Assembly (NCBI GenBank): GCA_030427905.1
Contig: JAUICL010000005.1
Coordinates: 1-64,000, forward strand
Direction of reading: 5' to 3'
DNA: 64,000 nt
Source of the DNA: Bacteroidia bacterium
Lineage (GTDB): Bacteria > Bacteroidota > Bacteroidia > Flavobacteriales_D > Cryomorphaceae
The notes below the pieces were generated by a model that saw only the letters and a list, made by a program, of their open reading frames with translations, did no database searches and was not told the origin of the DNA. Shown here one piece after another: positions 1 to 64,000 of this stretch; position 1 is the first letter of the stretch; every line of letters starts with the position of its first letter. The position numbers were made by a program, and so were the translations under genes.

Positions 1-1131
1 ACTTACACAGCTAGCAACAGCACAGCGCAGTGGACGCTTGAGAACGCCGCTGGATGCGATAGCATCGTAACACTTGACTTGACTATCCTTGAGTCTACAG
101 AGTCTGAACTCAACATTACCGAGTGTGACACCTACACATTGAACGGTGTTGAATACGACGAATCAGGTGTTTACACACAATCGTTGGAAAATGCTGCTGG
201 TTGTGATTCAACAATCACATTGAACTTGACAATCCTTGAGTCTTCAGAACAAGACTTAGTTGAAACGGCTTGTGATTCTTACACGCTTAACGATGAGACT
301 TACACCGAGTCTGGTGAGTACCAACAAACACTCGAAAGCCAGAACGGATGTATTTTGACGATCAACCTAGATCTAACCATTCTTGAGTCTACTTCTGGAA
401 CGGATGTTCAGGAAGCTTGTGACTCATACACGTGGATTGACGGAGTAACATATACAGCTAGCAACAACTCAGCACAGTGGACGCTTGAAAACGCTGCCGG
501 ATGTGATAGCATCGTAACGCTTGACTTGACTATTCTTGAGTCGACTGAATCGGAGTTGAACATCACAGAATGTGATACATACACGCTCAACGATGTGGTA
601 TACGACGCTACAGGGGTTTACACCCAAGAATTGTTGAATGCTGCTGGTTGTGACTCAACCATTACGTTGAACTTGACGATTCTTGAGTCTACAGAGTCTG
701 AGTTCATCGAAACGGCTTGTGATTCCTACACGCTGAATGATGAGACTTACGCAGAATCTGGTGTCTTCACTCAGTCGTTGACTAACGCTGCTGGTTGTGA
801 CTCGACTATCACACTATTCCTAACAATCCTTGAGTCTACTTCTGGAACTGACGTTCAGGAAGCTTGTGACTCGTACACTTGGATCGATGGTAACACATAC
901 ACAGCCAGCAACAACTCAGCTCAGTGGACGCTGGTGAACGCCGCTGGATGTGATAGCCTTGTAACGCTTGACTTGACTATTCTTGAGTCTTCCAACTCAT
1001 TTGAGTCTGTAAGTGCCTGTGTATCGTACGAGTGGAACGGGCAAGTGTACAACCAAAGTGGTATCTACACATTTGAAACTACAAATGCAGCCGGGTGCGA
1101 TAGTATCGCAACGCTCGACCTTACGCTGAAT
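1..1131 (+). repeat. Higher-order coding repeat, period 447 bp
   Basis: The repeats of the first gene come in three subtypes in a fixed order: one with CDTYTL, one with ACDSYTLNDETY, one with ACDSYTWIDG plus QWTL. The trio occurs twice in full (for example GATGTTCAGGAAGCTTGTGA near 403 and its match GACGTTCAGGAAGCTTGTGA near 850, exactly 447 bp apart), preceded by a partial unit and followed by a diverged last repeat (CVSYEWNG). Nucleotide identity between trios is high, which suggests recent unequal crossing-over or gene conversion. Confidence 0.85.
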
Positions 1132-4050
1132 GGTCCTGACTGTTTCTCTGATGAAGATTGTGAAAACTTCCAAGCATTCTACGTGAACCATGGTTCGGGT
1201 GTAGAAGGGTCTGATCTATATGCTGTTGAGTTTGTAGGTGGCGACGCAGTCTTCACTTATGAAACAAGTGTTGAATTCGAAGCTCATATCGCTTACAATG
1301 AAGTAGACGAAATTGTCTACCTCGTGAATGCGAATGGTTCATTCATCAGAGCATATGACCCATCATCTAACCAATTCCTGGGAGACCTGAATCTTGCAGG
1401 TGGTATCAATGAATTATATGCGGTAGTTTACGATCCACAACTCGAGCTGATTTATGTGGGAGATGCCGGTGATGACGAAATTTACTCGATCAACCCGAAT
1501 GGAGATGGATCGTACAGCTACTACGCTGAAGGTCCAATCCAAGGTGGAGACTTGGCAATTCAAAACGGTGAAATGTACCTGGCAACACGTCAAGGAAACA
1601 AGCTGTACCAAATCGTTGAAGGAGGCTCTCCTATCCTTGTAGGTGACATTCCTGCAGAAGTAAATGGTATGGCTGCAGCTAAGAATGGTACAGACCTCAT
1701 CACAACAAACTTTGGATCAGACATCCTGACTCAAGTTTCTAGTGGGGATGCATCTACAATCACTTCGTTCCAAGCCATTCTAGATGGTGAGCCTTTCACA
1801 CTCAATAATGGTGACTTCACATCTGGATGTACTGATGGAAATGATGATGATGTGTGTGAAGATTTCAAGCTCTTCTACCTTGCGAATGGCACAGCAGGTG
1901 TTGACAACGGAACTGTATTTGAACTTGAGATTAATGGCGGAGAAGCAAAGTTGATCGAAAGATTTAATGCTGGAATGGCCGGTCACCTTGCCGTGAATGG
2001 GGAGAATGGAGACTTCTACGTGATCGCTGCAAGCGGATTGGAAATTAAAACCTTCGATGCCGCTGGTACATTAATCCAGACTTCACCTATCGATGGATTG
2101 AACAGCACTTACGCTATGGCTTGGGATCCTGCTGACAACAAAGTATATGTTGGATCAGCCAATGCCGACAAAGTGTACAAGCTCGATCCAACTACAGGAT
2201 TCTACACTGTATTTGCTGAAAATGTGCCGGTAAATGGTGGTGACCTTGTAGTTCGTGGAGATCAAGTAATCCTTATCCAACGTGCTGGTAGCGGATCGAT
2301 CATGTATGATATTACATCAGGCGATGAAGTGTTTATCTCAAACATCGCTACCAATGTGAACGGAGCTTCTGAAACTGCTGCCGGTAATATCATTGTAGCA
2401 CATGGTGGTGGAACCAGTGAGTTCATTATCTATGATGAGAATGGTGCAGAGCTGGAAACGCTTCTTGCTGTTGATGAGTTTGATCAACTCTTCACACTTC
2501 AGAATGGTGATATGGCTGGAGCATGCTATAGTTCAAACCCAGTTGAAGAATGTGAGTACACCTTGTTCTACTCTGATGATTCGAATGATGGAAGTGGTAC
2601 TGACATCTACTCAATGACGATAAACGAAGACAATACAACTTCAAATACGCTTTTAACTACGGTTGACTATGCATCACATGGTATAGCTTACGATAACAAT
2701 GGATTGTTGTACATCTTGAACACTCCAGCAGGTTCGTACATCGTGTGGGATGTGACAACAAACAGTTTGGCTGGTGGCCCGATCAACATCGAAACTGCTG
2801 GTGGAACCAACGTTATTAAAACACCTACAGCAGTGTTCAGAGATGGTGTGCTCTATGTAGGGTCTGCACAAACCAACGAAGTGTACGCAGTAAATCCTGC
2901 TACTGGGGTTGCGTCTAATCTTTTACCTGCCATTGTTTCTGGTGGTGACCTACTGTTTGACGACAACGATGATCTATGGATTGTGAATCGTGGACAAAAG
3001 AGATTCACTAACCTGACTGGTGGTGGCACCTTCCAAATACCAGCTCTCTCAAACATGCTAGGTGCTGCACTTCTTGACAATGGAAACTTTGCCGTAGCAA
3101 ATGGAGACCTTGGATCAAACATCTACGAAGTGGATCCGGTAGCTCAAGGAATTACAGGTGTAGTTTACGACACAGGATTGGCTCAGTACTGGGGTGACCT
3201 TACTGCGGGATGTGTTCAAGGTGAGTCTGGTGGAGAAACGCCAGGTGGATGTTATGCATCTGAAATCTTTGAATACGCTCCAGGAACTAAATACAATGGT
3301 GGTGTGATCGATGCAATTCGTACCATTGGAGAGAATGCACTCGGTGAGCCAGAAGGTACGGATGAGTTCGTATTTGCTTCACTAGGATACGGAGATGGAG
3401 AAACTGATGGATTCATCATCCTAGGCTTTGATGGAATCGTGATCAATGGTCTTGGAGATGACATTGAAGTAATCGAAACGAGCTTCAACAACCCTGGTTG
3501 TGATGCTTACCCAGAATACGTAGATGTGTATGTCTCAGAAAATGGTGTAGACTACTACAACGCTGGAACAGTGTGTAAGTCTGAAAACACAGTAGACATC
3601 TCAGATGCCGAGCCAGAAGCTGGACACCCACTGACGGCTGTGACGCATGTGAAACTCGTAACGCGTGTAGACTTGAGTACTTCGCCTGATGGATTTGATG
3701 TAGACGGTGTGATCGCACTACACAACTGCGAAGGCCAAGCTCAACCACAGGCAATCGCCATGGAAGACAACAATGAATTAGGAAACGCTCAAAGTCTCTT
3801 GAGCTCATTCCCTAACCCAGTTGCCGATCAATCTACTGTTAGTTTCACGGTTTACGAAAATCAAAGATCAACACTGGCAGTTTACGATATGAATGGTAGA
3901 CTGGTAGAGACATTGTTTAGCCAAGAAGCTCAAGCGAATGAAGAGTATAGATTCAGCTTCAACGCGAGCAACTTGCCAAACGGTGTTTACATATACAGAT
4001 TGACTGCGCAAAATGAAACTGTCATCGACAAATTCATGATCGCACGTTAA
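1..4050 (+). CDS. Giant T9SS-secreted surface protein with ACDSYTW-type repeats, 5' partial
   Basis: The frame is open from the first base, so the N-terminus and signal peptide lie upstream; 1349 codons are visible. From the left: about seven and a half repeats of roughly 47-50 residues, each with a conserved CDSYT motif and an NAAGCDS motif (to about base 1130); three modules of about 250 residues that look like beta-propeller (NHL/SMP-like) blades, with recurring LYVGD, YAxGP and GGDL motifs (bases about 1150-1830, 1850-2540, 2550-3220); a Cys-containing domain starting at GGCYASEIF (about 3240-3720); and a C-terminal T9SS type A sorting domain (SSFPNPVADQ, NGVYIYRL, ending KFMIAR). Such repeats and tails are typical of Bacteroidota gliding or surface adhesins. 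Binding partner unknown. It shares modules with the next gene. Family assignment is confident, function is not. Confidence 0.9.
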   Translation, partial: TYTASNSTAQWTLENAAGCDSIVTLDLTILESTESELNITECDTYTLNGVEYDESGVYTQSLENAAGCDSTITLNLTILESSEQDLVETACDSYTLNDETYTESGEYQQTLESQNGCILTINLDLTILESTSGTDVQEACDSYTWIDGVTYTASNNSAQWTLENAAGCDSIVTLDLTILESTESELNITECDTYTLNDVVYDATGVYTQELLNAAGCDSTITLNLTILESTESEFIETACDSYTLNDETYAESGVFTQSLTNAAGCDSTITLFLTILESTSGTDVQEACDSYTWIDGNTYTASNNSAQWTLVNAAGCDSLVTLDLTILESSNSFESVSACVSYEWNGQVYNQSGIYTFETTNAAGCDSIATLDLTLNGPDCFSDEDCENFQAFYVNHGSGVEGSDLYAVEFVGGDAVFTYETSVEFEAHIAYNEVDEIVYLVNANGSFIRAYDPSSNQFLGDLNLAGGINELYAVVYDPQLELIYVGDAGDDEIYSINPNGDGSYSYYAEGPIQGGDLAIQNGEMYLATRQGNKLYQIVEGGSPILVGDIPAEVNGMAAAKNGTDLITTNFGSDILTQVSSGDASTITSFQAILDGEPFTLNNGDFTSGCTDGNDDDVCEDFKLFYLANGTAGVDNGTVFELEINGGEAKLIERFNAGMAGHLAVNGENGDFYVIAASGLEIKTFDAAGTLIQTSPIDGLNSTYAMAWDPADNKVYVGSANADKVYKLDPTTGFYTVFAENVPVNGGDLVVRGDQVILIQRAGSGSIMYDITSGDEVFISNIATNVNGASETAAGNIIVAHGGGTSEFIIYDENGAELETLLAVDEFDQLFTLQNGDMAGACYSSNPVEECEYTLFYSDDSNDGSGTDIYSMTINEDNTTSNTLLTTVDYASHGIAYDNNGLLYILNTPAGSYIVWDVTTNSLAGGPINIETAGGTNVIKTPTAVFRDGVLYVGSAQTNEVYAVNPATGVASNLLPAIVSGGDLLFDDNDDLWIVNRGQKRFTNLTGGGTFQIPALSNMLGAALLDNGNFAVANGDLGSNIYEVDPVAQGITGVVYDTGLAQYWGDLTAGCVQGESGGETPGGCYASEIFEYAPGTKYNGGVIDAIRTIGENALGEPEGTDEFVFASLGYGDGETDGFIILGFDGIVINGLGDDIEVIETSFNNPGCDAYPEYVDVYVSENGVDYYNAGTVCKSENTVDISDAEPEAGHPLTAVTHVKLVTRVDLSTSPDGFDVDGVIALHNCEGQAQPQAIAMEDNNELGNAQSLLSSFPNPVADQSTVSFTVYENQRSTLAVYDMNGRLVETLFSQEAQANEEYRFSFNASNLPNGVYIYRLTAQNETVIDKFMIAR

Positions 4051-4073
4051 GCTGAGATATTCGTTTCAGAAGG

Positions 4074-4106
4074 GCCCTTCGATTGATTTCGGAGGGCTTT
4101 TTTGAT
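4074..4106 (+). terminator. Rho-independent terminator after first surface gene
   Basis: Stem GCCCTTC / GGAGGGC (one G-T pair) with a short AT-rich loop followed by six T residues, 24 bases after the stop codon. Confidence 0.75.
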
Positions 4107-4129
4107 TTATCCCCTACAGAAACACCAAA

Positions 4130-4163
4130 ACGAACCGATCAATCCACACGACGAACCGATCAA
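4130..4163. promoter_or_regulatory. 13-bp direct repeat, likely regulator-binding site
   Basis: ACGAACCGATCAA occurs perfectly at 4130-4142 and again at 4151-4163. The 21-bp centre spacing is two helical turns, so two protein subunits would sit on the same DNA face. It lies about 150 bp upstream of the 2049-residue gene. The bound protein is unknown. Confidence 0.45.
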
Positions 4164-4313
4164 ATTCTCCTCCCAAAAAACATAGGTAACACCCAGTTAA
4201 CAATCACTTCATTTCATTAACTCGATCATAAGTATTCTCTAATCCTGAGAGAACGATGTCATAACGGCTTCACATTTCCTTTGTGACTCACTTTTTAACT
4301 AATCAAATTAGAA

Positions 4314-7300
4314 ATGAAACAGCCTTACGCGCTTAGTAAAAAACTTAAGCTGGCTTTTGCTGCAGTGGCCTTAGCCCCTGCCCTTGCAACGGCCCAGTAC
4401 GAGTTGCAAATTTTGCATGCTTCGGATCTTGAAGGTGGTGTAGACGCCATCGAACGAGCTCCTAACTTCGCAGCAATCGTAGACGCGATTGAAGAAGATT
4501 ACGCAAATACAGTAATTCTCTCTGCTGGAGACAACTACATTCCCGGACCATTCTTTAATGCAGCTGGAGATCAAGCTGTTTTCCGCGATGGTGGAGTGTT
4601 CAACGATTTTTACAACACGCTATTCGGAATCAACGCATATGATGGACTAAGAGAAGGAAATGGTCGTGTAGACATTTCTATCATGAACGCAATCGGTTTC
4701 GATGCTTCCGCTCTTGGAAATCACGAGTTTGATGCTGGAACTGATGCCGTTGAAACGATAATCATCCCAGATTTCCGCAGTCCTGCCGGACCATCTGCTG
4801 ACCGATGGGTTGGAGCACAGTTTCCATACCTAAGTGCAAACCTCGACTTCTCATCAAGCAGTTTGGCTGGAGTACATACCTCAGACATTATCGAGAGCAC
4901 TGAATTTGTCAGTGGACCAGATGAGTCTACAAACGAAGAGTCGGGAATTCCTAAAATCGCCCCTGCTACATTGATTGATGTAAATGGTGAGCTTATCGGA
5001 GTTGTCGGAGCTACTACCCCACTACTTGAAACAATCTCTTCTCCTGGCGAAGTATCAGTAATGATGCCTGGCACCAACGACATGGCTGCTCTTGCTGCTA
5101 TTCTTCAGCCAGTAATCGACGATATCGAAGCACTCGGTGTTGACAAAATCATTCTCGTATCTCACTTACAACAGTTTGCTTTAGAGCAAGAGTTGGCAAC
5201 ACTTCTTTCTGGTGTTGATATCATCATCGCTGGTGGTTCGGACTCGATCCTTGCCAATGAAGGTGATGATCTTCTACCAGAAGACGAAGGAAGTGTAGCC
5301 GAAGCCTACCCATTCGAAACTGCTGACGCTGATGCTAACCCAGTACTAATCGTTAGCACAAATGGTGAGTACAGCTATGTTGGTCGTTTGATCGTAAGTT
5401 TCGATGAAAATGGAGTTGTACTTCCAGGTTCTATCGATCCACTCAGCGGACCATATGTAACTACTGACGAGAAAGTAGCTGAGATCTACGGAGCAGATAT
5501 CGCCGATGCATTTGCCGAAGGATCAAAAGGTTCTTTGGTAGAATCGCTAACATCAGCAGTAAGCGGAGTAGTAATCGCAAAAGATGGAAACACTTTTGGA
5601 AACACAGAAGTCTTTCTTGACGGACGTCGTTCTCAAGTAAGAACACAAGAAACGAACTTGGGTAACTTCACTGCAGATGCCAACCTTTGGTTCGCTCAGC
5701 AAGTTGACCCTTCTACCGTTGTTTCTATCAAGAATGGTGGTGGTATACGTGCTGCTATCGGAGAAGTGGTTCAAAACGGTGATGACTTTGATTTCTTCCC
5801 GCCACAGGCAAATCCACTTTCTGGAAAAGAAGAAGGACAAATTTCACAACTCGACATCGAAAACTCGATGCGCTTTAACAACGGACTTTCACTTGTTACA
5901 CTTTCTGCTTCAGATCTACTGGCCATTATCGAGCACGGTGTAGCTGCATCTGCTCCAGGTGCGACCCCTGGTCAGTTCCCACAAGTAGGTGGTATCAAAT
6001 TTAGCTTCGACCCTTCTCTACCAGCTGGCGATCGCGTTCAGTCATTGGTTATCATCGACGAAGATGGAGAAGTAACTGAAATCGTAGTGAGCGAAGGAGA
6101 AGTAGTTGGCGACGCAGAAAGAACTTTCCGCGTGGTGACGCTTAACTTCCTTGCTGGTGGTGGAGATGGCTACCCATTCGACCTGCTTGCCGAAGATCAA
6201 GTAGATCTTTACGAAGAAGGAAATACACCAATGGAAGTTATTGAAGCAGGTGTTGCTGATTTTGCTACTGCTGGTACCGAGCAAGATGCTCTCGCTGAAT
6301 ACGCTGCTGCTGAATTTGACGAAGATGCTTTCGACATGGAAGAAACTCCTGTCGAAGAAGATGAGCGAATTCAAAACTTGATGTACCGCGCCGACGAAGT
6401 AATTCCTTCTCAGCTTGTAACAGTAGAGTTTGCCGAAGAATTCACTTACGTTTCTGAAGATAGTGAATTGGCTATTATTGATATCGATGTGACCAATCTG
6501 GGTTCTGAAAATGCTGAAATCGCGCTTATGACTTCGGCTGCTGGAACGGCAATGGAAGGTGTTAACTTCGAAATGCCAGCTTCTATCATGGTTGCTCCAG
6601 GTTATTCTGAACTGAGTATTGAAGTAACCATTCTCGATGATGATATGGTAGGTGGAACATTCATCGCCTTCCAATTTGACGAAGAAATGGTGAATGTAGA
6701 AGGTGAAGAAATCCACACGGTATTGATCGCCGACAACGACAATGAAATCGTTGAAGCGCCGCTTTACCCTGGTATCCAAATGAACCTACTTGCCAGCCTT
6801 GAGACTCCAGAAGAGGCTGTAGCTGAAATTTCAGCTCACGATCCTGTTTCTCAAAGACTATTCGTAACGAACTCAGAAGACAACCAGCTTTTGGTATTCG
6901 ACTTTTCCAACCCAACAGTAAGCAACATCATCAACACAATCGAAATCGATGAGTTTGGTGGTGGAATCAATTCAGTTGCTGTTGCAAACGGAATTGTAGC
7001 TATCGCTGTAGAAGGTGAAGAAACAGGTGTAAGAGGAAAAATCGTTTTCACAGATGTAGACGGAAACGTTCTCAACGAAGTGGAAGCCGGTTTCCTTCCC
7101 GATATGGTAACTTTCAACAACGCAGGCGACAAAGTGCTTGTAGCCAACGAAGGTGAGCCAAACGATGATTACGATCTCGATCCAGAAGGTTCAATTACGA
7201 TTATCGACATCTCTGGTGGTGTAGAAGCTGCAGTAGCATCAGAAGCTACCTTCAATGCATTTGACGATCAAATCGACGCCCTTAGAGCTGCTGGTGTTCG

Positions 7301-10300
7301 GATTTTCGGCCCAGGTGCAAGCGTTTCTCAAGATCTAGAGCCAGAGTACATCACGGTTTCTTCTGACGACGCTACAGCATACGTTGCCCTTCAGGAAAAC
7401 AATGCTCTAGCTATTGTAGACATAGCTACTGCAACTGTTACAGAAATTCGTCCACTTGGGTTCAAAGACCACAGCATGGTGGCTAACCAGTTGGATGCTT
7501 CAGATAGATCAGAAGGTCTATTCATGGCCGCATGGGAAAACGTGGTTGGAATGTACCACCCTGATGGAATGACTCGATTCACCATTGATGGTCAAGACTA
7601 CATCATCACAGCCAATGAAGGTGACTCACGCGACTACGACGAGTACGCCGAAGAAGAGCGTGTTAAAGATCTAGATCTCGATGAAACTGTTTTCCCTTAC
7701 GGTGATATCCTTCAGCGAGATGAACTTCTTGGAAGACTGACAGTGACCACTGCTAATGGTGATACAGACGGAGATGGTGACTTTGATACGATCTACGCTT
7801 TCGGTGGACGTTCATTCACAATCTGGAATGCGACGACTGGTGAGATAGTTTACGACAGCGGAGACCTACTTGAGTCAATCGTAGCTCAAGACCCAGTATG
7901 GAGTGAGTTCTTTAATTCAACAGATGATGAACTAGAATTAATGAACCGTTCAGACAACAAAGGTCCTGAGCCAGAAGGTGTAATTACTGGTCAGATTGGT
8001 GACAAACTTTACGCTTTTGTAATTCTTGAGCGTATGGGTGGTGTTGTTGCATTCGACATCAGCAACCCAGCTGCACCGCAGTTCATTCAGTACTTGAACA
8101 CTCGTGATCAGGAAGACGGTGAAGCAGGTGACCTTGCTCCTGAAGGAATCCTATTCGTAGAAGCTGCTAACAGCCCAACAGGTGGAAACATCTTGGTAAT
8201 CTCTAACGAAGTGAGCGGAACTATTTCGGTTATTTCTCTTGACGATCAAGTATCTCCTACTCTACCTAACTGCGACGACTTCGCTTACTACTTGAGCGAC
8301 GTTGTAAACGGTTCTTCTACCATCTACGGAGTTGAATTGACTGAGTCGGGTACTGCCGAGCTTACTGCTCTTAAGTCAATCGACTACCCAGTGCACATTG
8401 CTTTCAACGAAGTTGATGGATTGCTTTACACGCTCAAATCTACCAACGGAGCTATCAGAACACTTGATGTAAGCGTTGTAGATGGTGAGCTATCGCCTGA
8501 AGTGATGCTCGACATTCCACTTACAGCAGTTACTACAGCTACTTTCACAAATGATGGTGACTTGGTAATCGGAGATGAGATCACTGATGAGCTTTATATT
8601 GTTGATCCAAATGATGGAACTACAGCACTATACGCCGATGGAGCTATTCGCGGTGGAGACATTGAGTTTGACGAAGATGGAAATCTTTACCTAGCTACAA
8701 GAGAAGGTGGTCTATTGTACAACGTGATCCCTGTTCTTGACAATATGGTAATCGGAACTGTTCCAAGCTTAGTGACTGGAATGGCGCTTACAGCCGACGC
8801 TAAACTTATCGTATCGGCGAGCGGTGCAGGCGTACTTGAGTCGAGATTAGTTGATGGATCAGTTTCTGACAGCTATACCCTTCTCCTTGATGGTGAAGCT
8901 TTCACAACATCAAACGGTGACCTTGCTTCAGGATGTGCTTCCCCTCAAGAAAACGAAGGAGACTGCGATGCCTTCAGCACATACTACGTAAACCACGGCC
9001 CAGGTGTATCTGGAACCGATGTGTACAGCGTGATGTTTTCAGGAGATGAAGCGTTGATGACATTCAAGACGAATGTGACCTTCCAGGCTCACATCGCTTT
9101 CGACGCAATGCTCAACACGCTTTACCTTGTAAATGCTAACGGTTCCTTCGTTCGTGCTTACGATCCAGGAGCAGGAGTTTTCCTAGGCGATCTTCCAATT
9201 GCTGGTGGTATCTCTTCGCTTTACGCGGCGGTTTACAACCAAGAAGACGGTTTGTTATACGTAGGTGACGACGGAGCCAATGAAATCTACACAATAGATC
9301 TCGGAACTGGTGTTGCTACTTACTACGCTAACGGTCCTGTTGGTGGTGGAGACTTGATCCTTCAAGGTGATGGACTATACCTGGTAACACGAACAGGAAA
9401 TAAGCTATATGAAGTAATTGCTGGTGATGACCCTGTACTTGTTGGAAACATTCCAAACAAAGTAAACGGTGGTGCTCGTGCCAACAACCAAACGTCTATC
9501 ATCACAGCTCACTTTGATGGAACTGCTTTCGTAGAAACCGCAATTGCTGATGCTTCTACTATCGGTTCTTACACGGCCATCCTTGATGGTGAAGTGTTCT
9601 TGATGAAAAACGGAGATATGGCTGCCGGCTGTGCTGATGACGCTCCAGTTATCGATTGTCCAGCCCCAGGTCAATGCTACGCTACTTCTGCCACTTACGT
9701 GCAAGGAACTGACATCAATGGAAATCCAATTGCACCAAACAGAACAGACGCTATGAATTCAATCGGTATGCCTGAGCGCACTGACGAAATCGTGTTTACT
9801 TCTCTTGGATTTGGTGGTAGCTTGACATTCCAATTCGAAGGAAGCGTTCCAAACCTAGAAGGGGATGACATCGAAGTAGTAGAAACTTCATTCAACAACC
9901 CTGGGTGTGAATACTTCCCAGAGTATGCTGACGTAGAAGTATCTCAAGATGGAACAACTTGGTACTACATCGGAACAGTTTGTAAAGGTGATCCGTTTGT
10001 AGACATCAGTGATGCTGAGGTAGCTCTTGACTGTGTGACGCAAGTGCGCGTAAGCAACAATGATGAGCTTACTACTGCCCTGGATGGATTTGATGTGGAT
10101 GGTGTGGTAGCGCTTCACAACTGTATCGACGATTTGATTTCTGACAATGACTCTACAGAGGAAGAAACAGATGAAGCCATCGTAGAACTAGATGCTGAAC
10201 TCACTTCAGAGCTTACATCATTCCCTAATCCTACTACTGGTTCTGCTCTCGTGACATTCACAAGCGCAACAACCGGGTACACTACTGTAGACGTTTACGA

Positions 10301-10463
10301 CATGAATGGTCGTAAACTCAAGAGTGTAATCTCTCAAGTAGTAGATGCAGGAGTTGAATACAACGTAGACTTCAATGGACTTGATCTTCCAAATGGAGTG
10401 TACTTGTACAGACTTACTAACGAAAACGAAACGATCAACAGCAAATTCATGATCGCTCGATAA
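4314..10463 (+). CDS. Giant secreted 5'-nucleotidase-like / choice-of-anchor I / T9SS protein
   Basis: 2049 residues. Order: signal peptide (1-27, ATAQ); metallophosphatase domain (about 32-330) with LHASDLEGG, AGDN, GNHEFD and SHLQQ motifs; 5'-nucleotidase C domain (about 400-640) with NGGGIRAAI and GGDGYPF substrate-binding motifs; Calx-beta domain (about 700-805); choice-of-anchor I beta-propeller domain (about 823-1310); two propeller-like modules (about 1320-1550 and 1551-1785) and a Cys domain (from about 1788), all related to the upstream gene; T9SS sorting tail (about 1966-2049, ending KFMIAR). Predicted to be displayed outside the cell, perhaps releasing phosphate from nucleotides. 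Three of the seven usual metal ligands of UshA-type enzymes differ (D-x-E instead of D-x-H; GGSD instead of GHSH), so activity is uncertain. Not obviously co-transcribed with the upstream gene because a terminator lies between. Confidence 0.9.
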   Translation: MKQPYALSKKLKLAFAAVALAPALATAQYELQILHASDLEGGVDAIERAPNFAAIVDAIEEDYANTVILSAGDNYIPGPFFNAAGDQAVFRDGGVFNDFYNTLFGINAYDGLREGNGRVDISIMNAIGFDASALGNHEFDAGTDAVETIIIPDFRSPAGPSADRWVGAQFPYLSANLDFSSSSLAGVHTSDIIESTEFVSGPDESTNEESGIPKIAPATLIDVNGELIGVVGATTPLLETISSPGEVSVMMPGTNDMAALAAILQPVIDDIEALGVDKIILVSHLQQFALEQELATLLSGVDIIIAGGSDSILANEGDDLLPEDEGSVAEAYPFETADADANPVLIVSTNGEYSYVGRLIVSFDENGVVLPGSIDPLSGPYVTTDEKVAEIYGADIADAFAEGSKGSLVESLTSAVSGVVIAKDGNTFGNTEVFLDGRRSQVRTQETNLGNFTADANLWFAQQVDPSTVVSIKNGGGIRAAIGEVVQNGDDFDFFPPQANPLSGKEEGQISQLDIENSMRFNNGLSLVTLSASDLLAIIEHGVAASAPGATPGQFPQVGGIKFSFDPSLPAGDRVQSLVIIDEDGEVTEIVVSEGEVVGDAERTFRVVTLNFLAGGGDGYPFDLLAEDQVDLYEEGNTPMEVIEAGVADFATAGTEQDALAEYAAAEFDEDAFDMEETPVEEDERIQNLMYRADEVIPSQLVTVEFAEEFTYVSEDSELAIIDIDVTNLGSENAEIALMTSAAGTAMEGVNFEMPASIMVAPGYSELSIEVTILDDDMVGGTFIAFQFDEEMVNVEGEEIHTVLIADNDNEIVEAPLYPGIQMNLLASLETPEEAVAEISAHDPVSQRLFVTNSEDNQLLVFDFSNPTVSNIINTIEIDEFGGGINSVAVANGIVAIAVEGEETGVRGKIVFTDVDGNVLNEVEAGFLPDMVTFNNAGDKVLVANEGEPNDDYDLDPEGSITIIDISGGVEAAVASEATFNAFDDQIDALRAAGVRIFGPGASVSQDLEPEYITVSSDDATAYVALQENNALAIVDIATATVTEIRPLGFKDHSMVANQLDASDRSEGLFMAAWENVVGMYHPDGMTRFTIDGQDYIITANEGDSRDYDEYAEEERVKDLDLDETVFPYGDILQRDELLGRLTVTTANGDTDGDGDFDTIYAFGGRSFTIWNATTGEIVYDSGDLLESIVAQDPVWSEFFNSTDDELELMNRSDNKGPEPEGVITGQIGDKLYAFVILERMGGVVAFDISNPAAPQFIQYLNTRDQEDGEAGDLAPEGILFVEAANSPTGGNILVISNEVSGTISVISLDDQVSPTLPNCDDFAYYLSDVVNGSSTIYGVELTESGTAELTALKSIDYPVHIAFNEVDGLLYTLKSTNGAIRTLDVSVVDGELSPEVMLDIPLTAVTTATFTNDGDLVIGDEITDELYIVDPNDGTTALYADGAIRGGDIEFDEDGNLYLATREGGLLYNVIPVLDNMVIGTVPSLVTGMALTADAKLIVSASGAGVLESRLVDGSVSDSYTLLLDGEAFTTSNGDLASGCASPQENEGDCDAFSTYYVNHGPGVSGTDVYSVMFSGDEALMTFKTNVTFQAHIAFDAMLNTLYLVNANGSFVRAYDPGAGVFLGDLPIAGGISSLYAAVYNQEDGLLYVGDDGANEIYTIDLGTGVATYYANGPVGGGDLILQGDGLYLVTRTGNKLYEVIAGDDPVLVGNIPNKVNGGARANNQTSIITAHFDGTAFVETAIADASTIGSYTAILDGEVFLMKNGDMAAGCADDAPVIDCPAPGQCYATSATYVQGTDINGNPIAPNRTDAMNSIGMPERTDEIVFTSLGFGGSLTFQFEGSVPNLEGDDIEVVETSFNNPGCEYFPEYADVEVSQDGTTWYYIGTVCKGDPFVDISDAEVALDCVTQVRVSNNDELTTALDGFDVDGVVALHNCIDDLISDNDSTEEETDEAIVELDAELTSELTSFPNPTTGSALVTFTSATTGYTTVDVYDMNGRKLKSVISQVVDAGVEYNVDFNGLDLPNGVYLYRLTNENETINSKFMIAR

Positions 10464-10490
10464 GACAGATAACCAATCAGTCCAACCACT

Positions 10491-10525
10491 GCCCCTGCCC
10501 TTTATTGGGTGGGGGCTTTGTTTTT
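10491..10525 (+). terminator. Rho-independent terminator after the giant nucleotidase-like gene
   Basis: Stem GCCCCTGCCC / GGGTGGGGGC (two G-T pairs), loop TTTATT, then a T-rich run. It isolates the giant gene from the carotenoid operon. Confidence 0.8.
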
Positions 10526-10622
10526 GGTGAAAAGAGATTCAGAAAAATGTGGTAAATTTTAACTGTCCATCAACATTCACCCATGACTGTTGTTAAGACT
10601 TTGAAAAGATATAAAGCGACGC

Positions 10623-12092
10623 TTGAAAAGAGATAAAACCATTTTGATCATTGGCGGGGGATTTTCATCACTTGCCGCTAGCTGTTATCTGAGTAAAGCA
10701 GGGTACAACGTTACTTTGCTCGAAAAGAATCAAACCGTAGGTGGAAGAGCCAGACAGCTCAAGAAAGCCGGCTTCACTTTCGATATTGGCCCGACCTTCT
10801 ATTGGATGCCCGATGTATTCGAGCGATTTTTTGCTGACTTTGGCAAGCGTGTTGAAGATTTCTATCATCTCGAAAAACTCAACCCAGCCTACCAAGTTTT
10901 TTTTAAAGATGGCTCGGAAATCAAGATCGAAGACAATTTTGAAAGTATTAAACAGACCTTTGAAGAGATCGAACCTGGGGCCGATAGGAAGTTACAGCGC
11001 TTTATAGATGATGCCGGCGATAATTACGATTTAGCTATCCAAGATTTGGTTTACAAACCAGGTGAAAATATTTTCGAAATAGCCACTGCCAAAACTGCTC
11101 TGAAAATTGGCTTATTCTTTAAGTCTATATCAGCTCAAGTAAAGCAAGTGGTTAAAAATGACCGTCTAAAGCAAATTCTTGAATTTCCAGTCCTATTCCT
11201 TGGAGCCAAGCCTTCAACCACACCGGCCTTTTACAATTTCATGAATTACGCCGATCTCAAGCTGGGAACTTGGCACCCCCATGGCGGAATGTACCGCGTA
11301 ATTGACGCCTTGAAGGAATTGGCTCTTGAGCTGGGAGTCAAAATCGAATTGGAATGTCCCGTAGAAGAAATCCTAGTAGATGGCCATTCAGCTCGAGGTG
11401 TGAGAGCTGGAGGAAAAGAGTTTCTTGCAGACATCATTTTGAGCGGAGCTGACTACTGGCACACAGAAAAGCTACTTCCAAAGGCTCTAAGACAATACAA
11501 GGAAAAGTTTTGGGAGAAACAAACCTTTGCCCCTTCTGCCCTACTCTTTTACGTAGGGTTTAAGAAAAAATTGAAGAATGTATCCCACCACACCTTGTTC
11601 TTCGATGCTGATTTCAAGCTTCATGCTGAGGAAATTTACGACACAAAAAAATGGCCTTCCGATCCGTTGTTCTATGCTAGTTTTCCAAGCATGACAGATC
11701 AGGATGCCGCTCCTGAAGGAAAAGAAGCTGGAATCTTTCTCATGCCCATCGCTACCAATCTTGAAGACAAGGAAGAAACAAGACAGAAGTACTTCGACTT
11801 GATCATTTCCCGCATGGAGAAAATGACCAACCAACCAATTAGAGATGAAATCCTTTTTCAGGAATCTTACTCGATCAACGATTTTAAAAAGGACTACAAT
11901 GCTTATGGTGGAAATGCATATGGCTTGGCAAACACATTGCTTCAAACGCACATCCTGCGCCCTAAGCTAAAGAGTAAAAAGGTGAAAAATCTGTATTTTA
12001 CTGGTCAACTCACCGTTCCGGGACCCGGAGTTCCACCTTCGCTGATTTCCGGTAAGGTTGTGTCCGAATTGATTCTAAAACACGATCGCTGA
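10623..12092 (+). CDS. crtI: Phytoene desaturase CrtI
   Basis: 489 residues, usual CrtI length. Catalyses FAD-dependent desaturation of phytoene towards lycopene at the membrane. The N-terminal dinucleotide-binding fold is clear: GGGFSS (11-16), E34 at the end of the second strand, then VGGRA; the C-terminus carries the family motif TGQLTVPGPGVPPS. The only possible start is TTG at 10623, since an in-frame stop lies at 10602-10604 and no ATG comes before the glycine motif; no Shine-Dalgarno sequence is seen. First gene of a tightly coupled operon (TGATG overlap with the next gene). CrtI is normally followed by phytoene synthase CrtB in related bacteria; that gene is absent here. Confidence 0.95.
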   Translation: MKRDKTILIIGGGFSSLAASCYLSKAGYNVTLLEKNQTVGGRARQLKKAGFTFDIGPTFYWMPDVFERFFADFGKRVEDFYHLEKLNPAYQVFFKDGSEIKIEDNFESIKQTFEEIEPGADRKLQRFIDDAGDNYDLAIQDLVYKPGENIFEIATAKTALKIGLFFKSISAQVKQVVKNDRLKQILEFPVLFLGAKPSTTPAFYNFMNYADLKLGTWHPHGGMYRVIDALKELALELGVKIELECPVEEILVDGHSARGVRAGGKEFLADIILSGADYWHTEKLLPKALRQYKEKFWEKQTFAPSALLFYVGFKKKLKNVSHHTLFFDADFKLHAEEIYDTKKWPSDPLFYASFPSMTDQDAAPEGKEAGIFLMPIATNLEDKEETRQKYFDLIISRMEKMTNQPIRDEILFQESYSINDFKKDYNAYGGNAYGLANTLLQTHILRPKLKSKKVKNLYFTGQLTVPGPGVPPSLISGKVVSELILKHDR

Positions 12093-12553
12093 TGACGACT
12101 TTTCTCATTCTCCTTTCTGTTCTCACATTTACATGGTCCGGAGATGTCGATGGTCTTCTCGAAGCTTTTCACCGAATAGACTCAGAAAAAGACTTGCTTA
12201 ACTTTGAAGCCCAATTAGGATCGACCGAAATCCCAGAAGCCCCGGCCTTTGCCGCCTGTATCGAAATGATGAAAGCTGAGCACACCATCAATCCGATTTC
12301 AAAACTGAATCATTTTTCGAATGGCCGTGATCAGCTGGACATCTACATTGATGCTAATCCAGATTGTATCGTTGGAAGATATCTCAGGCTCATGGCTCAG
12401 AAAGAAACACCTTCTTTTCTAGGCTACAAGGGCGAGATAGAAGCCGATGAAAGCTACATTCGAACGCATTTGGACAAATCTTTGATTTCTGTTAAATCCA
12501 AAGAATTGATCGAAAAAAACCTTCAATTTACCGCTGAAAAAGAAACGCCATGA
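12092..12553 (+). CDS. Small exported protein of unknown function in the crt operon
   Basis: 153 residues, not recognised. An N-terminal hydrophobic stretch (about residues 1-15, FLILLSVLTFTWS) looks like a signal peptide; the rest is soluble, with two cysteines (in AFAACIEMM and NPDCIVG) and helical character. The start ATG overlaps the crtI stop by one base and its stop overlaps the crtZ start (ATGA), so it is almost certainly translated with the carotenoid enzymes. It occupies the position where crtB is usually found but has none of the Asp-rich motifs of phytoene synthase. A periplasmic or carotenoid-associated role is only an inference from position. Confidence 0.8.
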   Translation: MTTFLILLSVLTFTWSGDVDGLLEAFHRIDSEKDLLNFEAQLGSTEIPEAPAFAACIEMMKAEHTINPISKLNHFSNGRDQLDIYIDANPDCIVGRYLRLMAQKETPSFLGYKGEIEADESYIRTHLDKSLISVKSKELIEKNLQFTAEKETP

Positions 12554-13011
12554 TATACGTCGGATACATTCTCATAACCGTATTGACCTTTGTCGGAATG
12601 GAAGGTATTACTTGGCTAACCCATAAGTACGTGATGCACGGGTTTCTCTGGTACCTACACAAAGATCATCACCAACCCAAGTATGAGACTCCATTCGAAA
12701 AGAACGATTGGTTTTTTGTGATTTTCGCAGTTCCCAGCATGATTTTGATCGCTACCGGTATCAACCCACTCAATTTTAAACTTTTCATTGGCTTGGGTAT
12801 CATGTTTTATGGCATTGGTTATTTCCTGATTCACGACACGCTGATCCACCGCCGTTTCAAATGGTTTAAGAAGGTAAAAAACCCGTATTTCAGGGCTATT
12901 ATCAAGGCTCATAAAATTCACCACAAGCACTTAGGTAAAGAAGATGGAGAGTGTTTCGGCATGCTCTATCCACCGAGCAAATATTTCAAGGAATTCAAGA
13001 AAAAGGCATGA
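12550..13011 (+). CDS. crtZ: Beta-carotene hydroxylase CrtZ
   Basis: 153 residues, integral membrane di-iron hydroxylase of the fatty acid hydroxylase superfamily. Adds hydroxyl groups to the beta rings of beta-carotene to give zeaxanthin. The histidine clusters that bind iron are visible: H25-H30 (HKYVMH), H37-H41 (HKDHH), H95-H100 (HDTLIH) and H121-H125 (HKIHH). Several hydrophobic segments lie between them. Coupled to both neighbours by 4-bp ATGA overlaps. Confidence 0.95.
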   Translation: MIYVGYILITVLTFVGMEGITWLTHKYVMHGFLWYLHKDHHQPKYETPFEKNDWFFVIFAVPSMILIATGINPLNFKLFIGLGIMFYGIGYFLIHDTLIHRRFKWFKKVKNPYFRAIIKAHKIHHKHLGKEDGECFGMLYPPSKYFKEFKKKA

Positions 13012-13676
13012 AGTCTTACACCTATTTGCTCATTGACATAGGGTGTATTCTTGTACCATTTTTGTTCAGTTTTTACCGTCCACACCCCTTCTTTAAAACC
13101 TGGAGAAGCTTTTGGAAAGCAAACTTGATCGTGGCTCTTTTCTTCATTTTATGGGATATGGCATTCACAAACATGGGCGTTTGGGGATTTAATCCAGACT
13201 ATCTCACCGGCGTACATATTGGAAATCTTCCAATTGAAGAAATCCTGTTTTTCTTATGCATCCCGTATGCGTGCACATTCACCTATTTTTCATTCGAATA
13301 CCTAATTAAGACGCCGCCCAAAGTGAACCCAATGATACCAGCGGCCTGGACTGGCCTGCTTATCTTTCTGGCCGTGATGTATCACGACAGATGGTATACG
13401 GGACTTACATTTGCATTGCTCGCGGTCTATCTCATAGTCAGGCAAGTGCTTAAAATGCCATGGAGCCTGCTACTGACAGCCTACCTAGCTATTCTTCCTT
13501 TCTTCTTCCTAAGCAATGGACTACTCACTGGCTCTTATCTTGATGCGCCCATTGTGTGGTACAATGACGCTGAAAATATGGGATTTCGCATGTTTACCAT
13601 TCCTATAGAAGACAGCATGTATGGCTTCTTGCTCATAGGGCTCAACATCGATTTATACAATTGGTTTAGATCATGA
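13008..13676 (+). CDS. crtYcd: Lycopene beta-cyclase, CrtYcd type
   Basis: 222 residues. Multi-pass membrane protein of the fused CrtYc-CrtYd family found in Bacteroidota and archaea, unrelated to the flavoprotein CrtY/CrtL cyclases. Converts lycopene to beta-carotene. The two half-domains each show the family pattern: PIEEILFF in the first half (about residue 77) and PIEDSMYG in the second (about residue 202). The start at 13008 gives an ATGA overlap with crtZ; a longer in-frame reading from 12951 would run far into crtZ and is rejected. Its stop overlaps the next start in the same way. Confidence 0.93.
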   Translation: MKSYTYLLIDIGCILVPFLFSFYRPHPFFKTWRSFWKANLIVALFFILWDMAFTNMGVWGFNPDYLTGVHIGNLPIEEILFFLCIPYACTFTYFSFEYLIKTPPKVNPMIPAAWTGLLIFLAVMYHDRWYTGLTFALLAVYLIVRQVLKMPWSLLLTAYLAILPFFFLSNGLLTGSYLDAPIVWYNDAENMGFRMFTIPIEDSMYGFLLIGLNIDLYNWFRS

Positions 13677-14575
13677 AAAAAGTATTGATTTTTGGTGGAA
13701 CAGGATTCATTGGGAACTTTCTCGAAAGGAAACTCACCCAAAGTGGATATGAAGTTTACATCGTGACCCGAAGCCCTAGTCGACAGAATGAGATAGGATG
13801 GGATGGAAAAAACCTAGGTGCTTGGCAAACAGATTTGGATTCAAGCGATGTGGTCATCAACCTTTCGGGTAAAAGCATCAACTGTCTTCACACGCCAGAA
13901 AATCAGGAGAAAATACGCACGAGCAGGATTGACTCAGTGAAGGTCATCAATAAGGCCATTGCAATGTCCCCATCGCCGCCAGGAGTTTTCATTCAAGCGG
14001 GATCTCTGGCTCAATTTGCAAATACGGGCCAAGTTGCTGACGATGAAAGCACAGTATTCGGCAAAAGTTTCACAGCTGATGTTTCGCGCGAATGGGAAGA
14101 AGAATTCTTCAAAGGTGAGCTACCTAAAACGAGAAAAGTGAATTTGCGAATTGGTTTGGTTTTCGGTCATGATGGTGGTGCATTCCCTTCACTGGCTGCG
14201 CCGGCGAAGTACTTTTTGGGTGGCCCAGTAGGCGATGGAAATCAGATGATAAGCTGGATACACCAAAATGATTTTGCAAGAATGGTGATCGAAGCAATTG
14301 ATAATCATGATATTCGATGCGCAATAAATGCAGTAGCTCCAGCACCTGTTTCGAATCGGGCACTGATGAAAGCCATCAGAAAGGCACTTGGCAAACCATG
14401 GAGCCCACCAGCTCCTGCTTTCGCTGTAAAACTAGTAGCACGTTATATTCTCAAAACAGAACCTAGCCTAATTTTCGATAGCATCGCAGCTATACCGAGC
14501 ACGATGCAAGCGGTGGGTTTTCAATTTGAGTTTCCCGATATTGAAACCGCCGCAAAAGATTTGCTCCGTGACTAA
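13673..14575 (+). CDS. TIGR01777-family NAD(P)-dependent epimerase (YfcH-like)
   Basis: 300 residues. Extended short-chain dehydrogenase fold: N-terminal GGTGFIG nucleotide-binding motif (residues 8-14), NLSGKSI motif, and the C-terminal DUF1731 region (PSTMQAVGFQFEFPDI). The family's substrate is unknown. Its start overlaps the crtYcd stop (ATGA), making it the last gene of the carotenoid operon; similar epimerases are also found elsewhere without carotenoid genes, so a pathway role is not certain. Its stop overlaps the convergent gene's stop by 4 bp. Confidence 0.88.
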   Translation: MKKVLIFGGTGFIGNFLERKLTQSGYEVYIVTRSPSRQNEIGWDGKNLGAWQTDLDSSDVVINLSGKSINCLHTPENQEKIRTSRIDSVKVINKAIAMSPSPPGVFIQAGSLAQFANTGQVADDESTVFGKSFTADVSREWEEEFFKGELPKTRKVNLRIGLVFGHDGGAFPSLAAPAKYFLGGPVGDGNQMISWIHQNDFARMVIEAIDNHDIRCAINAVAPAPVSNRALMKAIRKALGKPWSPPAPAFAVKLVARYILKTEPSLIFDSIAAIPSTMQAVGFQFEFPDIETAAKDLLRD

Positions 14576-15096
14576 TCGAATTGGAAACTATTTAGGATTT
14601 GAGTGAAAACATCATCATAAAGTTGGTAGTTGTCTTTTTCGCCCGCCACATTTAGAGTATATGCGTATCCGCTGTGTACAAAGTACCTCTGCTCATAACG
14701 CAAGTGAAGATCGCCTTGAAGGCCCGAATACATAATTCGATAACAGTCCATCCCATTCACTTTGTACGTTTCTTCCTTTATTACATTCTTCCCCTTTAGC
14801 GACTTTAGGATCATGCCCATGTCGGTTTTCCCAAACTCAGTTGCCGAGACACTTCTACCTTTCAAGTCTGATCTAGCAATGGTGAGATTCTCCCGAAACC
14901 TGTCTTGATTATTCTCTAATGGAGCGATTCCGATTAAAGCAATAGCACCCTGACCTGTACTCTGAACGTCCCATGTTTTTGGGCACGCTATTGAGAGACC
15001 GTCGGCGTGTACGCGCTGGAAGTCATTTGTTTGGGCATATCCAAAAACAGTACATCCAAAGGCTATGACAAGGGTTCCGAGAATTCTGCGCATCAT
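14572..15096 (-). CDS. Secreted hypothetical protein, PsbP/DUF1795-like
   Basis: 174 residues from the ATG at 15096 (a second ATG follows at once; a TTG eight codons upstream is less likely because the signal peptide would be displaced). Signal peptide FGCTVFGYAQ, then a compact alpha/beta domain with the GLSIACPKTWDV opening typical of PsbP-like/DUF1795 proteins. Exported to the periplasm; no enzymatic motif. Convergent with the crt operon, divergent from the next gene. Confidence 0.75.
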   Translation of the reverse strand: MMRRILGTLVIAFGCTVFGYAQTNDFQRVHADGLSIACPKTWDVQSTGQGAIALIGIAPLENNQDRFRENLTIARSDLKGRSVSATEFGKTDMGMILKSLKGKNVIKEETYKVNGMDCYRIMYSGLQGDLHLRYEQRYFVHSGYAYTLNVAGEKDNYQLYDDVFTQILNSFQFD

Positions 15097-15177
15097 GATG
15101 TTTGTTTGATTTTGATCCAATTTTAGGGCTTTTTTATCACGATTCCGAATGGAAAGCAGAATCTATATATTTAGCCA

Positions 15178-15990
15178 ATGATCAAACAGCTTCGCAACAC
15201 ACTACTGGTTCTAATAGGAAGTGCTCTTTTACTTGCTATTATTTTCAATGAATTTATTGCGTATTCAGCCATTTTCGTTTCTGGCTTGATCGTTTTCTAT
15301 GGTCTATACTACGCTTTCTTGAAGACTAAAGATGATGAGATTGAACAACTAAAAGAAACTCTTGATTCGCAAGTTGAAGCCAATAAAGCTGTGCTGACTG
15401 AGAACGAAGATCTAAGATCGAGAAAACTAAATATCAGTGCCGTTAAGCAAATTCTCGATATCGGATTATTTGAAATAGACAGCAACTTCACACGCACTTG
15501 GAATGAGGAGATGGAAATTACGGAAGGAAGAAGTGTGCAGTTTATAGGAGCACTGAAAGTGACATTAAAAGCGAAGTATGGAATAGATTTGACGGACGTC
15601 AACATCGAACGCGTAGATGATCACATCGAAATTTCAAACCTACACTTGAAGTCGCTTTCCTTCACAGACCTGCAGTACGATTGGGTAATTTCTGAGCTGC
15701 TCGAAATAAAAAAACCTTACTTGGGTAAGGCGCATAGAAGAACAGATACGCTCTTGGAACTAGAAGCCACTAGAATAAAGGAGCGCTTGCAAAAGAGAAT
15801 TCACGAAGAAATCAAGCAAGGTCCAGAAGAGTACCACGCGATCATCCAAATTTTGAAAACGCAACTCAAACACTCCGTCGCTTCCGTATTGGGTATTCAA
15901 GACAAAGAAGTCAGGTTTATTGACTTTGATGAAGGATCTGAAAACCACCAGCACATCGAGCAATCATTTAGTGCTGGAGAGACCAATTAA
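15178..15990 (+). CDS. Membrane-anchored coiled-coil protein of unknown function
   Basis: 270 residues. Two hydrophobic segments (about 8-26 and 28-47) form a hairpin or a signal-anchor, followed by a coiled coil (about 50-82, EIEQLKETLDSQVEANKA) and a soluble alpha/beta domain (IGLFEIDSNF, YGIDLTDVNIERVDD). The middle part faintly recalls DUF4230, but I cannot confirm this. Stands alone between divergent and downstream genes. Confidence 0.75.
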   Translation: MIKQLRNTLLVLIGSALLLAIIFNEFIAYSAIFVSGLIVFYGLYYAFLKTKDDEIEQLKETLDSQVEANKAVLTENEDLRSRKLNISAVKQILDIGLFEIDSNFTRTWNEEMEITEGRSVQFIGALKVTLKAKYGIDLTDVNIERVDDHIEISNLHLKSLSFTDLQYDWVISELLEIKKPYLGKAHRRTDTLLELEATRIKERLQKRIHEEIKQGPEEYHAIIQILKTQLKHSVASVLGIQDKEVRFIDFDEGSENHQHIEQSFSAGETN

Positions 15991-16036
15991 TTACATTTGA
16001 TTACTTTAGGCTCAATCAACCATTAAACTAACCCGT

Positions 16037-17071
16037 ATGAAATCAATTTTGACCCTTGCTGGTGCTGCCGTTCTTCTCGTTTCTTGTAGCCCCACAGAAT
16101 ATGAAGTAAAACGAGAAATCGAAATAAATGCTCCTGCTAAAGTCGTTTATACTCAAATCGACGATCATAAAAATCGCTTGGCTTGGTCGCCTTGGGAGGC
16201 TAAAGATCCTGAGATGACTAAAACCTACGAAGGGCCTGAGTCTGGCGTTGGAGCAATTTACAAATGGAGCGGAAACGAAGAAGTGGGAACTGGAGTTCTA
16301 ACGATTACAGAAGCAACTCCCCACACATACATCAAAAGTGATCTAGCCTTCACAGAGCCCTGGGAATCGAGTTCCGTGGTGGTTTGGGAGTTTGAAGAGT
16401 CTGGCGGAAAGACAAAAGCCGTATGGAGTATCGCTGGTGAGCTGCCCGGTTTTATGTTCTGGATGGGCCAGGAAGAAATGGACGAAGCCATGTCTGAAGA
16501 TCTTGAAACAGGACTAGAAAATTTGAAGAACGTGTCTGAGCAAAAGGCCGCTTCTTCAATGCAGGCCGATATCGAAATACCTGAACAAGAATTGATGGCC
16601 GAATACGTTGATGTAACTGGACAACCTTACTATTTCATCCAAGACAAGGTGAGTTGGGCTGATATGAATTCCGAGTTTTTTGGGACGCGCTACGGCAAAA
16701 TCATGGGCTACTTGGGCGATGATGCACAAAATATGACTGGAGCGCCATTTGCGATTATCCACACGTGGGATGAAGAGGATGAGATGGCCGATATAGCTGT
16801 TTCTATCCCTTGTGTGAGTGAAAAGTCTGCCACAGACGAGATCAAGAAGGGCCTTTCTTACCAGGGTCCTGCGCTAAGATGTGAGTACCTTGGCCCTTAC
16901 GAAGGATCGGGAATAGCCCATGAATACATCCACGAATTTGCCCAAGCGAATGGGTATGAACTTACGGGCAGCCCATGGGAATCGTACGTAACTGATCCAG
17001 GACAAGAGCCCGATCCAGCCAAATGGGTTACGGAAGTATACTATCCTTGTGAGAAGAAAGAAGATATGTAA
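16037..17071 (+). CDS. Lipoprotein with SRPBCC and GyrI-like domains
   Basis: 344 residues. Lipobox LLVSC (cysteine at about 17), then an SRPBCC (polyketide cyclase/START-like) domain with VKREIEINAPAKVV and SPWEAKDPEM (about 22-170), then a GyrI/AraC-effector-like domain (about 185-340). Both folds bind small hydrophobic molecules; the same pair occurs in cytoplasmic proteins, so finding it behind a lipobox is a little unusual. Likely a periplasm-facing ligand-binding lipoprotein. Ligand unknown. Followed by a strong terminator. Confidence 0.82.
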   Translation: MKSILTLAGAAVLLVSCSPTEYEVKREIEINAPAKVVYTQIDDHKNRLAWSPWEAKDPEMTKTYEGPESGVGAIYKWSGNEEVGTGVLTITEATPHTYIKSDLAFTEPWESSSVVVWEFEESGGKTKAVWSIAGELPGFMFWMGQEEMDEAMSEDLETGLENLKNVSEQKAASSMQADIEIPEQELMAEYVDVTGQPYYFIQDKVSWADMNSEFFGTRYGKIMGYLGDDAQNMTGAPFAIIHTWDEEDEMADIAVSIPCVSEKSATDEIKKGLSYQGPALRCEYLGPYEGSGIAHEYIHEFAQANGYELTGSPWESYVTDPGQEPDPAKWVTEVYYPCEKKEDM

Positions 17072-17091
17072 ATCGAAAAGATGGACTATTG

Positions 17092-17123
17092 AAAGGCCGG
17101 GTAATCACTCGGCCTTTTTTTTT
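17092..17123 (+). terminator. Rho-independent terminator
   Basis: Stem AAAGGCCG / CGGCCTTT with a 10-base loop, followed by an uninterrupted run of T residues. Confidence 0.85.
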
Positions 17124-17176
17124 GTCGCATAAAAGACATGAACCGGGAATAATTTCTAGTTCATGCCGATTCGTGG

Positions 17177-17184
17177 TAAATTTG
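17177..17184 (+). promoter_or_regulatory. Bacteroidota -7 box upstream of the DUF547 gene
   Basis: TAAATTTG matches the consensus TAnnTTTG; TTTC lies 20 bp upstream, near the expected -33 TTTG. The start codon follows 22 bp downstream. Confidence 0.5.
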
Positions 17185-17206
17185 AAAAAGACTTAAAACG
17201 CTCAAC

Positions 17207-17977
17207 ATGCTTCCCAAATTAAGGCTCGTACTATGCTTTTCACTTTTCATTGTATTTGAAGCTTGTAGCGGCGTTCATCTTCCCGAATCAAATAGCAATC
17301 CCATTGAGCACCAGCTGTGGGATGACCTGTTGAGAACCCATGTCGATGCCAACGGATTGGTGAATTACAAAGGATTCATAGCCGACAGCGCAAAGCTCAA
17401 TGGCTATCTCGATCAGCTGAGCAATACTATACCCAATCAAGAAAAGTGGTCAAAAGAAGACCAGCTGGCATATTGGATCAATGCGTACAACGCATTTACA
17501 ATTCAACTAATCATACGTCATTACCCCGTTGAGTCTATCAAAGATATCGGCGGATTTATCCCGCGTGTAAATTCCCCTTGGGACATTGAATTCATACGGA
17601 TTGGTGATGAATATTTCGACTTAAACGACATAGAGCACAACATTATTCGCAAGCGTTTTGATGAACCTAGAATTCATTTCGCCTTGGTGTGTGCGGCTGC
17701 TTCCTGCCCCAAACTGAGAAATGAAGCCTACTCAAGCGAGCGACTAGAAAGCCAACTCGAAGAACAGGCCTTCGACTTTTTCAATAATCCTTACAAAAAC
17801 GAAATCAGTACGGACCGCCTAACCTTGTCCAAACTTCTATCCTGGTACAAGGCGGACTTCTTGCAGAATAGTTCCAGTATCCAAGCCTATGTGGGTCAGT
17901 ACACCAAGGTGAAAGTCGCTCCAGATGCCAAAATCGGCTACATGGATTATTCGTGGAATCTAAATGAGCAGAAGTGA
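17207..17977 (+). CDS. DUF547 lipoprotein
   Basis: 256 residues. Lipoprotein signal (FEAC, cysteine at about 20), then the DUF547 domain, recognised by DANGLVNYKGF, YWINAYNAFTIQLI and the CAAASCP motif around the conserved cysteines. Members are papain-like-fold proteins of unknown function, common in marine Bacteroidota. The stop codon lies right at the edge of the 148-bp tandem repeat, so the gene has no separate 3' spacer. Confidence 0.88.
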   Translation: MLPKLRLVLCFSLFIVFEACSGVHLPESNSNPIEHQLWDDLLRTHVDANGLVNYKGFIADSAKLNGYLDQLSNTIPNQEKWSKEDQLAYWINAYNAFTIQLIIRHYPVESIKDIGGFIPRVNSPWDIEFIRIGDEYFDLNDIEHNIIRKRFDEPRIHFALVCAAASCPKLRNEAYSSERLESQLEEQAFDFFNNPYKNEISTDRLTLSKLLSWYKADFLQNSSSIQAYVGQYTKVKVAPDAKIGYMDYSWNLNEQK

Positions 17978-17980
17978 AAA

Positions 17981-18335
17981 AAGCTCAACGAACTGAATCG
18001 AAGAGCTTTAATTTAGTTCTGGTGCCCAGGACTGGATTCCCTTCGACACGTGCCAATGAGATACCCTAGAAATGGCACTTGCTCAGGACAGGCTTCTCAT
18101 CCAGTCCGCAATTACCGAAAAATAAAAAAAGCTCAACGAACTGAATCGAAGAGCTTTAACTTAATTATGGTGCCCAGGACTGGATTCCCTTCGACTCGTG
18201 CCAATATGATACCCTAGAAATGGCACTTGCTCAGGACAGGCTTCTCATCCAGTCCGCAATTACCGAAAAATAAAAAAAGCTCAACGAACTGAATCGAAGA
18301 GCTTTAACTTAAATATGGTGCCCAGGACTGGATTC
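17981..18335. repeat. 148-bp tandem repeat containing copies of the tRNA-Leu 3' end
   Basis: Two full units (17981-18128 and 18129-18276) and a partial third unit that runs into the real tRNA-Leu gene. Read on the minus strand, each unit holds the last 20 nt of the tRNA including CCA (18020-18039, 18168-18187 and, in the real gene, 18316-18335), then the tRNA terminator hairpin. The full units also contain an inverted copy of the T-arm half (GGACTGGAT at 18029 pairs with ATCCAGTCC at 18099) and an inner GTGCCA/TGGCAC repeat. The flanks CCCTTCGAC and CTCAGGACAGG resemble a palindromic repeat seen in many bacterial genomes (from memory). The two full units differ at only a few bases. Confidence 0.9.
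18272..18306 (-). terminator. Terminator of tRNA-Leu
   Basis: On the minus strand AAAGCTC ... GAGCTTT closes a hairpin followed by seven T residues, 10 bases after the tRNA CCA end. The same hairpin is present in each copy of the tandem repeat. Confidence 0.75.
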
Positions 18336-18401
18336 GAACCAGCACGAGCGTAGCTCACTACCCCCTCAAGATAGCGTGTCTACCAATTTCACCACCTGGG
18401 C
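18316..18401 (-). tRNA. tRNA-Leu (anticodon GAG), CCA encoded
   Basis: 86 nt. Acceptor stem GCCCAGG / CCTGGGC, D loop AAATTGGTAGA, anticodon stem CTATC / GGTAG with loop TTGAGGG (anticodon GAG), a long variable arm (class II, as expected for Leu), T loop TTCGAAT, discriminator A and encoded CCA. Confidence 0.95.
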
Positions 18402-18535
18402 TTTGGGCTGGCAAAAGTAATGATTTATCTGAATTAAATGCAGTGAAATTATTACTCGACTCAAATTAGGTCGTAGGTTGATAAAAATTGTGATAAAATA
18501 CCCTATTCGGGTTAGTCTGAATTATCTGCAAGGCT

Positions 18536-18543
18536 TATCTTTG
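18536..18543 (+). promoter_or_regulatory. Bacteroidota -7 box upstream of the fatty acid hydroxylase gene
   Basis: TATCTTTG matches TAnnTTTG; TTA of GTTAG lies 21 bp upstream as a weak -33 element. Start codon 28 bp downstream. Confidence 0.5.
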
Positions 18544-18571
18544 CTCAATAATCTAACGCAACTTCAAATCA

Positions 18572-19228
18572 ATGCAACACACTCCCAAGGAACAAGGAAC
18601 AACTGCATTATTTAAGAACCCCATACTCGAAAAGCTCGCACGCACACACATTGCGGTGCCTTTGACTATATATTTTATTGGATCTGCATGGATGCTTTAC
18701 CACAACTTTAGCAATAACCTCACGGGCGTTGGTGAAGGTATAGGCATCTTTTTCATCGGGCTCGTATTTTGGACATGGTTCGAATACTTCATGCACAAGC
18801 GCATTTTTCACATGCTTCCTACCAATAAGGTCAAAGAGCGCATCCAGTACACCTTTCACGGAGTTCACCACGAATACCCGAGAGACAAAACAAGGCTAGC
18901 TATGCCCCCGGCTGCAGCGGTAATGATTCTGACTGTCTTGTTCTTTGTTTTCAAATTCATACTTGGTGATTTCGTTTTCACCTTTTTGCCTGGGTTTATT
19001 ATTGGCTATTCACTTTACTTGTTTGTGCACTACGCTATCCATGCCTTCCGCCCACCAAAAAACAAGTTGAATGTTCTGTGGATTAATCACAGTATTCACC
19101 ACTACAAAGATGATACAGTAGCCTTTGGGGTGTCTAGCCCACTGTGGGATGTGATCATCGGCACAATGCCCAAAAAGACTTACAAGCGCAAAGAGAAGCC
19201 CGTAAAGCAACGCAAGGCTGTAGCCTAA
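18572..19228 (+). CDS. Fatty acid 2-hydroxylase-like membrane di-iron enzyme
   Basis: 218 residues. Fatty acid hydroxylase superfamily; the pattern is that of the FA2H/Scs7 group: H75-H80 (HKRIFH), H96-H100 (HGVHH) followed by PRDKTRLAMPP, H153-H157 (HYAIH) and H173-H177 (HSIHH) followed by YKDDTVAFGVSSPLWD. Four hydrophobic segments. FA2H enzymes hydroxylate the alpha carbon of fatty acids destined for sphingolipids; in Bacteroidota, 2-hydroxy fatty acids occur in sulfonolipids and related lipids, a plausible but unproven product here. The basic C-terminus (KRKEKPVKQRK) is cytoplasmic. Distinct from crtZ in this window. Confidence 0.88.
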   Translation: MQHTPKEQGTTALFKNPILEKLARTHIAVPLTIYFIGSAWMLYHNFSNNLTGVGEGIGIFFIGLVFWTWFEYFMHKRIFHMLPTNKVKERIQYTFHGVHHEYPRDKTRLAMPPAAAVMILTVLFFVFKFILGDFVFTFLPGFIIGYSLYLFVHYAIHAFRPPKNKLNVLWINHSIHHYKDDTVAFGVSSPLWDVIIGTMPKKTYKRKEKPVKQRKAVA

Positions 19229-19236
19229 GGCACTAG

Positions 19237-20307
19237 ATGGCCCAAGAATTCTTTAAAGATTTATATGTTGTAGAGCTGGCAAGCGTATTGGCTGGCCCTA
19301 GCGTTGGTAAATTCTTTGCGGAGTTAGGAGCTAAAGTGATCAAAATCGAGAATAAGCGCTCTGGTGGCGATGTCACCCGAAATTGGCGAATTCCCGGTGA
19401 AGAAATCAGCGGTCCATCGGCGTATTACGCGTCTGTAAATTTTGGAAAGCAAGTTGAGTTTATCGATTTAAGTTCCCCTGAAGATCGCACCATACTAGAC
19501 TCGTATCTCGCCAAAGCCGATCTCGTCATTTCGAACTATCAGGACCGTGTAGCTGAGAAATGGGGATTGAGCTACGATGATATTGCACTGCTCAACCCCA
19601 AAGTAATCATGGGCGTCTTGAAGGGATTCAAGCACGAAGATAGACCAGCTTTTGATGTGGTACTGCAAGCCGAAACAGGTTGGATTTCAATGACTGGGTC
19701 GAAGGATGCTCCAGCAAAATTGCCCGTAGCTTTGATCGACATTTTGGCAGGACACCAAATGAAAGAAGCCTTCCTTCTCGCCATGATTAAAAAGCTTAAA
19801 ACGGGACAGGGATCTTATTTTGAATGCAATCTCGAGCAGGCATCTCTCGCATCCCTAGCCAATCAAGCTACCAATGTCTTAATGAACGATTTCACTCCAG
19901 AACCAATTGAAACCACGCACCCTAACATCGCGCCCTACGGAGATTGGTTCACAACAAAAGACGGTATTCGCTTCGTCCTTGCTATTGGTAGTGATAAAAT
20001 GTGGAATGAACTGGTAAGTACAATTGGCCTTGAAAATACGACTCAATTCGGATCAAATGACTTGAGGCTGAGCAATCGAAACTTGATGGCTCAGCAGATT
20101 CAAGAAAGGACCCAGACTTTTGACCATCAAAAACTATTCGAAGCTTTTGACTCGAAAGGCATACCCTACGGAGAAGTAAAGGATCTAAAACTTGTGCTCG
20201 CTTCTGATGCGAGTCGGGAATTATTGCTCGAAGAGAAGATCGATGGTCGTACTTGCTCTTCCCTTTCAGAACTAGCGTTTACGAAGACTTTTTTAGATCG
20301 GAGTTAA
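19237..20307 (+). CDS. Family III CoA-transferase (CaiB/BaiF)
   Basis: 356 residues. Transfers CoA between carboxylic acids. N-terminal VVELASVLAGPSVGKFFAELGA and KIENKRSGGD are family signatures; the catalytic aspartate should be the D of FDVVLQAETG (about residue 144). Starts 8 bp after the fatty acid hydroxylase gene, so the two are probably co-transcribed, which hints at a fatty-acid or hydroxy-acid substrate. Slightly shorter than typical members (about 380-400). The last 29 bp overlap the convergent gene. Confidence 0.9.
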   Translation: MAQEFFKDLYVVELASVLAGPSVGKFFAELGAKVIKIENKRSGGDVTRNWRIPGEEISGPSAYYASVNFGKQVEFIDLSSPEDRTILDSYLAKADLVISNYQDRVAEKWGLSYDDIALLNPKVIMGVLKGFKHEDRPAFDVVLQAETGWISMTGSKDAPAKLPVALIDILAGHQMKEAFLLAMIKKLKTGQGSYFECNLEQASLASLANQATNVLMNDFTPEPIETTHPNIAPYGDWFTTKDGIRFVLAIGSDKMWNELVSTIGLENTTQFGSNDLRLSNRNLMAQQIQERTQTFDHQKLFEAFDSKGIPYGEVKDLKLVLASDASRELLLEEKIDGRTCSSLSELAFTKTFLDRS

Positions 20308-20845
20308 GTCGTCTCCTCAAGAGTTCAAATACTTGTTTGGTCTCTTTGGGTGACAACTGCATTCCAAATTTGACAAACCTGCCCTGATAGTCAAACCCGA
20401 TGCGCTCCCCTCCCATCACCCACCAAGTATTCTCATAGGTATAAGCAATGCTTTTCTTGTCGAGTTCGATAATTCGAAGGCCTTCGATGTTTTCGAGATA
20501 ATACGACTTTGACTTCCCGAAAGTGAAAATGCTCCGTTTGAGTGTGAGCTCCCCACCTTCGATTCGAATCAACTCATTTCCACCACGTCTAAAAAGGGTA
20601 ACACGGCCCACTCGCCAAAGAAAATAGGCCCAAAAAATGAGAAAGATCACATACATCATACGCGATTCTCTCACTGTAGAAGCTAGATACTCCGAAATCA
20701 CGATGCCTCCACAAAAAACCCAAGCAACACACCAAGCCACCAAAAGTGACTCCTTCCATCGCTCAATTTTCCCGAGGATCACAAAACTCAAAGCTTGGGG
20801 AGTTGACTGGTAACTCACCTTTTCGCTAATCAATTTAACCGACAT
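20279..20845 (-). CDS. Membrane protein of unknown function, PH-like domain
   Basis: 188 residues from ATG 20845, which lies one base after the bshA stop; an upstream in-frame start at 20875 would overlap bshA. Two transmembrane segments (about residues 33-52 and 62-80) followed by a soluble domain (ELTLKRSIFTFGKSKSYYL, ENIEGLRII) of the kind seen in bacterial PH-like YdbS/YcxB membrane proteins. Not recognised further. Last gene of a minus-strand group with bshA. Confidence 0.75.
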   Translation of the reverse strand: MSVKLISEKVSYQSTPQALSFVILGKIERWKESLLVAWCVAWVFCGGIVISEYLASTVRESRMMYVIFLIFWAYFLWRVGRVTLFRRGGNELIRIEGGELTLKRSIFTFGKSKSYYLENIEGLRIIELDKKSIAYTYENTWWVMGGERIGFDYQGRFVKFGMQLSPKETKQVFELLRRRLNSDLKKSS

Positions 20846-20846
20846 A

Positions 20847-21995
20847 CTAGGCCAACACCTTTTTAGAGTTAACACCTTCTATCACTCTTTTGTACAGATT
20901 GATATACATTGGTAGAATCAAATCGATATTGAATTTTTCAGCCTGCTTGCGAGATTGCGCTCTAAAGCGAGTCAATTCATCATCGTCTTCAAGTATTTCC
21001 ACCGCCGATTTAGCCATTGCTTCTACATCGCCCACTTCATGCGTGAAACCAGAAATCCCATTTTTATTCACTTCGGGTAGTCCACCTGTGTTGGTAGAAA
21101 TTACTGGTACACCTGAGGCCATAGCTTCCAGAGCGGCAAGGCCAAAACTTTCAGCTTCAGATGGAAGGATAAACAAATCAGATATGGCGAGTACTTCTTC
21201 AGGCTTCTTCAGTTTTCCAATAATGTGTGTATCGCCACAAGTACCGAGCTCACGGCAAAGCTGCTCTACCTTTTGGCGTTCGGGACCATCACCGACCAAA
21301 ATCAACTTAGCTGGCATTTTATCTAAGATCTTCTTGAAAATTTCAACCACATCTGTGACGCGCTTTACAGCTCTGAAATTACTGATGTGCGTTATGATTC
21401 GTTCACCAGTTGGTGCAAAGGAATTTCTAAAATCCTTTTCGGGCTTCAGCACGTAGTGCGAAGGGCAGATAAAATTGGGAATCACGTCGATCTCGCGCTT
21501 GATATCGAAATGTTCGAATGTATCGCGCTTCAGGCTTTCCGAAACAGTGGTAACGGCATCGCTGTGGTTAATCGCAAAAGTAATGGTCGGCTCAAAACTC
21601 GCATCTTTTCCCACTAGCGTGATATCCGTCCCGTGGAGTGTCGTGATAAAAGGAATATCAATGCCTTGATCGGCCAAAATTTGCTTGGCCATGTATGCTG
21701 CCGATGCGTGTGGAATGGCGTAATGAACATGGAGAAGGTCGAGCTTTTCGAATTTAACAACATCTACCAGCTTGCTAGCCAGCACCGTTTCGTAAGGTGG
21801 GTAGTCGAAAAGTGGGTACTCTGAAACGTTCACTTCGTGATAAAAAAGATTGCTTGTGAACGATCCTAAACGCACAGGTTGGTTGTAGGTAATGAAGTGT
21901 ATTTCATGTCCTTTGGCCGCCAGGGCCTTACCCAATTCTGTAGCTACAACACCGCTTCCACCAAAAGTGGGGTACAAGACCATTCCAATTTTCAT
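20847..21995 (-). CDS. bshA: N-acetyl-alpha-D-glucosaminyl L-malate synthase BshA
   Basis: 382 residues from ATG 21995 (MKIGMVLYPTFGGSGVVA). GT4-family glycosyltransferase that joins UDP-GlcNAc to malate, the first step of bacillithiol synthesis. Family marks: the YPTFGGSGVVATELG opening, LHGTDITLVG, and the ExxxxxxxE sugar-nucleotide motif in EAESFGLAALEAMASG. Supports bacillithiol as the low-molecular-weight thiol; BshB and BshC are not in the window. An upstream start at 22016 is possible but adds a non-conserved heptapeptide. Confidence 0.93.
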   Translation of the reverse strand: MKIGMVLYPTFGGSGVVATELGKALAAKGHEIHFITYNQPVRLGSFTSNLFYHEVNVSEYPLFDYPPYETVLASKLVDVVKFEKLDLLHVHYAIPHASAAYMAKQILADQGIDIPFITTLHGTDITLVGKDASFEPTITFAINHSDAVTTVSESLKRDTFEHFDIKREIDVIPNFICPSHYVLKPEKDFRNSFAPTGERIITHISNFRAVKRVTDVVEIFKKILDKMPAKLILVGDGPERQKVEQLCRELGTCGDTHIIGKLKKPEEVLAISDLFILPSEAESFGLAALEAMASGVPVISTNTGGLPEVNKNGISGFTHEVGDVEAMAKSAVEILEDDDELTRFRAQSRKQAEKFNIDLILPMYINLYKRVIEGVNSKKVLA

Positions 21996-22069
21996 ACATC
22001 GTGTTTTGTCGGACAAAGATACTCAGGAAATCTAGAGATCGAAGGTGGTAGTTAAGTTTCGAGCTTGCC

Positions 22070-22879
22070 TTACTTTCTTAAGTTTTTAGAGAAAAACTGA
22101 GCCAATTCTCGCTCCATTTCAGGAAAATCAGCGAGATTGCCATGGCCGCCACCTGGAATGGTTAAGAAGCTCACATTACCGCTCATTTCGGCCTGTCGGT
22201 ACAATGCGCGGCTGCATTTATAAGGAACCAACCGATCTTTTGTACCGTGAATCATAAGTACTGGAGACTCAACCAACTTAATTTTCAAATCATTTCTCAA
22301 CGGATAACGAAGCAACCACTTCATCGGAACCAAGTGAAGCGAATGATGGTACGCCACGTCAAGCATATTGCTAAATGGTGTTTCTAGTACGACACCGGCA
22401 CAAGATCTACACGAACCTACATGGGTGGCAAAGGCACTCCCAAGCGAACGACCATAAACGAAAATCAGCTCTGGGTCAATGGTCTCTGCCAATTTATCAA
22501 ACATGGCCACAGCATCGGCGAAGAGAATTTCCTGACTTCGCTCACCCGTACTTTTTCCATAACCACGGTAATCAGGCAGATATACGTCCATACCAAATCG
22601 GGTCAATGGTTTGGCTATTTCCCCCCACCGATTTACATTTCCCGTATTTCCATGAAAGTAAAGTATCGCGCCTTTGGGATGTGGAGTTTTAATGTGGATA
22701 TAGTGGATTTCACCTCCAAAATTAACCTGAAGAAATTCTTCTTCAAACTCAGCATCGAGTCCTATCTTTGCATCGCGCTTAAGCTTCCGCCCTGCCACGA
22801 ATATCAAGCGTTCCTGGAGCAAACTATAGCCCAGACAAACAAGTAGATAAGCGAATACGACACAAGAAATCCACCACAT
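22070..22879 (-). CDS. Membrane-anchored alpha/beta hydrolase
   Basis: 269 residues. An N-terminal transmembrane segment (about 2-20) anchors a serine hydrolase domain of the ABHD13/YfhR-like group. Catalytic triad visible: S145 in GRSLGS, D215 in GTKDRLVP, H246 in GGGHGN; oxyanion region FHGNTGN. Substrate unknown. Lies upstream of bshA with 74 bp between and is divergent from the thioredoxin-like gene. Confidence 0.88.
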   Translation of the reverse strand: MWWISCVVFAYLLVCLGYSLLQERLIFVAGRKLKRDAKIGLDAEFEEEFLQVNFGGEIHYIHIKTPHPKGAILYFHGNTGNVNRWGEIAKPLTRFGMDVYLPDYRGYGKSTGERSQEILFADAVAMFDKLAETIDPELIFVYGRSLGSAFATHVGSCRSCAGVVLETPFSNMLDVAYHHSLHLVPMKWLLRYPLRNDLKIKLVESPVLMIHGTKDRLVPYKCSRALYRQAEMSGNVSFLTIPGGGHGNLADFPEMERELAQFFSKNLRK

Positions 22880-22919
22880 TTTATAAAAACTCTAGACTGT
22901 CAAAATTAGTGCATACAGT

Positions 22920-23522
22920 ATGAAAAATCTTAAAGATTTTACAATCAAGAACAAAATGACCTACGAAGCCTATTTCGAGCTAACTAAAAAGCTCGTGGAT
23001 GCTGGAAAAACTACAGGTCAAGATCAAAGTGAGAGCATGGTAGAATACACCCGGCTCAATTTTCAACGAATGAAGCGATGGAATAAAACAGCTAAACTCA
23101 GCGATGAAGTGGTTGAACAATTCAAGACCAAGCCCAAAATGGTTTGGATCTGTCTTACTGAATCATGGTGCGGTGACGCGGCGCAAAACCTACCCTATAT
23201 TGCTAAGCTCGCAGCGGCTACAGGCAGTATAGAGCTGAAGTGTGTTCTGAGGGATGAAAACTTAGACTTGATGGATTCATTTCTAACGAATGGTTCGCGA
23301 TCTATCCCAAAACTCATTATGTGTGATAGTAGCACTGGCGATGTAATCGGTACTTGGGGTCCTAGGCCAGCACAACTTCAGACCATAGTGATGGAGAATA
23401 AAGCCAAAGGAAACGCAGCCATTCCTTACGCCGAATTTTCAGCCGTCGTGCACAAGTGGTACGCCTTGAATAAAAACAGTGAATTGGAGAAAGAACTTTT
23501 ATCTTTAGTTCAAGAAATTTAA
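22920..23522 (+). CDS. Thioredoxin-family protein with single-cysteine WCGD motif
   Basis: 200 residues. Thioredoxin fold of the Thioredoxin_9 type: ESWCGDAAQNLP around C84, then SIPKLI with the cis-proline. The second active-site cysteine is replaced by Asp, so it cannot do ordinary dithiol exchange; a monothiol or bacillithiol-linked role is an inference from the nearby bshA. No signal peptide, hence cytoplasmic. Ten bases before the next gene. Confidence 0.88.
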   Translation: MKNLKDFTIKNKMTYEAYFELTKKLVDAGKTTGQDQSESMVEYTRLNFQRMKRWNKTAKLSDEVVEQFKTKPKMVWICLTESWCGDAAQNLPYIAKLAAATGSIELKCVLRDENLDLMDSFLTNGSRSIPKLIMCDSSTGDVIGTWGPRPAQLQTIVMENKAKGNAAIPYAEFSAVVHKWYALNKNSELEKELLSLVQEI

Positions 23523-23532
23523 ACCAAAGACC

Positions 23533-24387
23533 ATGAGAAAAGCAATCATAGCCTGTGCAATAGTAGCTCTACCCGTTATCTCGTTTGCACAAGACAATAC
23601 GTCGAAATCGACAATAAAGATGGAGATCAAAGAGTTGAACAAGATGATTTCCCAAGAAGAGAAAGAGCTTGAAGACCTTCGAAAAGAAAACGACAAGATT
23701 CAAGAAGAAATCGCAGAAGTCAGCGCACAGCTGAGCCAAGCTGAAGAGATGTACGAAACAAAGAAGAAGGCCTTTAATAGTGGTGAGCACGCTTTGAAAG
23801 AAGAAGAAAAAAAGAATTTGGCCAAGCAACTCAAGGACATTGAGAAAGAGATGAGCAAACTCGAGAAGGCGATTGAAGCCGAGAATGAAACAAGTGCCAA
23901 GATTGAAATGGAGCAGCACGAATTGGTCAAAAAGCAAAGTGAATTGGGAGCTCAAATTTCAGCCAAAAAGGAAGCCGAGTCTAATCTAAGCGAAGCCGAA
24001 AAAGCCATTCACGAGAAGGAATTAAAAGCACTCGAGAAAGAGCACAAAGCTCACGACAAACAAATAAACGCCAAAAAGGCAAATGCGCAGAAATCATCTA
24101 AAGCTAAGGAAGAGCATATCAAGCAGCGGACGGCGCTTGAAATAGAAGTAGAAAACCTCGCCAAACAAGTTGAGACTATAGAGTCGGAAATGAAGGGCAT
24201 CGAACCAAAGACCCTTGAAAAGGAAATGAAAGAATTTGAGTCAAAAGCGGCCAAATTGCGATTGAATCTTCAAAAGAAGCAAGATCAAATCGCAGCTCAT
24301 GAAGCGATGATTTCTCAGAAACTTGAAGCTTTAGCCAAAAACCAAAAGGCGCTGGAAGAGAAGAAAGCAGCTATAGGTAAGAAATAA
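23533..24387 (+). CDS. Exported coiled-coil protein
   Basis: 284 residues. Signal peptide (1-20, ALPVISFAQ) followed by an almost continuous Lys/Glu-rich coiled coil (about 30-280) with no cysteine in the mature part. Periplasmic rod-like protein; no family recognised. It probably shares a transcript with the thioredoxin-like gene just upstream. Confidence 0.82.
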   Translation: MRKAIIACAIVALPVISFAQDNTSKSTIKMEIKELNKMISQEEKELEDLRKENDKIQEEIAEVSAQLSQAEEMYETKKKAFNSGEHALKEEEKKNLAKQLKDIEKEMSKLEKAIEAENETSAKIEMEQHELVKKQSELGAQISAKKEAESNLSEAEKAIHEKELKALEKEHKAHDKQINAKKANAQKSSKAKEEHIKQRTALEIEVENLAKQVETIESEMKGIEPKTLEKEMKEFESKAAKLRLNLQKKQDQIAAHEAMISQKLEALAKNQKALEEKKAAIGKK

Positions 24388-24406
24388 AAAATCCCCTTGC
24401 AGGGAT
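24385..24406 (-). terminator. Terminator of the yaaA-FKBP-kdsC group
   Basis: Minus-strand hairpin ATCCC / GGGAT followed by six T residues, about 130 bp after the kdsC stop. The stem is short, so confidence is moderate. Confidence 0.5.
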
Positions 24407-24535
24407 CTATATCAAGCTGTACGTTTTAAAAACAAAGCAAAACACCATCATCCAGTCGAGAGGCAGTGACCACATCGATGATGCTTGCTGGTACAAAGTT
24501 AATCAGAAAATTCTGAACGCAATGTGAAGCATTTC

Positions 24536-25186
24536 TTAAGAAATTGGAGCGATGAAATTCTCGATAAACTCGCGAATACAACCTTCTCCTCCCTTCTTCG
24601 TTAGAACTACATCGGCTGCTTTTTTAGCGGCAGTTGTTGCATCTGCGGGTGCCGCACCAATTCCTACACGGCCTAAAATAGCGGTGTCGTTTACATCATC
24701 GCCTATGTAGGCCACGTTTTCAAAACCCAGTCCTTTCTGGTAGAGCCAAGACTCAAGAATTTCAATTTTTGGTTGCTTGCCAACGTATACATTCTGAATG
24801 CCCAAAACAGCGGCGCGCTTTTTAACCACTTCATTTCGAGAAGCGGCACTGATAATTCCAAACTCCATTCCGTTGGCTATCGTCTTTACGATGGCCATGC
24901 CGTCTTTGACATTAAACTTCTTAAGCTCTTCCCCATCCGATGTGTAAAACATCCCACCGTCGGTAAAGACACCATCCACGTCCAGCACGATCAATTTGAT
25001 CTCAGCCTTTTTGATTAGGGCATGTCGCTTGGCAAGATCAACGGTGTTGAGAATTTCGAAAGGAACGTGCAATTGCTCCACCAGATCCCAGACCTGATCG
25101 GGGCTTAGAGCATCGTACGAAGCCTTCGAAAGGGGCAAAGAGCCCCTTTCTGAAAGCAAAAAATTCAAATTTTCGAACAGAATCAT
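24536..25186 (-). CDS. kdsC: KdsC-type HAD phosphatase with N-terminal extension
   Basis: 216 residues. HAD-superfamily C0 phosphatase expected to dephosphorylate KDO-8-phosphate for lipopolysaccharide core synthesis. Motifs: LDVDGVFTDG (nucleophile D69, acid D71), ISAASR, K in VGKQPKIE, and IGDDVND. Usual members have about 170-190 residues and begin just before the DVDG motif; here about 60 residues (SYDALSPDQVWDLVEQLH) precede it. No good alternative start explains this away. It begins 3 bp after the FKBP stop codon. Nucleotide-type or cofactor substrates cannot be excluded. Confidence 0.85.
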   Translation of the reverse strand: MILFENLNFLLSERGSLPLSKASYDALSPDQVWDLVEQLHVPFEILNTVDLAKRHALIKKAEIKLIVLDVDGVFTDGGMFYTSDGEELKKFNVKDGMAIVKTIANGMEFGIISAASRNEVVKKRAAVLGIQNVYVGKQPKIEILESWLYQKGLGFENVAYIGDDVNDTAILGRVGIGAAPADATTAAKKAADVVLTKKGGEGCIREFIENFIAPIS

Positions 25187-25189
25187 TTC

Positions 25190-25906
25190 TTACTGACCTG
25201 TAGTAATATCGATCAACTCGATTTTAAAAATAAGTACTTCGTTTGGTCCAATGTTGGGAGGGCTTCCACGCTCGCCGTATGCTAACGCAGGTGGAATGGT
25301 CACAATCCAAGTACTACCAACAGGCATAAGTTGAAGCGTTTCAGTCCAACCTGGAATAACACGTGTCAATGGAAATTCAGCAGGTGTTCCGCGCTCGTAA
25401 CTGCTGTCGAATACTTTACCATCCGTAGTAGTTCCTTCGTAGTGTACCTTCACTTTGTCAGATGCCAAAGGCTTTGCTCCCGTACCTTCGGTTACCACTT
25501 CGTAAAGGATGCCGCTCTCAGTAGATTGGAGATTTCCACTTTCTGCTTTTTCCGCCATGTAGGCCTCGGCTTTGGCAACGGCTTCTTCTGCTTTCTTCGC
25601 TTGAAGTTCGGTCATGTATGCACGCACAAGCATGTTTCCTTCATCGATGCTGATGGCCATAGACGAGTCTCCTTCCAACGCATCTTGTACTCCTTGGTAA
25701 ATTTGCTCCAAGCTAACTCCTTCAATACCAGATTGGCGGATATTCATCCCTAGGCTAGCTCCAAAGACATAAGAAATGGAGTCCATTTGAGAAACCATCT
25801 CATCGGCGTTGCCTTTGTTTTTTTTGTTCTTCTGAGCACATGCTGCAGACCCCATTAAACATAGGACACCTGCAAAGAGCACGAAGTTCTTCATGTTGAT
25901 TTTCAT
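25190..25906 (-). CDS. FKBP-type peptidyl-prolyl isomerase lipoprotein
   Basis: 238 residues. Lipobox GSAAC in the first 24 residues, an Lys-rich linker, a helical FkpA/Mip-like dimerisation region (SYVFGASLGMNI ... ELQAKKAEEAVAKAE, about 40-120), and a C-terminal FKBP domain (about 130-235) with VKVHYEGTTTDGKVFDSSY, VIPGW and IPPALAYGERG. Folds proteins in the periplasm. Between yaaA and kdsC, 4-bp and 3-bp gaps. Confidence 0.93.
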   Translation of the reverse strand: MKINMKNFVLFAGVLCLMGSAACAQKNKKNKGNADEMVSQMDSISYVFGASLGMNIRQSGIEGVSLEQIYQGVQDALEGDSSMAISIDEGNMLVRAYMTELQAKKAEEAVAKAEAYMAEKAESGNLQSTESGILYEVVTEGTGAKPLASDKVKVHYEGTTTDGKVFDSSYERGTPAEFPLTRVIPGWTETLQLMPVGSTWIVTIPPALAYGERGSPPNIGPNEVLIFKIELIDITTGQ

Positions 25907-25910
25907 AGAT

Positions 25911-26693
25911 CTATTTTGATTTTCGAGTGTATATCCATTTGTTGTTTTCCAAATCAGAGAGAGCCAAATTCAAACTGTAACCATCCAGATCAAAGTCTTT
26001 CAGTTGGTCTATTTCAGTCACTCTATTTTGGGTGGCGTATCGAGCCATTAGGCCCCTAGCCTTTTTGGCAAAGAAGCTTATCATCTTGTACTCCCCACCT
26101 TTTTCTTCTTTAAAGTCGGGAGTTACTACTGGCACATTCAATTTCTTCAACTGCACAGCCTTGGCATACTCCTGAGAAGCGAGGTTGAGCACAAACTTTG
26201 CTCCAGTTCGGTTCAGCTCTGCCTGAATGCATTCTGTCAGCTTCTTCTGCCAATATTTGTACAAATTGTTCTTTGCAGGGGTCACTGCCCATGAAGTCCC
26301 CATCTCCAAGCGGTAAGGCAACATTAAATCAAGTGGACGTAAAACGCCGTAAAGCCCCGACAAGATTCGGATATGCTCTTGGGCAAACGCCAAATCGTCT
26401 TGAGTAAAGGACGAAATTTCAAGTCCCTGATAAACATCTCCGTTGAAGGCAAATGCCGCAGGCTTTCCATTTTCTGGAGTAATGTTGGGCGTCCAGGTTT
26501 GATAGCGCTCCCAGTTCAACTCGGCCAGTTCATCGCTGATCCCCATCATTTTCTTCAGCTGTCTCGCCGACTTTTTCTCTAGCTTCTTAACCAAATATTC
26601 AGCATCATTCAGAAACAAACCCTTCGTTGTATCTACAAGGTTGTGATCCGTTTCGAAATCCAATGACTTAGCTGGCGAGAGAAGTACGATCAT
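25911..26693 (-). CDS. yaaA: Peroxide stress protein YaaA
   Basis: 260 residues, full family length (UPF0246). Begins MIVLLSPAKSLDF and has FNGDVYQGL, ILSGLYGVLRPLDLM and RLEMGT. YaaA limits free intracellular iron and oxidative DNA damage during peroxide stress in E. coli. First gene of a three-gene minus-strand group with the FKBP and kdsC; divergent from the DEAD-box gene. Confidence 0.95.
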   Translation of the reverse strand: MIVLLSPAKSLDFETDHNLVDTTKGLFLNDAEYLVKKLEKKSARQLKKMMGISDELAELNWERYQTWTPNITPENGKPAAFAFNGDVYQGLEISSFTQDDLAFAQEHIRILSGLYGVLRPLDLMLPYRLEMGTSWAVTPAKNNLYKYWQKKLTECIQAELNRTGAKFVLNLASQEYAKAVQLKKLNVPVVTPDFKEEKGGEYKMISFFAKKARGLMARYATQNRVTEIDQLKDFDLDGYSLNLALSDLENNKWIYTRKSK

Positions 26694-26804
26694 AATTAGC
26701 AGGAATGCTTTTAATCAAGAGTCGCCAAAGTTAATATCGTACTGCGCTTTGACCAATTAATTTGGGGTTTTATTATACCTTGCAGGCATAGAAACAAGAC
26801 ACGT

Positions 26805-28043
26805 GTGAAGTTTGCATCATTTGGGCTAAACGAAGAACTCCTTGAAGGCTTGGACGCCATGGGATTCGAAAATGCCACTCCTATCCAAGAAAAAGCACTA
26901 CCTATTATTCTTGAACACAACGACCTGATTGCTTGTGCTCAAACAGGTACTGGAAAAACAGCGGCCTTTTTGCTTCCGGTCATTCACGAATTGATGCGGA
27001 CGCGAAACGAGGTTGAATCGATCGGTGCCTTAGTAGTAGTACCTACAAGAGAGCTTGCTTTGCAGATAGACCAAAGCTTGGAAGGACTATCTTACTTCAC
27101 CAATGTCAGTTCCTTCGCCTTGTACGGAGGTGGAGATGGTTCCAATTTTGAGCAGCAAAAAAAGGCCCTAAGTATGGGAACCGACTTTGTAATCGCTACA
27201 CCGGGTAAACTGATTTCGCATCTCAATATGGGGTACGTTAAGCTGGATGGCTTAAAGTTTCTGATTCTCGATGAAGCCGATCGAATGCTGGACATGGGGT
27301 TCTTTGAAGATTTGATGCGAATAGTGTCATTTCTACCGAAAGAACGGCAGAACCTGATGTTCTCAGCTACCATGCCACCGAAAATCAGACAGCTGGCCAA
27401 GCAGATTTTGAAAGACCCGAAGGAGGTCAGTCTATCGGTTTCTAAGCCTGCTGCTGGGGTGCTCCAAGTGGCTTACCTCGTACACGAGCCAGCCAAAGAA
27501 GCTTTAATCGCACACCTGCTCAACAAGCCCAATCTCGATAGGATTATCGTGTTTTCGCGAACCAAGCGCAATGTGAAACACATAGCGCGAAAGCTGAGAA
27601 AACTGGATCTTCACATCGAAGAAATGCACTCTGATCTGGCTCAAGACGAACGCGAAGAAGTGATGCGTAATTTCAGAAACCGCAAGGTACAAGTACTTGT
27701 GGCGACCGATATTCTCGCTCGCGGAATAGACATCAAAGAACTTCAGTTGGTCATAAACTACGACGTGCCCGATGAAGCAGAAGACTATGTACACCGCGTA
27801 GGCCGTACCGCCCGAGCCGACAATACGGGTATGGCTATCACCTTTATCACCCCCGACGATCAGCGGAAATTTGGCCGAATTGAATCACTCATCGAAACAG
27901 AAGTAAAGAAGCTAAGCGTTCCGCCAGAGATTGGCGAGAGTTTCGAGTACAATCCGGGAAAGAAGTCCAACTCAGGTGGACGAAGTTCAGGCGGGCGGAA
28001 AAAGTGGCACAAAGGAAAACGAAAGCCTAACAAAAAGCGTTAG
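26805..28043 (+). CDS. DEAD-box RNA helicase (RhlE-like)
   Basis: 412 residues, GTG start (the frame has no earlier ATG). Q motif (ATPIQEKALP), Walker A AQTGTGKT (45-52), PTRELA, DEAD (about 154-157), SAT, and HRVGRTARA in the second RecA domain; a short basic Ser/Gly/Lys-rich tail for RNA binding. Unwinds structured RNA during ribosome assembly or mRNA decay. Six bp before msrB, so probably co-transcribed. Confidence 0.95.
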   Translation: MKFASFGLNEELLEGLDAMGFENATPIQEKALPIILEHNDLIACAQTGTGKTAAFLLPVIHELMRTRNEVESIGALVVVPTRELALQIDQSLEGLSYFTNVSSFALYGGGDGSNFEQQKKALSMGTDFVIATPGKLISHLNMGYVKLDGLKFLILDEADRMLDMGFFEDLMRIVSFLPKERQNLMFSATMPPKIRQLAKQILKDPKEVSLSVSKPAAGVLQVAYLVHEPAKEALIAHLLNKPNLDRIIVFSRTKRNVKHIARKLRKLDLHIEEMHSDLAQDEREEVMRNFRNRKVQVLVATDILARGIDIKELQLVINYDVPDEAEDYVHRVGRTARADNTGMAITFITPDDQRKFGRIESLIETEVKKLSVPPEIGESFEYNPGKKSNSGGRSSGGRKKWHKGKRKPNKKR

Positions 28044-28049
28044 AGCTTT

Positions 28050-28451
28050 ATGTCAGATCAAAAAGTGGAAAAATCAGAGGCTGAGTGGAAAGCACAGCTC
28101 ACAGACGAAGAGTATCGCATCTTGCGTGAGAAAGGAACAGAGCGTCCATTCTCAGGTGAGTACAATTTACATTTCGCGGATGGAGTTTATTCTTGTAGAG
28201 CTTGTGGAACTCCCCTTTTCAAGTCGGAAACTAAATTTGACTCTGGTTGTGGCTGGCCGAGTTTCGACGATCAAATTTCGAAGGACGCAATAAGTCACCA
28301 TCTCGATAAAAGCCATGGAATGATTCGCACTGAGATATGTTGTGGCACTTGTGGCGGTCATCTTGGCCATGTTTTTAACGATGGTCCAACAGCAACGGGA
28401 TTGCGGTATTGCGTGAATTCTGTTTCAATTAATTTTTCCGAAACAAAATAA
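28050..28451 (+). CDS. msrB: Peptide-methionine (R)-S-oxide reductase MsrB
   Basis: 133 residues. Repairs methionine-R-sulfoxide in proteins. Zinc site from two pairs, CRAC and CGTC; catalytic cysteine in RYCVNSVSI near the C-terminus; core motif FDSGCGWPSF. No signal peptide, so cytoplasmic. Downstream of the helicase gene. Confidence 0.96.
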   Translation: MSDQKVEKSEAEWKAQLTDEEYRILREKGTERPFSGEYNLHFADGVYSCRACGTPLFKSETKFDSGCGWPSFDDQISKDAISHHLDKSHGMIRTEICCGTCGGHLGHVFNDGPTATGLRYCVNSVSINFSETK

Positions 28452-28713
28452 TAATCAAGAACATAGGAGAAATTAGATACTAATTGGTATATTTCCATTA
28501 GGGTATCGGACTTCTTCTGTGTATTACATCTGGTAATTGGGCATTGAAGCACGTTAACCCGAATTTGAGACAATAATTTCTCACATTCTAACCAAATTTT
28601 GGAGCGAAAGTCGCTCCGCCCAAAACAAGTTAACGTCAAAATTTGTTAAACGATAGATTAAGGCGCAACAAGTACTGGGCGACCTCGTTAACAACCGTAA
28701 AGACCTAAAAATT

Positions 28714-28866
28714 ATGGGAAGAACTAAAAAAAACCAACCTGTCAAAGAACTTAAACCAAAAATTAAAGTTCGTCTTGACAGTAAGACAATAATCACGATT
28801 CGCGATATGGCTAAACTTGAATTTTGGAAAGAAAAATTTCCAAACGCAGTGGTGATACCAAACTAA
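28714..28866 (+). CDS. Small basic protein of 50 residues
   Basis: Too short for usual gene calling. Starts MGRTKKNQPVK, contains IKVRLDSKTIITIRDMAKL and ends VVIPN; rich in Lys and Arg with a predicted beta-strand pair and helix, so nucleic-acid or ribosome binding is possible. Support: a strong terminator begins right at its stop codon, and the 262 bp upstream have no other gene; that spacer holds a hairpin GGAGCGA/TCGCTCC near 28602. No family recognised. Confidence 0.6.
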   Translation: MGRTKKNQPVKELKPKIKVRLDSKTIITIRDMAKLEFWKEKFPNAVVIPN

Positions 28867-28893
28867 AAAAAGGGGCTTGAGCCCCTTTTTTTT
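28865..28893. terminator. Bidirectional terminator
   Basis: Stem AAGGGGC, loop TTGA, GCCCCTT, with an A run before and a T run after, so it works on both strands. It ends the small basic gene on the plus strand and the phoH group on the minus strand, overlapping the stop codon of the latter. Confidence 0.9.
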
Positions 28894-29425
28894 ATTTCGT
28901 AAGTATGGATTCTATTTGATCGAAGTACGATTGCCTAAACCGGCCTTCAGCCGACCAAACAATTTTTCCGCTTCCATCTATCAAATAGAAATAAGGCTCA
29001 GATTTGTCTTCCACCCCAATGGGCTCAAAAGGCTCTCGGCTTCCAGAATAGATATAAACGTTGTCAATCACGAGTGACTCATTATTCTCTTTGAGCTTTT
29101 TAATCACTTTGGGTTTCGCGGCTTTCGCAGCACCAGTAAATAGTGGCAAAAAGCAAACCTGCACATCATATAGGTCATCCATCATTCCCGTCTTCGCGAT
29201 AAACTTGTTGTAAATCGGGCTTTGCCAGGTTCGTAGCTCTTCTTCGGCCTTTTTGCTCGTACCAATTCCAATGATGGCATACTTTCCAGCAAAAGCTTCA
29301 GGAAGCTTCACCCCTTTTCCGCTTACCATTTCAGTTTCCACATTCGGAAAAGTCTGACCGACTTGCCCGAAAGAAAACAGCCCGAGCACAAAGGCCCAGG
29401 CTGTCAAAACATGCTTTATTCTCAT
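28892..29425 (-). CDS. Exported protein, ATP10/thioredoxin-fold-like, no active cysteines
   Basis: 177 residues from ATG 29425. Signal peptide LGLFSFGQ, then a domain whose strand order and motifs (GKYAIIGIG, PYFYLIDGSGKIVWSAEGRF) resemble a thioredoxin-like or ATP10-like fold, but there is no CxxC (single Cys in VQVCFLP). Function unknown. Start overlaps the stop of the cyclophilin gene (TGATG), so the two are coupled. Confidence 0.75.
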   Translation of the reverse strand: MRIKHVLTAWAFVLGLFSFGQVGQTFPNVETEMVSGKGVKLPEAFAGKYAIIGIGTSKKAEEELRTWQSPIYNKFIAKTGMMDDLYDVQVCFLPLFTGAAKAAKPKVIKKLKENNESLVIDNVYIYSGSREPFEPIGVEDKSEPYFYLIDGSGKIVWSAEGRFRQSYFDQIESILTK

Positions 29426-30057
29426 CAAGAATCTCGTTTTACTGAAATGATCTCAACTGTCTCAACTGGCCAGTCTCTCATTCCTTGAAAAACACCCGTT
29501 TCTACTTGGCGTATTTCGTTTACGACATCCATTCCAGACACCACCTTTCCGAATACGGCGTATCCCGGATTATTTGGTGCAAAATTTAGGAAATCATTAT
29601 CTGTGACATTGATAAAAAACTGAGCTGTAGCGCTATTTGGCGCATTGGTTCTAGCCATGGCTATGGTTCCCTGGCTATTGCTCAATCCATTATCAGATTC
29701 CAAAATGATTGGGGCACTCGTTTCCTTACGCCCTCCATCTGGGGTCATTCCCCCACCTTGAATCATAAAGTTGGATATCACTCTGTGAAAGATGGTTCCG
29801 TCATAGAATCCTTGATCCACATAGGATAGAAAATTTTCAACTGTAATCGGTGCTGCATTCGGATCCAACTCAAGGGAGATGTTTCCCATGCTGGTTTCAA
29901 TTGTTACGTATTCCATTGGTAGTACTTTGGGTTCTTCAATTTGGTCGGGGGTTGGAGCCAGATCTTCCATTGTATTCATGTTATTGCTGGATTCCTGCCC
30001 ACCACAGGCCGCCAAAAATAATACAGTTCCGGCTAATACTAATTCTGATATTCTCAT
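29425..30057 (-). CDS. Cyclophilin-type peptidyl-prolyl isomerase lipoprotein
   Basis: 210 residues from ATG 30057, which puts a lipobox (LFLAAC) at the N-terminus; an upstream start at 30102 would overlap phoH. Cyclophilin domain with NISLELDPNAAPITVENF, GTIFHRVISNFMIQGG and ATAQFFIN, the last two forming the active site. Folds exported proteins in the periplasm. Two bp after phoH. Confidence 0.93.
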   Translation of the reverse strand: MRISELVLAGTVLFLAACGGQESSNNMNTMEDLAPTPDQIEEPKVLPMEYVTIETSMGNISLELDPNAAPITVENFLSYVDQGFYDGTIFHRVISNFMIQGGGMTPDGGRKETSAPIILESDNGLSNSQGTIAMARTNAPNSATAQFFINVTDNDFLNFAPNNPGYAVFGKVVSGMDVVNEIRQVETGVFQGMRDWPVETVEIISVKRDS

Positions 30058-30058
30058 T

Positions 30059-31408
30059 CTATAAATATTGATTTGCAACATTGGCCAATTCAGAGCGCTC
30101 ACCTTTTTGCAAATTGATGTGAGCCGCTATTGGATGATCTTTTACGCGATCGATCAAGTATGAAAGGCCATTACTTTGGGCGTCAAGATACGGCGTATCG
30201 ATTTGATGGATGTCACCGGTCAAGACAATTTTAGTGTCGTCACCTGCACGCGAAATGATCGTTTTCACTTCGTGTGGGGTCAAGTTTTGCGCTTCATCGA
30301 TAATGAAGAAGATTTTTACCAAACTCCGCCCCCTTATGTAGGCAAGCGGTGAAATGGCAATTTTCTCCGTCTCAATCATCGTTTCTATCCGCTTGTAGTT
30401 CTTATCGGTTGGAGCAAATTGATTTTTGATATAAGCCATATTGTCCCAAAGGGGCTGCATATAGGGGTCAAGCTTTGACTTCACATCGCCAGGCAGGTAG
30501 CCCAGATCTCTATTGCTCAATGGTATCACTGGTCTTGAAACGAAAATCTGACGATAATTCGTGCGTTGTTCTATTGCCGAAGCAATAGCCAATAAGGTTT
30601 TTCCCGTCCCAGCCATACCTTGAATCGTCACCAACTTGATGGATGGATCCATCAAGGCGTGGAGGGCAAAACTTTGCTCAGCGTTGAGTGCTTTCACACC
30701 ATACACGGTTTGATCGTGAATGCGCTCCAGAAGGTTGTCTTCTTTATTGAATCGGGCCAAGACAGACTTCTTTCGAAACTTCAGAATAAAATTCTGATTG
30801 GCATTAATACTCTTTTGCTTGAGCTTTTTTGGATCGCCAACACCAGTGGCAAAAAGTTCGTCAATCAACTCTTCACTCGCACGACTCTCCGTTTTGCCTT
30901 CGTCGATTGATCTGACATCTTTTACCTTACCCGTTTCATAATCTTCAGCCGTTATGTTTAAAGCCTTAGCTTTCAAGCGAAGACAAATATCCTTTGTGAC
31001 GAGAATGACCTTCTTGTCGGAGTGATCATCTTGGAGCTGAACGGCACAGTTCAATATTTTGTTGTCGTATTTGCTATCGCCAAAGACCCGCTCTGGATTG
31101 AGTGCTGAACCTTGTGCGTGCAACACCACCTTAAAGTTTCCCGTATTCTTTCCATTGAGTGGAACCCAGTCGTTTATGAGTTTTTCTTTCGAAATACCAT
31201 CCACAAAACGGATGAACTCCCGAGCTTCAAAATTGACTGTTTCATTTCCCTTCTTGAAGTCATCCAGCTCTTCCAAAACCTGAATGGGAATCGCAATATC
31301 GTGTTCTTCAAAGTTCTTGATTGCGTTGCTATCGTAGAGAATTACACTGGTGTCGAGCACAAAAATCTTCTGCACTTTGGCCTTCTTGGAACTTGATTTT
31401 TTCGCCAT
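30059..31408 (-). CDS. phoH: PhoH-family ATPase with N-terminal PIN domain
   Basis: 449 residues. PIN nuclease domain (about 14-165; VLDTSVILYD with D19, EELDD, VTKD) fused to a PhoH P-loop NTPase (about 240-449; Walker A GMAGTGKT 264-271, Walker B FFIIDEAQN, then TGDIHQID). This PIN-PhoH arrangement is known as PhoH2 and is linked to RNA unwinding and cleavage. First gene of a minus-strand operon with two exported proteins, an unexpected pairing. Confidence 0.93.
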   Translation of the reverse strand: MAKKSSSKKAKVQKIFVLDTSVILYDSNAIKNFEEHDIAIPIQVLEELDDFKKGNETVNFEAREFIRFVDGISKEKLINDWVPLNGKNTGNFKVVLHAQGSALNPERVFGDSKYDNKILNCAVQLQDDHSDKKVILVTKDICLRLKAKALNITAEDYETGKVKDVRSIDEGKTESRASEELIDELFATGVGDPKKLKQKSINANQNFILKFRKKSVLARFNKEDNLLERIHDQTVYGVKALNAEQSFALHALMDPSIKLVTIQGMAGTGKTLLAIASAIEQRTNYRQIFVSRPVIPLSNRDLGYLPGDVKSKLDPYMQPLWDNMAYIKNQFAPTDKNYKRIETMIETEKIAISPLAYIRGRSLVKIFFIIDEAQNLTPHEVKTIISRAGDDTKIVLTGDIHQIDTPYLDAQSNGLSYLIDRVKDHPIAAHINLQKGERSELANVANQYL

Positions 31409-31520
31409 CTGATTGATTTAGTCCTCATAAAGTTAGGGGCTAAAACCATCGAATGGGTGAAATCGAATTCACTTATTCACATAAAAAAGTTGACGGCGAA
31501 ATGGTCTGGAATTGAAAAAA

Positions 31521-31562
31521 GAAAGGCGGAATTATGTTTTCACATAGACTCCGCCTTTTTAC
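31521..31562. terminator. Bidirectional terminator-like hairpin upstream of phoH
   Basis: AAAGGCGGA / TCCGCCTTT with a 19-base loop; a T run follows on the plus strand and a T-rich stretch follows on the minus strand. On the minus strand it would end any transcript from the gene-free segment before phoH. Confidence 0.7.
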
Positions 31563-32030
31563 TTGAACTGCCATAGCACTTCAAATAAGGTCAACCTTCG
31601 GTCAACTACTCTGCCTTAGCGAACAAGTAGCCATTACCACATCAATTTTGATCTTCGCTTGTGCTTCAAAGAAACGCTGCTTTCACTTTTGAGATTTCAT
31701 TGCTGATATCCCAATTCTGTGTTTCAATCAAAACTGGTGCACACCAGACTATTCTTCACAGATTTAATCTGGTCACCAAAATCGGTCTGTGGAAATCCAT
31801 TTCAAACTTGACAAGTCAAGCTCCTTCCGCTTGGTGATACACGCTAAATTTTCTCCGTAGAGACATTTCGAATGTGGAAACGCTTGCTTCGTTCAGCAGC
31901 TTTGACCTACCCGATTGACTGACACTAATTTACGAAGTATGGATAGGTAATTTCAAAAATACTCCGTTTGGTTGTTAACTACGTTTCAACACGACTTTTC
32001 CACAAAGGTTGATAACCCCATTTTAGGCAA

Positions 32031-32054
32031 AAGGAAAAGGAGCCGAAGCTCCTT
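32031..32054 (-). terminator. Terminator of the 87-residue gene
   Basis: AAGGAGC, tetraloop, GCTCCTT; T-rich on the minus strand after the stem. It lies 30 bp past the stop codon of the 87-residue gene. Confidence 0.7.
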
Positions 32055-32083
32055 GAAAATAATACTGAAAATACGGTGCTAGA

Positions 32084-32347
32084 TTACATCGCTGGATGCA
32101 CAAACTGAAGTTGGGCTCTCCCCTTTCGGGTCAAACCATAGCCATTCTTATTCTCTATCAGACCATTCAAATACAAGTTCGTAATACGCTCTCCGATTCT
32201 TCCTTGTCCAATACTCAACTCTCCATCAGTTTCTACAGCCTTCCAAAATGTCTTCTCTAACTTTCTCAATCTAATTTTCTCGCGGTCAATACTTTCTTCT
32301 TTGTGTTTTTTAATGATTTCAAGAATCAGGTTGTCGTATCTATCCAT
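32084..32347 (-). CDS. Small winged-helix-like protein
   Basis: 87 residues. Starts MDRYDNLILEIIKKH; the middle is a charged helix (DREKIRLRKLEKTFWKAVE) and the C-terminal half (ERITNLYLNGLIENKNGYGLTRKGRAQL) looks like the second half of a winged-helix domain, with a helix and a beta-wing. A DNA-binding role is inferred from that shape only. Own terminator downstream; 213 bp of spacer to the acyltransferase gene show no other feature. Confidence 0.65.
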   Translation of the reverse strand: MDRYDNLILEIIKKHKEESIDREKIRLRKLEKTFWKAVETDGELSIGQGRIGERITNLYLNGLIENKNGYGLTRKGRAQLQFVHPAM

Positions 32348-32560
32348 GAGTACTAAATGGGTTAAAAAGTTTTACTCGGCACGAAATGGAAATGAATACT
32401 TCGGCTACCTTCCATCTCGCTGAGTCGTTAAGAAATTCTTAAGCTCGGATTAAATTTATGTAAATGAAACTTACTTGCAAATCCTTGTTGAAAAGTATTC
32501 GGCTGTTAATAAATTTTGAGTTAATGTTAAATTAACACCAATTGATTTGAAACCCCGTTT

Positions 32561-33142
32561 TTAAAGGGTTTTTGAAAGTGACAAACCAAAGTTTTCGGGC
32601 ACCTTCGGAGTTATGGATGAGAAAAATTTGAACATACTCACCATGTCTTTTTCAATGTCACCTGAAGGTAAAAACGCATCGGCCACTTCAATCGTTTTCT
32701 TCTGATAATCAAAGCCGACTAATACGATTGGCACTCCAGCTTTGAGTGCAATATGGTAGAATCCCGTTTTTAAACTATCTACTTTACTCCGAGTTCCTTC
32801 GGGGGCCACACACATGGCAAATGGCTCTGTTTTTTCAAAAATATTTACAATATAATCAACCATTGACGTCTTGCGGTTACCAGAGCGGTCTACTGGATAT
32901 CCACCGAGATTAAGTAGCAATCTTCTTACTGGAAACTTGAACAGTTCCTTCTTTGCCATAAACTTCACATCGAGCTTCATAATTTTTCGAGCTGCAACAC
33001 CTACAAAAAAATCGACATTACTTGTGTGCGGAGCTACGGCCATCACATAGGTTCTGAGCTCCTTAGGGATGTTTTTTGGAATAGTCCATCCAGACAGCTT
33101 AAACCACTGCACACAAATCCAGGTAAATAATCCGCTAATCAT
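32561..33142 (-). CDS. 1-acyl-sn-glycerol-3-phosphate acyltransferase-like protein
   Basis: 193 residues from ATG 33142; the frame stays open far upstream but there it overlaps the exonuclease gene on the other strand. PlsC-type acyltransferase motifs: H39-x4-D44 (HTSNVD) as catalytic pair and EGTR (114-117) for glycerophosphate binding. A hydrophobic start (about 1-15) attaches it to the membrane. Short form without extra domains; may act on a lipid other than lysophosphatidate. Confidence 0.87.
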   Translation of the reverse strand: MISGLFTWICVQWFKLSGWTIPKNIPKELRTYVMAVAPHTSNVDFFVGVAARKIMKLDVKFMAKKELFKFPVRRLLLNLGGYPVDRSGNRKTSMVDYIVNIFEKTEPFAMCVAPEGTRSKVDSLKTGFYHIALKAGVPIVLVGFDYQKKTIEVADAFLPSGDIEKDMVSMFKFFSSITPKVPENFGLSLSKTL

Positions 33143-33217
33143 GGAGCAAAGAACGGAAAAAAGCCGGGCACCAGATAACCAAAGCCTATTTAGAATGGTT
33201 AATATTGTGATCGCATT

Positions 33218-34534
33218 TTGAATTACTGCATTGTAGATATTGAAACCACTGGGGGAAGCCAAAAAACTGGGAAGATCACAGAAATTGCGGCTTACTTGCA
33301 CGATGGAAACCGCGTGATTGATAAGTTTACTACACTTATCAACCCCGAAGCGATTATCCCTCCTTTCATCACTAACCTTACTCGTATAAGCAACGAGATG
33401 GTAGCTGATGCACCCAAGTTTGAAGATGTAGCCGAGGAGTTTGATCGATTCAGTGCGAACTCGATTTTCGTGGCGCACAATGTCAACTTCGACTATGGTT
33501 TCATCCGCGAATCTTTCCGAAAATTAGGGAAAGACTTCAAGCGCAAAAAGCTCTGCACGGTGCAGCTAGCCCGCAAAGCTTTTCCCGATTTACCATCTTA
33601 CAGTCTTGGCAAAATAAGCCAACAACTCGGAATACAGCTCGATGGCCATCACCGAGCCGAAGAAGACGTGAAGGCTACAACGCAACTCTTTGAGAAAATC
33701 CTTTCCAAGAATCAGCAAAAAGGGCTCTTCGACGTCCAGTTTGGAATTGATCACATCGCCCCCATTCGCAGTCCGTATATCGATTTAGATTTTATCAAAT
33801 CCATTCCGGACGAAACGGGTGTATTCAGGTTTTATGACCATACCGATGAGTTAATCTACTCCAAAAGGAGTGCTGAGATTCTCACCGCCATTTGCCAGAA
33901 GCTCACACCCAATGAAACAAAGGATAGCAAAGAGCTCATTGACCGCGTATATCGCATCGACTACAATATAACTGGGAGCGGCCTTCTCGCTCAGCTCATG
34001 GAAGCCAATGACGTTCTCTCAAACCGTCCTAAATTCAATCACGGCCGATTCTCGATGAAGAGCCACTACGCGCTCAGCATTGAACTTGAAAACGGCCTAT
34101 CGAAAGTGGTACTAGACCGCAGGAAGAAGATTGAGAATCCCGAGATGACTTTCAGCAGCTTTTATGAAGGGCTTGACTACCTGCGCGCCTCTGGCGACAA
34201 ACTTGGGATGCGTACAAAGTCTGTGCAGAAAGGGAAGACGCAAATTCACTTTCTGGATTTCGGCGACCAACCCTTTTCTGAAAACTTGTACAGAGGTGTT
34301 TTTCCATCGCAATCGAGCTTGATAATCGACGAGGGAATGACAGCCAGCGAGCGCACCGGAATCTGGATTGACGAAGGGGCGGTTCGGTCTGCTGGACAGT
34401 TTGAATGGGAAACGCTAAACGGGAGTTTTGACAAGGAAGAACTCAGTATTCAATTCGATCACCACCCCGAACTTGAGATGATCACCAGGCACTTTATTGC
34501 CAAAGACCGAATTGAGAAAATCATCTCAATTTAA
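33218..34534 (+). CDS. DnaQ-like exonuclease fused to a degenerate GIY-YIG domain
   Basis: 438 residues, TTG start (an in-frame stop lies at 33200-33202 and no ATG follows in time). N-terminal DEDDh exonuclease domain (about 1-165): D7 and E9 in VDIETTGG, D in NVNFDYGF, and HHRAEED with the catalytic His and Asp. Then a UvrC/Cho-like GIY-YIG region (from about 195, GVFRFYDHTDELIY), in which the usual VGKA and catalytic Arg are not seen. The C-terminal third is unrecognised. Likely removes 3' ends in DNA repair or proofreading. Its last 14 bp overlap convergent coaE. Confidence 0.85.
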   Translation: MNYCIVDIETTGGSQKTGKITEIAAYLHDGNRVIDKFTTLINPEAIIPPFITNLTRISNEMVADAPKFEDVAEEFDRFSANSIFVAHNVNFDYGFIRESFRKLGKDFKRKKLCTVQLARKAFPDLPSYSLGKISQQLGIQLDGHHRAEEDVKATTQLFEKILSKNQQKGLFDVQFGIDHIAPIRSPYIDLDFIKSIPDETGVFRFYDHTDELIYSKRSAEILTAICQKLTPNETKDSKELIDRVYRIDYNITGSGLLAQLMEANDVLSNRPKFNHGRFSMKSHYALSIELENGLSKVVLDRRKKIENPEMTFSSFYEGLDYLRASGDKLGMRTKSVQKGKTQIHFLDFGDQPFSENLYRGVFPSQSSLIIDEGMTASERTGIWIDEGAVRSAGQFEWETLNGSFDKEELSIQFDHHPELEMITRHFIAKDRIEKIISI

Positions 34535-35147
34535 TCCGATCTTGTAGTTTTTGGTGGATCGCCAAACACTGCGGAATGACCGCTTGACTTCCGTGATTTT
34601 CAATTATGAAATCGGCTAGTGGAATCTTTTCAGCATCGGTAAGTTGAGCGGCCATTCGAGCTTCGACATCTGCTCTTTTCACCCCATCTCTTGAAGTGGT
34701 TCGATCAATGCGAACTTCAACGGGTGCAGTCACCAACACAGTGGCGTCTAGGTTTGCGTGAATTCCAGTCTCAAAAACCAGCGCCGACTCCTTCATCACC
34801 ATCGGCAGGTCGCAGTGCCTATCTCTCCAATGATGATAAGCTCGCCCAACAGCTGGGTGAATGATGCCGTTTAGCTTATTTCTTAGTTCGGAATCTGAAA
34901 ATACCACGGCCGCAATAGCCTTCCGATCGGCCTTTCCGTTCTGATAAACTTCCGCCCCGAAGAGCTGCACCACAGCAGACTTTACATCCAGATCGGTGTC
35001 AAGCACTTCTCGGCCAGCTAAGTCTGCATTGAACACGGGAACGCCGAGGATCTCAAACATCCTGGCCACCGTTGATTTGCCCGACCCGATTCCTCCAGTC
35101 AGCCCTATTTCAAATGGTTTACTTTTTATTGGTGAGCTCTTGCTCAT
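34521..35147 (-). CDS. coaE: Dephospho-CoA kinase CoaE
   Basis: 208 residues from ATG 35147. Final step of coenzyme A synthesis: phosphorylation of dephospho-CoA. P-loop GLTGGIGSGKS, then VPVFNADLAGRE and HPAVGRAY match the family; length normal. The start lies 29 bp inside the yajC gene, indicating coupled translation. Confidence 0.95.
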   Translation of the reverse strand: MSKSSPIKSKPFEIGLTGGIGSGKSTVARMFEILGVPVFNADLAGREVLDTDLDVKSAVVQLFGAEVYQNGKADRKAIAAVVFSDSELRNKLNGIIHPAVGRAYHHWRDRHCDLPMVMKESALVFETGIHANLDATVLVTAPVEVRIDRTTSRDGVKRADVEARMAAQLTDAEKIPLADFIIENHGSQAVIPQCLAIHQKLQDRIKLR

Positions 35148-35436
35148 TGGTACTTCCGTCTGACGAGATTGCAGTCTTTTCAACTCGAAGCTTGGTTCCA
35201 CCAGTATCTAAAACGACTACTTTGTCTTGTATCTCTACGATTTTCCCGTGGATACCACCGATGGTAACTACTTTAGAACCTTTTGAAAGAGATTCTCTAA
35301 ACTTCTTCGCTTCCTTAGACTTCTTGATTTGTGGGCGAACCATAAAGAAGTAAAAGATCAGGATAATACCTGCCCAAAAAAGTAGTTGAATGATTGGATC
35401 TCCTCCACCAGCGGCTTGCAAAAGTACTGTGCGCAT
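35119..35436 (-). CDS. yajC: Preprotein translocase subunit YajC
   Basis: 105 residues. Single transmembrane segment (about 16-34, IQLLFWAGIILIFYFFMV) followed by RPQIKKSKEAKKFRESL and the KVVTIGGIHGKIVEI signature. Part of the SecDF-YajC complex that helps protein export. Placed between the DUF1573 and coaE genes on the minus strand. Confidence 0.96.
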   Translation of the reverse strand: MRTVLLQAAGGGDPIIQLLFWAGIILIFYFFMVRPQIKKSKEAKKFRESLSKGSKVVTIGGIHGKIVEIQDKVVVLDTGGTKLRVEKTAISSDGSTNEQELTNKK

Positions 35437-35442
35437 TTATTC

Positions 35443-35934
35443 TTATTTATTCGTGTTCATATTATCAGGAGCTATAATATTAGTCCTGATGATTAATTGG
35501 GTGAGCGAAGGTAAGGCATTTGTCGTAACATTTATGGTCACAACTTGCTCGCCCCACTTGTTATCGCTGTCGAAGGATACTTCGAGTTCTCCCCCTTCTC
35601 CGGGAAGTATTTTTCCCTTTGGATAATTTTTGGGAATAGTGCATCCGCAAGAACCTACTACTGATGAGATTATGAGCGGTGCATCTCCTGTATTCGTGAA
35701 AGGAAAGACATAATCTACCACATCTCCTTGCACAATTTTCCCAGTGTTTCGCTCCGTGTAATCAAAGGTAATCTGCGCTTTTTTTTCACCCGAATTATCT
35801 TCGTGTAAACTGGCGGGAATATCGATTACTTCGGTTCCTACACCTCTATCTGCTTCCTTTTGAGTACAAGCTGTAACAAGTATTGCGACCACAAAGCATG
35901 CAACTGCAAATACATTCTTAGTTGATAAGCCCAC
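35443..35934 (-). CDS. DUF1573 lipoprotein
   Basis: 163 residues, GTG start (no ATG in the frame before the lipobox). Lipobox VTAC (cysteine at about 23); mature part has the DUF1573 Ig-like fold with GDVVDYVFPFTNTGDAPLII and SSVVGSCGCTIP. Function unknown, common in Bacteroidota next to yajC and nusB. Its start overlaps the nusB stop by 17 bp. Confidence 0.9.
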   Translation of the reverse strand: MGLSTKNVFAVACFVVAILVTACTQKEADRGVGTEVIDIPASLHEDNSGEKKAQITFDYTERNTGKIVQGDVVDYVFPFTNTGDAPLIISSVVGSCGCTIPKNYPKGKILPGEGGELEVSFDSDNKWGEQVVTINVTTNALPSLTQLIIRTNIIAPDNMNTNK

Positions 35935-36865
35935 GTCCTACTTTGTTTATTACGCCCTCTTCTTTCATCTCTGCAAAGAGTTTATCGAGGACTCCATTTA
36001 TAAAATGACTACTCTTAGGCGTGCTGTAGTACTTCGATATCTCGATGTACTCATTGAGCGTAACCTTCACTGGAATTTGCTTGAACTCACGCGCTTCTGA
36101 AAGCGCCATTTTCATCAGGATAATATCCATCAGGGCAATTCGATCGACTTCCCAGTTGTCAGTATATTTTTTGAGGAGTTCCATATGCTCTTCACTCTGA
36201 ACAATGGCTTTTCTAAAGAGAACTTTCACAAAAGATTGCTCATCATTGGCATCCTTCCACAGCGGAAGCATTGGATGAAACTCATCTGAATCTTCTTCGA
36301 AGGTCTTAAAAGTCTTGATGGTCATAGACGCCGCAAGGTCGAGATCATCAACCCAGAATATGCTCTTTTCTTCGAAGAAATACTGGAGTGGTTCAAGGTT
36401 TATCACAAGTTTGCGAAACAACTTAACCACCGCCGCTTTGTCTTGCTCATACCCCGTCTCTTCAGCGTTCATGTAATCCTGATAGTAGTCTGACTCGATA
36501 AGTGAGCGGTAGAGTCTTCTGATGAGTTCTTGCTCTCCTATCCAGTTGACCTTGGCCTTTTCAGCCATGGAGTTCAAACTGCGATTCTCTTCAATTTGCT
36601 TGATGAGCTTATTCTCCACAAAGCGCATATTCGGATTCAAGTCTTCTTCGGTCGGAAGTCGTTTCTTCTTTCCTTCTTCTATTTTCTGAGCAGCTACATT
36701 TTTGATCTCCACCATCACTTGCATGAGGAAGAGATACATTTCATGCATCTTTTGGATGCTGTGAAAGAGCTCCTTTTCAGAACGAGACAAGTTACTGTCG
36801 TGCGACTGTTCGTATGCGTAAAGTGCGTGTAATATTTTAATTCGTAAGTGCCGACGGTTTAACAT
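35918..36865 (-). CDS. nusB: Transcription antitermination factor NusB, Bacteroidota long form
   Basis: 315 residues, about twice the length of E. coli NusB. The classical NusB fold is in the C-terminal half (about 205-310: WEVDRIALMDIILMKMALSEAREF, VTLNEYIEISKYYSTPKSSHFINGVLD), and the N-terminus keeps RRHLRIKILHALYAYEQ; the middle (about 30-200) is a helical insertion usual in this phylum. Promotes rRNA antitermination with NusE. First gene of the nusB-DUF1573-yajC-coaE operon. Confidence 0.94.
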   Translation of the reverse strand: MLNRRHLRIKILHALYAYEQSHDSNLSRSEKELFHSIQKMHEMYLFLMQVMVEIKNVAAQKIEEGKKKRLPTEEDLNPNMRFVENKLIKQIEENRSLNSMAEKAKVNWIGEQELIRRLYRSLIESDYYQDYMNAEETGYEQDKAAVVKLFRKLVINLEPLQYFFEEKSIFWVDDLDLAASMTIKTFKTFEEDSDEFHPMLPLWKDANDEQSFVKVLFRKAIVQSEEHMELLKKYTDNWEVDRIALMDIILMKMALSEAREFKQIPVKVTLNEYIEISKYYSTPKSSHFINGVLDKLFAEMKEEGVINKVGRGLIN

Positions 36866-36885
36866 AGTCAGGGATTGGGGAAATT

Positions 36886-37989
36886 TTAGAATCGCGATTG
36901 AATGGCTGCCATGGCGTCTATTCTCTTTTGCGCCATTTGCAATGCCACATGATGTGCTCCTTCGTTCTGCTTTGCAGCAGCATTGAGCACATCTAGGGTT
37001 ACTTCATAAATCAACTCGGTCTTTCGGTAAGCATCCTCGCGGTTGTAACCGATTACTTCTGAATAGCAGTTGATGATTCCACCTGCATTGATCAAGAAAT
37101 CAGGGGCGTAAACGATTCCCTTCTCAATTAGCGCCAGTGAATGCTTGTTCTCGTCTTCGAGTTGGTTGTTGGCTGCTCCAGCAATAATTTGACATTTCAG
37201 CTTCGAAAGAGTCATATCATTGATCGTAGCTCCGAGCGCACATGGGGCGTATATATCCATTGGATAGTCGTAGATGTCTTCAGGCGCGACAACTGCCACG
37301 CTAAAATCATCTACCACTGCCTTAATTTTATCTTCAAAGATATCCGACACTGCAACTTCGGCTCCTTCTTGTACCAGGTGCTGTACCAAATAGTATCCAA
37401 CGTGACCTACACCTTGAACCACTACTTTCTTTCCGTTCAGAGAGTCGGTTCCATACACTTTCTTGGCTGCTGCCTTCATACCCATGTACACTCCATAGGC
37501 CGTTACAGGACTTGGATCGCCACCACCACCGCGGCTTTCTGGAAGACCAGCAATGTGCTCAGTCTCTTCAGCAACAAACTCGATATCTCTTGTAGAAATT
37601 CCCACGTCTTCTGCCGTAATATACTTACCTCCGAGGCTATCTACAAATTGTCCGAAGCGACGCATGAGCGCTTCTGACTTATCTTTTCGCGGATCGCCAA
37701 TGATCACGGCCTTTCCACCACCTAGGTTCAATCCTGAAATGGCAGATTTAAAAGTCATTCCACGAGAGAGTCTCAATACATCTCTCAGCGCTTCCGCTTC
37801 GTTTTGGTATGGCCACATACGCGTTCCACCCAAACTAGGACCTAGCACGGTGTTGTGAACAGCAATAATTGCTTTCAAGCCACTCGCCTGATCATTACAA
37901 AATACCACTTGTTCGTGATCCATTTGGACCATCTGCATCATTGGACCATTCTCAACAATAGGTGCAGTAACTTGTTCTGAATTTATCAT
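36886..37989 (-). CDS. Glu/Leu/Phe/Val dehydrogenase, leucine dehydrogenase-like
   Basis: 367 residues from ATG 37989; the upstream extension to 38070 is not conserved-looking. NAD-dependent deamination of branched-chain amino acids. Catalytic Lys pair in RGMTFK (K81) and GGGKAVI (K93), Asp in TAEDVG, and the Rossmann motif VQGVGHVGYYLV. Size and motifs fit leucine/valine dehydrogenase rather than glutamate dehydrogenase (about 450). Same strand as nusB but 20 bp upstream, possibly one transcript. Confidence 0.92.
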   Translation of the reverse strand: MINSEQVTAPIVENGPMMQMVQMDHEQVVFCNDQASGLKAIIAVHNTVLGPSLGGTRMWPYQNEAEALRDVLRLSRGMTFKSAISGLNLGGGKAVIIGDPRKDKSEALMRRFGQFVDSLGGKYITAEDVGISTRDIEFVAEETEHIAGLPESRGGGGDPSPVTAYGVYMGMKAAAKKVYGTDSLNGKKVVVQGVGHVGYYLVQHLVQEGAEVAVSDIFEDKIKAVVDDFSVAVVAPEDIYDYPMDIYAPCALGATINDMTLSKLKCQIIAGAANNQLEDENKHSLALIEKGIVYAPDFLINAGGIINCYSEVIGYNREDAYRKTELIYEVTLDVLNAAAKQNEGAHHVALQMAQKRIDAMAAIQSRF

Positions 37990-38059
37990 GAAATAAATGT
38001 TCTTAGAGATCGATGATAATTTAAACGTAGATTTGCATCCACGCAGGTAAAAAGCGGTG

Positions 38060-38067
38060 CAAAAATA
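38060..38067 (-). promoter_or_regulatory. Bacteroidota -7 box upstream of the dehydrogenase gene
   Basis: On the minus strand TATTTTTG matches TAnnTTTG, about 70 bp upstream of the start codon; the -33 element is not clear. Confidence 0.4.
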
Positions 38068-38114
38068 CACTTTTTTAATGGCTCAGAGCCATCGAATCCA
38101 AGTAATAATCTTCA

Positions 38115-39989
38115 ATGAGAGCTCTAGCTCATCTAAATAAATATCTCTGGAAATATAAGTACCGTATCATTTTAGGAACGGTGTTTATCGTGGCTACGAA
38201 CTTGTTCAAAATTTACTCCCCGAGAATTATTCAGGAAGCCTTCGACTTAATGAAGGAATCGCTCGAGGCATTTGATCAAGGAAATACCGAGAATTTCAAT
38301 ATCGCGATTCCAAACACCATTCAGTTGGTGCTTGACCTTTTTGGGCTTAGCGCCAATGATGTACTCGGTGTTGGCAGCGGCCAACCATTCTCAGAAACAT
38401 TGGTAAACCTCTCGATATTGCTCGCTGTGGTTTATTTCGCAGCCGCCATTTTCTCGGGAATTTTCCTGTTTTTCACCCGTCAAACCATCATCATCATGTC
38501 GCGATTGATAGAATACGACTTGAAAAATGAAGTTTTTGACCACTACCAGAAGCTGAGCCTGGCATTTTACCGAAGGAACAATACGGGAGATTTGATGAAT
38601 CGGATTAGTGAAGATGTCAGCAAAGTGAGAATGTACCTCGGACCTGCCATCATGTATACCATCAATCTGGTTATCCTTTCTTGCCTTGCCATATACGCGA
38701 TGGTCAGGGTAAATCTTGAGCTCACGCTCTACGTACTTTTGCCGCTTCCTATCCTTTCCATTTCTATTTACTATGTGAGTAGTATGATCAATAAACGATC
38801 GGAAAAAGTGCAGAAGCAGCAGGCCCATCTTTCTACCTTGGTTCAAGAATCCCTGTCGGGGATCCGAGTGCTGAAGGCCTACAATCGTCAGAAGAGCACT
38901 CAAGACAAATTTACCGATGCCTGTAACACCTACAAGATCGACGCACTTTCACTAGTGAAGGTTGAAGCCCTGTTTATGCCAGCCATCATTCTCTTGATCG
39001 GGCTGAGCACCGTAATCACTATTTACGCTGGTGGAATCAAAGCCATCAACGGCGAAATCACGCTGGGAAACATTGCCGAGTTTGTCATTTACGTCAACAT
39101 GCTTACCTGGCCATTTGCCTCGGTAGGATGGGTTACTTCATTGGTACAGCAAGCGGCGGCTTCGCAAAAGAGAATAAACGAGTTCTTACACACAGAGCCT
39201 GAGATTGTAAACACCAATGCTGTTGAACACGGAGTGAATGGTAAGATTGAATTCGACCAAGTGACCTTTACATATCCCGATAGTGGAATTACGGCGCTTG
39301 AAGATGTGTCTTTTAACATTGAACCCGGCCAAACTCTTGCCATCATTGGGCGGACGGGCTCTGGAAAGAGTACTTTAGCCAATCTCATTTGCCGAAATTA
39401 CGATGCCACATCCGGTGAAATTCGAGTGGATGGAAAACCCATCGAAGATTTGAACTTGAACAGTCTTCGTTCCAACCTAGGCTACGTACCCCAGGATGTA
39501 TTCCTGTTTAGCGATACCATAGCCCACAATATTGGCTTTGGAATTGACGGTGATGATCATCATCTCATCGAACAGGCAGCAAAAGAAGCCGACGTTTACA
39601 ACAATATTGTCGATTTCCCGAAGGGGTTTGAGACCATGCTGGGAGAGCGCGGAATCAATCTTTCGGGTGGTCAAAAACAAAGGGTGAGTATCGCTCGAGC
39701 ACTGGCGAGACGCCCGCAAATTCTCATTTTAGATGATTGTCTTTCTGCCGTAGACACCGAAACGGAAGAAAACATTCTCGGACACTTGAAACACATCATG
39801 TCCGATCGGACCACCGTTATCATCAGTCACCGGGTTTCTACCGTGAAAATGGCCGACCAAATACTCGTACTAGATAATGGGAAAATTATTGAGTCGGGAA
39901 CCCATCAAGACTTGCTTAATCAAGATGGGGCATACAACCTGATCTACCAGCAGCAGCTGAGAGAAGACAAAAAAGCGCAGGCACTGTAG
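38115..39989 (+). CDS. ABC exporter, fused membrane and ATPase domains (MsbA-like)
   Basis: 624 residues. Six-helix type 1 exporter domain (about 15-350, with IMSRLIEYDLKNEVFDHYQ coupling region) followed by the ATPase domain: Walker A GRTGSGKST (about 412-420), Q-loop YVPQDVFLF, signature LSGGQKQR (about 516) and Walker B ILILDD, H-loop ISHR. Probably flips lipid or exports a hydrophobic compound as a homodimer. Divergent from the dehydrogenase gene; begins the long plus-strand block. Confidence 0.93.
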   Translation: MRALAHLNKYLWKYKYRIILGTVFIVATNLFKIYSPRIIQEAFDLMKESLEAFDQGNTENFNIAIPNTIQLVLDLFGLSANDVLGVGSGQPFSETLVNLSILLAVVYFAAAIFSGIFLFFTRQTIIIMSRLIEYDLKNEVFDHYQKLSLAFYRRNNTGDLMNRISEDVSKVRMYLGPAIMYTINLVILSCLAIYAMVRVNLELTLYVLLPLPILSISIYYVSSMINKRSEKVQKQQAHLSTLVQESLSGIRVLKAYNRQKSTQDKFTDACNTYKIDALSLVKVEALFMPAIILLIGLSTVITIYAGGIKAINGEITLGNIAEFVIYVNMLTWPFASVGWVTSLVQQAAASQKRINEFLHTEPEIVNTNAVEHGVNGKIEFDQVTFTYPDSGITALEDVSFNIEPGQTLAIIGRTGSGKSTLANLICRNYDATSGEIRVDGKPIEDLNLNSLRSNLGYVPQDVFLFSDTIAHNIGFGIDGDDHHLIEQAAKEADVYNNIVDFPKGFETMLGERGINLSGGQKQRVSIARALARRPQILILDDCLSAVDTETEENILGHLKHIMSDRTTVIISHRVSTVKMADQILVLDNGKIIESGTHQDLLNQDGAYNLIYQQQLREDKKAQAL

Positions 39990-40007
39990 CTGTTTGGGTC
40001 TAAATTG

Positions 40008-40015
40008 TATATTTG
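40008..40015 (+). promoter_or_regulatory. Bacteroidota -7 box upstream of the DUF3276 gene
   Basis: TATATTTG matches TAnnTTTG. Start codon 43 bp downstream. TTTG at 39993 is too close (11 bp) to serve as -33. Confidence 0.5.
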
Positions 40016-40058
40016 AGCCAAACAGAATGACAAAACCTTAAAAAAACGCAGGACTCGT

Positions 40059-40421
40059 ATGTCAGAAAGAAACGGTGAATCATCAAGAGATGATATTTTT
40101 TCGAAAGCGATTAGAGCAGGGAAGCGCACTTATTTTTTTGATGTGAAATCTACTCGCGGCAATGATTTGTACTTGACCATTACAGAGAGCAAAAAGCGTT
40201 TTCACGACGACGGCAAACACAGCTACGAAAAGCACAAAATCTTCTTATACAAAGAAGATTTTGAGAAGTTTGCCGACGGTTTTCAAGAAGCTCTTGAAAA
40301 GATCAAATCTCTTCAAGAAGACGAAAACGACTACATCAACCCATCTGACGAAACAGCCGTGGAAGCTGTTGCCGAAACGGAGTACACCGATGTAAGTTTC
40401 GAAGATTTGGATCGCGAATAA
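40059..40421 (+). CDS. PUR-family DNA/RNA-binding protein (DUF3276)
   Basis: 120 residues. PUR repeat fold of the Borrelia BpuR/DUF3276 group: RAGKRTYFFDVKSTRGNDLYLTITESKK with the aromatic-rich strand and RFHDDGK ... YEKHKIFLYKEDF. C-terminal third is acidic and disordered. Binds single-stranded nucleic acids; target unknown. Followed by a terminator. Confidence 0.92.
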   Translation: MSERNGESSRDDIFSKAIRAGKRTYFFDVKSTRGNDLYLTITESKKRFHDDGKHSYEKHKIFLYKEDFEKFADGFQEALEKIKSLQEDENDYINPSDETAVEAVAETEYTDVSFEDLDRE

Positions 40422-40443
40422 TTAGAATTAGACCATATTGAGA

Positions 40444-40474
40444 AGCCTGCAACATTGTTTGCGGGCTTTTTTGG
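40444..40474 (+). terminator. Rho-independent terminator after DUF3276 gene
   Basis: Stem AAGCCTGCAA / TTGCGGGCTT followed by a T run, 20 bp after the stop. Confidence 0.85.
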
Positions 40475-40803
40475 CTTCAAATTTTCAGTCTAAAGTGGCG
40501 CCGCGCTGTGCAGAACTTGTTTATAACTCCCCTATTTCGATCCTTGACACCGCCAACCCAACCATTGGCCAAGACAACAGCTTTTAAAAGAACACAGCAG
40601 TCAAGAACCTGAAAAACAAGTCCTTTAAACCGCTTCCAAAATGGATATTCATTCGGCATTTTGACTTATCAACAACATTGATTTTCAATATCTAAACCGT
40701 GGTCAATTAACAAAAATCTGTGCATAATTAAGGCTCAAAACCGGTGTCCCCGATACCATATTAATGGTACTTTTAAGTATTCAATTTAGACCCACACCGT
40801 CCA
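40475..40803. other. Gene-free segment before the UPF0173-parAB block
   Basis: 329 bp with no credible ORF. Contains TTATCAACA (40667-40675) and, inverted, TTATGCACA (40720-40728), which fits the DnaA-box consensus TTATNCACA. Just upstream of the next gene are two inverted repeats: TACCAT-ATTA-ATGGTA (40755-40770) and TACTT-TT-AAGTA (40769-40780), operator-like. AT-rich from about 40660. Confidence 0.55.
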
Positions 40804-41487
40804 ATGCAAATTAGTTTTTACGGCCACTCTTGCTTCCAGTTAAACACAAGTAAGAGTCGCGTGCTTTTTGATCCATTTATATCGCCAAATCCACTCACTA
40901 AAGGCAAAGTATCGGCCGATGATTTAGATGTGGATTTTATGCTGATTTCGCATGGACACGAAGATCACGTAGCCGACGCCGTATCCATAGCAAAGCGCAC
41001 CAAGTGTAGCGTGGTATCAGCTTTTGAGATTGTATCTTGGATGGAGGGGAAAGGAATAGAAAATGGACACCCCATGAACCTGGGGGGTAGCGTGGAACTT
41101 CCGTTTGGAAAGGTGAAATACGTTACCGCTATTCACAGTAGCGTATTACCGGACGGGACTTATGCTGGGAACCCCGGTGGTTTCGTGATTGAAGCTGATG
41201 GGAAAACAATCTACTACGCAGGCGATACCGCTTTGACGCTTGACATGAAACTCTTGGCTGAGAGCTTCGAAATAGATTGGGCCATTCTGCCGATAGGTGA
41301 CAATTTCACCATGGGTATCGAAGACGCTATCAAGGCTGCACAATTTTGCGGAGCCAAAAAAGTTATTGGAATGCACTACAACACGTTTCCCTACATCGCC
41401 ATAGATACCGAAAGGGCAAAACGGGAATTTAGTGCAGCGGGAATTGAATTAAGACTAATGGAAATCGGTGAAACGATAGAGCTATAA
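40804..41487 (+). CDS. Metal-dependent hydrolase, UPF0173 (YtkL-like)
   Basis: 227 residues. Metallo-beta-lactamase fold: [11 protein letters not shown] (metal ligands), [14 protein letters not shown] and GMHYNTFP motifs. Cytoplasmic; substrate of the family unknown. Its stop lies 2 bp before parA, so it is probably co-transcribed with parAB. Confidence 0.92.
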
Positions 41488-41489
41488 TT

Positions 41490-42302
41490 ATGGGAAAAGT
41501 AATAAGTATTGCCAATCAAAAAGGTGGCGTAGGAAAAACGACAACGGCTATAAATCTCGCTGCTTGTCTAGGGGTGTTGGAAAAGAAAACATTGTTGGTG
41601 GATGCTGACCCACAAGCAAACGCCACGAGCGGTGTAGGGATAGATCCCAAAACCGTAAAAACGAGCATCTACGAGTGCTTGGTAAACCAAGTTGACCCGA
41701 AAGACATCATCATTCAGTCGGAGAATCCAAACCTAGATATCATCCCGGCACATATCGATTTGGTTGGAGCCGAAATCGAAATGATCAGCCTTCCGAATAG
41801 AGAACATCGCATGCACCATGCGCTAGAAGATCTCAAAAAGGAATATGATTTTATCATTATCGATTGTTCTCCTTCCTTAGGATTGATCACGGTAAATGCG
41901 CTCACAGCTTCAGATTCTGTAATTGTTCCTGTGCAATGTGAGTATTTTGCCCTCGAAGGACTAGGAAAACTATTGAACACGATCAAGATTGTTCAGTCTC
42001 GATTGAACACCAACCTGATTATTGAAGGGATCCTTCTCACCATGTTTGACAGCCGACTAAGATTGGCTAACCAGGTAGTAGAAGAAGTGAAAATGCATTT
42101 CCAACAGATGGTGTTTAACACCATTATTCACCGAAATACCCGTCTTGGCGAAGCCCCATCACACGGCGAAACAATTATCATGCACGATGCATCCTGCAAA
42201 GGCTCGGTTAATTACTTAAATTTGGCAAGAGAAGTTCTGCAGAAGAACGACTTGACGAAAATGAAGTCCGAGGATAAATTGATCGAAGTGGAGAATGAGT
42301 AA
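41490..42302 (+). CDS. parA: Chromosome partitioning ATPase ParA (Soj)
   Basis: 270 residues. Deviant Walker A KGGVGKTT near residue 11, [11 protein letters not shown], and [19 protein letters not shown]-like Walker B region ([10 protein letters not shown]). Moves ParB-parS complexes during chromosome segregation. Overlaps parB by 8 bp. Confidence 0.96.
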
Positions 42303-43185
42303 GAAAAAAGCCTTGGGAAGGGGTTTAAGTGCCCTTCTGGAAAACGTAGAAACAGATATCACGACTGGCACCCAATCTGAAAGCACTACCCGTGTGCTCG
42401 GATCTGTGGCCATGCTACCGGTATCGCAAATTGAAGCCAATCCATTTCAGCCACGCACCGTTTTTGATCAAGAAAGCCTGATGGAGCTCGTTGCTTCTAT
42501 TGAGCAATTGGGGATTATCCAGCCGGTGACCGTGCGAAAAATGGGCTTCGATAAGTTTCAGCTTATCAGTGGAGAAAGAAGATTTAGGGCTTCGCAAGTT
42601 GCCGGATTGACCGAAGTTCCAGCCTACATCCGCGTAGCCAATGACCAGGCCATGCTCGAAATGGCTTTGGTAGAAAACATCCAACGAAAGAATCTGGATG
42701 CCATTGAAATTGCCATCTCCTACCAACGATTGCTCGACGAGTGCGATCTCACCCAAGACGCGCTAAGCGAACGCGTCGGGAAGAAACGCGCCACGATTTC
42801 AAACTACATACGCCTACTCAATCTCGAGCCCGAAGTGCAACTGGCTATCAGAGAAAACAAACTATCGATGGGGCATGCCCGCGCACTCCTTTCTATCGAG
42901 AGTACAGCAGCACGTATGGCCGCCTTCCGAAAAATTCTTGAATCCGGATTATCCGTTAGGCAGATAGAAGAGTTGGCTAAAGAAGCCAAGTCGAAAGCTG
43001 AAGCCAAAAAACGTCCCAAACCACACCCCCTTTCTTTTGAGCATCAAAAAGTAAAATCGGATTTAATGGATTGGTTTGGCACAAAGATTGACCTGAAGCG
43101 CGATCAACATGGAAAGGGTAAAATCGAAATCAATTTTAGTTCTGATGATGATCTTCAACGCATTCTCGACAAGTTGGAGATCTAA
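42295..43185 (+). CDS. parB: Chromosome partitioning protein ParB (Spo0J/Noc family)
   Basis: 296 residues. [12 protein letters not shown] opening, CTPase/ParB nuclease-like fold with NPFQPR and [19 protein letters not shown], and the helix-turn-helix (about 140-175, [21 protein letters not shown]). Sliding clamp that loads at parS. I found no convincing parS (GTTTCACGTGAAAC-type) within the window. Confidence 0.96.
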
Positions 43186-43762
43186 ACTCTCGATTTGGAT
43201 TGTTTTAATACTTCTCTCCTTCTCCGTTTCGGGACAGACCGATACCACTTCGGTTGTAAAAGTACCGAGAGGAACAATAACCGGTAAAGTAGAGACACCG
43301 AAGTACGGTGATGCCGATTATATCCACAGCCCGCGAAAGGCAACCATCATGTCGGCGGTATTGCCGGGGCTTGGTCAAGTGTACAATCGCAAATACTGGA
43401 AAGTACCTATCATCTATGGGGGCTTCGCTGTAGCGGGATACTACTTGAACGACAATCTCAAACAGATTGATAAGTATAAGGATGCCTTCAAAGCCGAAAC
43501 AGATGGCAATCCCGAAACGATTAATGACACGGGCTATACATCGTCTCAGCTCGAAACGCTTATTGACCAATACAAATCGTGGCGAGACCTGTCTTACATA
43601 GCCATCGGAGCGATATATGCACTCAACATCATCGATGCCAGCGTAGATGCCCACCTGTTTCACTTTGATGTGAGCGAAGACATTAGTATGGAGTTCCACC
43701 CTTACGCTAATCCCATCGGTCAGAATCCGTCACTTGGTCTACAATTAACCTTGAAATTGTAA
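43145..43762 (+). CDS. DUF5683 exported membrane protein
   Basis: 205 residues from ATG 43145, overlapping the end of parB by 41 bp. Signal peptide or anchor (about 10-30, SIWIVLILLSFSVSG), then SPRKATIMSAVLPGLGQVYNRKYWK, the DUF5683 signature, and another hydrophobic stretch (IPIIYGGFAVAGYYL-like). Function unknown; a near-constant parB neighbour in Bacteroidota from memory. An earlier ATG at 43109 is possible but deepens the overlap. Confidence 0.85.
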   Translation: MMIFNAFSTSWRSKLSIWIVLILLSFSVSGQTDTTSVVKVPRGTITGKVETPKYGDADYIHSPRKATIMSAVLPGLGQVYNRKYWKVPIIYGGFAVAGYYLNDNLKQIDKYKDAFKAETDGNPETINDTGYTSSQLETLIDQYKSWRDLSYIAIGAIYALNIIDASVDAHLFHFDVSEDISMEFHPYANPIGQNPSLGLQLTLKL

Positions 43763-43787
43763 CTTGCGCCGCCGATAATCGTCTACG

Positions 43788-44510
43788 ATGAAAATAGCTC
43801 TTGTGGGATACGGAAAAATGGGAAAACGCATTGATGAACTTGCGACTCGAATGGGGCATGAAGTTGCGTTTCGCATTAGCTCATCATCGCAGCAAACCAT
43901 TCATGACATTATAAATGTGGACGTGGCAATTGAGTTTACGAATCCAGAGAGCGCGGTGACCAATCTAACCGCTTTGGCTCAAAACGGAATTCCTACCGTA
44001 ACAGGTACCACGGGTTGGATGAACGAACTCGACACGGTTTCAGCAGCGTTTGAAGCTACCGGCACTCCCCTATTCTACGCATCAAACTTTTCCGTGGGCG
44101 TTTTTGTGACCCGCGCGTTGACAGAAAAGCTGGCCACCATCATGAACGGATTGCCTGATTACGCTGCCAGCATAGATGAGTGGCACCACATCCACAAGAA
44201 AGATTCTCCCAGTGGCACTGCACTCAGTCTTGCTGAAGATGTTATCGAACATCACGAGGCCTACACTTCGGTAGCGCCAGACCGTGCAGCAGAAGATAAT
44301 TCGGAACTTCCAGTTAAAGGATTTCGCGAAGCCGAAGTACCGGGAACACATACGGTTCGCTTTGAATCGGAAATCGACAAAATTGAAATAACCCACGAAG
44401 CCAAGTCGCGAGATGGGTTTGTACTGGGTGCTATACAGGCCGCCCAATTTGCAGCCAAACAACCGGCTGGAATCTATACCATGAAAGACTTGATCAAACT
44501 AAGCATATGA
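43788..44510 (+). CDS. dapB: 4-hydroxy-tetrahydrodipicolinate reductase DapB
   Basis: 240 residues. NAD(P)H reduction step of the lysine/diaminopimelate pathway, needed for peptidoglycan. N-terminal ALVGYGKMGKRI, TGTTGW, SNFSVGVF, and the active-site stretch EWHHIHKKDSPSGTA. Overlaps lepB by ATGA. Confidence 0.96.
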   Translation: MKIALVGYGKMGKRIDELATRMGHEVAFRISSSSQQTIHDIINVDVAIEFTNPESAVTNLTALAQNGIPTVTGTTGWMNELDTVSAAFEATGTPLFYASNFSVGVFVTRALTEKLATIMNGLPDYAASIDEWHHIHKKDSPSGTALSLAEDVIEHHEAYTSVAPDRAAEDNSELPVKGFREAEVPGTHTVRFESEIDKIEITHEAKSRDGFVLGAIQAAQFAAKQPAGIYTMKDLIKLSI

Positions 44511-46039
44511 TTGTTGCACACCTTATTTTTTACCTGACCGTTCTATCGTACTTCGTTTGTCTTTGGAAAATTTTTGAAAAGACAAACCTGCCAAAATGGG
44601 CTGGATTTGTACCTGTGGTCAATCTCTTCTACCTCATCAAATTGATAGAGAAACCATGGTGGTGGATTTTGCTGATGATTGTGCCTGGAGTGAACTTTCT
44701 TATGCTGATCGTCATTCACGTTGAGTTGGCTCGAAGCTTCGGAAAACGCAAAACAACGGACTACCTTTTGGCCATTTTCTTACCCTTTGTGACCATCGGA
44801 CAGCTGGCCTTCAAAGCCGATGAAAAACACGTCGGACTTCCCGATTACAAAACGGAAAAAAAGACGAAAAGCAGAGAATGGACGGAAGCCATCATTTTTG
44901 CCGTTGTTGCCGCAACGATTATTCGCACATTCTTTATTGAAGCATTCACCATCCCTACTCCATCTATGGAGAAATCGCTCTTAGTTGGCGATTACCTATT
45001 TGTAAGCAAGGTGAGCTATGGAGCGAGACTGCCGATGACCCCAATTTCATTTCCATTGACGCACCACACCATACCGGTGATCAATGCAAAATCGTACGTA
45101 GAGTGGCAAAAACTACCGTACAAAAGACTCCCTGGACTGGGCGATGTCGAACGATTTGATGCTACGGTTTTCAACTATCCAGAAGGCGACACTGTGATCG
45201 TGAACGTTCAAGATGTGAGCTACTATCAATACGTGCGCGAGTACGGGTGGAAGAACATCCACAACGAAAATTTCAAGGTGCGATCGAGCGATAGAAGAAT
45301 GGTGAGAACAGGTGGCCTAACCGTTCGCCCCATTGACAAAAGAGAAAATTACATCAAGCGGACCATTGGACTCCCAGGTGAATCGATTAGCATCAAGGGC
45401 ACGCAAGTGTACATAGATGGTGAAGCCATTGAAAACCCGGAGAACTACCAATTCTACTACTTCGTATATGCGAAGTCTCCGCTTTCAGAACAAGTGCTCG
45501 ACGAGCGGTATGGAGTGAAACTGACTGAACAAGACAAACGGGATTTTGTAAAACACAAAACCTATGTATTGCCTCTAACGCCTGCCCAGTACGATGCATT
45601 CAACAACATGAGTTCAGTAGACTCTGTGGTTATCTACAAGAAGCGTCCGCAAGGCGATTACCATATTTTCCCCAACCACCCATCATACAGCTGGACAGAA
45701 GACGACTTTGGTCCACTATGGATACCAAAAGCCGGAGAAACGATTGATTTGACCTTAGAGAATCTTCCACTCTACGAACGAGCTATCGATGTATACGAAG
45801 ACAATGATCTCGAAGTAAAAGGCAATGACATCTACATCAATGGGGAGCTGGCGACATCCTACACGTTCAAACAAGACTACTACTTTATGATGGGAGACAA
45901 CCGACACAATTCGGCTGATTCTAGATTTTGGGGTTTTGTGCCTTACGATCACATCGTTGGAAAAGCAGTCTTCATTTGGTTTAGTAAGGAGTACGGCGGC
46001 TCTATTAGATGGGATCGCTTGTTCTCACTTGTAGATTAA
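44507..46039 (+). CDS. lepB: Signal peptidase I, long Bacteroidota form
   Basis: 510 residues. N-terminal DUF5684-like membrane region with several transmembrane segments (about 4-25, 33-47, 52-72, 86-102), then a transmembrane helix (about 126-145) and the S26 peptidase domain. Catalytic Ser153 in FTIPTPSMEKSL and Lys284 in NYIKRTIGLPGE; GDNRHNSADSRFWG box near the end. Cleaves signal peptides of exported proteins. Long insertions between the two catalytic motifs are usual for the phylum. Confidence 0.95.
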   Translation: MIVAHLIFYLTVLSYFVCLWKIFEKTNLPKWAGFVPVVNLFYLIKLIEKPWWWILLMIVPGVNFLMLIVIHVELARSFGKRKTTDYLLAIFLPFVTIGQLAFKADEKHVGLPDYKTEKKTKSREWTEAIIFAVVAATIIRTFFIEAFTIPTPSMEKSLLVGDYLFVSKVSYGARLPMTPISFPLTHHTIPVINAKSYVEWQKLPYKRLPGLGDVERFDATVFNYPEGDTVIVNVQDVSYYQYVREYGWKNIHNENFKVRSSDRRMVRTGGLTVRPIDKRENYIKRTIGLPGESISIKGTQVYIDGEAIENPENYQFYYFVYAKSPLSEQVLDERYGVKLTEQDKRDFVKHKTYVLPLTPAQYDAFNNMSSVDSVVIYKKRPQGDYHIFPNHPSYSWTEDDFGPLWIPKAGETIDLTLENLPLYERAIDVYEDNDLEVKGNDIYINGELATSYTFKQDYYFMMGDNRHNSADSRFWGFVPYDHIVGKAVFIWFSKEYGGSIRWDRLFSLVD

Positions 46040-46044
46040 TCGCC

Positions 46045-46647
46045 ATGACGGTATGCCCACTCGTGGCCGTGCCACCGCTTCCTGTGCTTAAGCTAGCTCT
46101 AGAGCGCGATGATTTTTGTTTCGACCCGCATGAGCACTATATCAAGCAGACTGTCCGCAACAGGTATCACATTCTCACAGCCAATGGCGTAGAATCGTTG
46201 AGTATACACGTGCAAGGACAAAAAGGCGAGAAAACACCAACGGGAAGCATTCAATTGGACTACAAGAAAGATTGGGTTAGAGATCATTTAAGAGCGATGG
46301 AAAGTGCTTATCGATCGGCCCCCTTTTACGAACACTACTTCCCCTACTACGAGAAATTCATCACTACAGAGTACCCAAACTTATTAGAAATATCGCGTGC
46401 TGGATGGCAACTAGCAGGGAAGCTTTTGCAAGTAGACTTGCCCTGGAGTACAGCTGAATCCTTCGTTGAAGAAGCGAAATACGACCTTCGCCGAAAGATA
46501 AAATCGCCAGATGACTTTCCGGCTGATTTAAAAGTACGTTCTTACTTCCAGGTATTTGATGATCGTTTCCCCTTTCGCTCGAATCTCTGCGTATTCGACG
46601 CGCTCTTTAATCTTGGGCCAGAAACTATTTCCGTGCTCAAGGGTTAA
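46045..46647 (+). CDS. WbqC family protein
   Basis: 200 residues from ATG 46045, five bp after lepB; an in-frame start at 46009 would lie inside lepB. WbqC-like features: DPHEHYIKQTVRNRYHI, TANGVESLSIHVQ, and RSAPFYEHYFPYYE. The family is associated with polysaccharide or glycan gene clusters, mechanism unknown. Slightly shorter than the usual 220-240. Last gene of the UPF0173 to WbqC plus-strand operon. Confidence 0.88.
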   Translation: MTVCPLVAVPPLPVLKLALERDDFCFDPHEHYIKQTVRNRYHILTANGVESLSIHVQGQKGEKTPTGSIQLDYKKDWVRDHLRAMESAYRSAPFYEHYFPYYEKFITTEYPNLLEISRAGWQLAGKLLQVDLPWSTAESFVEEAKYDLRRKIKSPDDFPADLKVRSYFQVFDDRFPFRSNLCVFDALFNLGPETISVLKG

Positions 46648-46658
46648 GGTTTAGGTCT

Positions 46659-46666
46659 TATATTTG
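46659..46666 (+). promoter_or_regulatory. Bacteroidota -7 box upstream of the carboxyltransferase gene
   Basis: TATATTTG matches TAnnTTTG, 26 bp before the start codon; -33 not evident. Confidence 0.5.
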
Positions 46667-46692
46667 GGAACCTAAAAACACCTCACACCATT

Positions 46693-48336
46693 ATGGCTAA
46701 AGCCCAGGATCTGGAATTGAACAAGAACGAAGACGAAATGAGACTCAAAGTCTCAAAATTGAAACGAGATCTCGAGAAAATTTACGAAGGCGGTGGCGCT
46801 TCAAAAATCGAAAAACAGCACGCTAAAGGGAAGATGTCGGCGCGCGAACGCGTAGACTACTTACTGGACAATGGCGCTCCACAGATTGAGATTGGTGCCC
46901 ATGCGGCCTACGGTATGTACCAAGAACATGGTGGATGTCCTGCAGCGGGTGTTGTGGTAGTTATGGGTTACGTCTCAGGCCGTCAGTGCATCGTTGTAGC
47001 CAATGACGCCACGGTAAAAGCCGGAGCCTGGTTTCCAATGACAGGGAAGAAAAACCTGAGAGCTCAAGAGATCGCTATGGAAAACCACATTCCCATTATC
47101 TATCTTGTAGATAGTGCGGGGGTGTACCTTCCTATGCAAGATGAAATTTTCCCAGACAAGGAGCATTTTGGAAGAATTTTCCGCAATAATGCCGTCATGT
47201 CTTCTAGCGGAATCCCGCAGATAGCGGCCATCATGGGTAGCTGTGTAGCAGGTGGTGCCTACTTGCCTATCATGAGCGATGAGTCACTAATAGTCGATAA
47301 AACGGGAACCATCTTTTTGGCGGGTTCTTACTTGGTGAAAGCCGCCATCGGCGAAGACATCGACAATGAAACGCTGGGTGGCGCTACCACTCATTCGGAA
47401 ATCAGCGGTGTGACAGATTACAAAGTGGCCAACGACCAAGAGTGTCTCGACACCATCCGAGACTTGGTTGACAAAATGGGCGAAAAAGGCCATAAGGCTG
47501 GGTTTAACCGTTCGGAGTCGAAGCCGCCTGAAGTAGACTTAGCTGAGATATATCGTCGGTTTCCAGCTGATAAGTCTAAGCAATACGACGTGCGAAAGGT
47601 CATTGAGTGTATCGTCGATGAAGGAAAATATACTGAGTATAAAGCGCAGTATGGAAAAACCATCTCCTGTGTGTATGCCCGCATTGATGGGTGGTCTGTT
47701 GGAATAGTCGCCAACCAAAGAACCATCTCAAAAACCAAGAAAGGTGAAATGCAGTTTGGGGGGGTGATATACTCCGACTCTGCCGATAAAGCCGCTCGCT
47801 TTATCATGAATTGCAATCAAAAAAACATCCCGCTCGTTTTCCTTCAGGATGTTACCGGCTTTATGGTAGGAAGTAGAAGCGAGCACGGTGGTATCATCAA
47901 AGACGGAGCGAAATTGGTAAATGCCATGAGTAATTCAGTTGTTCCAAAGTTCACCATCGTTATGGGGAATAGTTACGGAGCTGGTAATTACGCCATGTGT
48001 GGAAAGGCCTACGATCCGCGACTCATTTTTGGATGGCCTACTGCTCAAATTGCCGTGATGGGGGGCGCTCAAGCAGCCAAAGTACTTCTCCAGATAGAGG
48101 TGGCATCGATGAAGAGCAAGGGTGAAAAGATCACCAAAGAGCAACAAGATGAGCTTTTCAACCGAATTAAAAACAAATACGACGAGCAGACCAATCCGGA
48201 ATATGCCGCTGCTCGGCTTTGGATGGATGGGATCATCGACCCAGCCGAAACGCGGAAGCACATTTCAATGGGAATTGAAGCAGCCAACAACGCGCCAGCT
48301 GAAAGACCTTATAACGTAGGAGTCATTCAGACGTGA
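46693..48336 (+). CDS. Acyl-CoA carboxylase beta subunit (carboxyltransferase, MCC-like)
   Basis: 547 residues. Carboxyltransferase of the biotin-dependent methylcrotonyl/propionyl-CoA carboxylase group: KGKMSARERVDYLLD, GGCPAAGVVVVMGYVSG, DSAGVYLPMQDEIFPD, GSCVAGGAYLPIMSDE, and the C-terminal GNSYGAGNYAMCGKAYDPR. The DSAGVYLPMQ and GAGNYAMCGKAYDPR stretches fit methylcrotonyl-CoA carboxylase better than propionyl-CoA carboxylase. No biotin carboxylase or biotin carrier subunit gene is adjacent. Overlaps the next gene by GTGA. Confidence 0.9.
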   Translation: MAKAQDLELNKNEDEMRLKVSKLKRDLEKIYEGGGASKIEKQHAKGKMSARERVDYLLDNGAPQIEIGAHAAYGMYQEHGGCPAAGVVVVMGYVSGRQCIVVANDATVKAGAWFPMTGKKNLRAQEIAMENHIPIIYLVDSAGVYLPMQDEIFPDKEHFGRIFRNNAVMSSSGIPQIAAIMGSCVAGGAYLPIMSDESLIVDKTGTIFLAGSYLVKAAIGEDIDNETLGGATTHSEISGVTDYKVANDQECLDTIRDLVDKMGEKGHKAGFNRSESKPPEVDLAEIYRRFPADKSKQYDVRKVIECIVDEGKYTEYKAQYGKTISCVYARIDGWSVGIVANQRTISKTKKGEMQFGGVIYSDSADKAARFIMNCNQKNIPLVFLQDVTGFMVGSRSEHGGIIKDGAKLVNAMSNSVVPKFTIVMGNSYGAGNYAMCGKAYDPRLIFGWPTAQIAVMGGAQAAKVLLQIEVASMKSKGEKITKEQQDELFNRIKNKYDEQTNPEYAAARLWMDGIIDPAETRKHISMGIEAANNAPAERPYNVGVIQT

Positions 48337-49031
48337 GCATAAGATTTTTGTGCATACTGTTTTCTTTTCTTCTGGCTTGCAGCGATAGCCAAGATGGGCC
48401 AGTGCAACAAGCCCCAGAAAAACGCACTATAGCCTATTTGGCTCTTGGCGATAGCTACACCATTGGGACGGGACTGGCCCAGGGTGATTTAAATTACCCA
48501 ACCCAAATCATGAATCGCCTGCAGTCGGAAGAGAGCGTCGACTCCGCTACACTAGATATTATCGCAGTGAATGGCTGGACCACCACCAATCTGCTTGACG
48601 GAATCAGCGACGGAGAGCCAGATTCGACATATCAGCTCGTCAGCCTTTTAATAGGTGTAAACAATCAATTTCAAGGCAGGCCAATTTCGGTGTACATCCA
48701 AGAGTTCGACTCCCTTCTGAATCAAGCTATTGCTTTTGCTGGAAATGACCCTTCGCGGGTTATTGTACTCTCTATTCCCGACTATGGTGTAACCCCGTTT
48801 GGTGCTTCCAATGCCGCTACTATTGCCAAAGAGATTGATTTATACAATGCGCTGAACGACTCCATTTCTAGGGCCTACAACGTCGATAACTACAACATTA
48901 CCGAGATTTCACGGTTGGCAGTAAACCAACCAAACCTTTTGGCTCCGGATAGTCTCCACCCTTCGGGAGCGATGTATACGCTTTGGGTTGACTCGATTTA
49001 CGATGAGATTCGCCTAAAACTAGATCTCTAG
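48333..49031 (+). CDS. SGNH/GDSL hydrolase lipoprotein
   Basis: 232 residues, GTG start overlapping the previous stop. Lipobox LLAC (cysteine 16), then SGNH blocks: LALGDSYTIGTGL (nucleophile S41), VNGWTTTNL, LIGVNNQF (block III Gly and Asn), and PDSLHPSG with the Asp-His pair. Exported lipase/esterase-type hydrolase; substrate unknown. Confidence 0.9.
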   Translation: MSIRFLCILFSFLLACSDSQDGPVQQAPEKRTIAYLALGDSYTIGTGLAQGDLNYPTQIMNRLQSEESVDSATLDIIAVNGWTTTNLLDGISDGEPDSTYQLVSLLIGVNNQFQGRPISVYIQEFDSLLNQAIAFAGNDPSRVIVLSIPDYGVTPFGASNAATIAKEIDLYNALNDSISRAYNVDNYNITEISRLAVNQPNLLAPDSLHPSGAMYTLWVDSIYDEIRLKLDL

Positions 49032-49117
49032 TCAGGAATCCACGTTTGACCCTTCGAAATCAGGCTGGTTATAGTTCATATTGCTTACCTTCATTTTCAA
49101 CCAAATTAACTTAGAAC

Positions 49118-51145
49118 ATGAAAAGACTATACCTAGCTGCACTAACTGTGTGCACAGCTGGAGCATTCCAAGCACAATCTTTATCAGAAGATTTTGATTC
49201 GTACACTCCCGGAGACTACATGGGGGTTGTCTCAGACGACTGGACTACCTGGTCTGGTGCCGTTGGTGGCGCCGAAGACGTACAGGTAACCGACAACAAT
49301 AGCGCTTCTGGAAACAATTCCATTTATTTCTCATCGACTTCAGCAAATGGTGGCCCGCAAGACGTGGTGGTACCTTTTGGTGGAACCTATACTTCTGGAA
49401 CTTTTGTTCTCGAAGCAAACTTCATGGTGGAAGAAAACCGCGGAGCTTATTTCAATTTCCAAGCCTTACCAACAATCGGCCAGATATGGTCTATGAACGT
49501 GTACATGATTCAAAATGGAGACATCATCATGGACGATGGCGCTAACGTGATCGCTCAAGGAGCATACCCAAATGGTGAATGGTTCAATCTTAGGATTGTA
49601 GCAGACTTGAGCTTGAACAAATGGGAGTTGTTTGTAGATGATGTATCACTAGGATTTGGGCCAAACTCTGTAAACCAAATTGCATCAATAGATCTGTTTC
49701 CAGTGAACAATAGCTATGGTGGAAATGGGTCTTCAGGATTTTATATAGATGATTTCAGCTATGAGTATACACCGTTTGTTTTGCCAGAATTAAATGGAGC
49801 CGTTATAGGGATTACGGGCATCAATGGTCTGGCCACGCAGGTTGTTACACCATCTATCCGTGTAAAGAATCTTGGTGAAACCGACATCTCATCCTTTGAC
49901 TTGTCACTCTCATACCAAGGAGAAGAAATCACCATGTCGGTGCCTGATCTCGTACTTCAGTCATACGCGTTCTATGATGTGGAACTGAATGATGATATCA
50001 TGTTGGCCGCTGGAGAAAGTGTTATTTCCGCAACTATCAGCAATGTGAATGGCGAAGAGCAAGATGATATCGAAGAAGATGATACCCTTGAGTTAACTAT
50101 TAACCCGCTAGTTCCTGCACCAGGCAAAGTGGTGGTAGGTGAAGAAGGAACAGGAACCTGGTGCCAGTGGTGCCCGCGTGGTGCCGTCTTTATGGATTAC
50201 ATGGAAGAAACTTACGGCGAGTTTTGGGAAGGAATCGCTGTACACAACGGCGACCCTATGGTATACCAAGCCTACGATTTAGGCCTTCAGGGAATTATCA
50301 GTGGTTATCCTTCTTCTGTGGTTGATCGCGGGTCAGATATCGACCCATCGGCTATGGAGCCCGACTTCCTTGAGCGCATCATTACGCCTCCGGCTGCTGT
50401 TATCACCCCCGGAGCGGCTTACAATGAAGAGACTGGAATGCTCGATGTTTCACTCTCTATGGTTTTTGCCGAAGCTACCGACATGGATGATTACAGGTTT
50501 GCCGTGGTTCTTACCGAAGATGGTGTAACTGGGACTGGTACAGGCTACAACCAAGTAAACGCCTATGCTGGCGGTGGAAATGGACCAATGGGTGGATACG
50601 AAAGTTTGCCAAACCCAGTGCCCGCTGCTCAAATGGTTTATGATCATGTAGCTCGAATTATCGCACCGAGCTTTGGTGGTGCACAGTTCCAATTTGTGGA
50701 GTCAGTGAGTGCTGGCGAAACAGTAGTTGTAAATGCACAATTGGAAATCGGTGACGGTTGGGATACGAACAATATGCATGTGATCGGTCTGCTCATCGAT
50801 AGCTCTACGAATAGAATTGACAACGCTGGAAGTGCTACTTACGATGAAGCCCTCGAGAATGGATTTATTCTGGGAGAAAACGATATAGAAGAACTTAGCA
50901 GCTTCAATCTTTACCCTAACCCGTCAAACGGCAGTTCTCAGATAAGCCTTGGTGAAACCAAAGGTAGAGACGTGATAGTACGCGTGTACAGCACCGATGG
51001 GCGATTGGTAGCTTCTAGAAATTACGGACGCATCGGCGACAACCAAATCATTCCAGTTGAAGCCGGATCATGGTCTTCCGGAATCTACGTAGTAGAAGTA
51101 CAAGTTGGCAATGATATGACTCACCAACGTCTGGTAATCGAATAA
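49118..51145 (+). CDS. T9SS-secreted Omp28-like protein with CxxC motif
   Basis: 675 residues. Signal peptide (1-20, AGAFQAQ); LamG/concanavalin-like domain (about 22-215, SEDFDSYTPGDY); an Ig-like segment (about 225-335); an Omp28/thioredoxin-like region opening with GTWCQWCPRG (about 345-355) and continuing to about 585; T9SS type A sorting domain at the end (NLYPNPSNGSS, SSGIYVVEVQVG). Extracellular and attached by the sorting domain; the CxxC suggests redox or structural disulfide function, unproven. Probable promoter around 49045-49077 (TTTG, then TATAGTTC), weak. Confidence 0.9.
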   Translation: MKRLYLAALTVCTAGAFQAQSLSEDFDSYTPGDYMGVVSDDWTTWSGAVGGAEDVQVTDNNSASGNNSIYFSSTSANGGPQDVVVPFGGTYTSGTFVLEANFMVEENRGAYFNFQALPTIGQIWSMNVYMIQNGDIIMDDGANVIAQGAYPNGEWFNLRIVADLSLNKWELFVDDVSLGFGPNSVNQIASIDLFPVNNSYGGNGSSGFYIDDFSYEYTPFVLPELNGAVIGITGINGLATQVVTPSIRVKNLGETDISSFDLSLSYQGEEITMSVPDLVLQSYAFYDVELNDDIMLAAGESVISATISNVNGEEQDDIEEDDTLELTINPLVPAPGKVVVGEEGTGTWCQWCPRGAVFMDYMEETYGEFWEGIAVHNGDPMVYQAYDLGLQGIISGYPSSVVDRGSDIDPSAMEPDFLERIITPPAAVITPGAAYNEETGMLDVSLSMVFAEATDMDDYRFAVVLTEDGVTGTGTGYNQVNAYAGGGNGPMGGYESLPNPVPAAQMVYDHVARIIAPSFGGAQFQFVESVSAGETVVVNAQLEIGDGWDTNNMHVIGLLIDSSTNRIDNAGSATYDEALENGFILGENDIEELSSFNLYPNPSNGSSQISLGETKGRDVIVRVYSTDGRLVASRNYGRIGDNQIIPVEAGSWSSGIYVVEVQVGNDMTHQRLVIE

Positions 51146-51166
51146 CCCGTTTTAAAAATTACAATA

Positions 51167-51198
51167 GAAGCCTCGAAGCAATTCGGGGCTTCTTTTTG
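51167..51198 (+). terminator. Rho-independent terminator
   Basis: GAAGCCTCGAA / TTCGGGGCTTC stem, 4-base loop, T run. Confidence 0.85.
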
Positions 51199-51210
51199 GA
51201 TATTATTAAC

Positions 51211-51242
51211 TTGAAATTATATCCCTAATCATCTTAAGTTTG
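51211..51242 (+). promoter_or_regulatory. Bacteroidota promoter (TTG-21 bp-TAAGTTTG)
   Basis: TTG at 51211-51213 and TAAGTTTG at 51235-51242 match the -33 and -7 consensus with 21 bp between. The start codon follows 20 bp downstream. Confidence 0.65.
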
Positions 51243-51262
51243 TAAAAACATAAGCTTTTGGC

Positions 51263-52198
51263 ATGAGCCTTTTTAAAAATTCTCTCCTCCCTATTCTCTT
51301 TATTCTTTTTGCAACCACGCTATCCGCGCAAGTATACAATTACGAAGACGGCGAAGGTCCGGTACCAGCTGATAGCGTAGGTGGTTTTTATTTTGGTTTG
51401 AATTTGGGTGGCTATTGGGCCAATGCCAATACGGCTTATATCTACGGTGGATATGGGTACGACCGAGGGGGCGCTATTCTTCCTTTTTCAACATCTTGGC
51501 TCAACAGGGCCATCCAAGGGGATGTCACTGCGCGAAACAGAACATCTACAGCAATGGGCTTAGCACCTGGAGAATGGCAATTTACCGAAAGTGATATGCC
51601 AGGACCTATGAGTTTTACTGGTTCCTTCATGTATGGTGGACACGTGCGTTATATGTTCAATGTAGATTTCGGTGTATTTCTCGAATTCAACGGTACCAAC
51701 CCTGTGACAATAGGACAATTTACCATTGAAGACTTGACGGCAACCAACCCTGATCCTTCCCAGAATCAAAGGCTCAGAACATTCGGGATTCGTGGGGAAG
51801 AGCAGCGTTTGATGATCAACATGGGTTTGCACAAAGTCATGTTTCGAGAATCACGTGAAGCGCAAGGCAAGTCCACTACCGTTCTCCCCTATTTTGATGC
51901 TGGGGTGAATATGACATTTGTGAAGTTTGAAGAAAACTTCATTGACCTCGGATCATCTGTTGGAACGGTAGACTTGACGATATTCTTCAACCAGCAAGGG
52001 CAGTATATCGATCAGGCCAATTTGCTTACTGGGGTTGGCTTTGGAGCTTTTGCTGGAACAGGAGGACAAATCAGACTAGCGCGAAAGTTTACGATTGATA
52101 TCGGTTATGTAGCCAGTTTCGAGCAGATCAAATTAGGAGAAGTCAACGAGCGTGGTATTCAGCACCAAGCCATATTTAAAGCGATCTACATGATCTAA
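51263..52198 (+). CDS. Outer-membrane beta-barrel-like protein
   Basis: 311 residues. Signal peptide (about 1-22, ATTLSAQ), then a Gly/aromatic-rich chain with alternating patterns (GGFYFGLNLGGYWANANTAY, HVRYMFNVDFGVFLEFNG, KFTIDIGYVASFEQIKLGE) typical of porin-type beta-barrels. Ends in a hydrophobic aromatic strand (AIFKAIYMI). Family not identified. Own promoter and no close neighbour. Confidence 0.8.
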   Translation: MSLFKNSLLPILFILFATTLSAQVYNYEDGEGPVPADSVGGFYFGLNLGGYWANANTAYIYGGYGYDRGGAILPFSTSWLNRAIQGDVTARNRTSTAMGLAPGEWQFTESDMPGPMSFTGSFMYGGHVRYMFNVDFGVFLEFNGTNPVTIGQFTIEDLTATNPDPSQNQRLRTFGIRGEEQRLMINMGLHKVMFRESREAQGKSTTVLPYFDAGVNMTFVKFEENFIDLGSSVGTVDLTIFFNQQGQYIDQANLLTGVGFGAFAGTGGQIRLARKFTIDIGYVASFEQIKLGEVNERGIQHQAIFKAIYMI

Positions 52199-52242
52199 GC
52201 CTTTTTTTTGCTTGGAGAAGTCAGCTTAGAAATAAAATTACC

Positions 52243-52250
52243 TATATTTG
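52243..52250 (+). promoter_or_regulatory. Bacteroidota -7 box of tRNA-Arg
   Basis: TATATTTG matches TAnnTTTG, 19 bp before the tRNA 5' end; the -33 is not clear. Confidence 0.6.
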
Positions 52251-52269
52251 CACCCGCAAAAACTTGCAT

Positions 52270-52343
52270 GGCTCCGTAGCTTAACTGGATAGAGCACCGC
52301 ACTACGGATGCGGAGGTTCGGGGTTCGAATCCCTGCGGGGTCA
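52270..52343 (+). tRNA. tRNA-Arg (anticodon ACG)
   Basis: 74 nt, CCA not encoded. Acceptor GGCTCCG / CGGGGTC, D arm GCTT-AACTGGATA-GAGC, anticodon stem CCGCA / TGCGG with loop CTACGGA (anticodon ACG), variable loop AGGTT, T loop TTCGAAT, discriminator A. The ACG anticodon would be edited to ICG by TadA. Confidence 0.95.
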
Positions 52344-52353
52344 CAATCAAATC

Positions 52354-52383
52354 GCCCATCAGCCCAAGCTGATGGGCTTTTTT
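52354..52383 (+). terminator. Terminator of tRNA-Arg
   Basis: Perfect 10-bp stem GCCCATCAGC / GCTGATGGGC, loop CCAA, then six T residues. Its last bases are shared with the left arm of the large inverted repeat that follows, so the two structures exclude each other. Confidence 0.9.
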
Positions 52384-52831
52384 GTGCGCCAGTCTTTGAT
52401 TGAGTCTTGCTCAAAATCAAAGACGGCGCACAAAAAAGCAACCCCGAATCCGCGTAAGCGGTATCAGGGGCGATTTGATTGAAGTATTGAAGTAACCAAT
52501 GTTAGGGATCAGCCCGAACCCTTTCGGGCTAATCCCAAATCTGAACAATAGAGCCCAGTTTGATTGAGCCCCGCCCAAAATCAAAGACGGCGGCTACCGC
52601 GCGATTAGCTGCGAAGCGCATCGCGCGGTACTATTTGTCCATAAGTTGCTTAGAACCCTCCGTGGGAACTGCTTTCTTCTTGAACTGGATATATTTCTAA
52701 ATTGCTGTAAACCAAATCTACGCGACACACTCCACTTCACTGTTAACCGAACGGCAGCGGTGTGCGTAATTTACTCTTCCAAAAGATTTCAAATCACCCA
52801 CCAGTACTCGCTAATTCCATAGATTTGGCTC
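52376..52831. repeat. Nest of inverted repeats behind tRNA-Arg, otherwise gene-free
   Basis: A 64-bp inverted repeat (52376-52439) has arms GCTTTTTTGTGCGCC / GGCGCACAAAAAAGC and inner arms GTCTTTGATTGAG / CTC-AA-AATCAAAGAC. Next come AACCCCGAATCCGC (52440-52453), a reverse partial copy of the tRNA anticodon-to-T-arm region, and GGGCGATTTGATTG (52468-52481), the exact reverse complement of 52344-52357. More hairpins: CCCC..CCGC/GCGG..GGGG (52442-52470), AGCCCGAA/TTCGGGCT (52511-52530), TACCGCGCGAT/ATCGCGCGGTA (52595-52630). A second copy of the TTTGATTGAG...CAAAATCAAAGACGGCG unit sits at 52559-52592. From 52631 to the AraC gene I see nothing else. Confidence 0.8.
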
Positions 52832-53674
52832 GTGGAAAACAAGGAGCATTTTTTTTCATTTTCGCCTAAGGCAGCCGCCCTTTCTGGGAAGATTGCATAC
52901 TACTACATTCACTGCTCAGCGGATTCTGATAACGACATATCGTATCAATACTTCCCGCATTTCCGAAATGCTTTGACCATTTACTTAGATGCGGACATTA
53001 CATTGCGCGGGATGAATTCAGTGGTCAAAGAAGGCCAACCTGGGGCGTACTCTTGCATTTACTCCAGAAACTACACCGAGTCTGTTTCCGTCAAAATAAG
53101 TGGGAAGTTTTGGAAGCTTGGCATTGCCTTCGAGCCACTCGGGTACAATCACTTCATTCCAGTTCCGCTTGCTGAGTGGATTCCAAATGGTCAGAACGAT
53201 GTCTCTGATATCGAGATAGAGTTGAGAGAAGTGGCGCAAGCTTGCCACCTAGCTCGCATGGATGAGTGCGTAAATCTACTCGACTCCTATTTCCTAAAGC
53301 GATTAGCCATTCCAGAAAATCACGAAGTGATGACGCGAATCGTATCGAGTATGATGAATGTTGATGTGGAACAGAACGTCCAGGAATTGGCTGAGTACTT
53401 GAAACTGGACCGTCGAACCCTTCTTCGGCTCGTTCAAAAACACCTTTGTACTTCCGCGAAAACCTACCAGCAGCTCATCAAGTTTCGACTCGCATTGAAC
53501 GAATACATCGAAGCTAGGGCCAAAACATCTTTCACCCAATTGGCGCTCAACCATCGCTATTACGATCAGCCCGCTTTTATTCGGCATTTCAAGAAGATCA
53601 CTGGAAAAACACCCCGAGCCTTTTTCCAGCACATTCACCAGTTCGGTAGCTTCGATACGTATTGGACTAAATAA
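52832..53674 (+). CDS. AraC-family transcriptional regulator
   Basis: 280 residues, GTG start; a stop at 52820-52822 rules out anything longer. N-terminal sensor region (about 1-165) of the DUF6597 kind seen in AraC regulators (AYYYIHCSADSD, FPHFRNALTIYLD); C-terminal double helix-turn-helix (about 180-275: VQELAEYLKLDRRTLLRLVQKHL and FTQLALNHRYYDQPAFIRHFKKITGKTP). Immediately precedes the esterase-TPR gene and may control it. A TAGATTTG box ends only 4 bp before the start codon. Confidence 0.9.
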   Translation: MENKEHFFSFSPKAAALSGKIAYYYIHCSADSDNDISYQYFPHFRNALTIYLDADITLRGMNSVVKEGQPGAYSCIYSRNYTESVSVKISGKFWKLGIAFEPLGYNHFIPVPLAEWIPNGQNDVSDIEIELREVAQACHLARMDECVNLLDSYFLKRLAIPENHEVMTRIVSSMMNVDVEQNVQELAEYLKLDRRTLLRLVQKHLCTSAKTYQQLIKFRLALNEYIEARAKTSFTQLALNHRYYDQPAFIRHFKKITGKTPRAFFQHIHQFGSFDTYWTK

Positions 53675-53712
53675 TTGTCTCAAAAAGCCAATTTTCGAGT
53701 TTGGAGTCCGCC

Positions 53713-53720
53713 TAGTTTTG
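53713..53720 (+). promoter_or_regulatory. Bacteroidota -7 box upstream of the esterase gene
   Basis: TAGTTTTG matches TAnnTTTG, 16 bp before the start codon; TTTTC upstream is a weak -33. Confidence 0.45.
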
Positions 53721-53736
53721 TCACAAACAAGCAAAA

Positions 53737-54975
53737 ATGAAAAGGACTCTCGTATTACTATGTATTCTGGCTAACCTTTGCGCACAGGCCCAACCCCATT
53801 CGGTAAGTTTCACGTCAGACACTTTGTACTCCACTGCATTCGACACCCTACGAGTGATAGATATTGCGATACCCAAATCACTAACAGATGAAGACCTCAA
53901 GCAAGCGACAGTAATCTATGTATTTGACGCCCAGTTTAGCCCCTATTTTGAATTGGTAACGGCTGAGGCCAATTACCTCTTTGCTCTTGGAGAAATTCCG
54001 CCGTTTATCGCTGTCGGGATTCACACGCAACACCGTCCCCGAGAGTTTACACCAACACCTTTAAACGAATCGACTTATGAAGGATGGGGCGATATCGAAA
54101 TCGGTCAATCCGACCTGCTTACTTCATTTCTAAAAGACGAAGTTTTCCCGATGATTGAAAGGGATTACACTCCGTCTAAGCTTCGTTTTGGGATAGGCCA
54201 TTCTCTGGGGGGGACCTTCACAACACAGAGCATTTTGGCCAATACGGATCTATTTAAAGGGGTGATCTCAATCAGCCCAAACACCATTTACGACAGTAAC
54301 CAATTGCCCTTGAATTTTGAAAATGCCAGAGAAGCAAACACCCTTCCACAAGCCTTTCACTATATCACGGCTGGTGGCGTAGGAAGGATGGAAAATCGCT
54401 TTCGGGAGTCTACGGAGTTGCTGGATTCGCTCTACCTATCAGAGCCAGTTGAAGGGCTGATATGGGAGTACCGCTACTTTCCCGAGCTTGGACATAGCCA
54501 CACACCGCAGCCTTCTATTCACTACGGCTTAAAAGCCTGGGCTGAAATCTTGACTATTCAAGAAGCCGATGCCCTGGAGTGGATCGAAAAAGGAGAAACG
54601 CCTTATGTCGATTTCGTGAAAAGCCATTTCCAAAACCTTTCCACTTGGATCGGCTCAGACTATACGGCTTCGGCTGCTGAGCTGAACACCATTGCATACT
54701 ACGCGGGCTGGGAAGAGCATTGGACTGCGGCCCTGCCTGTGTTCGACTATGCTATAGAGCTTCACCCTGAAGACGCCAACCTTAGAGATAGTCGCGGTGA
54801 AGCATTAGAGAATCTAGGTCAGCTGCAAGAAGCGATTGACTCCTACCAAATGGCAATTGACCTATTGAACGAACATCCCGAGCAGTACGATCCGGAGACA
54901 CGGGCATACTACCATGACATGTTTGAAGCAAATTTGAAACGAGTTCAAGAACATTTGACAGATCAAGAGAAGTAA
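53737..54975 (+). CDS. Secreted esterase (Fes/DUF-type alpha/beta hydrolase) with TPR tail
   Basis: 412 residues. Signal peptide (1-18, ANLCAQAQ), then an esterase-D/enterochelin-esterase-like domain (about 20-275) with VIYVFDAQFS, FGIGHSLGGTF (nucleophile Ser in GHSLGG) and the likely histidine in ELGHSHTPQPS. The last third carries tetratricopeptide repeats (about 310-400: AALPVFDYAIELHPEDANLRDSRGEALENL and QEAIDSYQMAIDLL). Periplasmic or extracellular; substrate unknown. Possibly controlled by the upstream AraC regulator. Confidence 0.87.
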   Translation: MKRTLVLLCILANLCAQAQPHSVSFTSDTLYSTAFDTLRVIDIAIPKSLTDEDLKQATVIYVFDAQFSPYFELVTAEANYLFALGEIPPFIAVGIHTQHRPREFTPTPLNESTYEGWGDIEIGQSDLLTSFLKDEVFPMIERDYTPSKLRFGIGHSLGGTFTTQSILANTDLFKGVISISPNTIYDSNQLPLNFENAREANTLPQAFHYITAGGVGRMENRFRESTELLDSLYLSEPVEGLIWEYRYFPELGHSHTPQPSIHYGLKAWAEILTIQEADALEWIEKGETPYVDFVKSHFQNLSTWIGSDYTASAAELNTIAYYAGWEEHWTAALPVFDYAIELHPEDANLRDSRGEALENLGQLQEAIDSYQMAIDLLNEHPEQYDPETRAYYHDMFEANLKRVQEHLTDQEK

Positions 54976-55047
54976 GAACAGGGTATTTACCGTATTGAAA
55001 ATACTCGCTGATGGATAAACATTTGTACAAATCAATAACACTAATCC

Positions 55048-55785
55048 ATGAAAGCGAGAATTTCATTTCTAACCATGTTACTTTTTGCCATGTCTTTGGC
55101 ATTCACAAGCTGTTCTGACAGCGATGACGAAGATGATGCGCCAGCTCCAACTCCTACACCTGCCCCTGACGGAATTCCAGTAATTCCCATGGCTGATGCA
55201 GCTCTGATCGCTGTAGAGTCCTTTTCTACTACCGACACGCCTTTTGGTCCAATAGAAACCATCATTGGTACCGGAGTTGCGGTATTCTATGATGCCAACA
55301 ACAACTTTGTATCTGCGGGAGATGTGAGCCTGAACGAGACAGCCCTCACGCTCAATAGCAACAACAGCTATACCTTGATCCCATCTCTTTCAGCTCCTTT
55401 GGGTGTTGAGTTTTCATCGGGTGTAAACTGGATGGTAGAAGGCGGCAACGACTTCCCTATGATCGATCATTCAGTAAACTTCGGGTTTCCGAGCATCGGT
55501 GAGTTAGACATTTCGTCTACTGTAGATCGGTCGGAAGACTATACCATCCACATCAACTCCATCTCAGGAGCCGATAGCATCATCTATATGGTGAATGAAG
55601 TGATTAAGACGGTGGCCGGAAACCAAAACACATGTACGTTTACTTCAGAAGAGCTTTCTTCACTGAGTGGTGGAACTGGTATTGTACAAGCAGCTGCATA
55701 CAAAATGCAAGGTTCTGACTTTTCAGGAAAATCTATCTACTTCGTCAATGAGCAAGTGCGCTCACAAACGGTTACGATAGAATAA
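55048..55785 (+). CDS. Lipoprotein of unknown function
   Basis: 245 residues. Lipobox FTSC (cysteine about 22), then an acidic SDSDDEDD stretch and a Pro/Thr-rich linker (PAPTPTPAP) and a beta-rich domain with no recognised family. The acidic tract just after the lipidated cysteine resembles the lipoprotein export signal of Bacteroidota that sends lipoproteins to the cell surface (inference). Confidence 0.8.
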   Translation: MKARISFLTMLLFAMSLAFTSCSDSDDEDDAPAPTPTPAPDGIPVIPMADAALIAVESFSTTDTPFGPIETIIGTGVAVFYDANNNFVSAGDVSLNETALTLNSNNSYTLIPSLSAPLGVEFSSGVNWMVEGGNDFPMIDHSVNFGFPSIGELDISSTVDRSEDYTIHINSISGADSIIYMVNEVIKTVAGNQNTCTFTSEELSSLSGGTGIVQAAAYKMQGSDFSGKSIYFVNEQVRSQTVTIE

Positions 55786-55807
55786 ACTGGGCTTATCCCA
55801 AACAACG

Positions 55808-55841
55808 AAAAAGGGGGCGTGGTGACATGCCCCTTTTTTTA
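55808..55841. terminator. Bidirectional terminator
   Basis: GGGGGC / GCCCC stem flanked by A run and T run; serves the lipoprotein gene on the plus strand and the convergent minus-strand gene. Confidence 0.8.
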
Positions 55842-55880
55842 TTTCTCAAATCGGATCTTGAAGAATATTAGCCGTAAGGC

Positions 55881-56633
55881 CTACCTAACAATTAATTGGC
55901 TCAGCTTGATTTCCGAGAGCAATTCCAACTCATTTGCCTTGTACATTTCACCGATGTACTTCAATGAATCGGGCGATGAAGGCCCTTTGAAATTGAGGTA
56001 ATCTTGAAAAGTGACACCATTCACTTTTCTCCGGTTCTCAGCTTTCCGAAAACGGGTTCCGCCTTCGTCTTCGAAATACGAATAGGCTAGAAAGTCTAAG
56101 GAATAATCGGTCTGATCAAACCAATAGTAAAACACATCTTCGAAATCTTCTCCCCCACCTTCTTGCGCAAATCGGACTTCAATCTTGTGGTAGACTTTGC
56201 CATCAAGGGTATCGGGTCCAAGTAAACTGGGCTGAACCGCACCATCGAGCAAGTGAAATGGCAATAAGGCAAAATAGAGCACAGAGTTCACCGATGCGCT
56301 GCGTGCAGATTTCTGCTTTACATCTAATTCTAGCTCAGCCTTATTGAGAAACTCCCGGTATCCATTGTCATCCAGCACTCTACGATGACTCCCCGCACTG
56401 TCGATATAGGTTGACGTATAAACCCTTCCGCTATTCCAAGCAGCCGAATAGTTTCTACCGCGGAATTCGAAGCTGAGCTCACGGCTCTTTAGATCACCAT
56501 CAAAAGCATAAAAAACGGCGCTATCAATAATCGATTGCGCCGTTTCAGGTCTTTTGTGATCTCTATTGGTTGATTCGGTGGTGCATGCAGTTGCAGCAAG
56601 CACAGCGAAAACGAAAAGAGAGATTATTCGCAT
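55881..56633 (-). CDS. DUF6503-like lipoprotein
   Basis: 250 residues. Lipobox ATAC (cysteine 17), mature region with AQSIIDSAVFYAFDGDLKSRELSFEFRGR and VYHKIEVRF ... FYYWFDQTDYSLDFLAYSYFEDEGG, the pattern of DUF6503 outer-membrane-lipoprotein-like proteins. Function unknown. Three bp downstream of the next gene on the same strand. Confidence 0.82.
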   Translation of the reverse strand: MRIISLFVFAVLAATACTTESTNRDHKRPETAQSIIDSAVFYAFDGDLKSRELSFEFRGRNYSAAWNSGRVYTSTYIDSAGSHRRVLDDNGYREFLNKAELELDVKQKSARSASVNSVLYFALLPFHLLDGAVQPSLLGPDTLDGKVYHKIEVRFAQEGGGEDFEDVFYYWFDQTDYSLDFLAYSYFEDEGGTRFRKAENRRKVNGVTFQDYLNFKGPSSPDSLKYIGEMYKANELELLSEIKLSQLIVR

Positions 56634-56636
56634 GTT

Positions 56637-57032
56637 TTAGAATAAGTCGCGGTCAAGGTACATTTCCTTCACGCGTTTCAATTCTTCCTTATTGTACTGG
56701 TTGTCAGGATGTGCGAATAGATCGATCAAATAGAGAAAGTTTTCCTTCACTTCGTTGAAGCTATCTTCACCTTCCATATCAATCTCTTCTTCGATGTTTC
56801 CATCTTCATCCTCTTCGGCAAGCAGATTCAAGTTGAAGGTTCCCACTTCATCGATGTACTCTGAAGTCATACGCACTACCCGAGTGATCAAGGGCTCATT
56901 AGCTTCGATAAAATCAGGACGCATATCCTGCAAAGCTTGTACTACATCTTCCTTCACAATCCCTTTCTTCTCAACAAGTTCTTTAAGGGCATCAATTTTC
57001 TTGATCGTTTTTTTATCTAGTGTGGCTTCCAT
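56637..57032 (-). CDS. Acidic helical protein of unknown function
   Basis: 131 residues, no signal. Mostly helical with an acidic middle (LLAEEDEDGNIEEEIDMEGED). Not recognised. Lies between mutS2 and the lipoprotein gene on the minus strand (51 bp and 3 bp). Confidence 0.78.
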   Translation of the reverse strand: MEATLDKKTIKKIDALKELVEKKGIVKEDVVQALQDMRPDFIEANEPLITRVVRMTSEYIDEVGTFNLNLLAEEDEDGNIEEEIDMEGEDSFNEVKENFLYLIDLFAHPDNQYNKEELKRVKEMYLDRDLF

Positions 57033-57083
57033 TCTTATTCAATATTACAGCTCAAAAATAGTGATTAAAGGCTAATTCCGCAG

Positions 57084-59201
57084 TTATGATTTCTTTAATT
57101 CAAGCTTTTCTATCGGAACAATTGTACGGACCATTCCAAACACAACTGTGGCCTTGCCTTTACTCACTTCATCGATAACACCAACTTGTCGGGTACCCCG
57201 CATTTTCACTTCGTCACCGGGCTTGAGACCCACTTCGCGCATCTCCTTGATTATCTTCGCCCTTTCCTTTTTGTTGGCTTTCTGTTTGGCTATCCGATCT
57301 TTCTTCTCGCGTTCTTTTCTGGCTTCGGCAGCTTCTCTTTTTCTCGAGGCTTCCTTCTCAGCTGCCAAGGTGAGTTTGTGAGCCAGATCTTTTCGATTTT
57401 TCTTCACCTTCCACCCTTCCAAAAACTGCTCGTACTTCTTCCCTTTCTCGATGAGTCGTTTGTTCTCTTCGAAATTCAGATTCTCGGCTTTCTCTTGATA
57501 GGTCTGCGCCACTTTTTTGCTCGACTCAATCTCCTTTCTCACTTGCGACTTTTCGCGCTGAAGGATACTCGTCTCCTTATTGAGCTGGTTTTTCTTGGTT
57601 TGAAGGGTGATTAGCAATTGATCGAACTTCACCTTTTTATCGTCGAGCTTCTGCTTCGCGCGTTCCACGATCTCTTCTTTCAATCCAATTTTACGCGCTA
57701 CTTCAAACGTGTATGAACTCCCGGCAATACCTACCTGAAGTTGATATTTTGGCAGCAGCGTTTTCTCATCAAATAACATCGATGCGTTCAACATCGCTTT
57801 ATGGTCTTCGGCCATAATCTTGATGTTGGCATAATGCGTCGTGATTACGCCAAAGGCCTTGGTTTGAGCTAGCTCTCCGAGGATTACCTCCGCGATGGCG
57901 CCACCTAACTCAGGGTCTGATCCGGTACCAAACTCATCGATAAAGAATAGCGTCTGCTTTTGAGCGAACTCCAAAAAGTGCTTCATTTTGATCAGTCGAG
58001 AGCTATAGGTGCTGAGCTCGTATGCTATGGACTGATCATCGCCGATGTCGACAAAGAGCTGCCTGAATATTCCCATTCGACTTTCTTCATGGGCAGGAAT
58101 AAGCAATCCAGACTGAAACATGATCTGCAAGAGCCCCATGGTTTTGAGAGAAATCGACTTTCCACCGGCGTTAGGTCCCGAGATCACGAGTATTCTCTTC
58201 TCAGGATCTAAATTGAGCGTGAGCGGTATGGTTGGCTTTTCTTCTTCCCTGTTTTGAAGAAGCAAGATGGGGTGATAGGCTTCTCGAAGAAAGATGTTTT
58301 TGTGGCGTGAAATAATCGGCTTCGAAGCCTTCATTTCGAGTGCTAGTCGTGCCTTGGCAAAAGTGAAGTCTAGAAATCCCAGGGTACGCTCATACGACTG
58401 GATCAAGTCGTGGTAGGGTCTCAACTCGTCTGTGAGCGCTTTTAGAATGCGGTATTCTTCCTTCTTCTCTCGCTGTCTGGCTTCGGCTACATCATTGTTG
58501 AGCGGAACGAGCTGCATGGGCTCGATGTAAGCTGTGCTACCAGACTCTGAGCTCCCGTGGAGGGTACCATCAATCTGACGTTTGTATTCTGCCAGAACGG
58601 CAAGGACACGCCTATCGTTGTAGAACGACTCATCGTAATCGCGCAGCCAGCCAAGTTTCTTATACTTCCGCACCATCGCTTCAAAAGCCTTATTGGTCTT
58701 GGTACGCGCTTCGCTCAGCGCTTTTCTGGCAAGACCTAGCTCTTTGGATGCACGCGTTCTGATAAACCCATTCGGCTCTAAAATATCGTCGATGAGTGCA
58801 ACGAGCTCCTTTGATGAATAAATCCCTTCGGTGATCAGCTTAAGGGCAGGATACTCTTCACTTTTCTCACCCAAATGCTTGATCACAACTGCCGTAGTAC
58901 TGGCCAGCTTAAAAATCTTGATCGCCTCCTGTCCTTCCAGAACTGCATTCTGGATTCGCAGTTTTCCTAGTTCTCGCTTTACATCGGGAAACTGATAATC
59001 GGGGAAAAATATTCCATTCGAGACAATCTCTTTGGCTTCATGGGTTTGATTCAAGCCTTCAGAAATCGTGTCGAAGTGGTGATCGGGCACGAGTTCTCGC
59101 GCAAACGTTTTTCCACGCTCGCTCTGAGCATAACGCTCGAGGCGCTCGATCACTTTATGAAATTCGAATCGTTCGGGAGTATCTAGCGGAAAAAGTTTCA
59201 C
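57084..59201 (-). CDS. mutS2: MutS2-family ATPase without Smr domain
   Basis: 705 residues. MutS core and ATPase: SGSTAYIEPMQLVPLNND, Walker A SGPNAGGKSISL, DEFGTGSDPELGGAIAE and THYANIKIMAED; then a long coiled coil (about 510-640, Lys/Glu-rich) and a KOW-like end (LKPGDEVKMRGTRQVGVIDEVSKG). B. subtilis MutS2 has an additional C-terminal Smr nuclease (about 785 residues in total); here the reading frame stops after the KOW-like part, and the downstream DNA holds no Smr. Role: collided-ribosome rescue or anti-recombination in other bacteria. Confidence 0.92.
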   Translation of the reverse strand: MKLFPLDTPERFEFHKVIERLERYAQSERGKTFARELVPDHHFDTISEGLNQTHEAKEIVSNGIFFPDYQFPDVKRELGKLRIQNAVLEGQEAIKIFKLASTTAVVIKHLGEKSEEYPALKLITEGIYSSKELVALIDDILEPNGFIRTRASKELGLARKALSEARTKTNKAFEAMVRKYKKLGWLRDYDESFYNDRRVLAVLAEYKRQIDGTLHGSSESGSTAYIEPMQLVPLNNDVAEARQREKKEEYRILKALTDELRPYHDLIQSYERTLGFLDFTFAKARLALEMKASKPIISRHKNIFLREAYHPILLLQNREEEKPTIPLTLNLDPEKRILVISGPNAGGKSISLKTMGLLQIMFQSGLLIPAHEESRMGIFRQLFVDIGDDQSIAYELSTYSSRLIKMKHFLEFAQKQTLFFIDEFGTGSDPELGGAIAEVILGELAQTKAFGVITTHYANIKIMAEDHKAMLNASMLFDEKTLLPKYQLQVGIAGSSYTFEVARKIGLKEEIVERAKQKLDDKKVKFDQLLITLQTKKNQLNKETSILQREKSQVRKEIESSKKVAQTYQEKAENLNFEENKRLIEKGKKYEQFLEGWKVKKNRKDLAHKLTLAAEKEASRKREAAEARKEREKKDRIAKQKANKKERAKIIKEMREVGLKPGDEVKMRGTRQVGVIDEVSKGKATVVFGMVRTIVPIEKLELKKS

Positions 59202-59296
59202 GCGGCAAAAATAAAGATTAGCTGGCCATATGCACCATTAAACATTAAACAAGCCTTAAGTGTTGAAAACTGGGTGAAAACCAGAGCTATCGCGGT

Positions 59297-59304
59297 TAGA
59301 TTTG
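59297..59304 (+). promoter_or_regulatory. Bacteroidota -7 box upstream of ykuK
   Basis: TAGATTTG matches TAnnTTTG, 21 bp before the start codon. Confidence 0.45.
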
Positions 59305-59325
59305 ACTTAAATTGAAAAACAAAAA

Positions 59326-59784
59326 ATGGAACGGAATTTCAAAAAAATGGGTAATCACCGAGATGTAGAGCTCGGGCCATATACCAAGGAAATGCTCAAA
59401 AAACACCCCAATGTCAAAATTTTCATTGGTAGCGACAGCCAGAATTACCCGCACAAAACCCTATACGCCACCACGGTGGTATTCCGTTTCGAAAACAATG
59501 GGGCTCACGTCATTTACCACAAGGAATCGACGCCGAAAGTTAACGATATGTGGACTCGTCTATGGGGAGAATTACAGCGAAGTATCGACGTAGCGGGTTA
59601 TTTGAAATTTGAATGGGATGTGCCCATCGAGCAAATCGACTTAGATCTAAACTCAGACCCCGAGTTTAAATCCAACAAAGTCTTTCAAGCTGCGGTGGGA
59701 TACGCGCAGAGCATGGGCTACAAAGCCAAGACCAAGCCCGACTTGCTCCTAGCCACCTGGGCGGCCAATGTCCTGGTGAATTGA
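59326..59784 (+). CDS. Ribonuclease H-like YkuK family protein (DUF458)
   Basis: 152 residues. IFIGSDSQNYPHKTLYATTVVF and DLDLNSDPEF carry the conserved acidic residues of the RNase H-like fold; AAVGYAQSMGYKAKTKPDLLLATWAA matches the family end. Nuclease activity is inferred from fold. Divergent from mutS2. Confidence 0.9.
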   Translation: MERNFKKMGNHRDVELGPYTKEMLKKHPNVKIFIGSDSQNYPHKTLYATTVVFRFENNGAHVIYHKESTPKVNDMWTRLWGELQRSIDVAGYLKFEWDVPIEQIDLDLNSDPEFKSNKVFQAAVGYAQSMGYKAKTKPDLLLATWAANVLVN

Positions 59785-59785
59785 C

Positions 59786-60133
59786 CTAGATCTCTTCGGC
59801 ACTGTCTTTCCCCATGAATGCTGCATTCAAGAAAGACATACAAAGGCTGAACAAGAGTGCCCACCAAAACCCATTGACCGCAAACCCATCGACAAAACTA
59901 CCTGCGATGAGAATGATCACGGCGTCAATCACAAGGATGAAAAGCCCTAAAGTGATAATCGTAACGGGTATCGTGAACAAAACCAAAAGCGGTTTGATGA
60001 AAATGTTGAGAATACCGAGCACAAAAGCGACGATGATCGCGCTCCAAAAAGATTCTACCCCTATTCCTGGGAGAAGCCACGCCAACAAATAGACGATGAC
60101 CGCATTGACAATGAGTTTGACAAATAAATTCAT
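59786..60133 (-). CDS. Small membrane protein, PF04020 (phage holin IV superfamily name)
   Basis: 115 residues, four hydrophobic segments (about 3-21, 27-47, 52-75, 85-105). The family is called holin-like but is a widespread bacterial core protein; there are no phage genes around. Function unknown. Confidence 0.88.
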   Translation of the reverse strand: MNLFVKLIVNAVIVYLLAWLLPGIGVESFWSAIIVAFVLGILNIFIKPLLVLFTIPVTIITLGLFILVIDAVIILIAGSFVDGFAVNGFWWALLFSLCMSFLNAAFMGKDSAEEI

Positions 60134-60163
60134 TTATCGAGGTTTTGATTTGATCTGAAAGTA

Positions 60164-60198
60164 ATAAAAAAGGCGTCCCAATTTTCATCGGAACGCCT
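60164..60198 (-). terminator. Terminator of the 64-residue gene
   Basis: Minus-strand stem AGGCGTTCCGAT / ATTGGGACGCCT (G-T pairs allowed), loop GAAA, then six T residues. Very strong. Confidence 0.92.
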
Positions 60199-60219
60199 AA
60201 CGAATTTTCAAATCTTCAA

Positions 60220-60414
60220 TCAGTTGAGCATTATCTCAGCTTGTGATTTACTTTTTGAACCGTTTGATTCAACTACTTCCAGCGATTTTGAAAAGGCAAG
60301 AATAAAATCTATTGTTGCTTTTTTTGGACCGTGACCTTTTACAGTCTGGTCGTTGGTTTGCCCATTTCTTCGAGCTGAAGTATTGAATAAGAAATCTTGA
60401 GTAGAATTGGCCAT
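60220..60414 (-). CDS. Small protein of 64 residues downstream of the sigma factor
   Basis: Starts MANSTQDFLFNTSARRNGQTND at ATG 60414 (a GTG two codons upstream is an alternative). Ends IDFILAFSKSLEVVESNGSKSKSQAEIMLN; no signal peptide, one possible helix in the middle. Support: sits 60 bp after the sigma-factor stop on the same strand and is followed by a strong terminator of its own. No family recognised. Confidence 0.65.
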   Translation of the reverse strand: MANSTQDFLFNTSARRNGQTNDQTVKGHGPKKATIDFILAFSKSLEVVESNGSKSKSQAEIMLN

Positions 60415-60474
60415 AGGCACGTTTTTTTATTTTTAAAAACGGGCACCAATTCAGTTTAGTATCTCATTTCGAAA

Positions 60475-61059
60475 TTATTTTGTGAGAACAATGTTTTTCT
60501 CGGCAATGATCTTCCGCATATTGATCAGCGCATAGCGCATTCTCCCCAGACTCGTATTGATGCTCACGTCGCATTGATCGGCGATATCCTTGAAGCTCAT
60601 ACCCGCGTAATGACGGAGCATAATTACTTCTTGTTGCTCCTTCGGAAGCTCCAAAATTATATCGCGAATCTTCTCGTCGATCACGGCTTTGATCAAGTCT
60701 TCTTCAATATTCAATTCATCGCGGGGAATGCTCGCAAATGGGTCGTAGCGCTCATCGCTTCTCACCTTCGGCATTTTCTTCCCTTTTCTGAAGTGATCTA
60801 TCGACAAGTTGTGCGCGATACGCATCACCCAGGGAAGAAACTTACCTTCTTCATTGTACCGGCCCGACTTCAGCGTGCGAACTACTTTTACAAAGGTCTC
60901 TTGAAATATGTCATCTGCTTCAGCACTGTCTCGCACCAAACCGTATATCTGATTGTATATACGTTCTTGATGGCGCTTGAGCAATACTTCAAACGCAGAC
61001 TCATTTCCTTTAAGATAAGCTGAGACCAACTCCTTATCAGATCTATCATCTATATGCAT
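60475..61059 (-). CDS. ECF-type RNA polymerase sigma factor
   Basis: 194 residues. Region 2 (about 20-90: DSAEADDIFQETFVKVVRTL with the DDIFQETF signature) and region 4 helix-turn-helix (about 130-185: LPKEQQEVIMLRHYAGMSFKDIADQCDVSINTSLGRMRYAL). No membrane anti-sigma gene nearby, so it may be controlled otherwise. Possibly transcribed with the small downstream gene. Confidence 0.92.
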   Translation of the reverse strand: MHIDDRSDKELVSAYLKGNESAFEVLLKRHQERIYNQIYGLVRDSAEADDIFQETFVKVVRTLKSGRYNEEGKFLPWVMRIAHNLSIDHFRKGKKMPKVRSDERYDPFASIPRDELNIEEDLIKAVIDEKIRDIILELPKEQQEVIMLRHYAGMSFKDIADQCDVSINTSLGRMRYALINMRKIIAEKNIVLTK

Positions 61060-61256
61060 ACTTCTCCTGTTTAGTTATTCAGAAAGATTTTTAGGAGTAG
61101 ATGTATGCTATAGGCAGTTGGTATTAGAATTTATTTCACGAAAAAAGTCCGTCATATGGCGAACTTCGATGGCACAATATAGGTTATTCAATCATCCGAT
61201 GCAAATAATTGGTAAATTCGGCTTTTCCAAAAATTGTTAATCGTTCAGATCAAACT

Positions 61257-64000
61257 ATGCCAAAAATCAAGGCTAAAAAGCCTACTGAGAAGACGCATAT
61301 CATTATACAAAACGCAAGAACGCACAATTTAAAAGGTGTTAGCGTTTCCTTGCCACGCGGGGCTTTCATCGTTATTACAGGTCTTTCCGGTTCCGGAAAA
61401 TCATCGCTCGCCTTCGACACCTTGTACGCTGAAGGCCAAAGGCGATATGTTGAAAGCCTATCTTCTTATGCGAGGCAATTTTTAGACAAAATGGACAAGC
61501 CTGAAGTGGATGCCATTTTGGGGATTTCGCCGGCTATAGCCATCGAGCAAAAGGTCACTTCGCGAACGAGCAGATCTACTGTCGGGACATCTACTGAGAT
61601 TTACGATTACCTCAAACTTCTCTATGCTCGAATCGGACGCACGTTCAGCCCCATTTCGGGTGAAGAAGTAAAGAGAGAAACTACCGCCGATGTCCTAGAC
61701 TACATCAAATCGCTGGACGACGGAGAGAAATTGCTAATTGCTGCGCCCCTGGTGGAACGAAGCGACCGAAGTACCGAGCAGCAACTCGACTTGCTGATAC
61801 AACAAGGTTACGCAAGGCTTTGGATTGATGGAAAGGTAGGGCGCATTGCCGATACGGAAGTTAAAGACATTGATAAAGCCGATGAGAAATACATCGTTGT
61901 AGACAGGCTTACCCATCGCGTGGGCGATGAAGAAAACGACAGCCGGCTCGCCGACTCAGTGGAAACGGCGTATTTTGAAGGTCAGGGCGAATGCCGCATC
62001 ATATCGGTCACAAATGAAAAAAATACACGCTCATTCTCGAGTAAGTTCGAGAAAGACGGGATGACTTTTGAAATCCCAACAGAGCACTTCTTCACCTTCA
62101 ATAATCCAGTAGGTGCATGTAAAACCTGCGAAGGATTTGGAAGCGTGATTGGAATTGATCCCGACGCAGTCATTCCCAATAAGCAGCTTAGCGTGTATGA
62201 AGATGCTGTGGTGGCTTGGCGCGGTGAAAAAATGAGCGAGTGGAAGAATCAATTTATCGCACATGCTGGAAACGAATTTCCCATTCACCGACCGATAAAA
62301 GATTTGAGTGAAAGTGAGCTGGATCTGCTTTGGACGGGAAAAGGCCGAATGAAGGGACTGAATGCCTTCTTCAAATACCTCGAATCAAAATCTTATAAAA
62401 TCCAATACCGCGTGATGCTCTCGCGCTACCGCGGAAAAACAGTTTGTCCGGATTGCAAAGGATCGCGTATCAGGAAGGATGCGCAATATGTGAAGATTGA
62501 TGGTTACTCGCTGATCGATATCATCAGAATGCCGGTCTCACAAAGCGGCCCAATCTTCAAGGATCTCAAATTGAATGAATTTGAAGCGTCAATTGCCAAA
62601 CGACTATTGGTGGAAATCCAAAACCGATTGGGCTATCTATGCGATGTAGGACTCGGATATTTGACCCTCGACCGCATGTCGAACACCCTTTCGGGAGGCG
62701 AATCGCAGCGCATCAGGCTGGCCACATCACTCGGAAGCAGCTTGGTTGGATCAATGTACGTTTTAGACGAACCGAGCATAGGGCTCCACCCACACGACAC
62801 ACAGAAACTCATCGGTGTATTAAAATCACTTCAAAAAATTGGCAATACGGTTATCGTCGTTGAACACGATGAAGAGATCATGCGCGCTGCCGATGAGATC
62901 ATCGATATTGGGCCCATGGCCGGGAACCTCGGCGGCGAAGTGGTTTTTCAAGGGGGGCACGCTGAGCTTTTAACAGCTCAAAATTCACTGACAGCCGATT
63001 ATCTTACTGGGAGGAAGTCCATCCACATCCCTGCTAAAAAGCGGACTTGGAAGGATTCTATCGTGATAAAAGGAGCTCGAACCAATAATCTCAAAAACAT
63101 CGATGTAGCATTTCCGCTTAATTGCCTCGTCACCGTTTCAGGAGTCAGCGGCAGTGGTAAATCGACCTTGGTGACTCAGGTGGTCAAACCAGCCTTGGAA
63201 AAGAAGCTCGACATTTTCGGCACTAAGCTCGGCGATTTTGATTCCATTGAAGGAGAATACGGGATGGTGAAAGCCCTGGAGTTTGTCGATCAGAACCCAA
63301 TCGGAAAATCGTCGCGATCCAACCCCGTCACCTACGTCAAAGCCTTTGATGAGATCAGATCGCTTTTTGCGAGTGAAAAACTCTCTCAGGTACGCGGATA
63401 CAAGCCGAGTCACTTTAGTTTTAATGTAAAAGGTGGGCGCTGCGAGACCTGTGAAGGCGAAGGTGTGGTGAAAATTGGCATGCAGTTCATGGCCGACATC
63501 CATCTAAAGTGCGAAGCATGCAACGGAAAGCGTTACAAGAAAGAAACGCTCGAAATAAAGTACCGCGGGAAGGATATTTCTGAAGTGCTCGAGATGACGG
63601 TAGATGAAGCCGTCGATTTCTTTGCAAGCGACAGCAAATCGAGACTTGCTAAAAAGGTATGGACAAAACTCCTTCCCCTACAAAAAGTTGGTTTGGGGTA
63701 CGTTCAGCTCGGGCAATCGTCTAGTACGTTGAGCGGCGGTGAAGCACAACGAACCAAATTGGCGGCCTTTCTAGCCAAAGGAGAGCAAGAACCACACACA
63801 CTTTTCATTTTTGATGAACCCACTACCGGCCTGCATTTTGACGATGTAGGCAGATTACTCGATAGCTTCAATGAATTACTCAACCGCGGACACAGCATTT
63901 GGGTGATCGAACACAATCAAGACGTCATTCGCGCTTCAGACTGGGTCATTGACCTTGGGCCGGGCGGTGGAAAAGCTGGTGGAAATTTGGTCTTCACAGG
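61257..64000 (+). CDS. uvrA: Excinuclease ABC subunit A, 3' partial
   Basis: Starts ATG 61257 (MPKIKAKKPTEK); 914 codons visible and the frame is open at the right edge, so only the last few percent is missing. Damage recognition in nucleotide excision repair. Two ATPase modules with Walker A GLSGSGKSSLA and GVSGSGKSTLV, signatures LSGGESQR and LSGGEAQR, zinc motifs CKTCEGFG and CPDCKGSR in the first half and CETCEGEG and CEACNGKR in the second. Divergent from the sigma-factor gene with about 200 bp between. Confidence 0.96.
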   Translation, partial: MPKIKAKKPTEKTHIIIQNARTHNLKGVSVSLPRGAFIVITGLSGSGKSSLAFDTLYAEGQRRYVESLSSYARQFLDKMDKPEVDAILGISPAIAIEQKVTSRTSRSTVGTSTEIYDYLKLLYARIGRTFSPISGEEVKRETTADVLDYIKSLDDGEKLLIAAPLVERSDRSTEQQLDLLIQQGYARLWIDGKVGRIADTEVKDIDKADEKYIVVDRLTHRVGDEENDSRLADSVETAYFEGQGECRIISVTNEKNTRSFSSKFEKDGMTFEIPTEHFFTFNNPVGACKTCEGFGSVIGIDPDAVIPNKQLSVYEDAVVAWRGEKMSEWKNQFIAHAGNEFPIHRPIKDLSESELDLLWTGKGRMKGLNAFFKYLESKSYKIQYRVMLSRYRGKTVCPDCKGSRIRKDAQYVKIDGYSLIDIIRMPVSQSGPIFKDLKLNEFEASIAKRLLVEIQNRLGYLCDVGLGYLTLDRMSNTLSGGESQRIRLATSLGSSLVGSMYVLDEPSIGLHPHDTQKLIGVLKSLQKIGNTVIVVEHDEEIMRAADEIIDIGPMAGNLGGEVVFQGGHAELLTAQNSLTADYLTGRKSIHIPAKKRTWKDSIVIKGARTNNLKNIDVAFPLNCLVTVSGVSGSGKSTLVTQVVKPALEKKLDIFGTKLGDFDSIEGEYGMVKALEFVDQNPIGKSSRSNPVTYVKAFDEIRSLFASEKLSQVRGYKPSHFSFNVKGGRCETCEGEGVVKIGMQFMADIHLKCEACNGKRYKKETLEIKYRGKDISEVLEMTVDEAVDFFASDSKSRLAKKVWTKLLPLQKVGLGYVQLGQSSSTLSGGEAQRTKLAAFLAKGEQEPHTLFIFDEPTTGLHFDDVGRLLDSFNELLNRGHSIWVIEHNQDVIRASDWVIDLGPGGGKAGGNLVFT

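Follow-up and report, generated by a model that had tools for sequence, protein, structure and literature searches.

The window analysed here is the 64,000-nucleotide stretch of contig JAUICL010000005.1, from a member of the Cryomorphaceae. Within it, a tRNA-Arg(acg) gene (52270–52344, plus strand; ARAGORN; Rfam tRNA, 61.4 bits) bears a structured tail at its 3' end. The next gene runs in the same direction as the tRNA, and a neighbouring protein is 61% identical to one of Cryomorpha ignava, the nearest named relative found. A single nested fold spans positions 52344–52481 of the plus strand, in which a closing stem, P1, encloses three hairpins termed A, B and C. The 5' strand of the closing stem, a1 (52344–52357, CAATCAAATCGCCC), starts immediately 3' of the tRNA and is the exact complement of the 3' strand, a2 (52468–52481); the covariance model described below matches 52345–52481. 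Hairpin A (52355–52376) is the intrinsic terminator hairpin of tRNA-Arg and is followed by a T-run (52378–52383). Hairpin B (52376–52439) has a base in which the T-run of terminator A pairs with an A-run, a long variable stem with a two-nucleotide purine bulge on its 3' side, and the apex GAGTCTTGCTC. Hairpin C (52442–52470), which includes AACCCCGAATCCGC, reads on the other strand as a hairpin followed by a T-run, that is, as an opposed terminator. The folding energy of 52340–52645 is −145.7 kcal/mol, compared with −80.8 ± 4.5 kcal/mol for 100 shuffled sequences (z = −14.3).

Further features lie to the right of the fold. Hairpin D (52505–52536, plus strand), of the form GGGATC-hairpin-AATCCC, mimics the 3' strand of the T-arm of tRNA-Arg. 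To its right, the inner part of hairpin B is present again (52559–52592, plus strand; 88% identical), probably left over from a partial tandem unit like those at other loci; the pair TTTGATTGAG..CAAAATCAAAG occurs at 52395 and again at 52559, with 0.00 occurrences expected. The palindrome TACCGCGCGAT..ATCGCGCGGTA (52593–52630, no strand assigned) is separate from the tRNA-bound element. It belongs to a REP-like family, ACCACGCGATACG..CTAATCGCGCGGTAGC, with approximately 20 further matches at E < 1 in the genome (G000 C1:184863, C9:43417, C3:274708 and others), unrelated to the tRNA element. A further palindrome family, of GACCCCGAAGGGGTC-like repeats, flanks a RAYT-type transposase gene elsewhere in the genome (L060, G000:C3:167786).

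The first-pass annotation had described this region as a tRNA followed by large hairpins and rearranged, inverted pieces of the tRNA. The hairpins are real; they are parts of one nested four-armed fold and not scrambled tRNA pieces. It had also proposed that the terminator and the 64-nucleotide hairpin fold exclusively, which is confirmed: the terminator arms (52349–52363 and 52368–52382) overlap the 15-bp arms of the 64-nucleotide hairpin (52376–52390 and 52425–52439), so that the two foldings share bases. The exact inverted copy of the 14 bp behind the tRNA is present as described (52344–52357 and 52468–52481), and its two strands form the stem that closes the fold; many tRNAs have this fold in unrelated sequence. 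The supposed inverted partial copy of the tRNA, AACCCCGAATCCGC (52440–52453), does not hold up. It matches the inverted tRNA segment only approximately, two bases being missing, and it forms the 5' strand of hairpin C. Nor is such a copy a general feature, as hairpin C is closer to its own inverted tRNA than to others in 28 of 79 elements. Read on the opposite strand, the region repeats the series strand, hairpin, T-run and long hairpin, which accounts for an order that a single inversion does not explain.

The same architecture recurs at other tRNA genes, as the first-pass annotation had suspected of something behind them. The genome carries 34 tRNAs, of which 33 trailers were tested. A strict fold test was passed by 9 of these 33 and by 19 of 66 trailers from relatives in the same family, compared with 2 of 495 shuffled sequences and 1 of 274 windows taken further downstream. 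A looser multiloop test was discarded, since 81 of 102 shuffles passed it. We also used a test that involves no folding and looks for a T-run followed by an A-run, for which 96 of 188 trailers qualify; the 188 include loci fetched through model matches, so this test addresses pairing and not frequency. In 51 of the 96 qualifying trailers, at least 8 of 10 of the bases enclosed by the two runs are complementary; the same holds for 1.5% of pairings made across loci and for 1 of 492 control windows. Of the 51, 26 show a1/a2 complementarity of at least 9 of 10, compared with 2.0%. The hairpin sequences themselves are wholly different between loci. A genome-wide search for the sequence unit, as the first-pass annotation had proposed, finds exact CAAAATCAAAGACGGC in two places, both at the tRNA-Arg locus; the unit is thus confined to this site and the architecture is not.

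A covariance model of 37 pairs was built from 25 elements and searched against whole genomes. The present genome has 24 matches at E up to 0.02, representing both strands of at least 12 sites (a lower bound, as 150 of 1194 candidates were scored). All 12 sites lie at tRNA 3' ends, distributed over 11 tRNAs, with a second copy at Arg(tcg); at tRNA-Cys, the site is the copy that comes after the duplicated tRNA end. Five weaker matches were also obtained, and the three inspected are ordinary intergenic sequence without a tRNA. Across the order, 53 of 120 genomes and 31 of 50 genera are matched at E up to 1e-4, and in a draw from the phylum 12 of 247 genomes, including two from other classes, are matched at E up to 1e-5. 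The 24 best loci outside the family include 20 that begin between −2 and +6 nucleotides from the tRNA end; two more lie 164–174 nucleotides behind a tRNA and two have no detected tRNA. A further 40 loci comprise 35 at a tRNA end and five that, judged by eye, come after what resembles a fragment of a tRNA 3' end or a copy of the start of a trailer. Of the phylum loci examined, 13 of 15 begin within 4 nucleotides of a tRNA end. In three distant genomes, the listed sites were all checked against the full set of tRNAs: 26 of the 27 are within 16 nucleotides of a tRNA end, and the 27th follows a tRNA-Met 3' fragment. This fragment, which lacks the 5' half of the gene and has the element attached (L287, G353:C1:998000–999400), may mark the distal end of an integrated island. 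From the tRNA end to the end of a2, the element measures 112–153 bp.

Pairing is maintained while the sequence is free to change. In an alignment of 59 model-aligned matches, 86.8% of cells pair and 31 of 37 pairs have changed on both sides; about eight of these matches are reverse-strand readings of loci already included, and fitting the alignment to the model biases it towards pairing. Cells with double changes number 491, compared with 167.5 ± 12 in shuffled sets, and the pairing score of 0.542 falls to 0.073–0.148 when the partners are slid by one column. Plain RNAalifold on a MAFFT alignment recovers 11 pairs only, because the stems are not aligned by column. The strands a1 and a2 agree at 8.7 of 10 positions within an element and at 4.0 between loci, and the arms of hairpin B at 8.5 and 3.4 of 10, respectively. 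The first seven nucleotides of hairpins A and C agree at 1.9 of 7 positions within an element and at 1.8 between loci. The first-pass annotation had suggested template switching, which predicts matching inverted halves. Copying of one half would also make A and C alike, and these are unrelated while the closing stem and the B arms pair; the comparison therefore favours selection on the folded strand over maintenance by template switching. Some details are conserved as well, including the purine bulge below the apex of B, its T-run/A-run base and an AGC..GCT apex (47 of 79 B hairpins, compared with 181 of 3024 control windows). Loops of the form CGNAG are frequent in C, as are CGAAAG-type loops in A. 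An apparent strand bias from wobble pairs was initially strong and proved to be due largely to the strand used for detection: the ratio of G-T to A-C is 33:5 in B and 18:3 in the closing stem for elements detected by sense-strand folding, and 23:12 and 10:14 for those detected by folding of the reverse strand.

The presence of the element depends on the tRNA. In the family set it is found at Arg(acg) in 6 of 6 cases, Val(tac) in 4 of 4, Gly(gcc) in 3 of 3 and Glu in 3 of 3, and at Met in 0 of 11 and Phe in 0 of 5. Over five genera, 32 of 99 tRNAs carry it, and the dependence on identity exceeds that in all of 10,000 permutations (p < 1e-4). Loci in other families include Lys and Met. Such a pattern suggests that particular tRNAs have kept the element for a long time and that families differ through its gain or loss.

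The right flank carries material from the tRNA itself. Hairpin D, in the general form GGATC-hairpin-AATCC behind a2, bears the T-arm 3' strand of the preceding tRNA. A match to the own tRNA is present at 35 of 78 elements, compared with 8.3% when the strands of other tRNAs are used and 3 of 71 cases further downstream, and an independent score ranks the own tRNA above others in 60 of 78 (p = 8e-9). The proposal that the spacer to the left of D copies the anticodon or variable part of the tRNA was unsupported (34 of 78). The last 16 nucleotides of the tRNA are found again behind 17 of 74 elements and 8 of 105 other trailers. At Arg(tcg), full units that include the tRNA 3' end are repeated with a period of 177; at a Gly locus, partial units that start at the apex of B are repeated with a period of 120. 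The first-pass annotation had called for inspection of all tRNA genes for inverted or tandem copies of their 3' ends. Within this genome, direct copies are found for 6 of 33 tRNAs and inverted copies for none of the 33 (last 16 nucleotides, up to two mismatches, within 1.4 kb downstream).

A tRNA-Leu(gag) gene in the window (18316–18401, minus strand) is flanked at 17980–18315 by tandem copies of its 3' end plus terminator, with a period of 148. A common process had been proposed for this locus and tRNA-Arg; the two share only the duplication of the 3' end, as the tRNA-Leu flank lacks the four-way fold. The T-arm copy within its units has a long insert (GGACTGGAT..GAATCCAGTCC) and differs from D at the Arg locus. 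Two other arrangements were seen near tRNA genes. Among small GIY-YIG nuclease genes in eight genomes, 11 of 27 cases have a tRNA on the same strand no more than 700 nucleotides upstream (places include L075, L101, L102 and L111); at L102, the gene sits between tRNA-Pro and a four-way element, with a copy of the tRNA 3' end preceding the element. Broken tRNA copies, in which a TCCCG..CGGGA-type hairpin stands in place of the anticodon arm, were noted by eye upstream of tRNA genes (L111:1–190, and the upstream flanks at C5:56907 and C3:9307 of this genome).

What might such a tail do? The plainest working idea that we infer is a terminator acting in both directions, as a hairpin plus T-run faces each way. 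A T-run of at least five directly follows hairpin A in 63 of 79 elements, giving a sense hairpin plus T-run, and an A-run of at least five directly precedes hairpin C in 64 of 79, giving the antisense equivalent; the mean folding energies are −8.6 kcal/mol for A on the sense strand and −6.8 kcal/mol for C on the antisense strand. A polymerase leaving the tRNA would end at A and its T-run, and one arriving from the opposite side would stop at C and the T-run that follows it on the other strand. Through the closing stem and B, both half-terminators would sit within one fold of the same strand, and read-through or invading transcripts would form a compact folded block. Hairpin D and the tandem copies would derive from duplication of the tRNA 3' end together with its tail. 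We tentatively prefer this reading, in which two opposed terminators within one selected fold would provide a two-way stop of transcription at tRNA ends, and regard it as quite possible though short of probable. The downstream gene is convergent at 29 of 44 element loci and 22 of 56 others (p = 0.0095); in a less selected family set, the excess is gone (12 of 23 and 24 of 59, p = 0.46). The closing stem, the 29-bp bulged hairpin B and D are not needed by a two-way stop, most tRNAs have no element, and if A terminates well, B, C and a2 would rarely be transcribed from the tRNA side.

Hairpin D and the 3'-end copies would be accounted for by an integrative origin, in which a tiny integrative or homing-like element is seated at the tRNA and the fold is the site recognised by an enzyme of the host or a helper. 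A unit starting at the tRNA 3' end (AATCC to the last base) would have entered the T-loop and restored the tRNA, the old 3' end would have been pushed to the right behind D, and tandem units would be repeated insertions. The own T-arm strand in D (35 of 78, compared with 8.3%), the full 3'-end copies (17 of 74, compared with 8 of 105), the 177-bp Arg(tcg) unit that includes the tRNA 3' end, and the GIY-YIG genes downstream of tRNAs (11 of 27), one of them between tRNA-Pro and an element, are all in line with such a course. However, an integrative origin explains neither the tRNA-specific retention, which looks inherited (32 of 99 tRNAs over five genera, p < 1e-4), nor the partial units, which begin at the apex of B and not at the tRNA end. 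The six flanking window proteins scanned include no integrase or reverse transcriptase, and the matches listed for 50,697 records of phages and 72,556 of plasmids are short and lie in the tRNA part or the first bases following it. We consider this origin unlikely, if still a serious contender. A functional RNA on the sense strand, either a structured trailer or a stable small RNA with a role in tRNA maturation or of its own, would fit the nested pairing with its heavy covariation, the conserved apex (47 of 79, compared with 181 of 3024) and the recurrent loops of A and C. It needs partial read-through of A, yet the fold lies behind a terminator, the wobble excess becomes unclear once elements are detected on the reverse strand, and no Rfam family matched; we judge it rather improbable.

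The fold might instead act as single-stranded DNA, either as a structure used in replication or repair or as a palindrome that a hairpin-binding transposase of the REP/RAYT type maintains. The perfect long palindromes and the bulged hairpin B suit this idea, and elements co-occur slightly with Y1_Tnp (33 shared genomes, 27 expected, p = 0.03). However, no Y1_Tnp match was obtained in 20 of the 53 genomes with elements, among them G003, G004 and G015, whose elements are strong; on this ground dependence on RAYT was rejected, and stable elements with maintained pairing are already suggested for lineages that lack a HUH transposase. The repeats beside the RAYT gene of this genome (L060) appear by eye to be of another kind. 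A role of the fold as single-stranded DNA or as a transposase-bound palindrome is, in our estimate, quite improbable. Palindromes can originate by template switching, and the right half of the fold mirrors a1 and B, as expected of a functionless inverted duplication of the terminator kept by strand-switch correction. Such a mutational by-product is very improbable: it is largely refuted by the lack of relation between A and C within an element, and persistence at the same kind of site throughout the phylum and the match of D to its own tRNA also speak against it. We return to the two-way terminator as the preferred reading.

Strong compensatory change marks this element, which recurs in at least one bacterial order and is also present in two genomes from other classes. 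It bears on how transcription of tRNA genes is bounded in Bacteroidota, on why tRNA 3' ends have duplicated pieces and on the use of tRNA genes by mobile DNA. No description of it was found in the openly searchable part of the full-text literature or in Rfam, and the four-armed tail of about 125 bases behind many Bacteroidota tRNA genes is seemingly an undescribed element. Read as a two-way stop, it would count as an unusual kind of bidirectional terminator; should P1, B and D prove to have a role of their own, it would form a new class. It is conceivable, if somewhat doubtful, that we are dealing with a new class of tRNA-bound element across Bacteroidota, in which a folded strand of RNA or DNA is built on the tRNA terminator with a T-arm mimic beside it, and a host factor duplicates or maintains it at particular tRNAs.

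Several known systems can be compared. Rfam 15 at the gathering score matched only the tRNA, in the window and at 12 element loci. Integron attC sites carry RYYYAAC and GTTRRRY boxes at the ends of a palindrome; such boxes occur in 1 of 79 elements and 0 of 71 controls, and identity with attC was rejected. No reverse transcriptase, the criterion for a retron, is encoded beside the fold among the six flanking window proteins. Integrative elements seated at tRNA genes duplicate the tRNA 3' end as attL and attR, and the element resembles them where a direct repeat of the tRNA 3' part flanks it, which is so for 17 of 74 elements and also for 8 of 105 other trailers. It differs in its length of 112–153 bp, in having no integrase gene (no recombinase gene is present among the same six proteins) and in tracking tRNA identity over genera. 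At the E. coli tyrT/rtT locus, 178-bp repeats form tandem units behind a tRNA, each beginning with the tRNA 3' end, much like the tandem units described here; tyrT/rtT is one locus and is not known to have a four-way fold, and the present element occurs at many tRNAs in many genomes.

REP, BIME and REPIN sequences are palindromes associated with RAYT transposases (PMC3733652, PMC6006769). The likeness lies in extragenic palindromes with bulged hairpins, and the element differs in being placed at tRNA ends only, in having no sequence conservation between copies and in occurring without RAYT. A Y1_Tnp (RAYT) gene is present in 33 of 53 element genomes. No dispersed copies with conserved sequence away from tRNAs were found in this genome, where 12 of 12 sites (E up to 0.02) are at tRNA ends. 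Bidirectional intrinsic terminators offer the likeness of a hairpin plus T-run in each direction. The element departs from them in having two separate hairpins within a closing stem that share a long hairpin, and in being attached to tRNA 3' ends with a mimic of the T-arm behind it.
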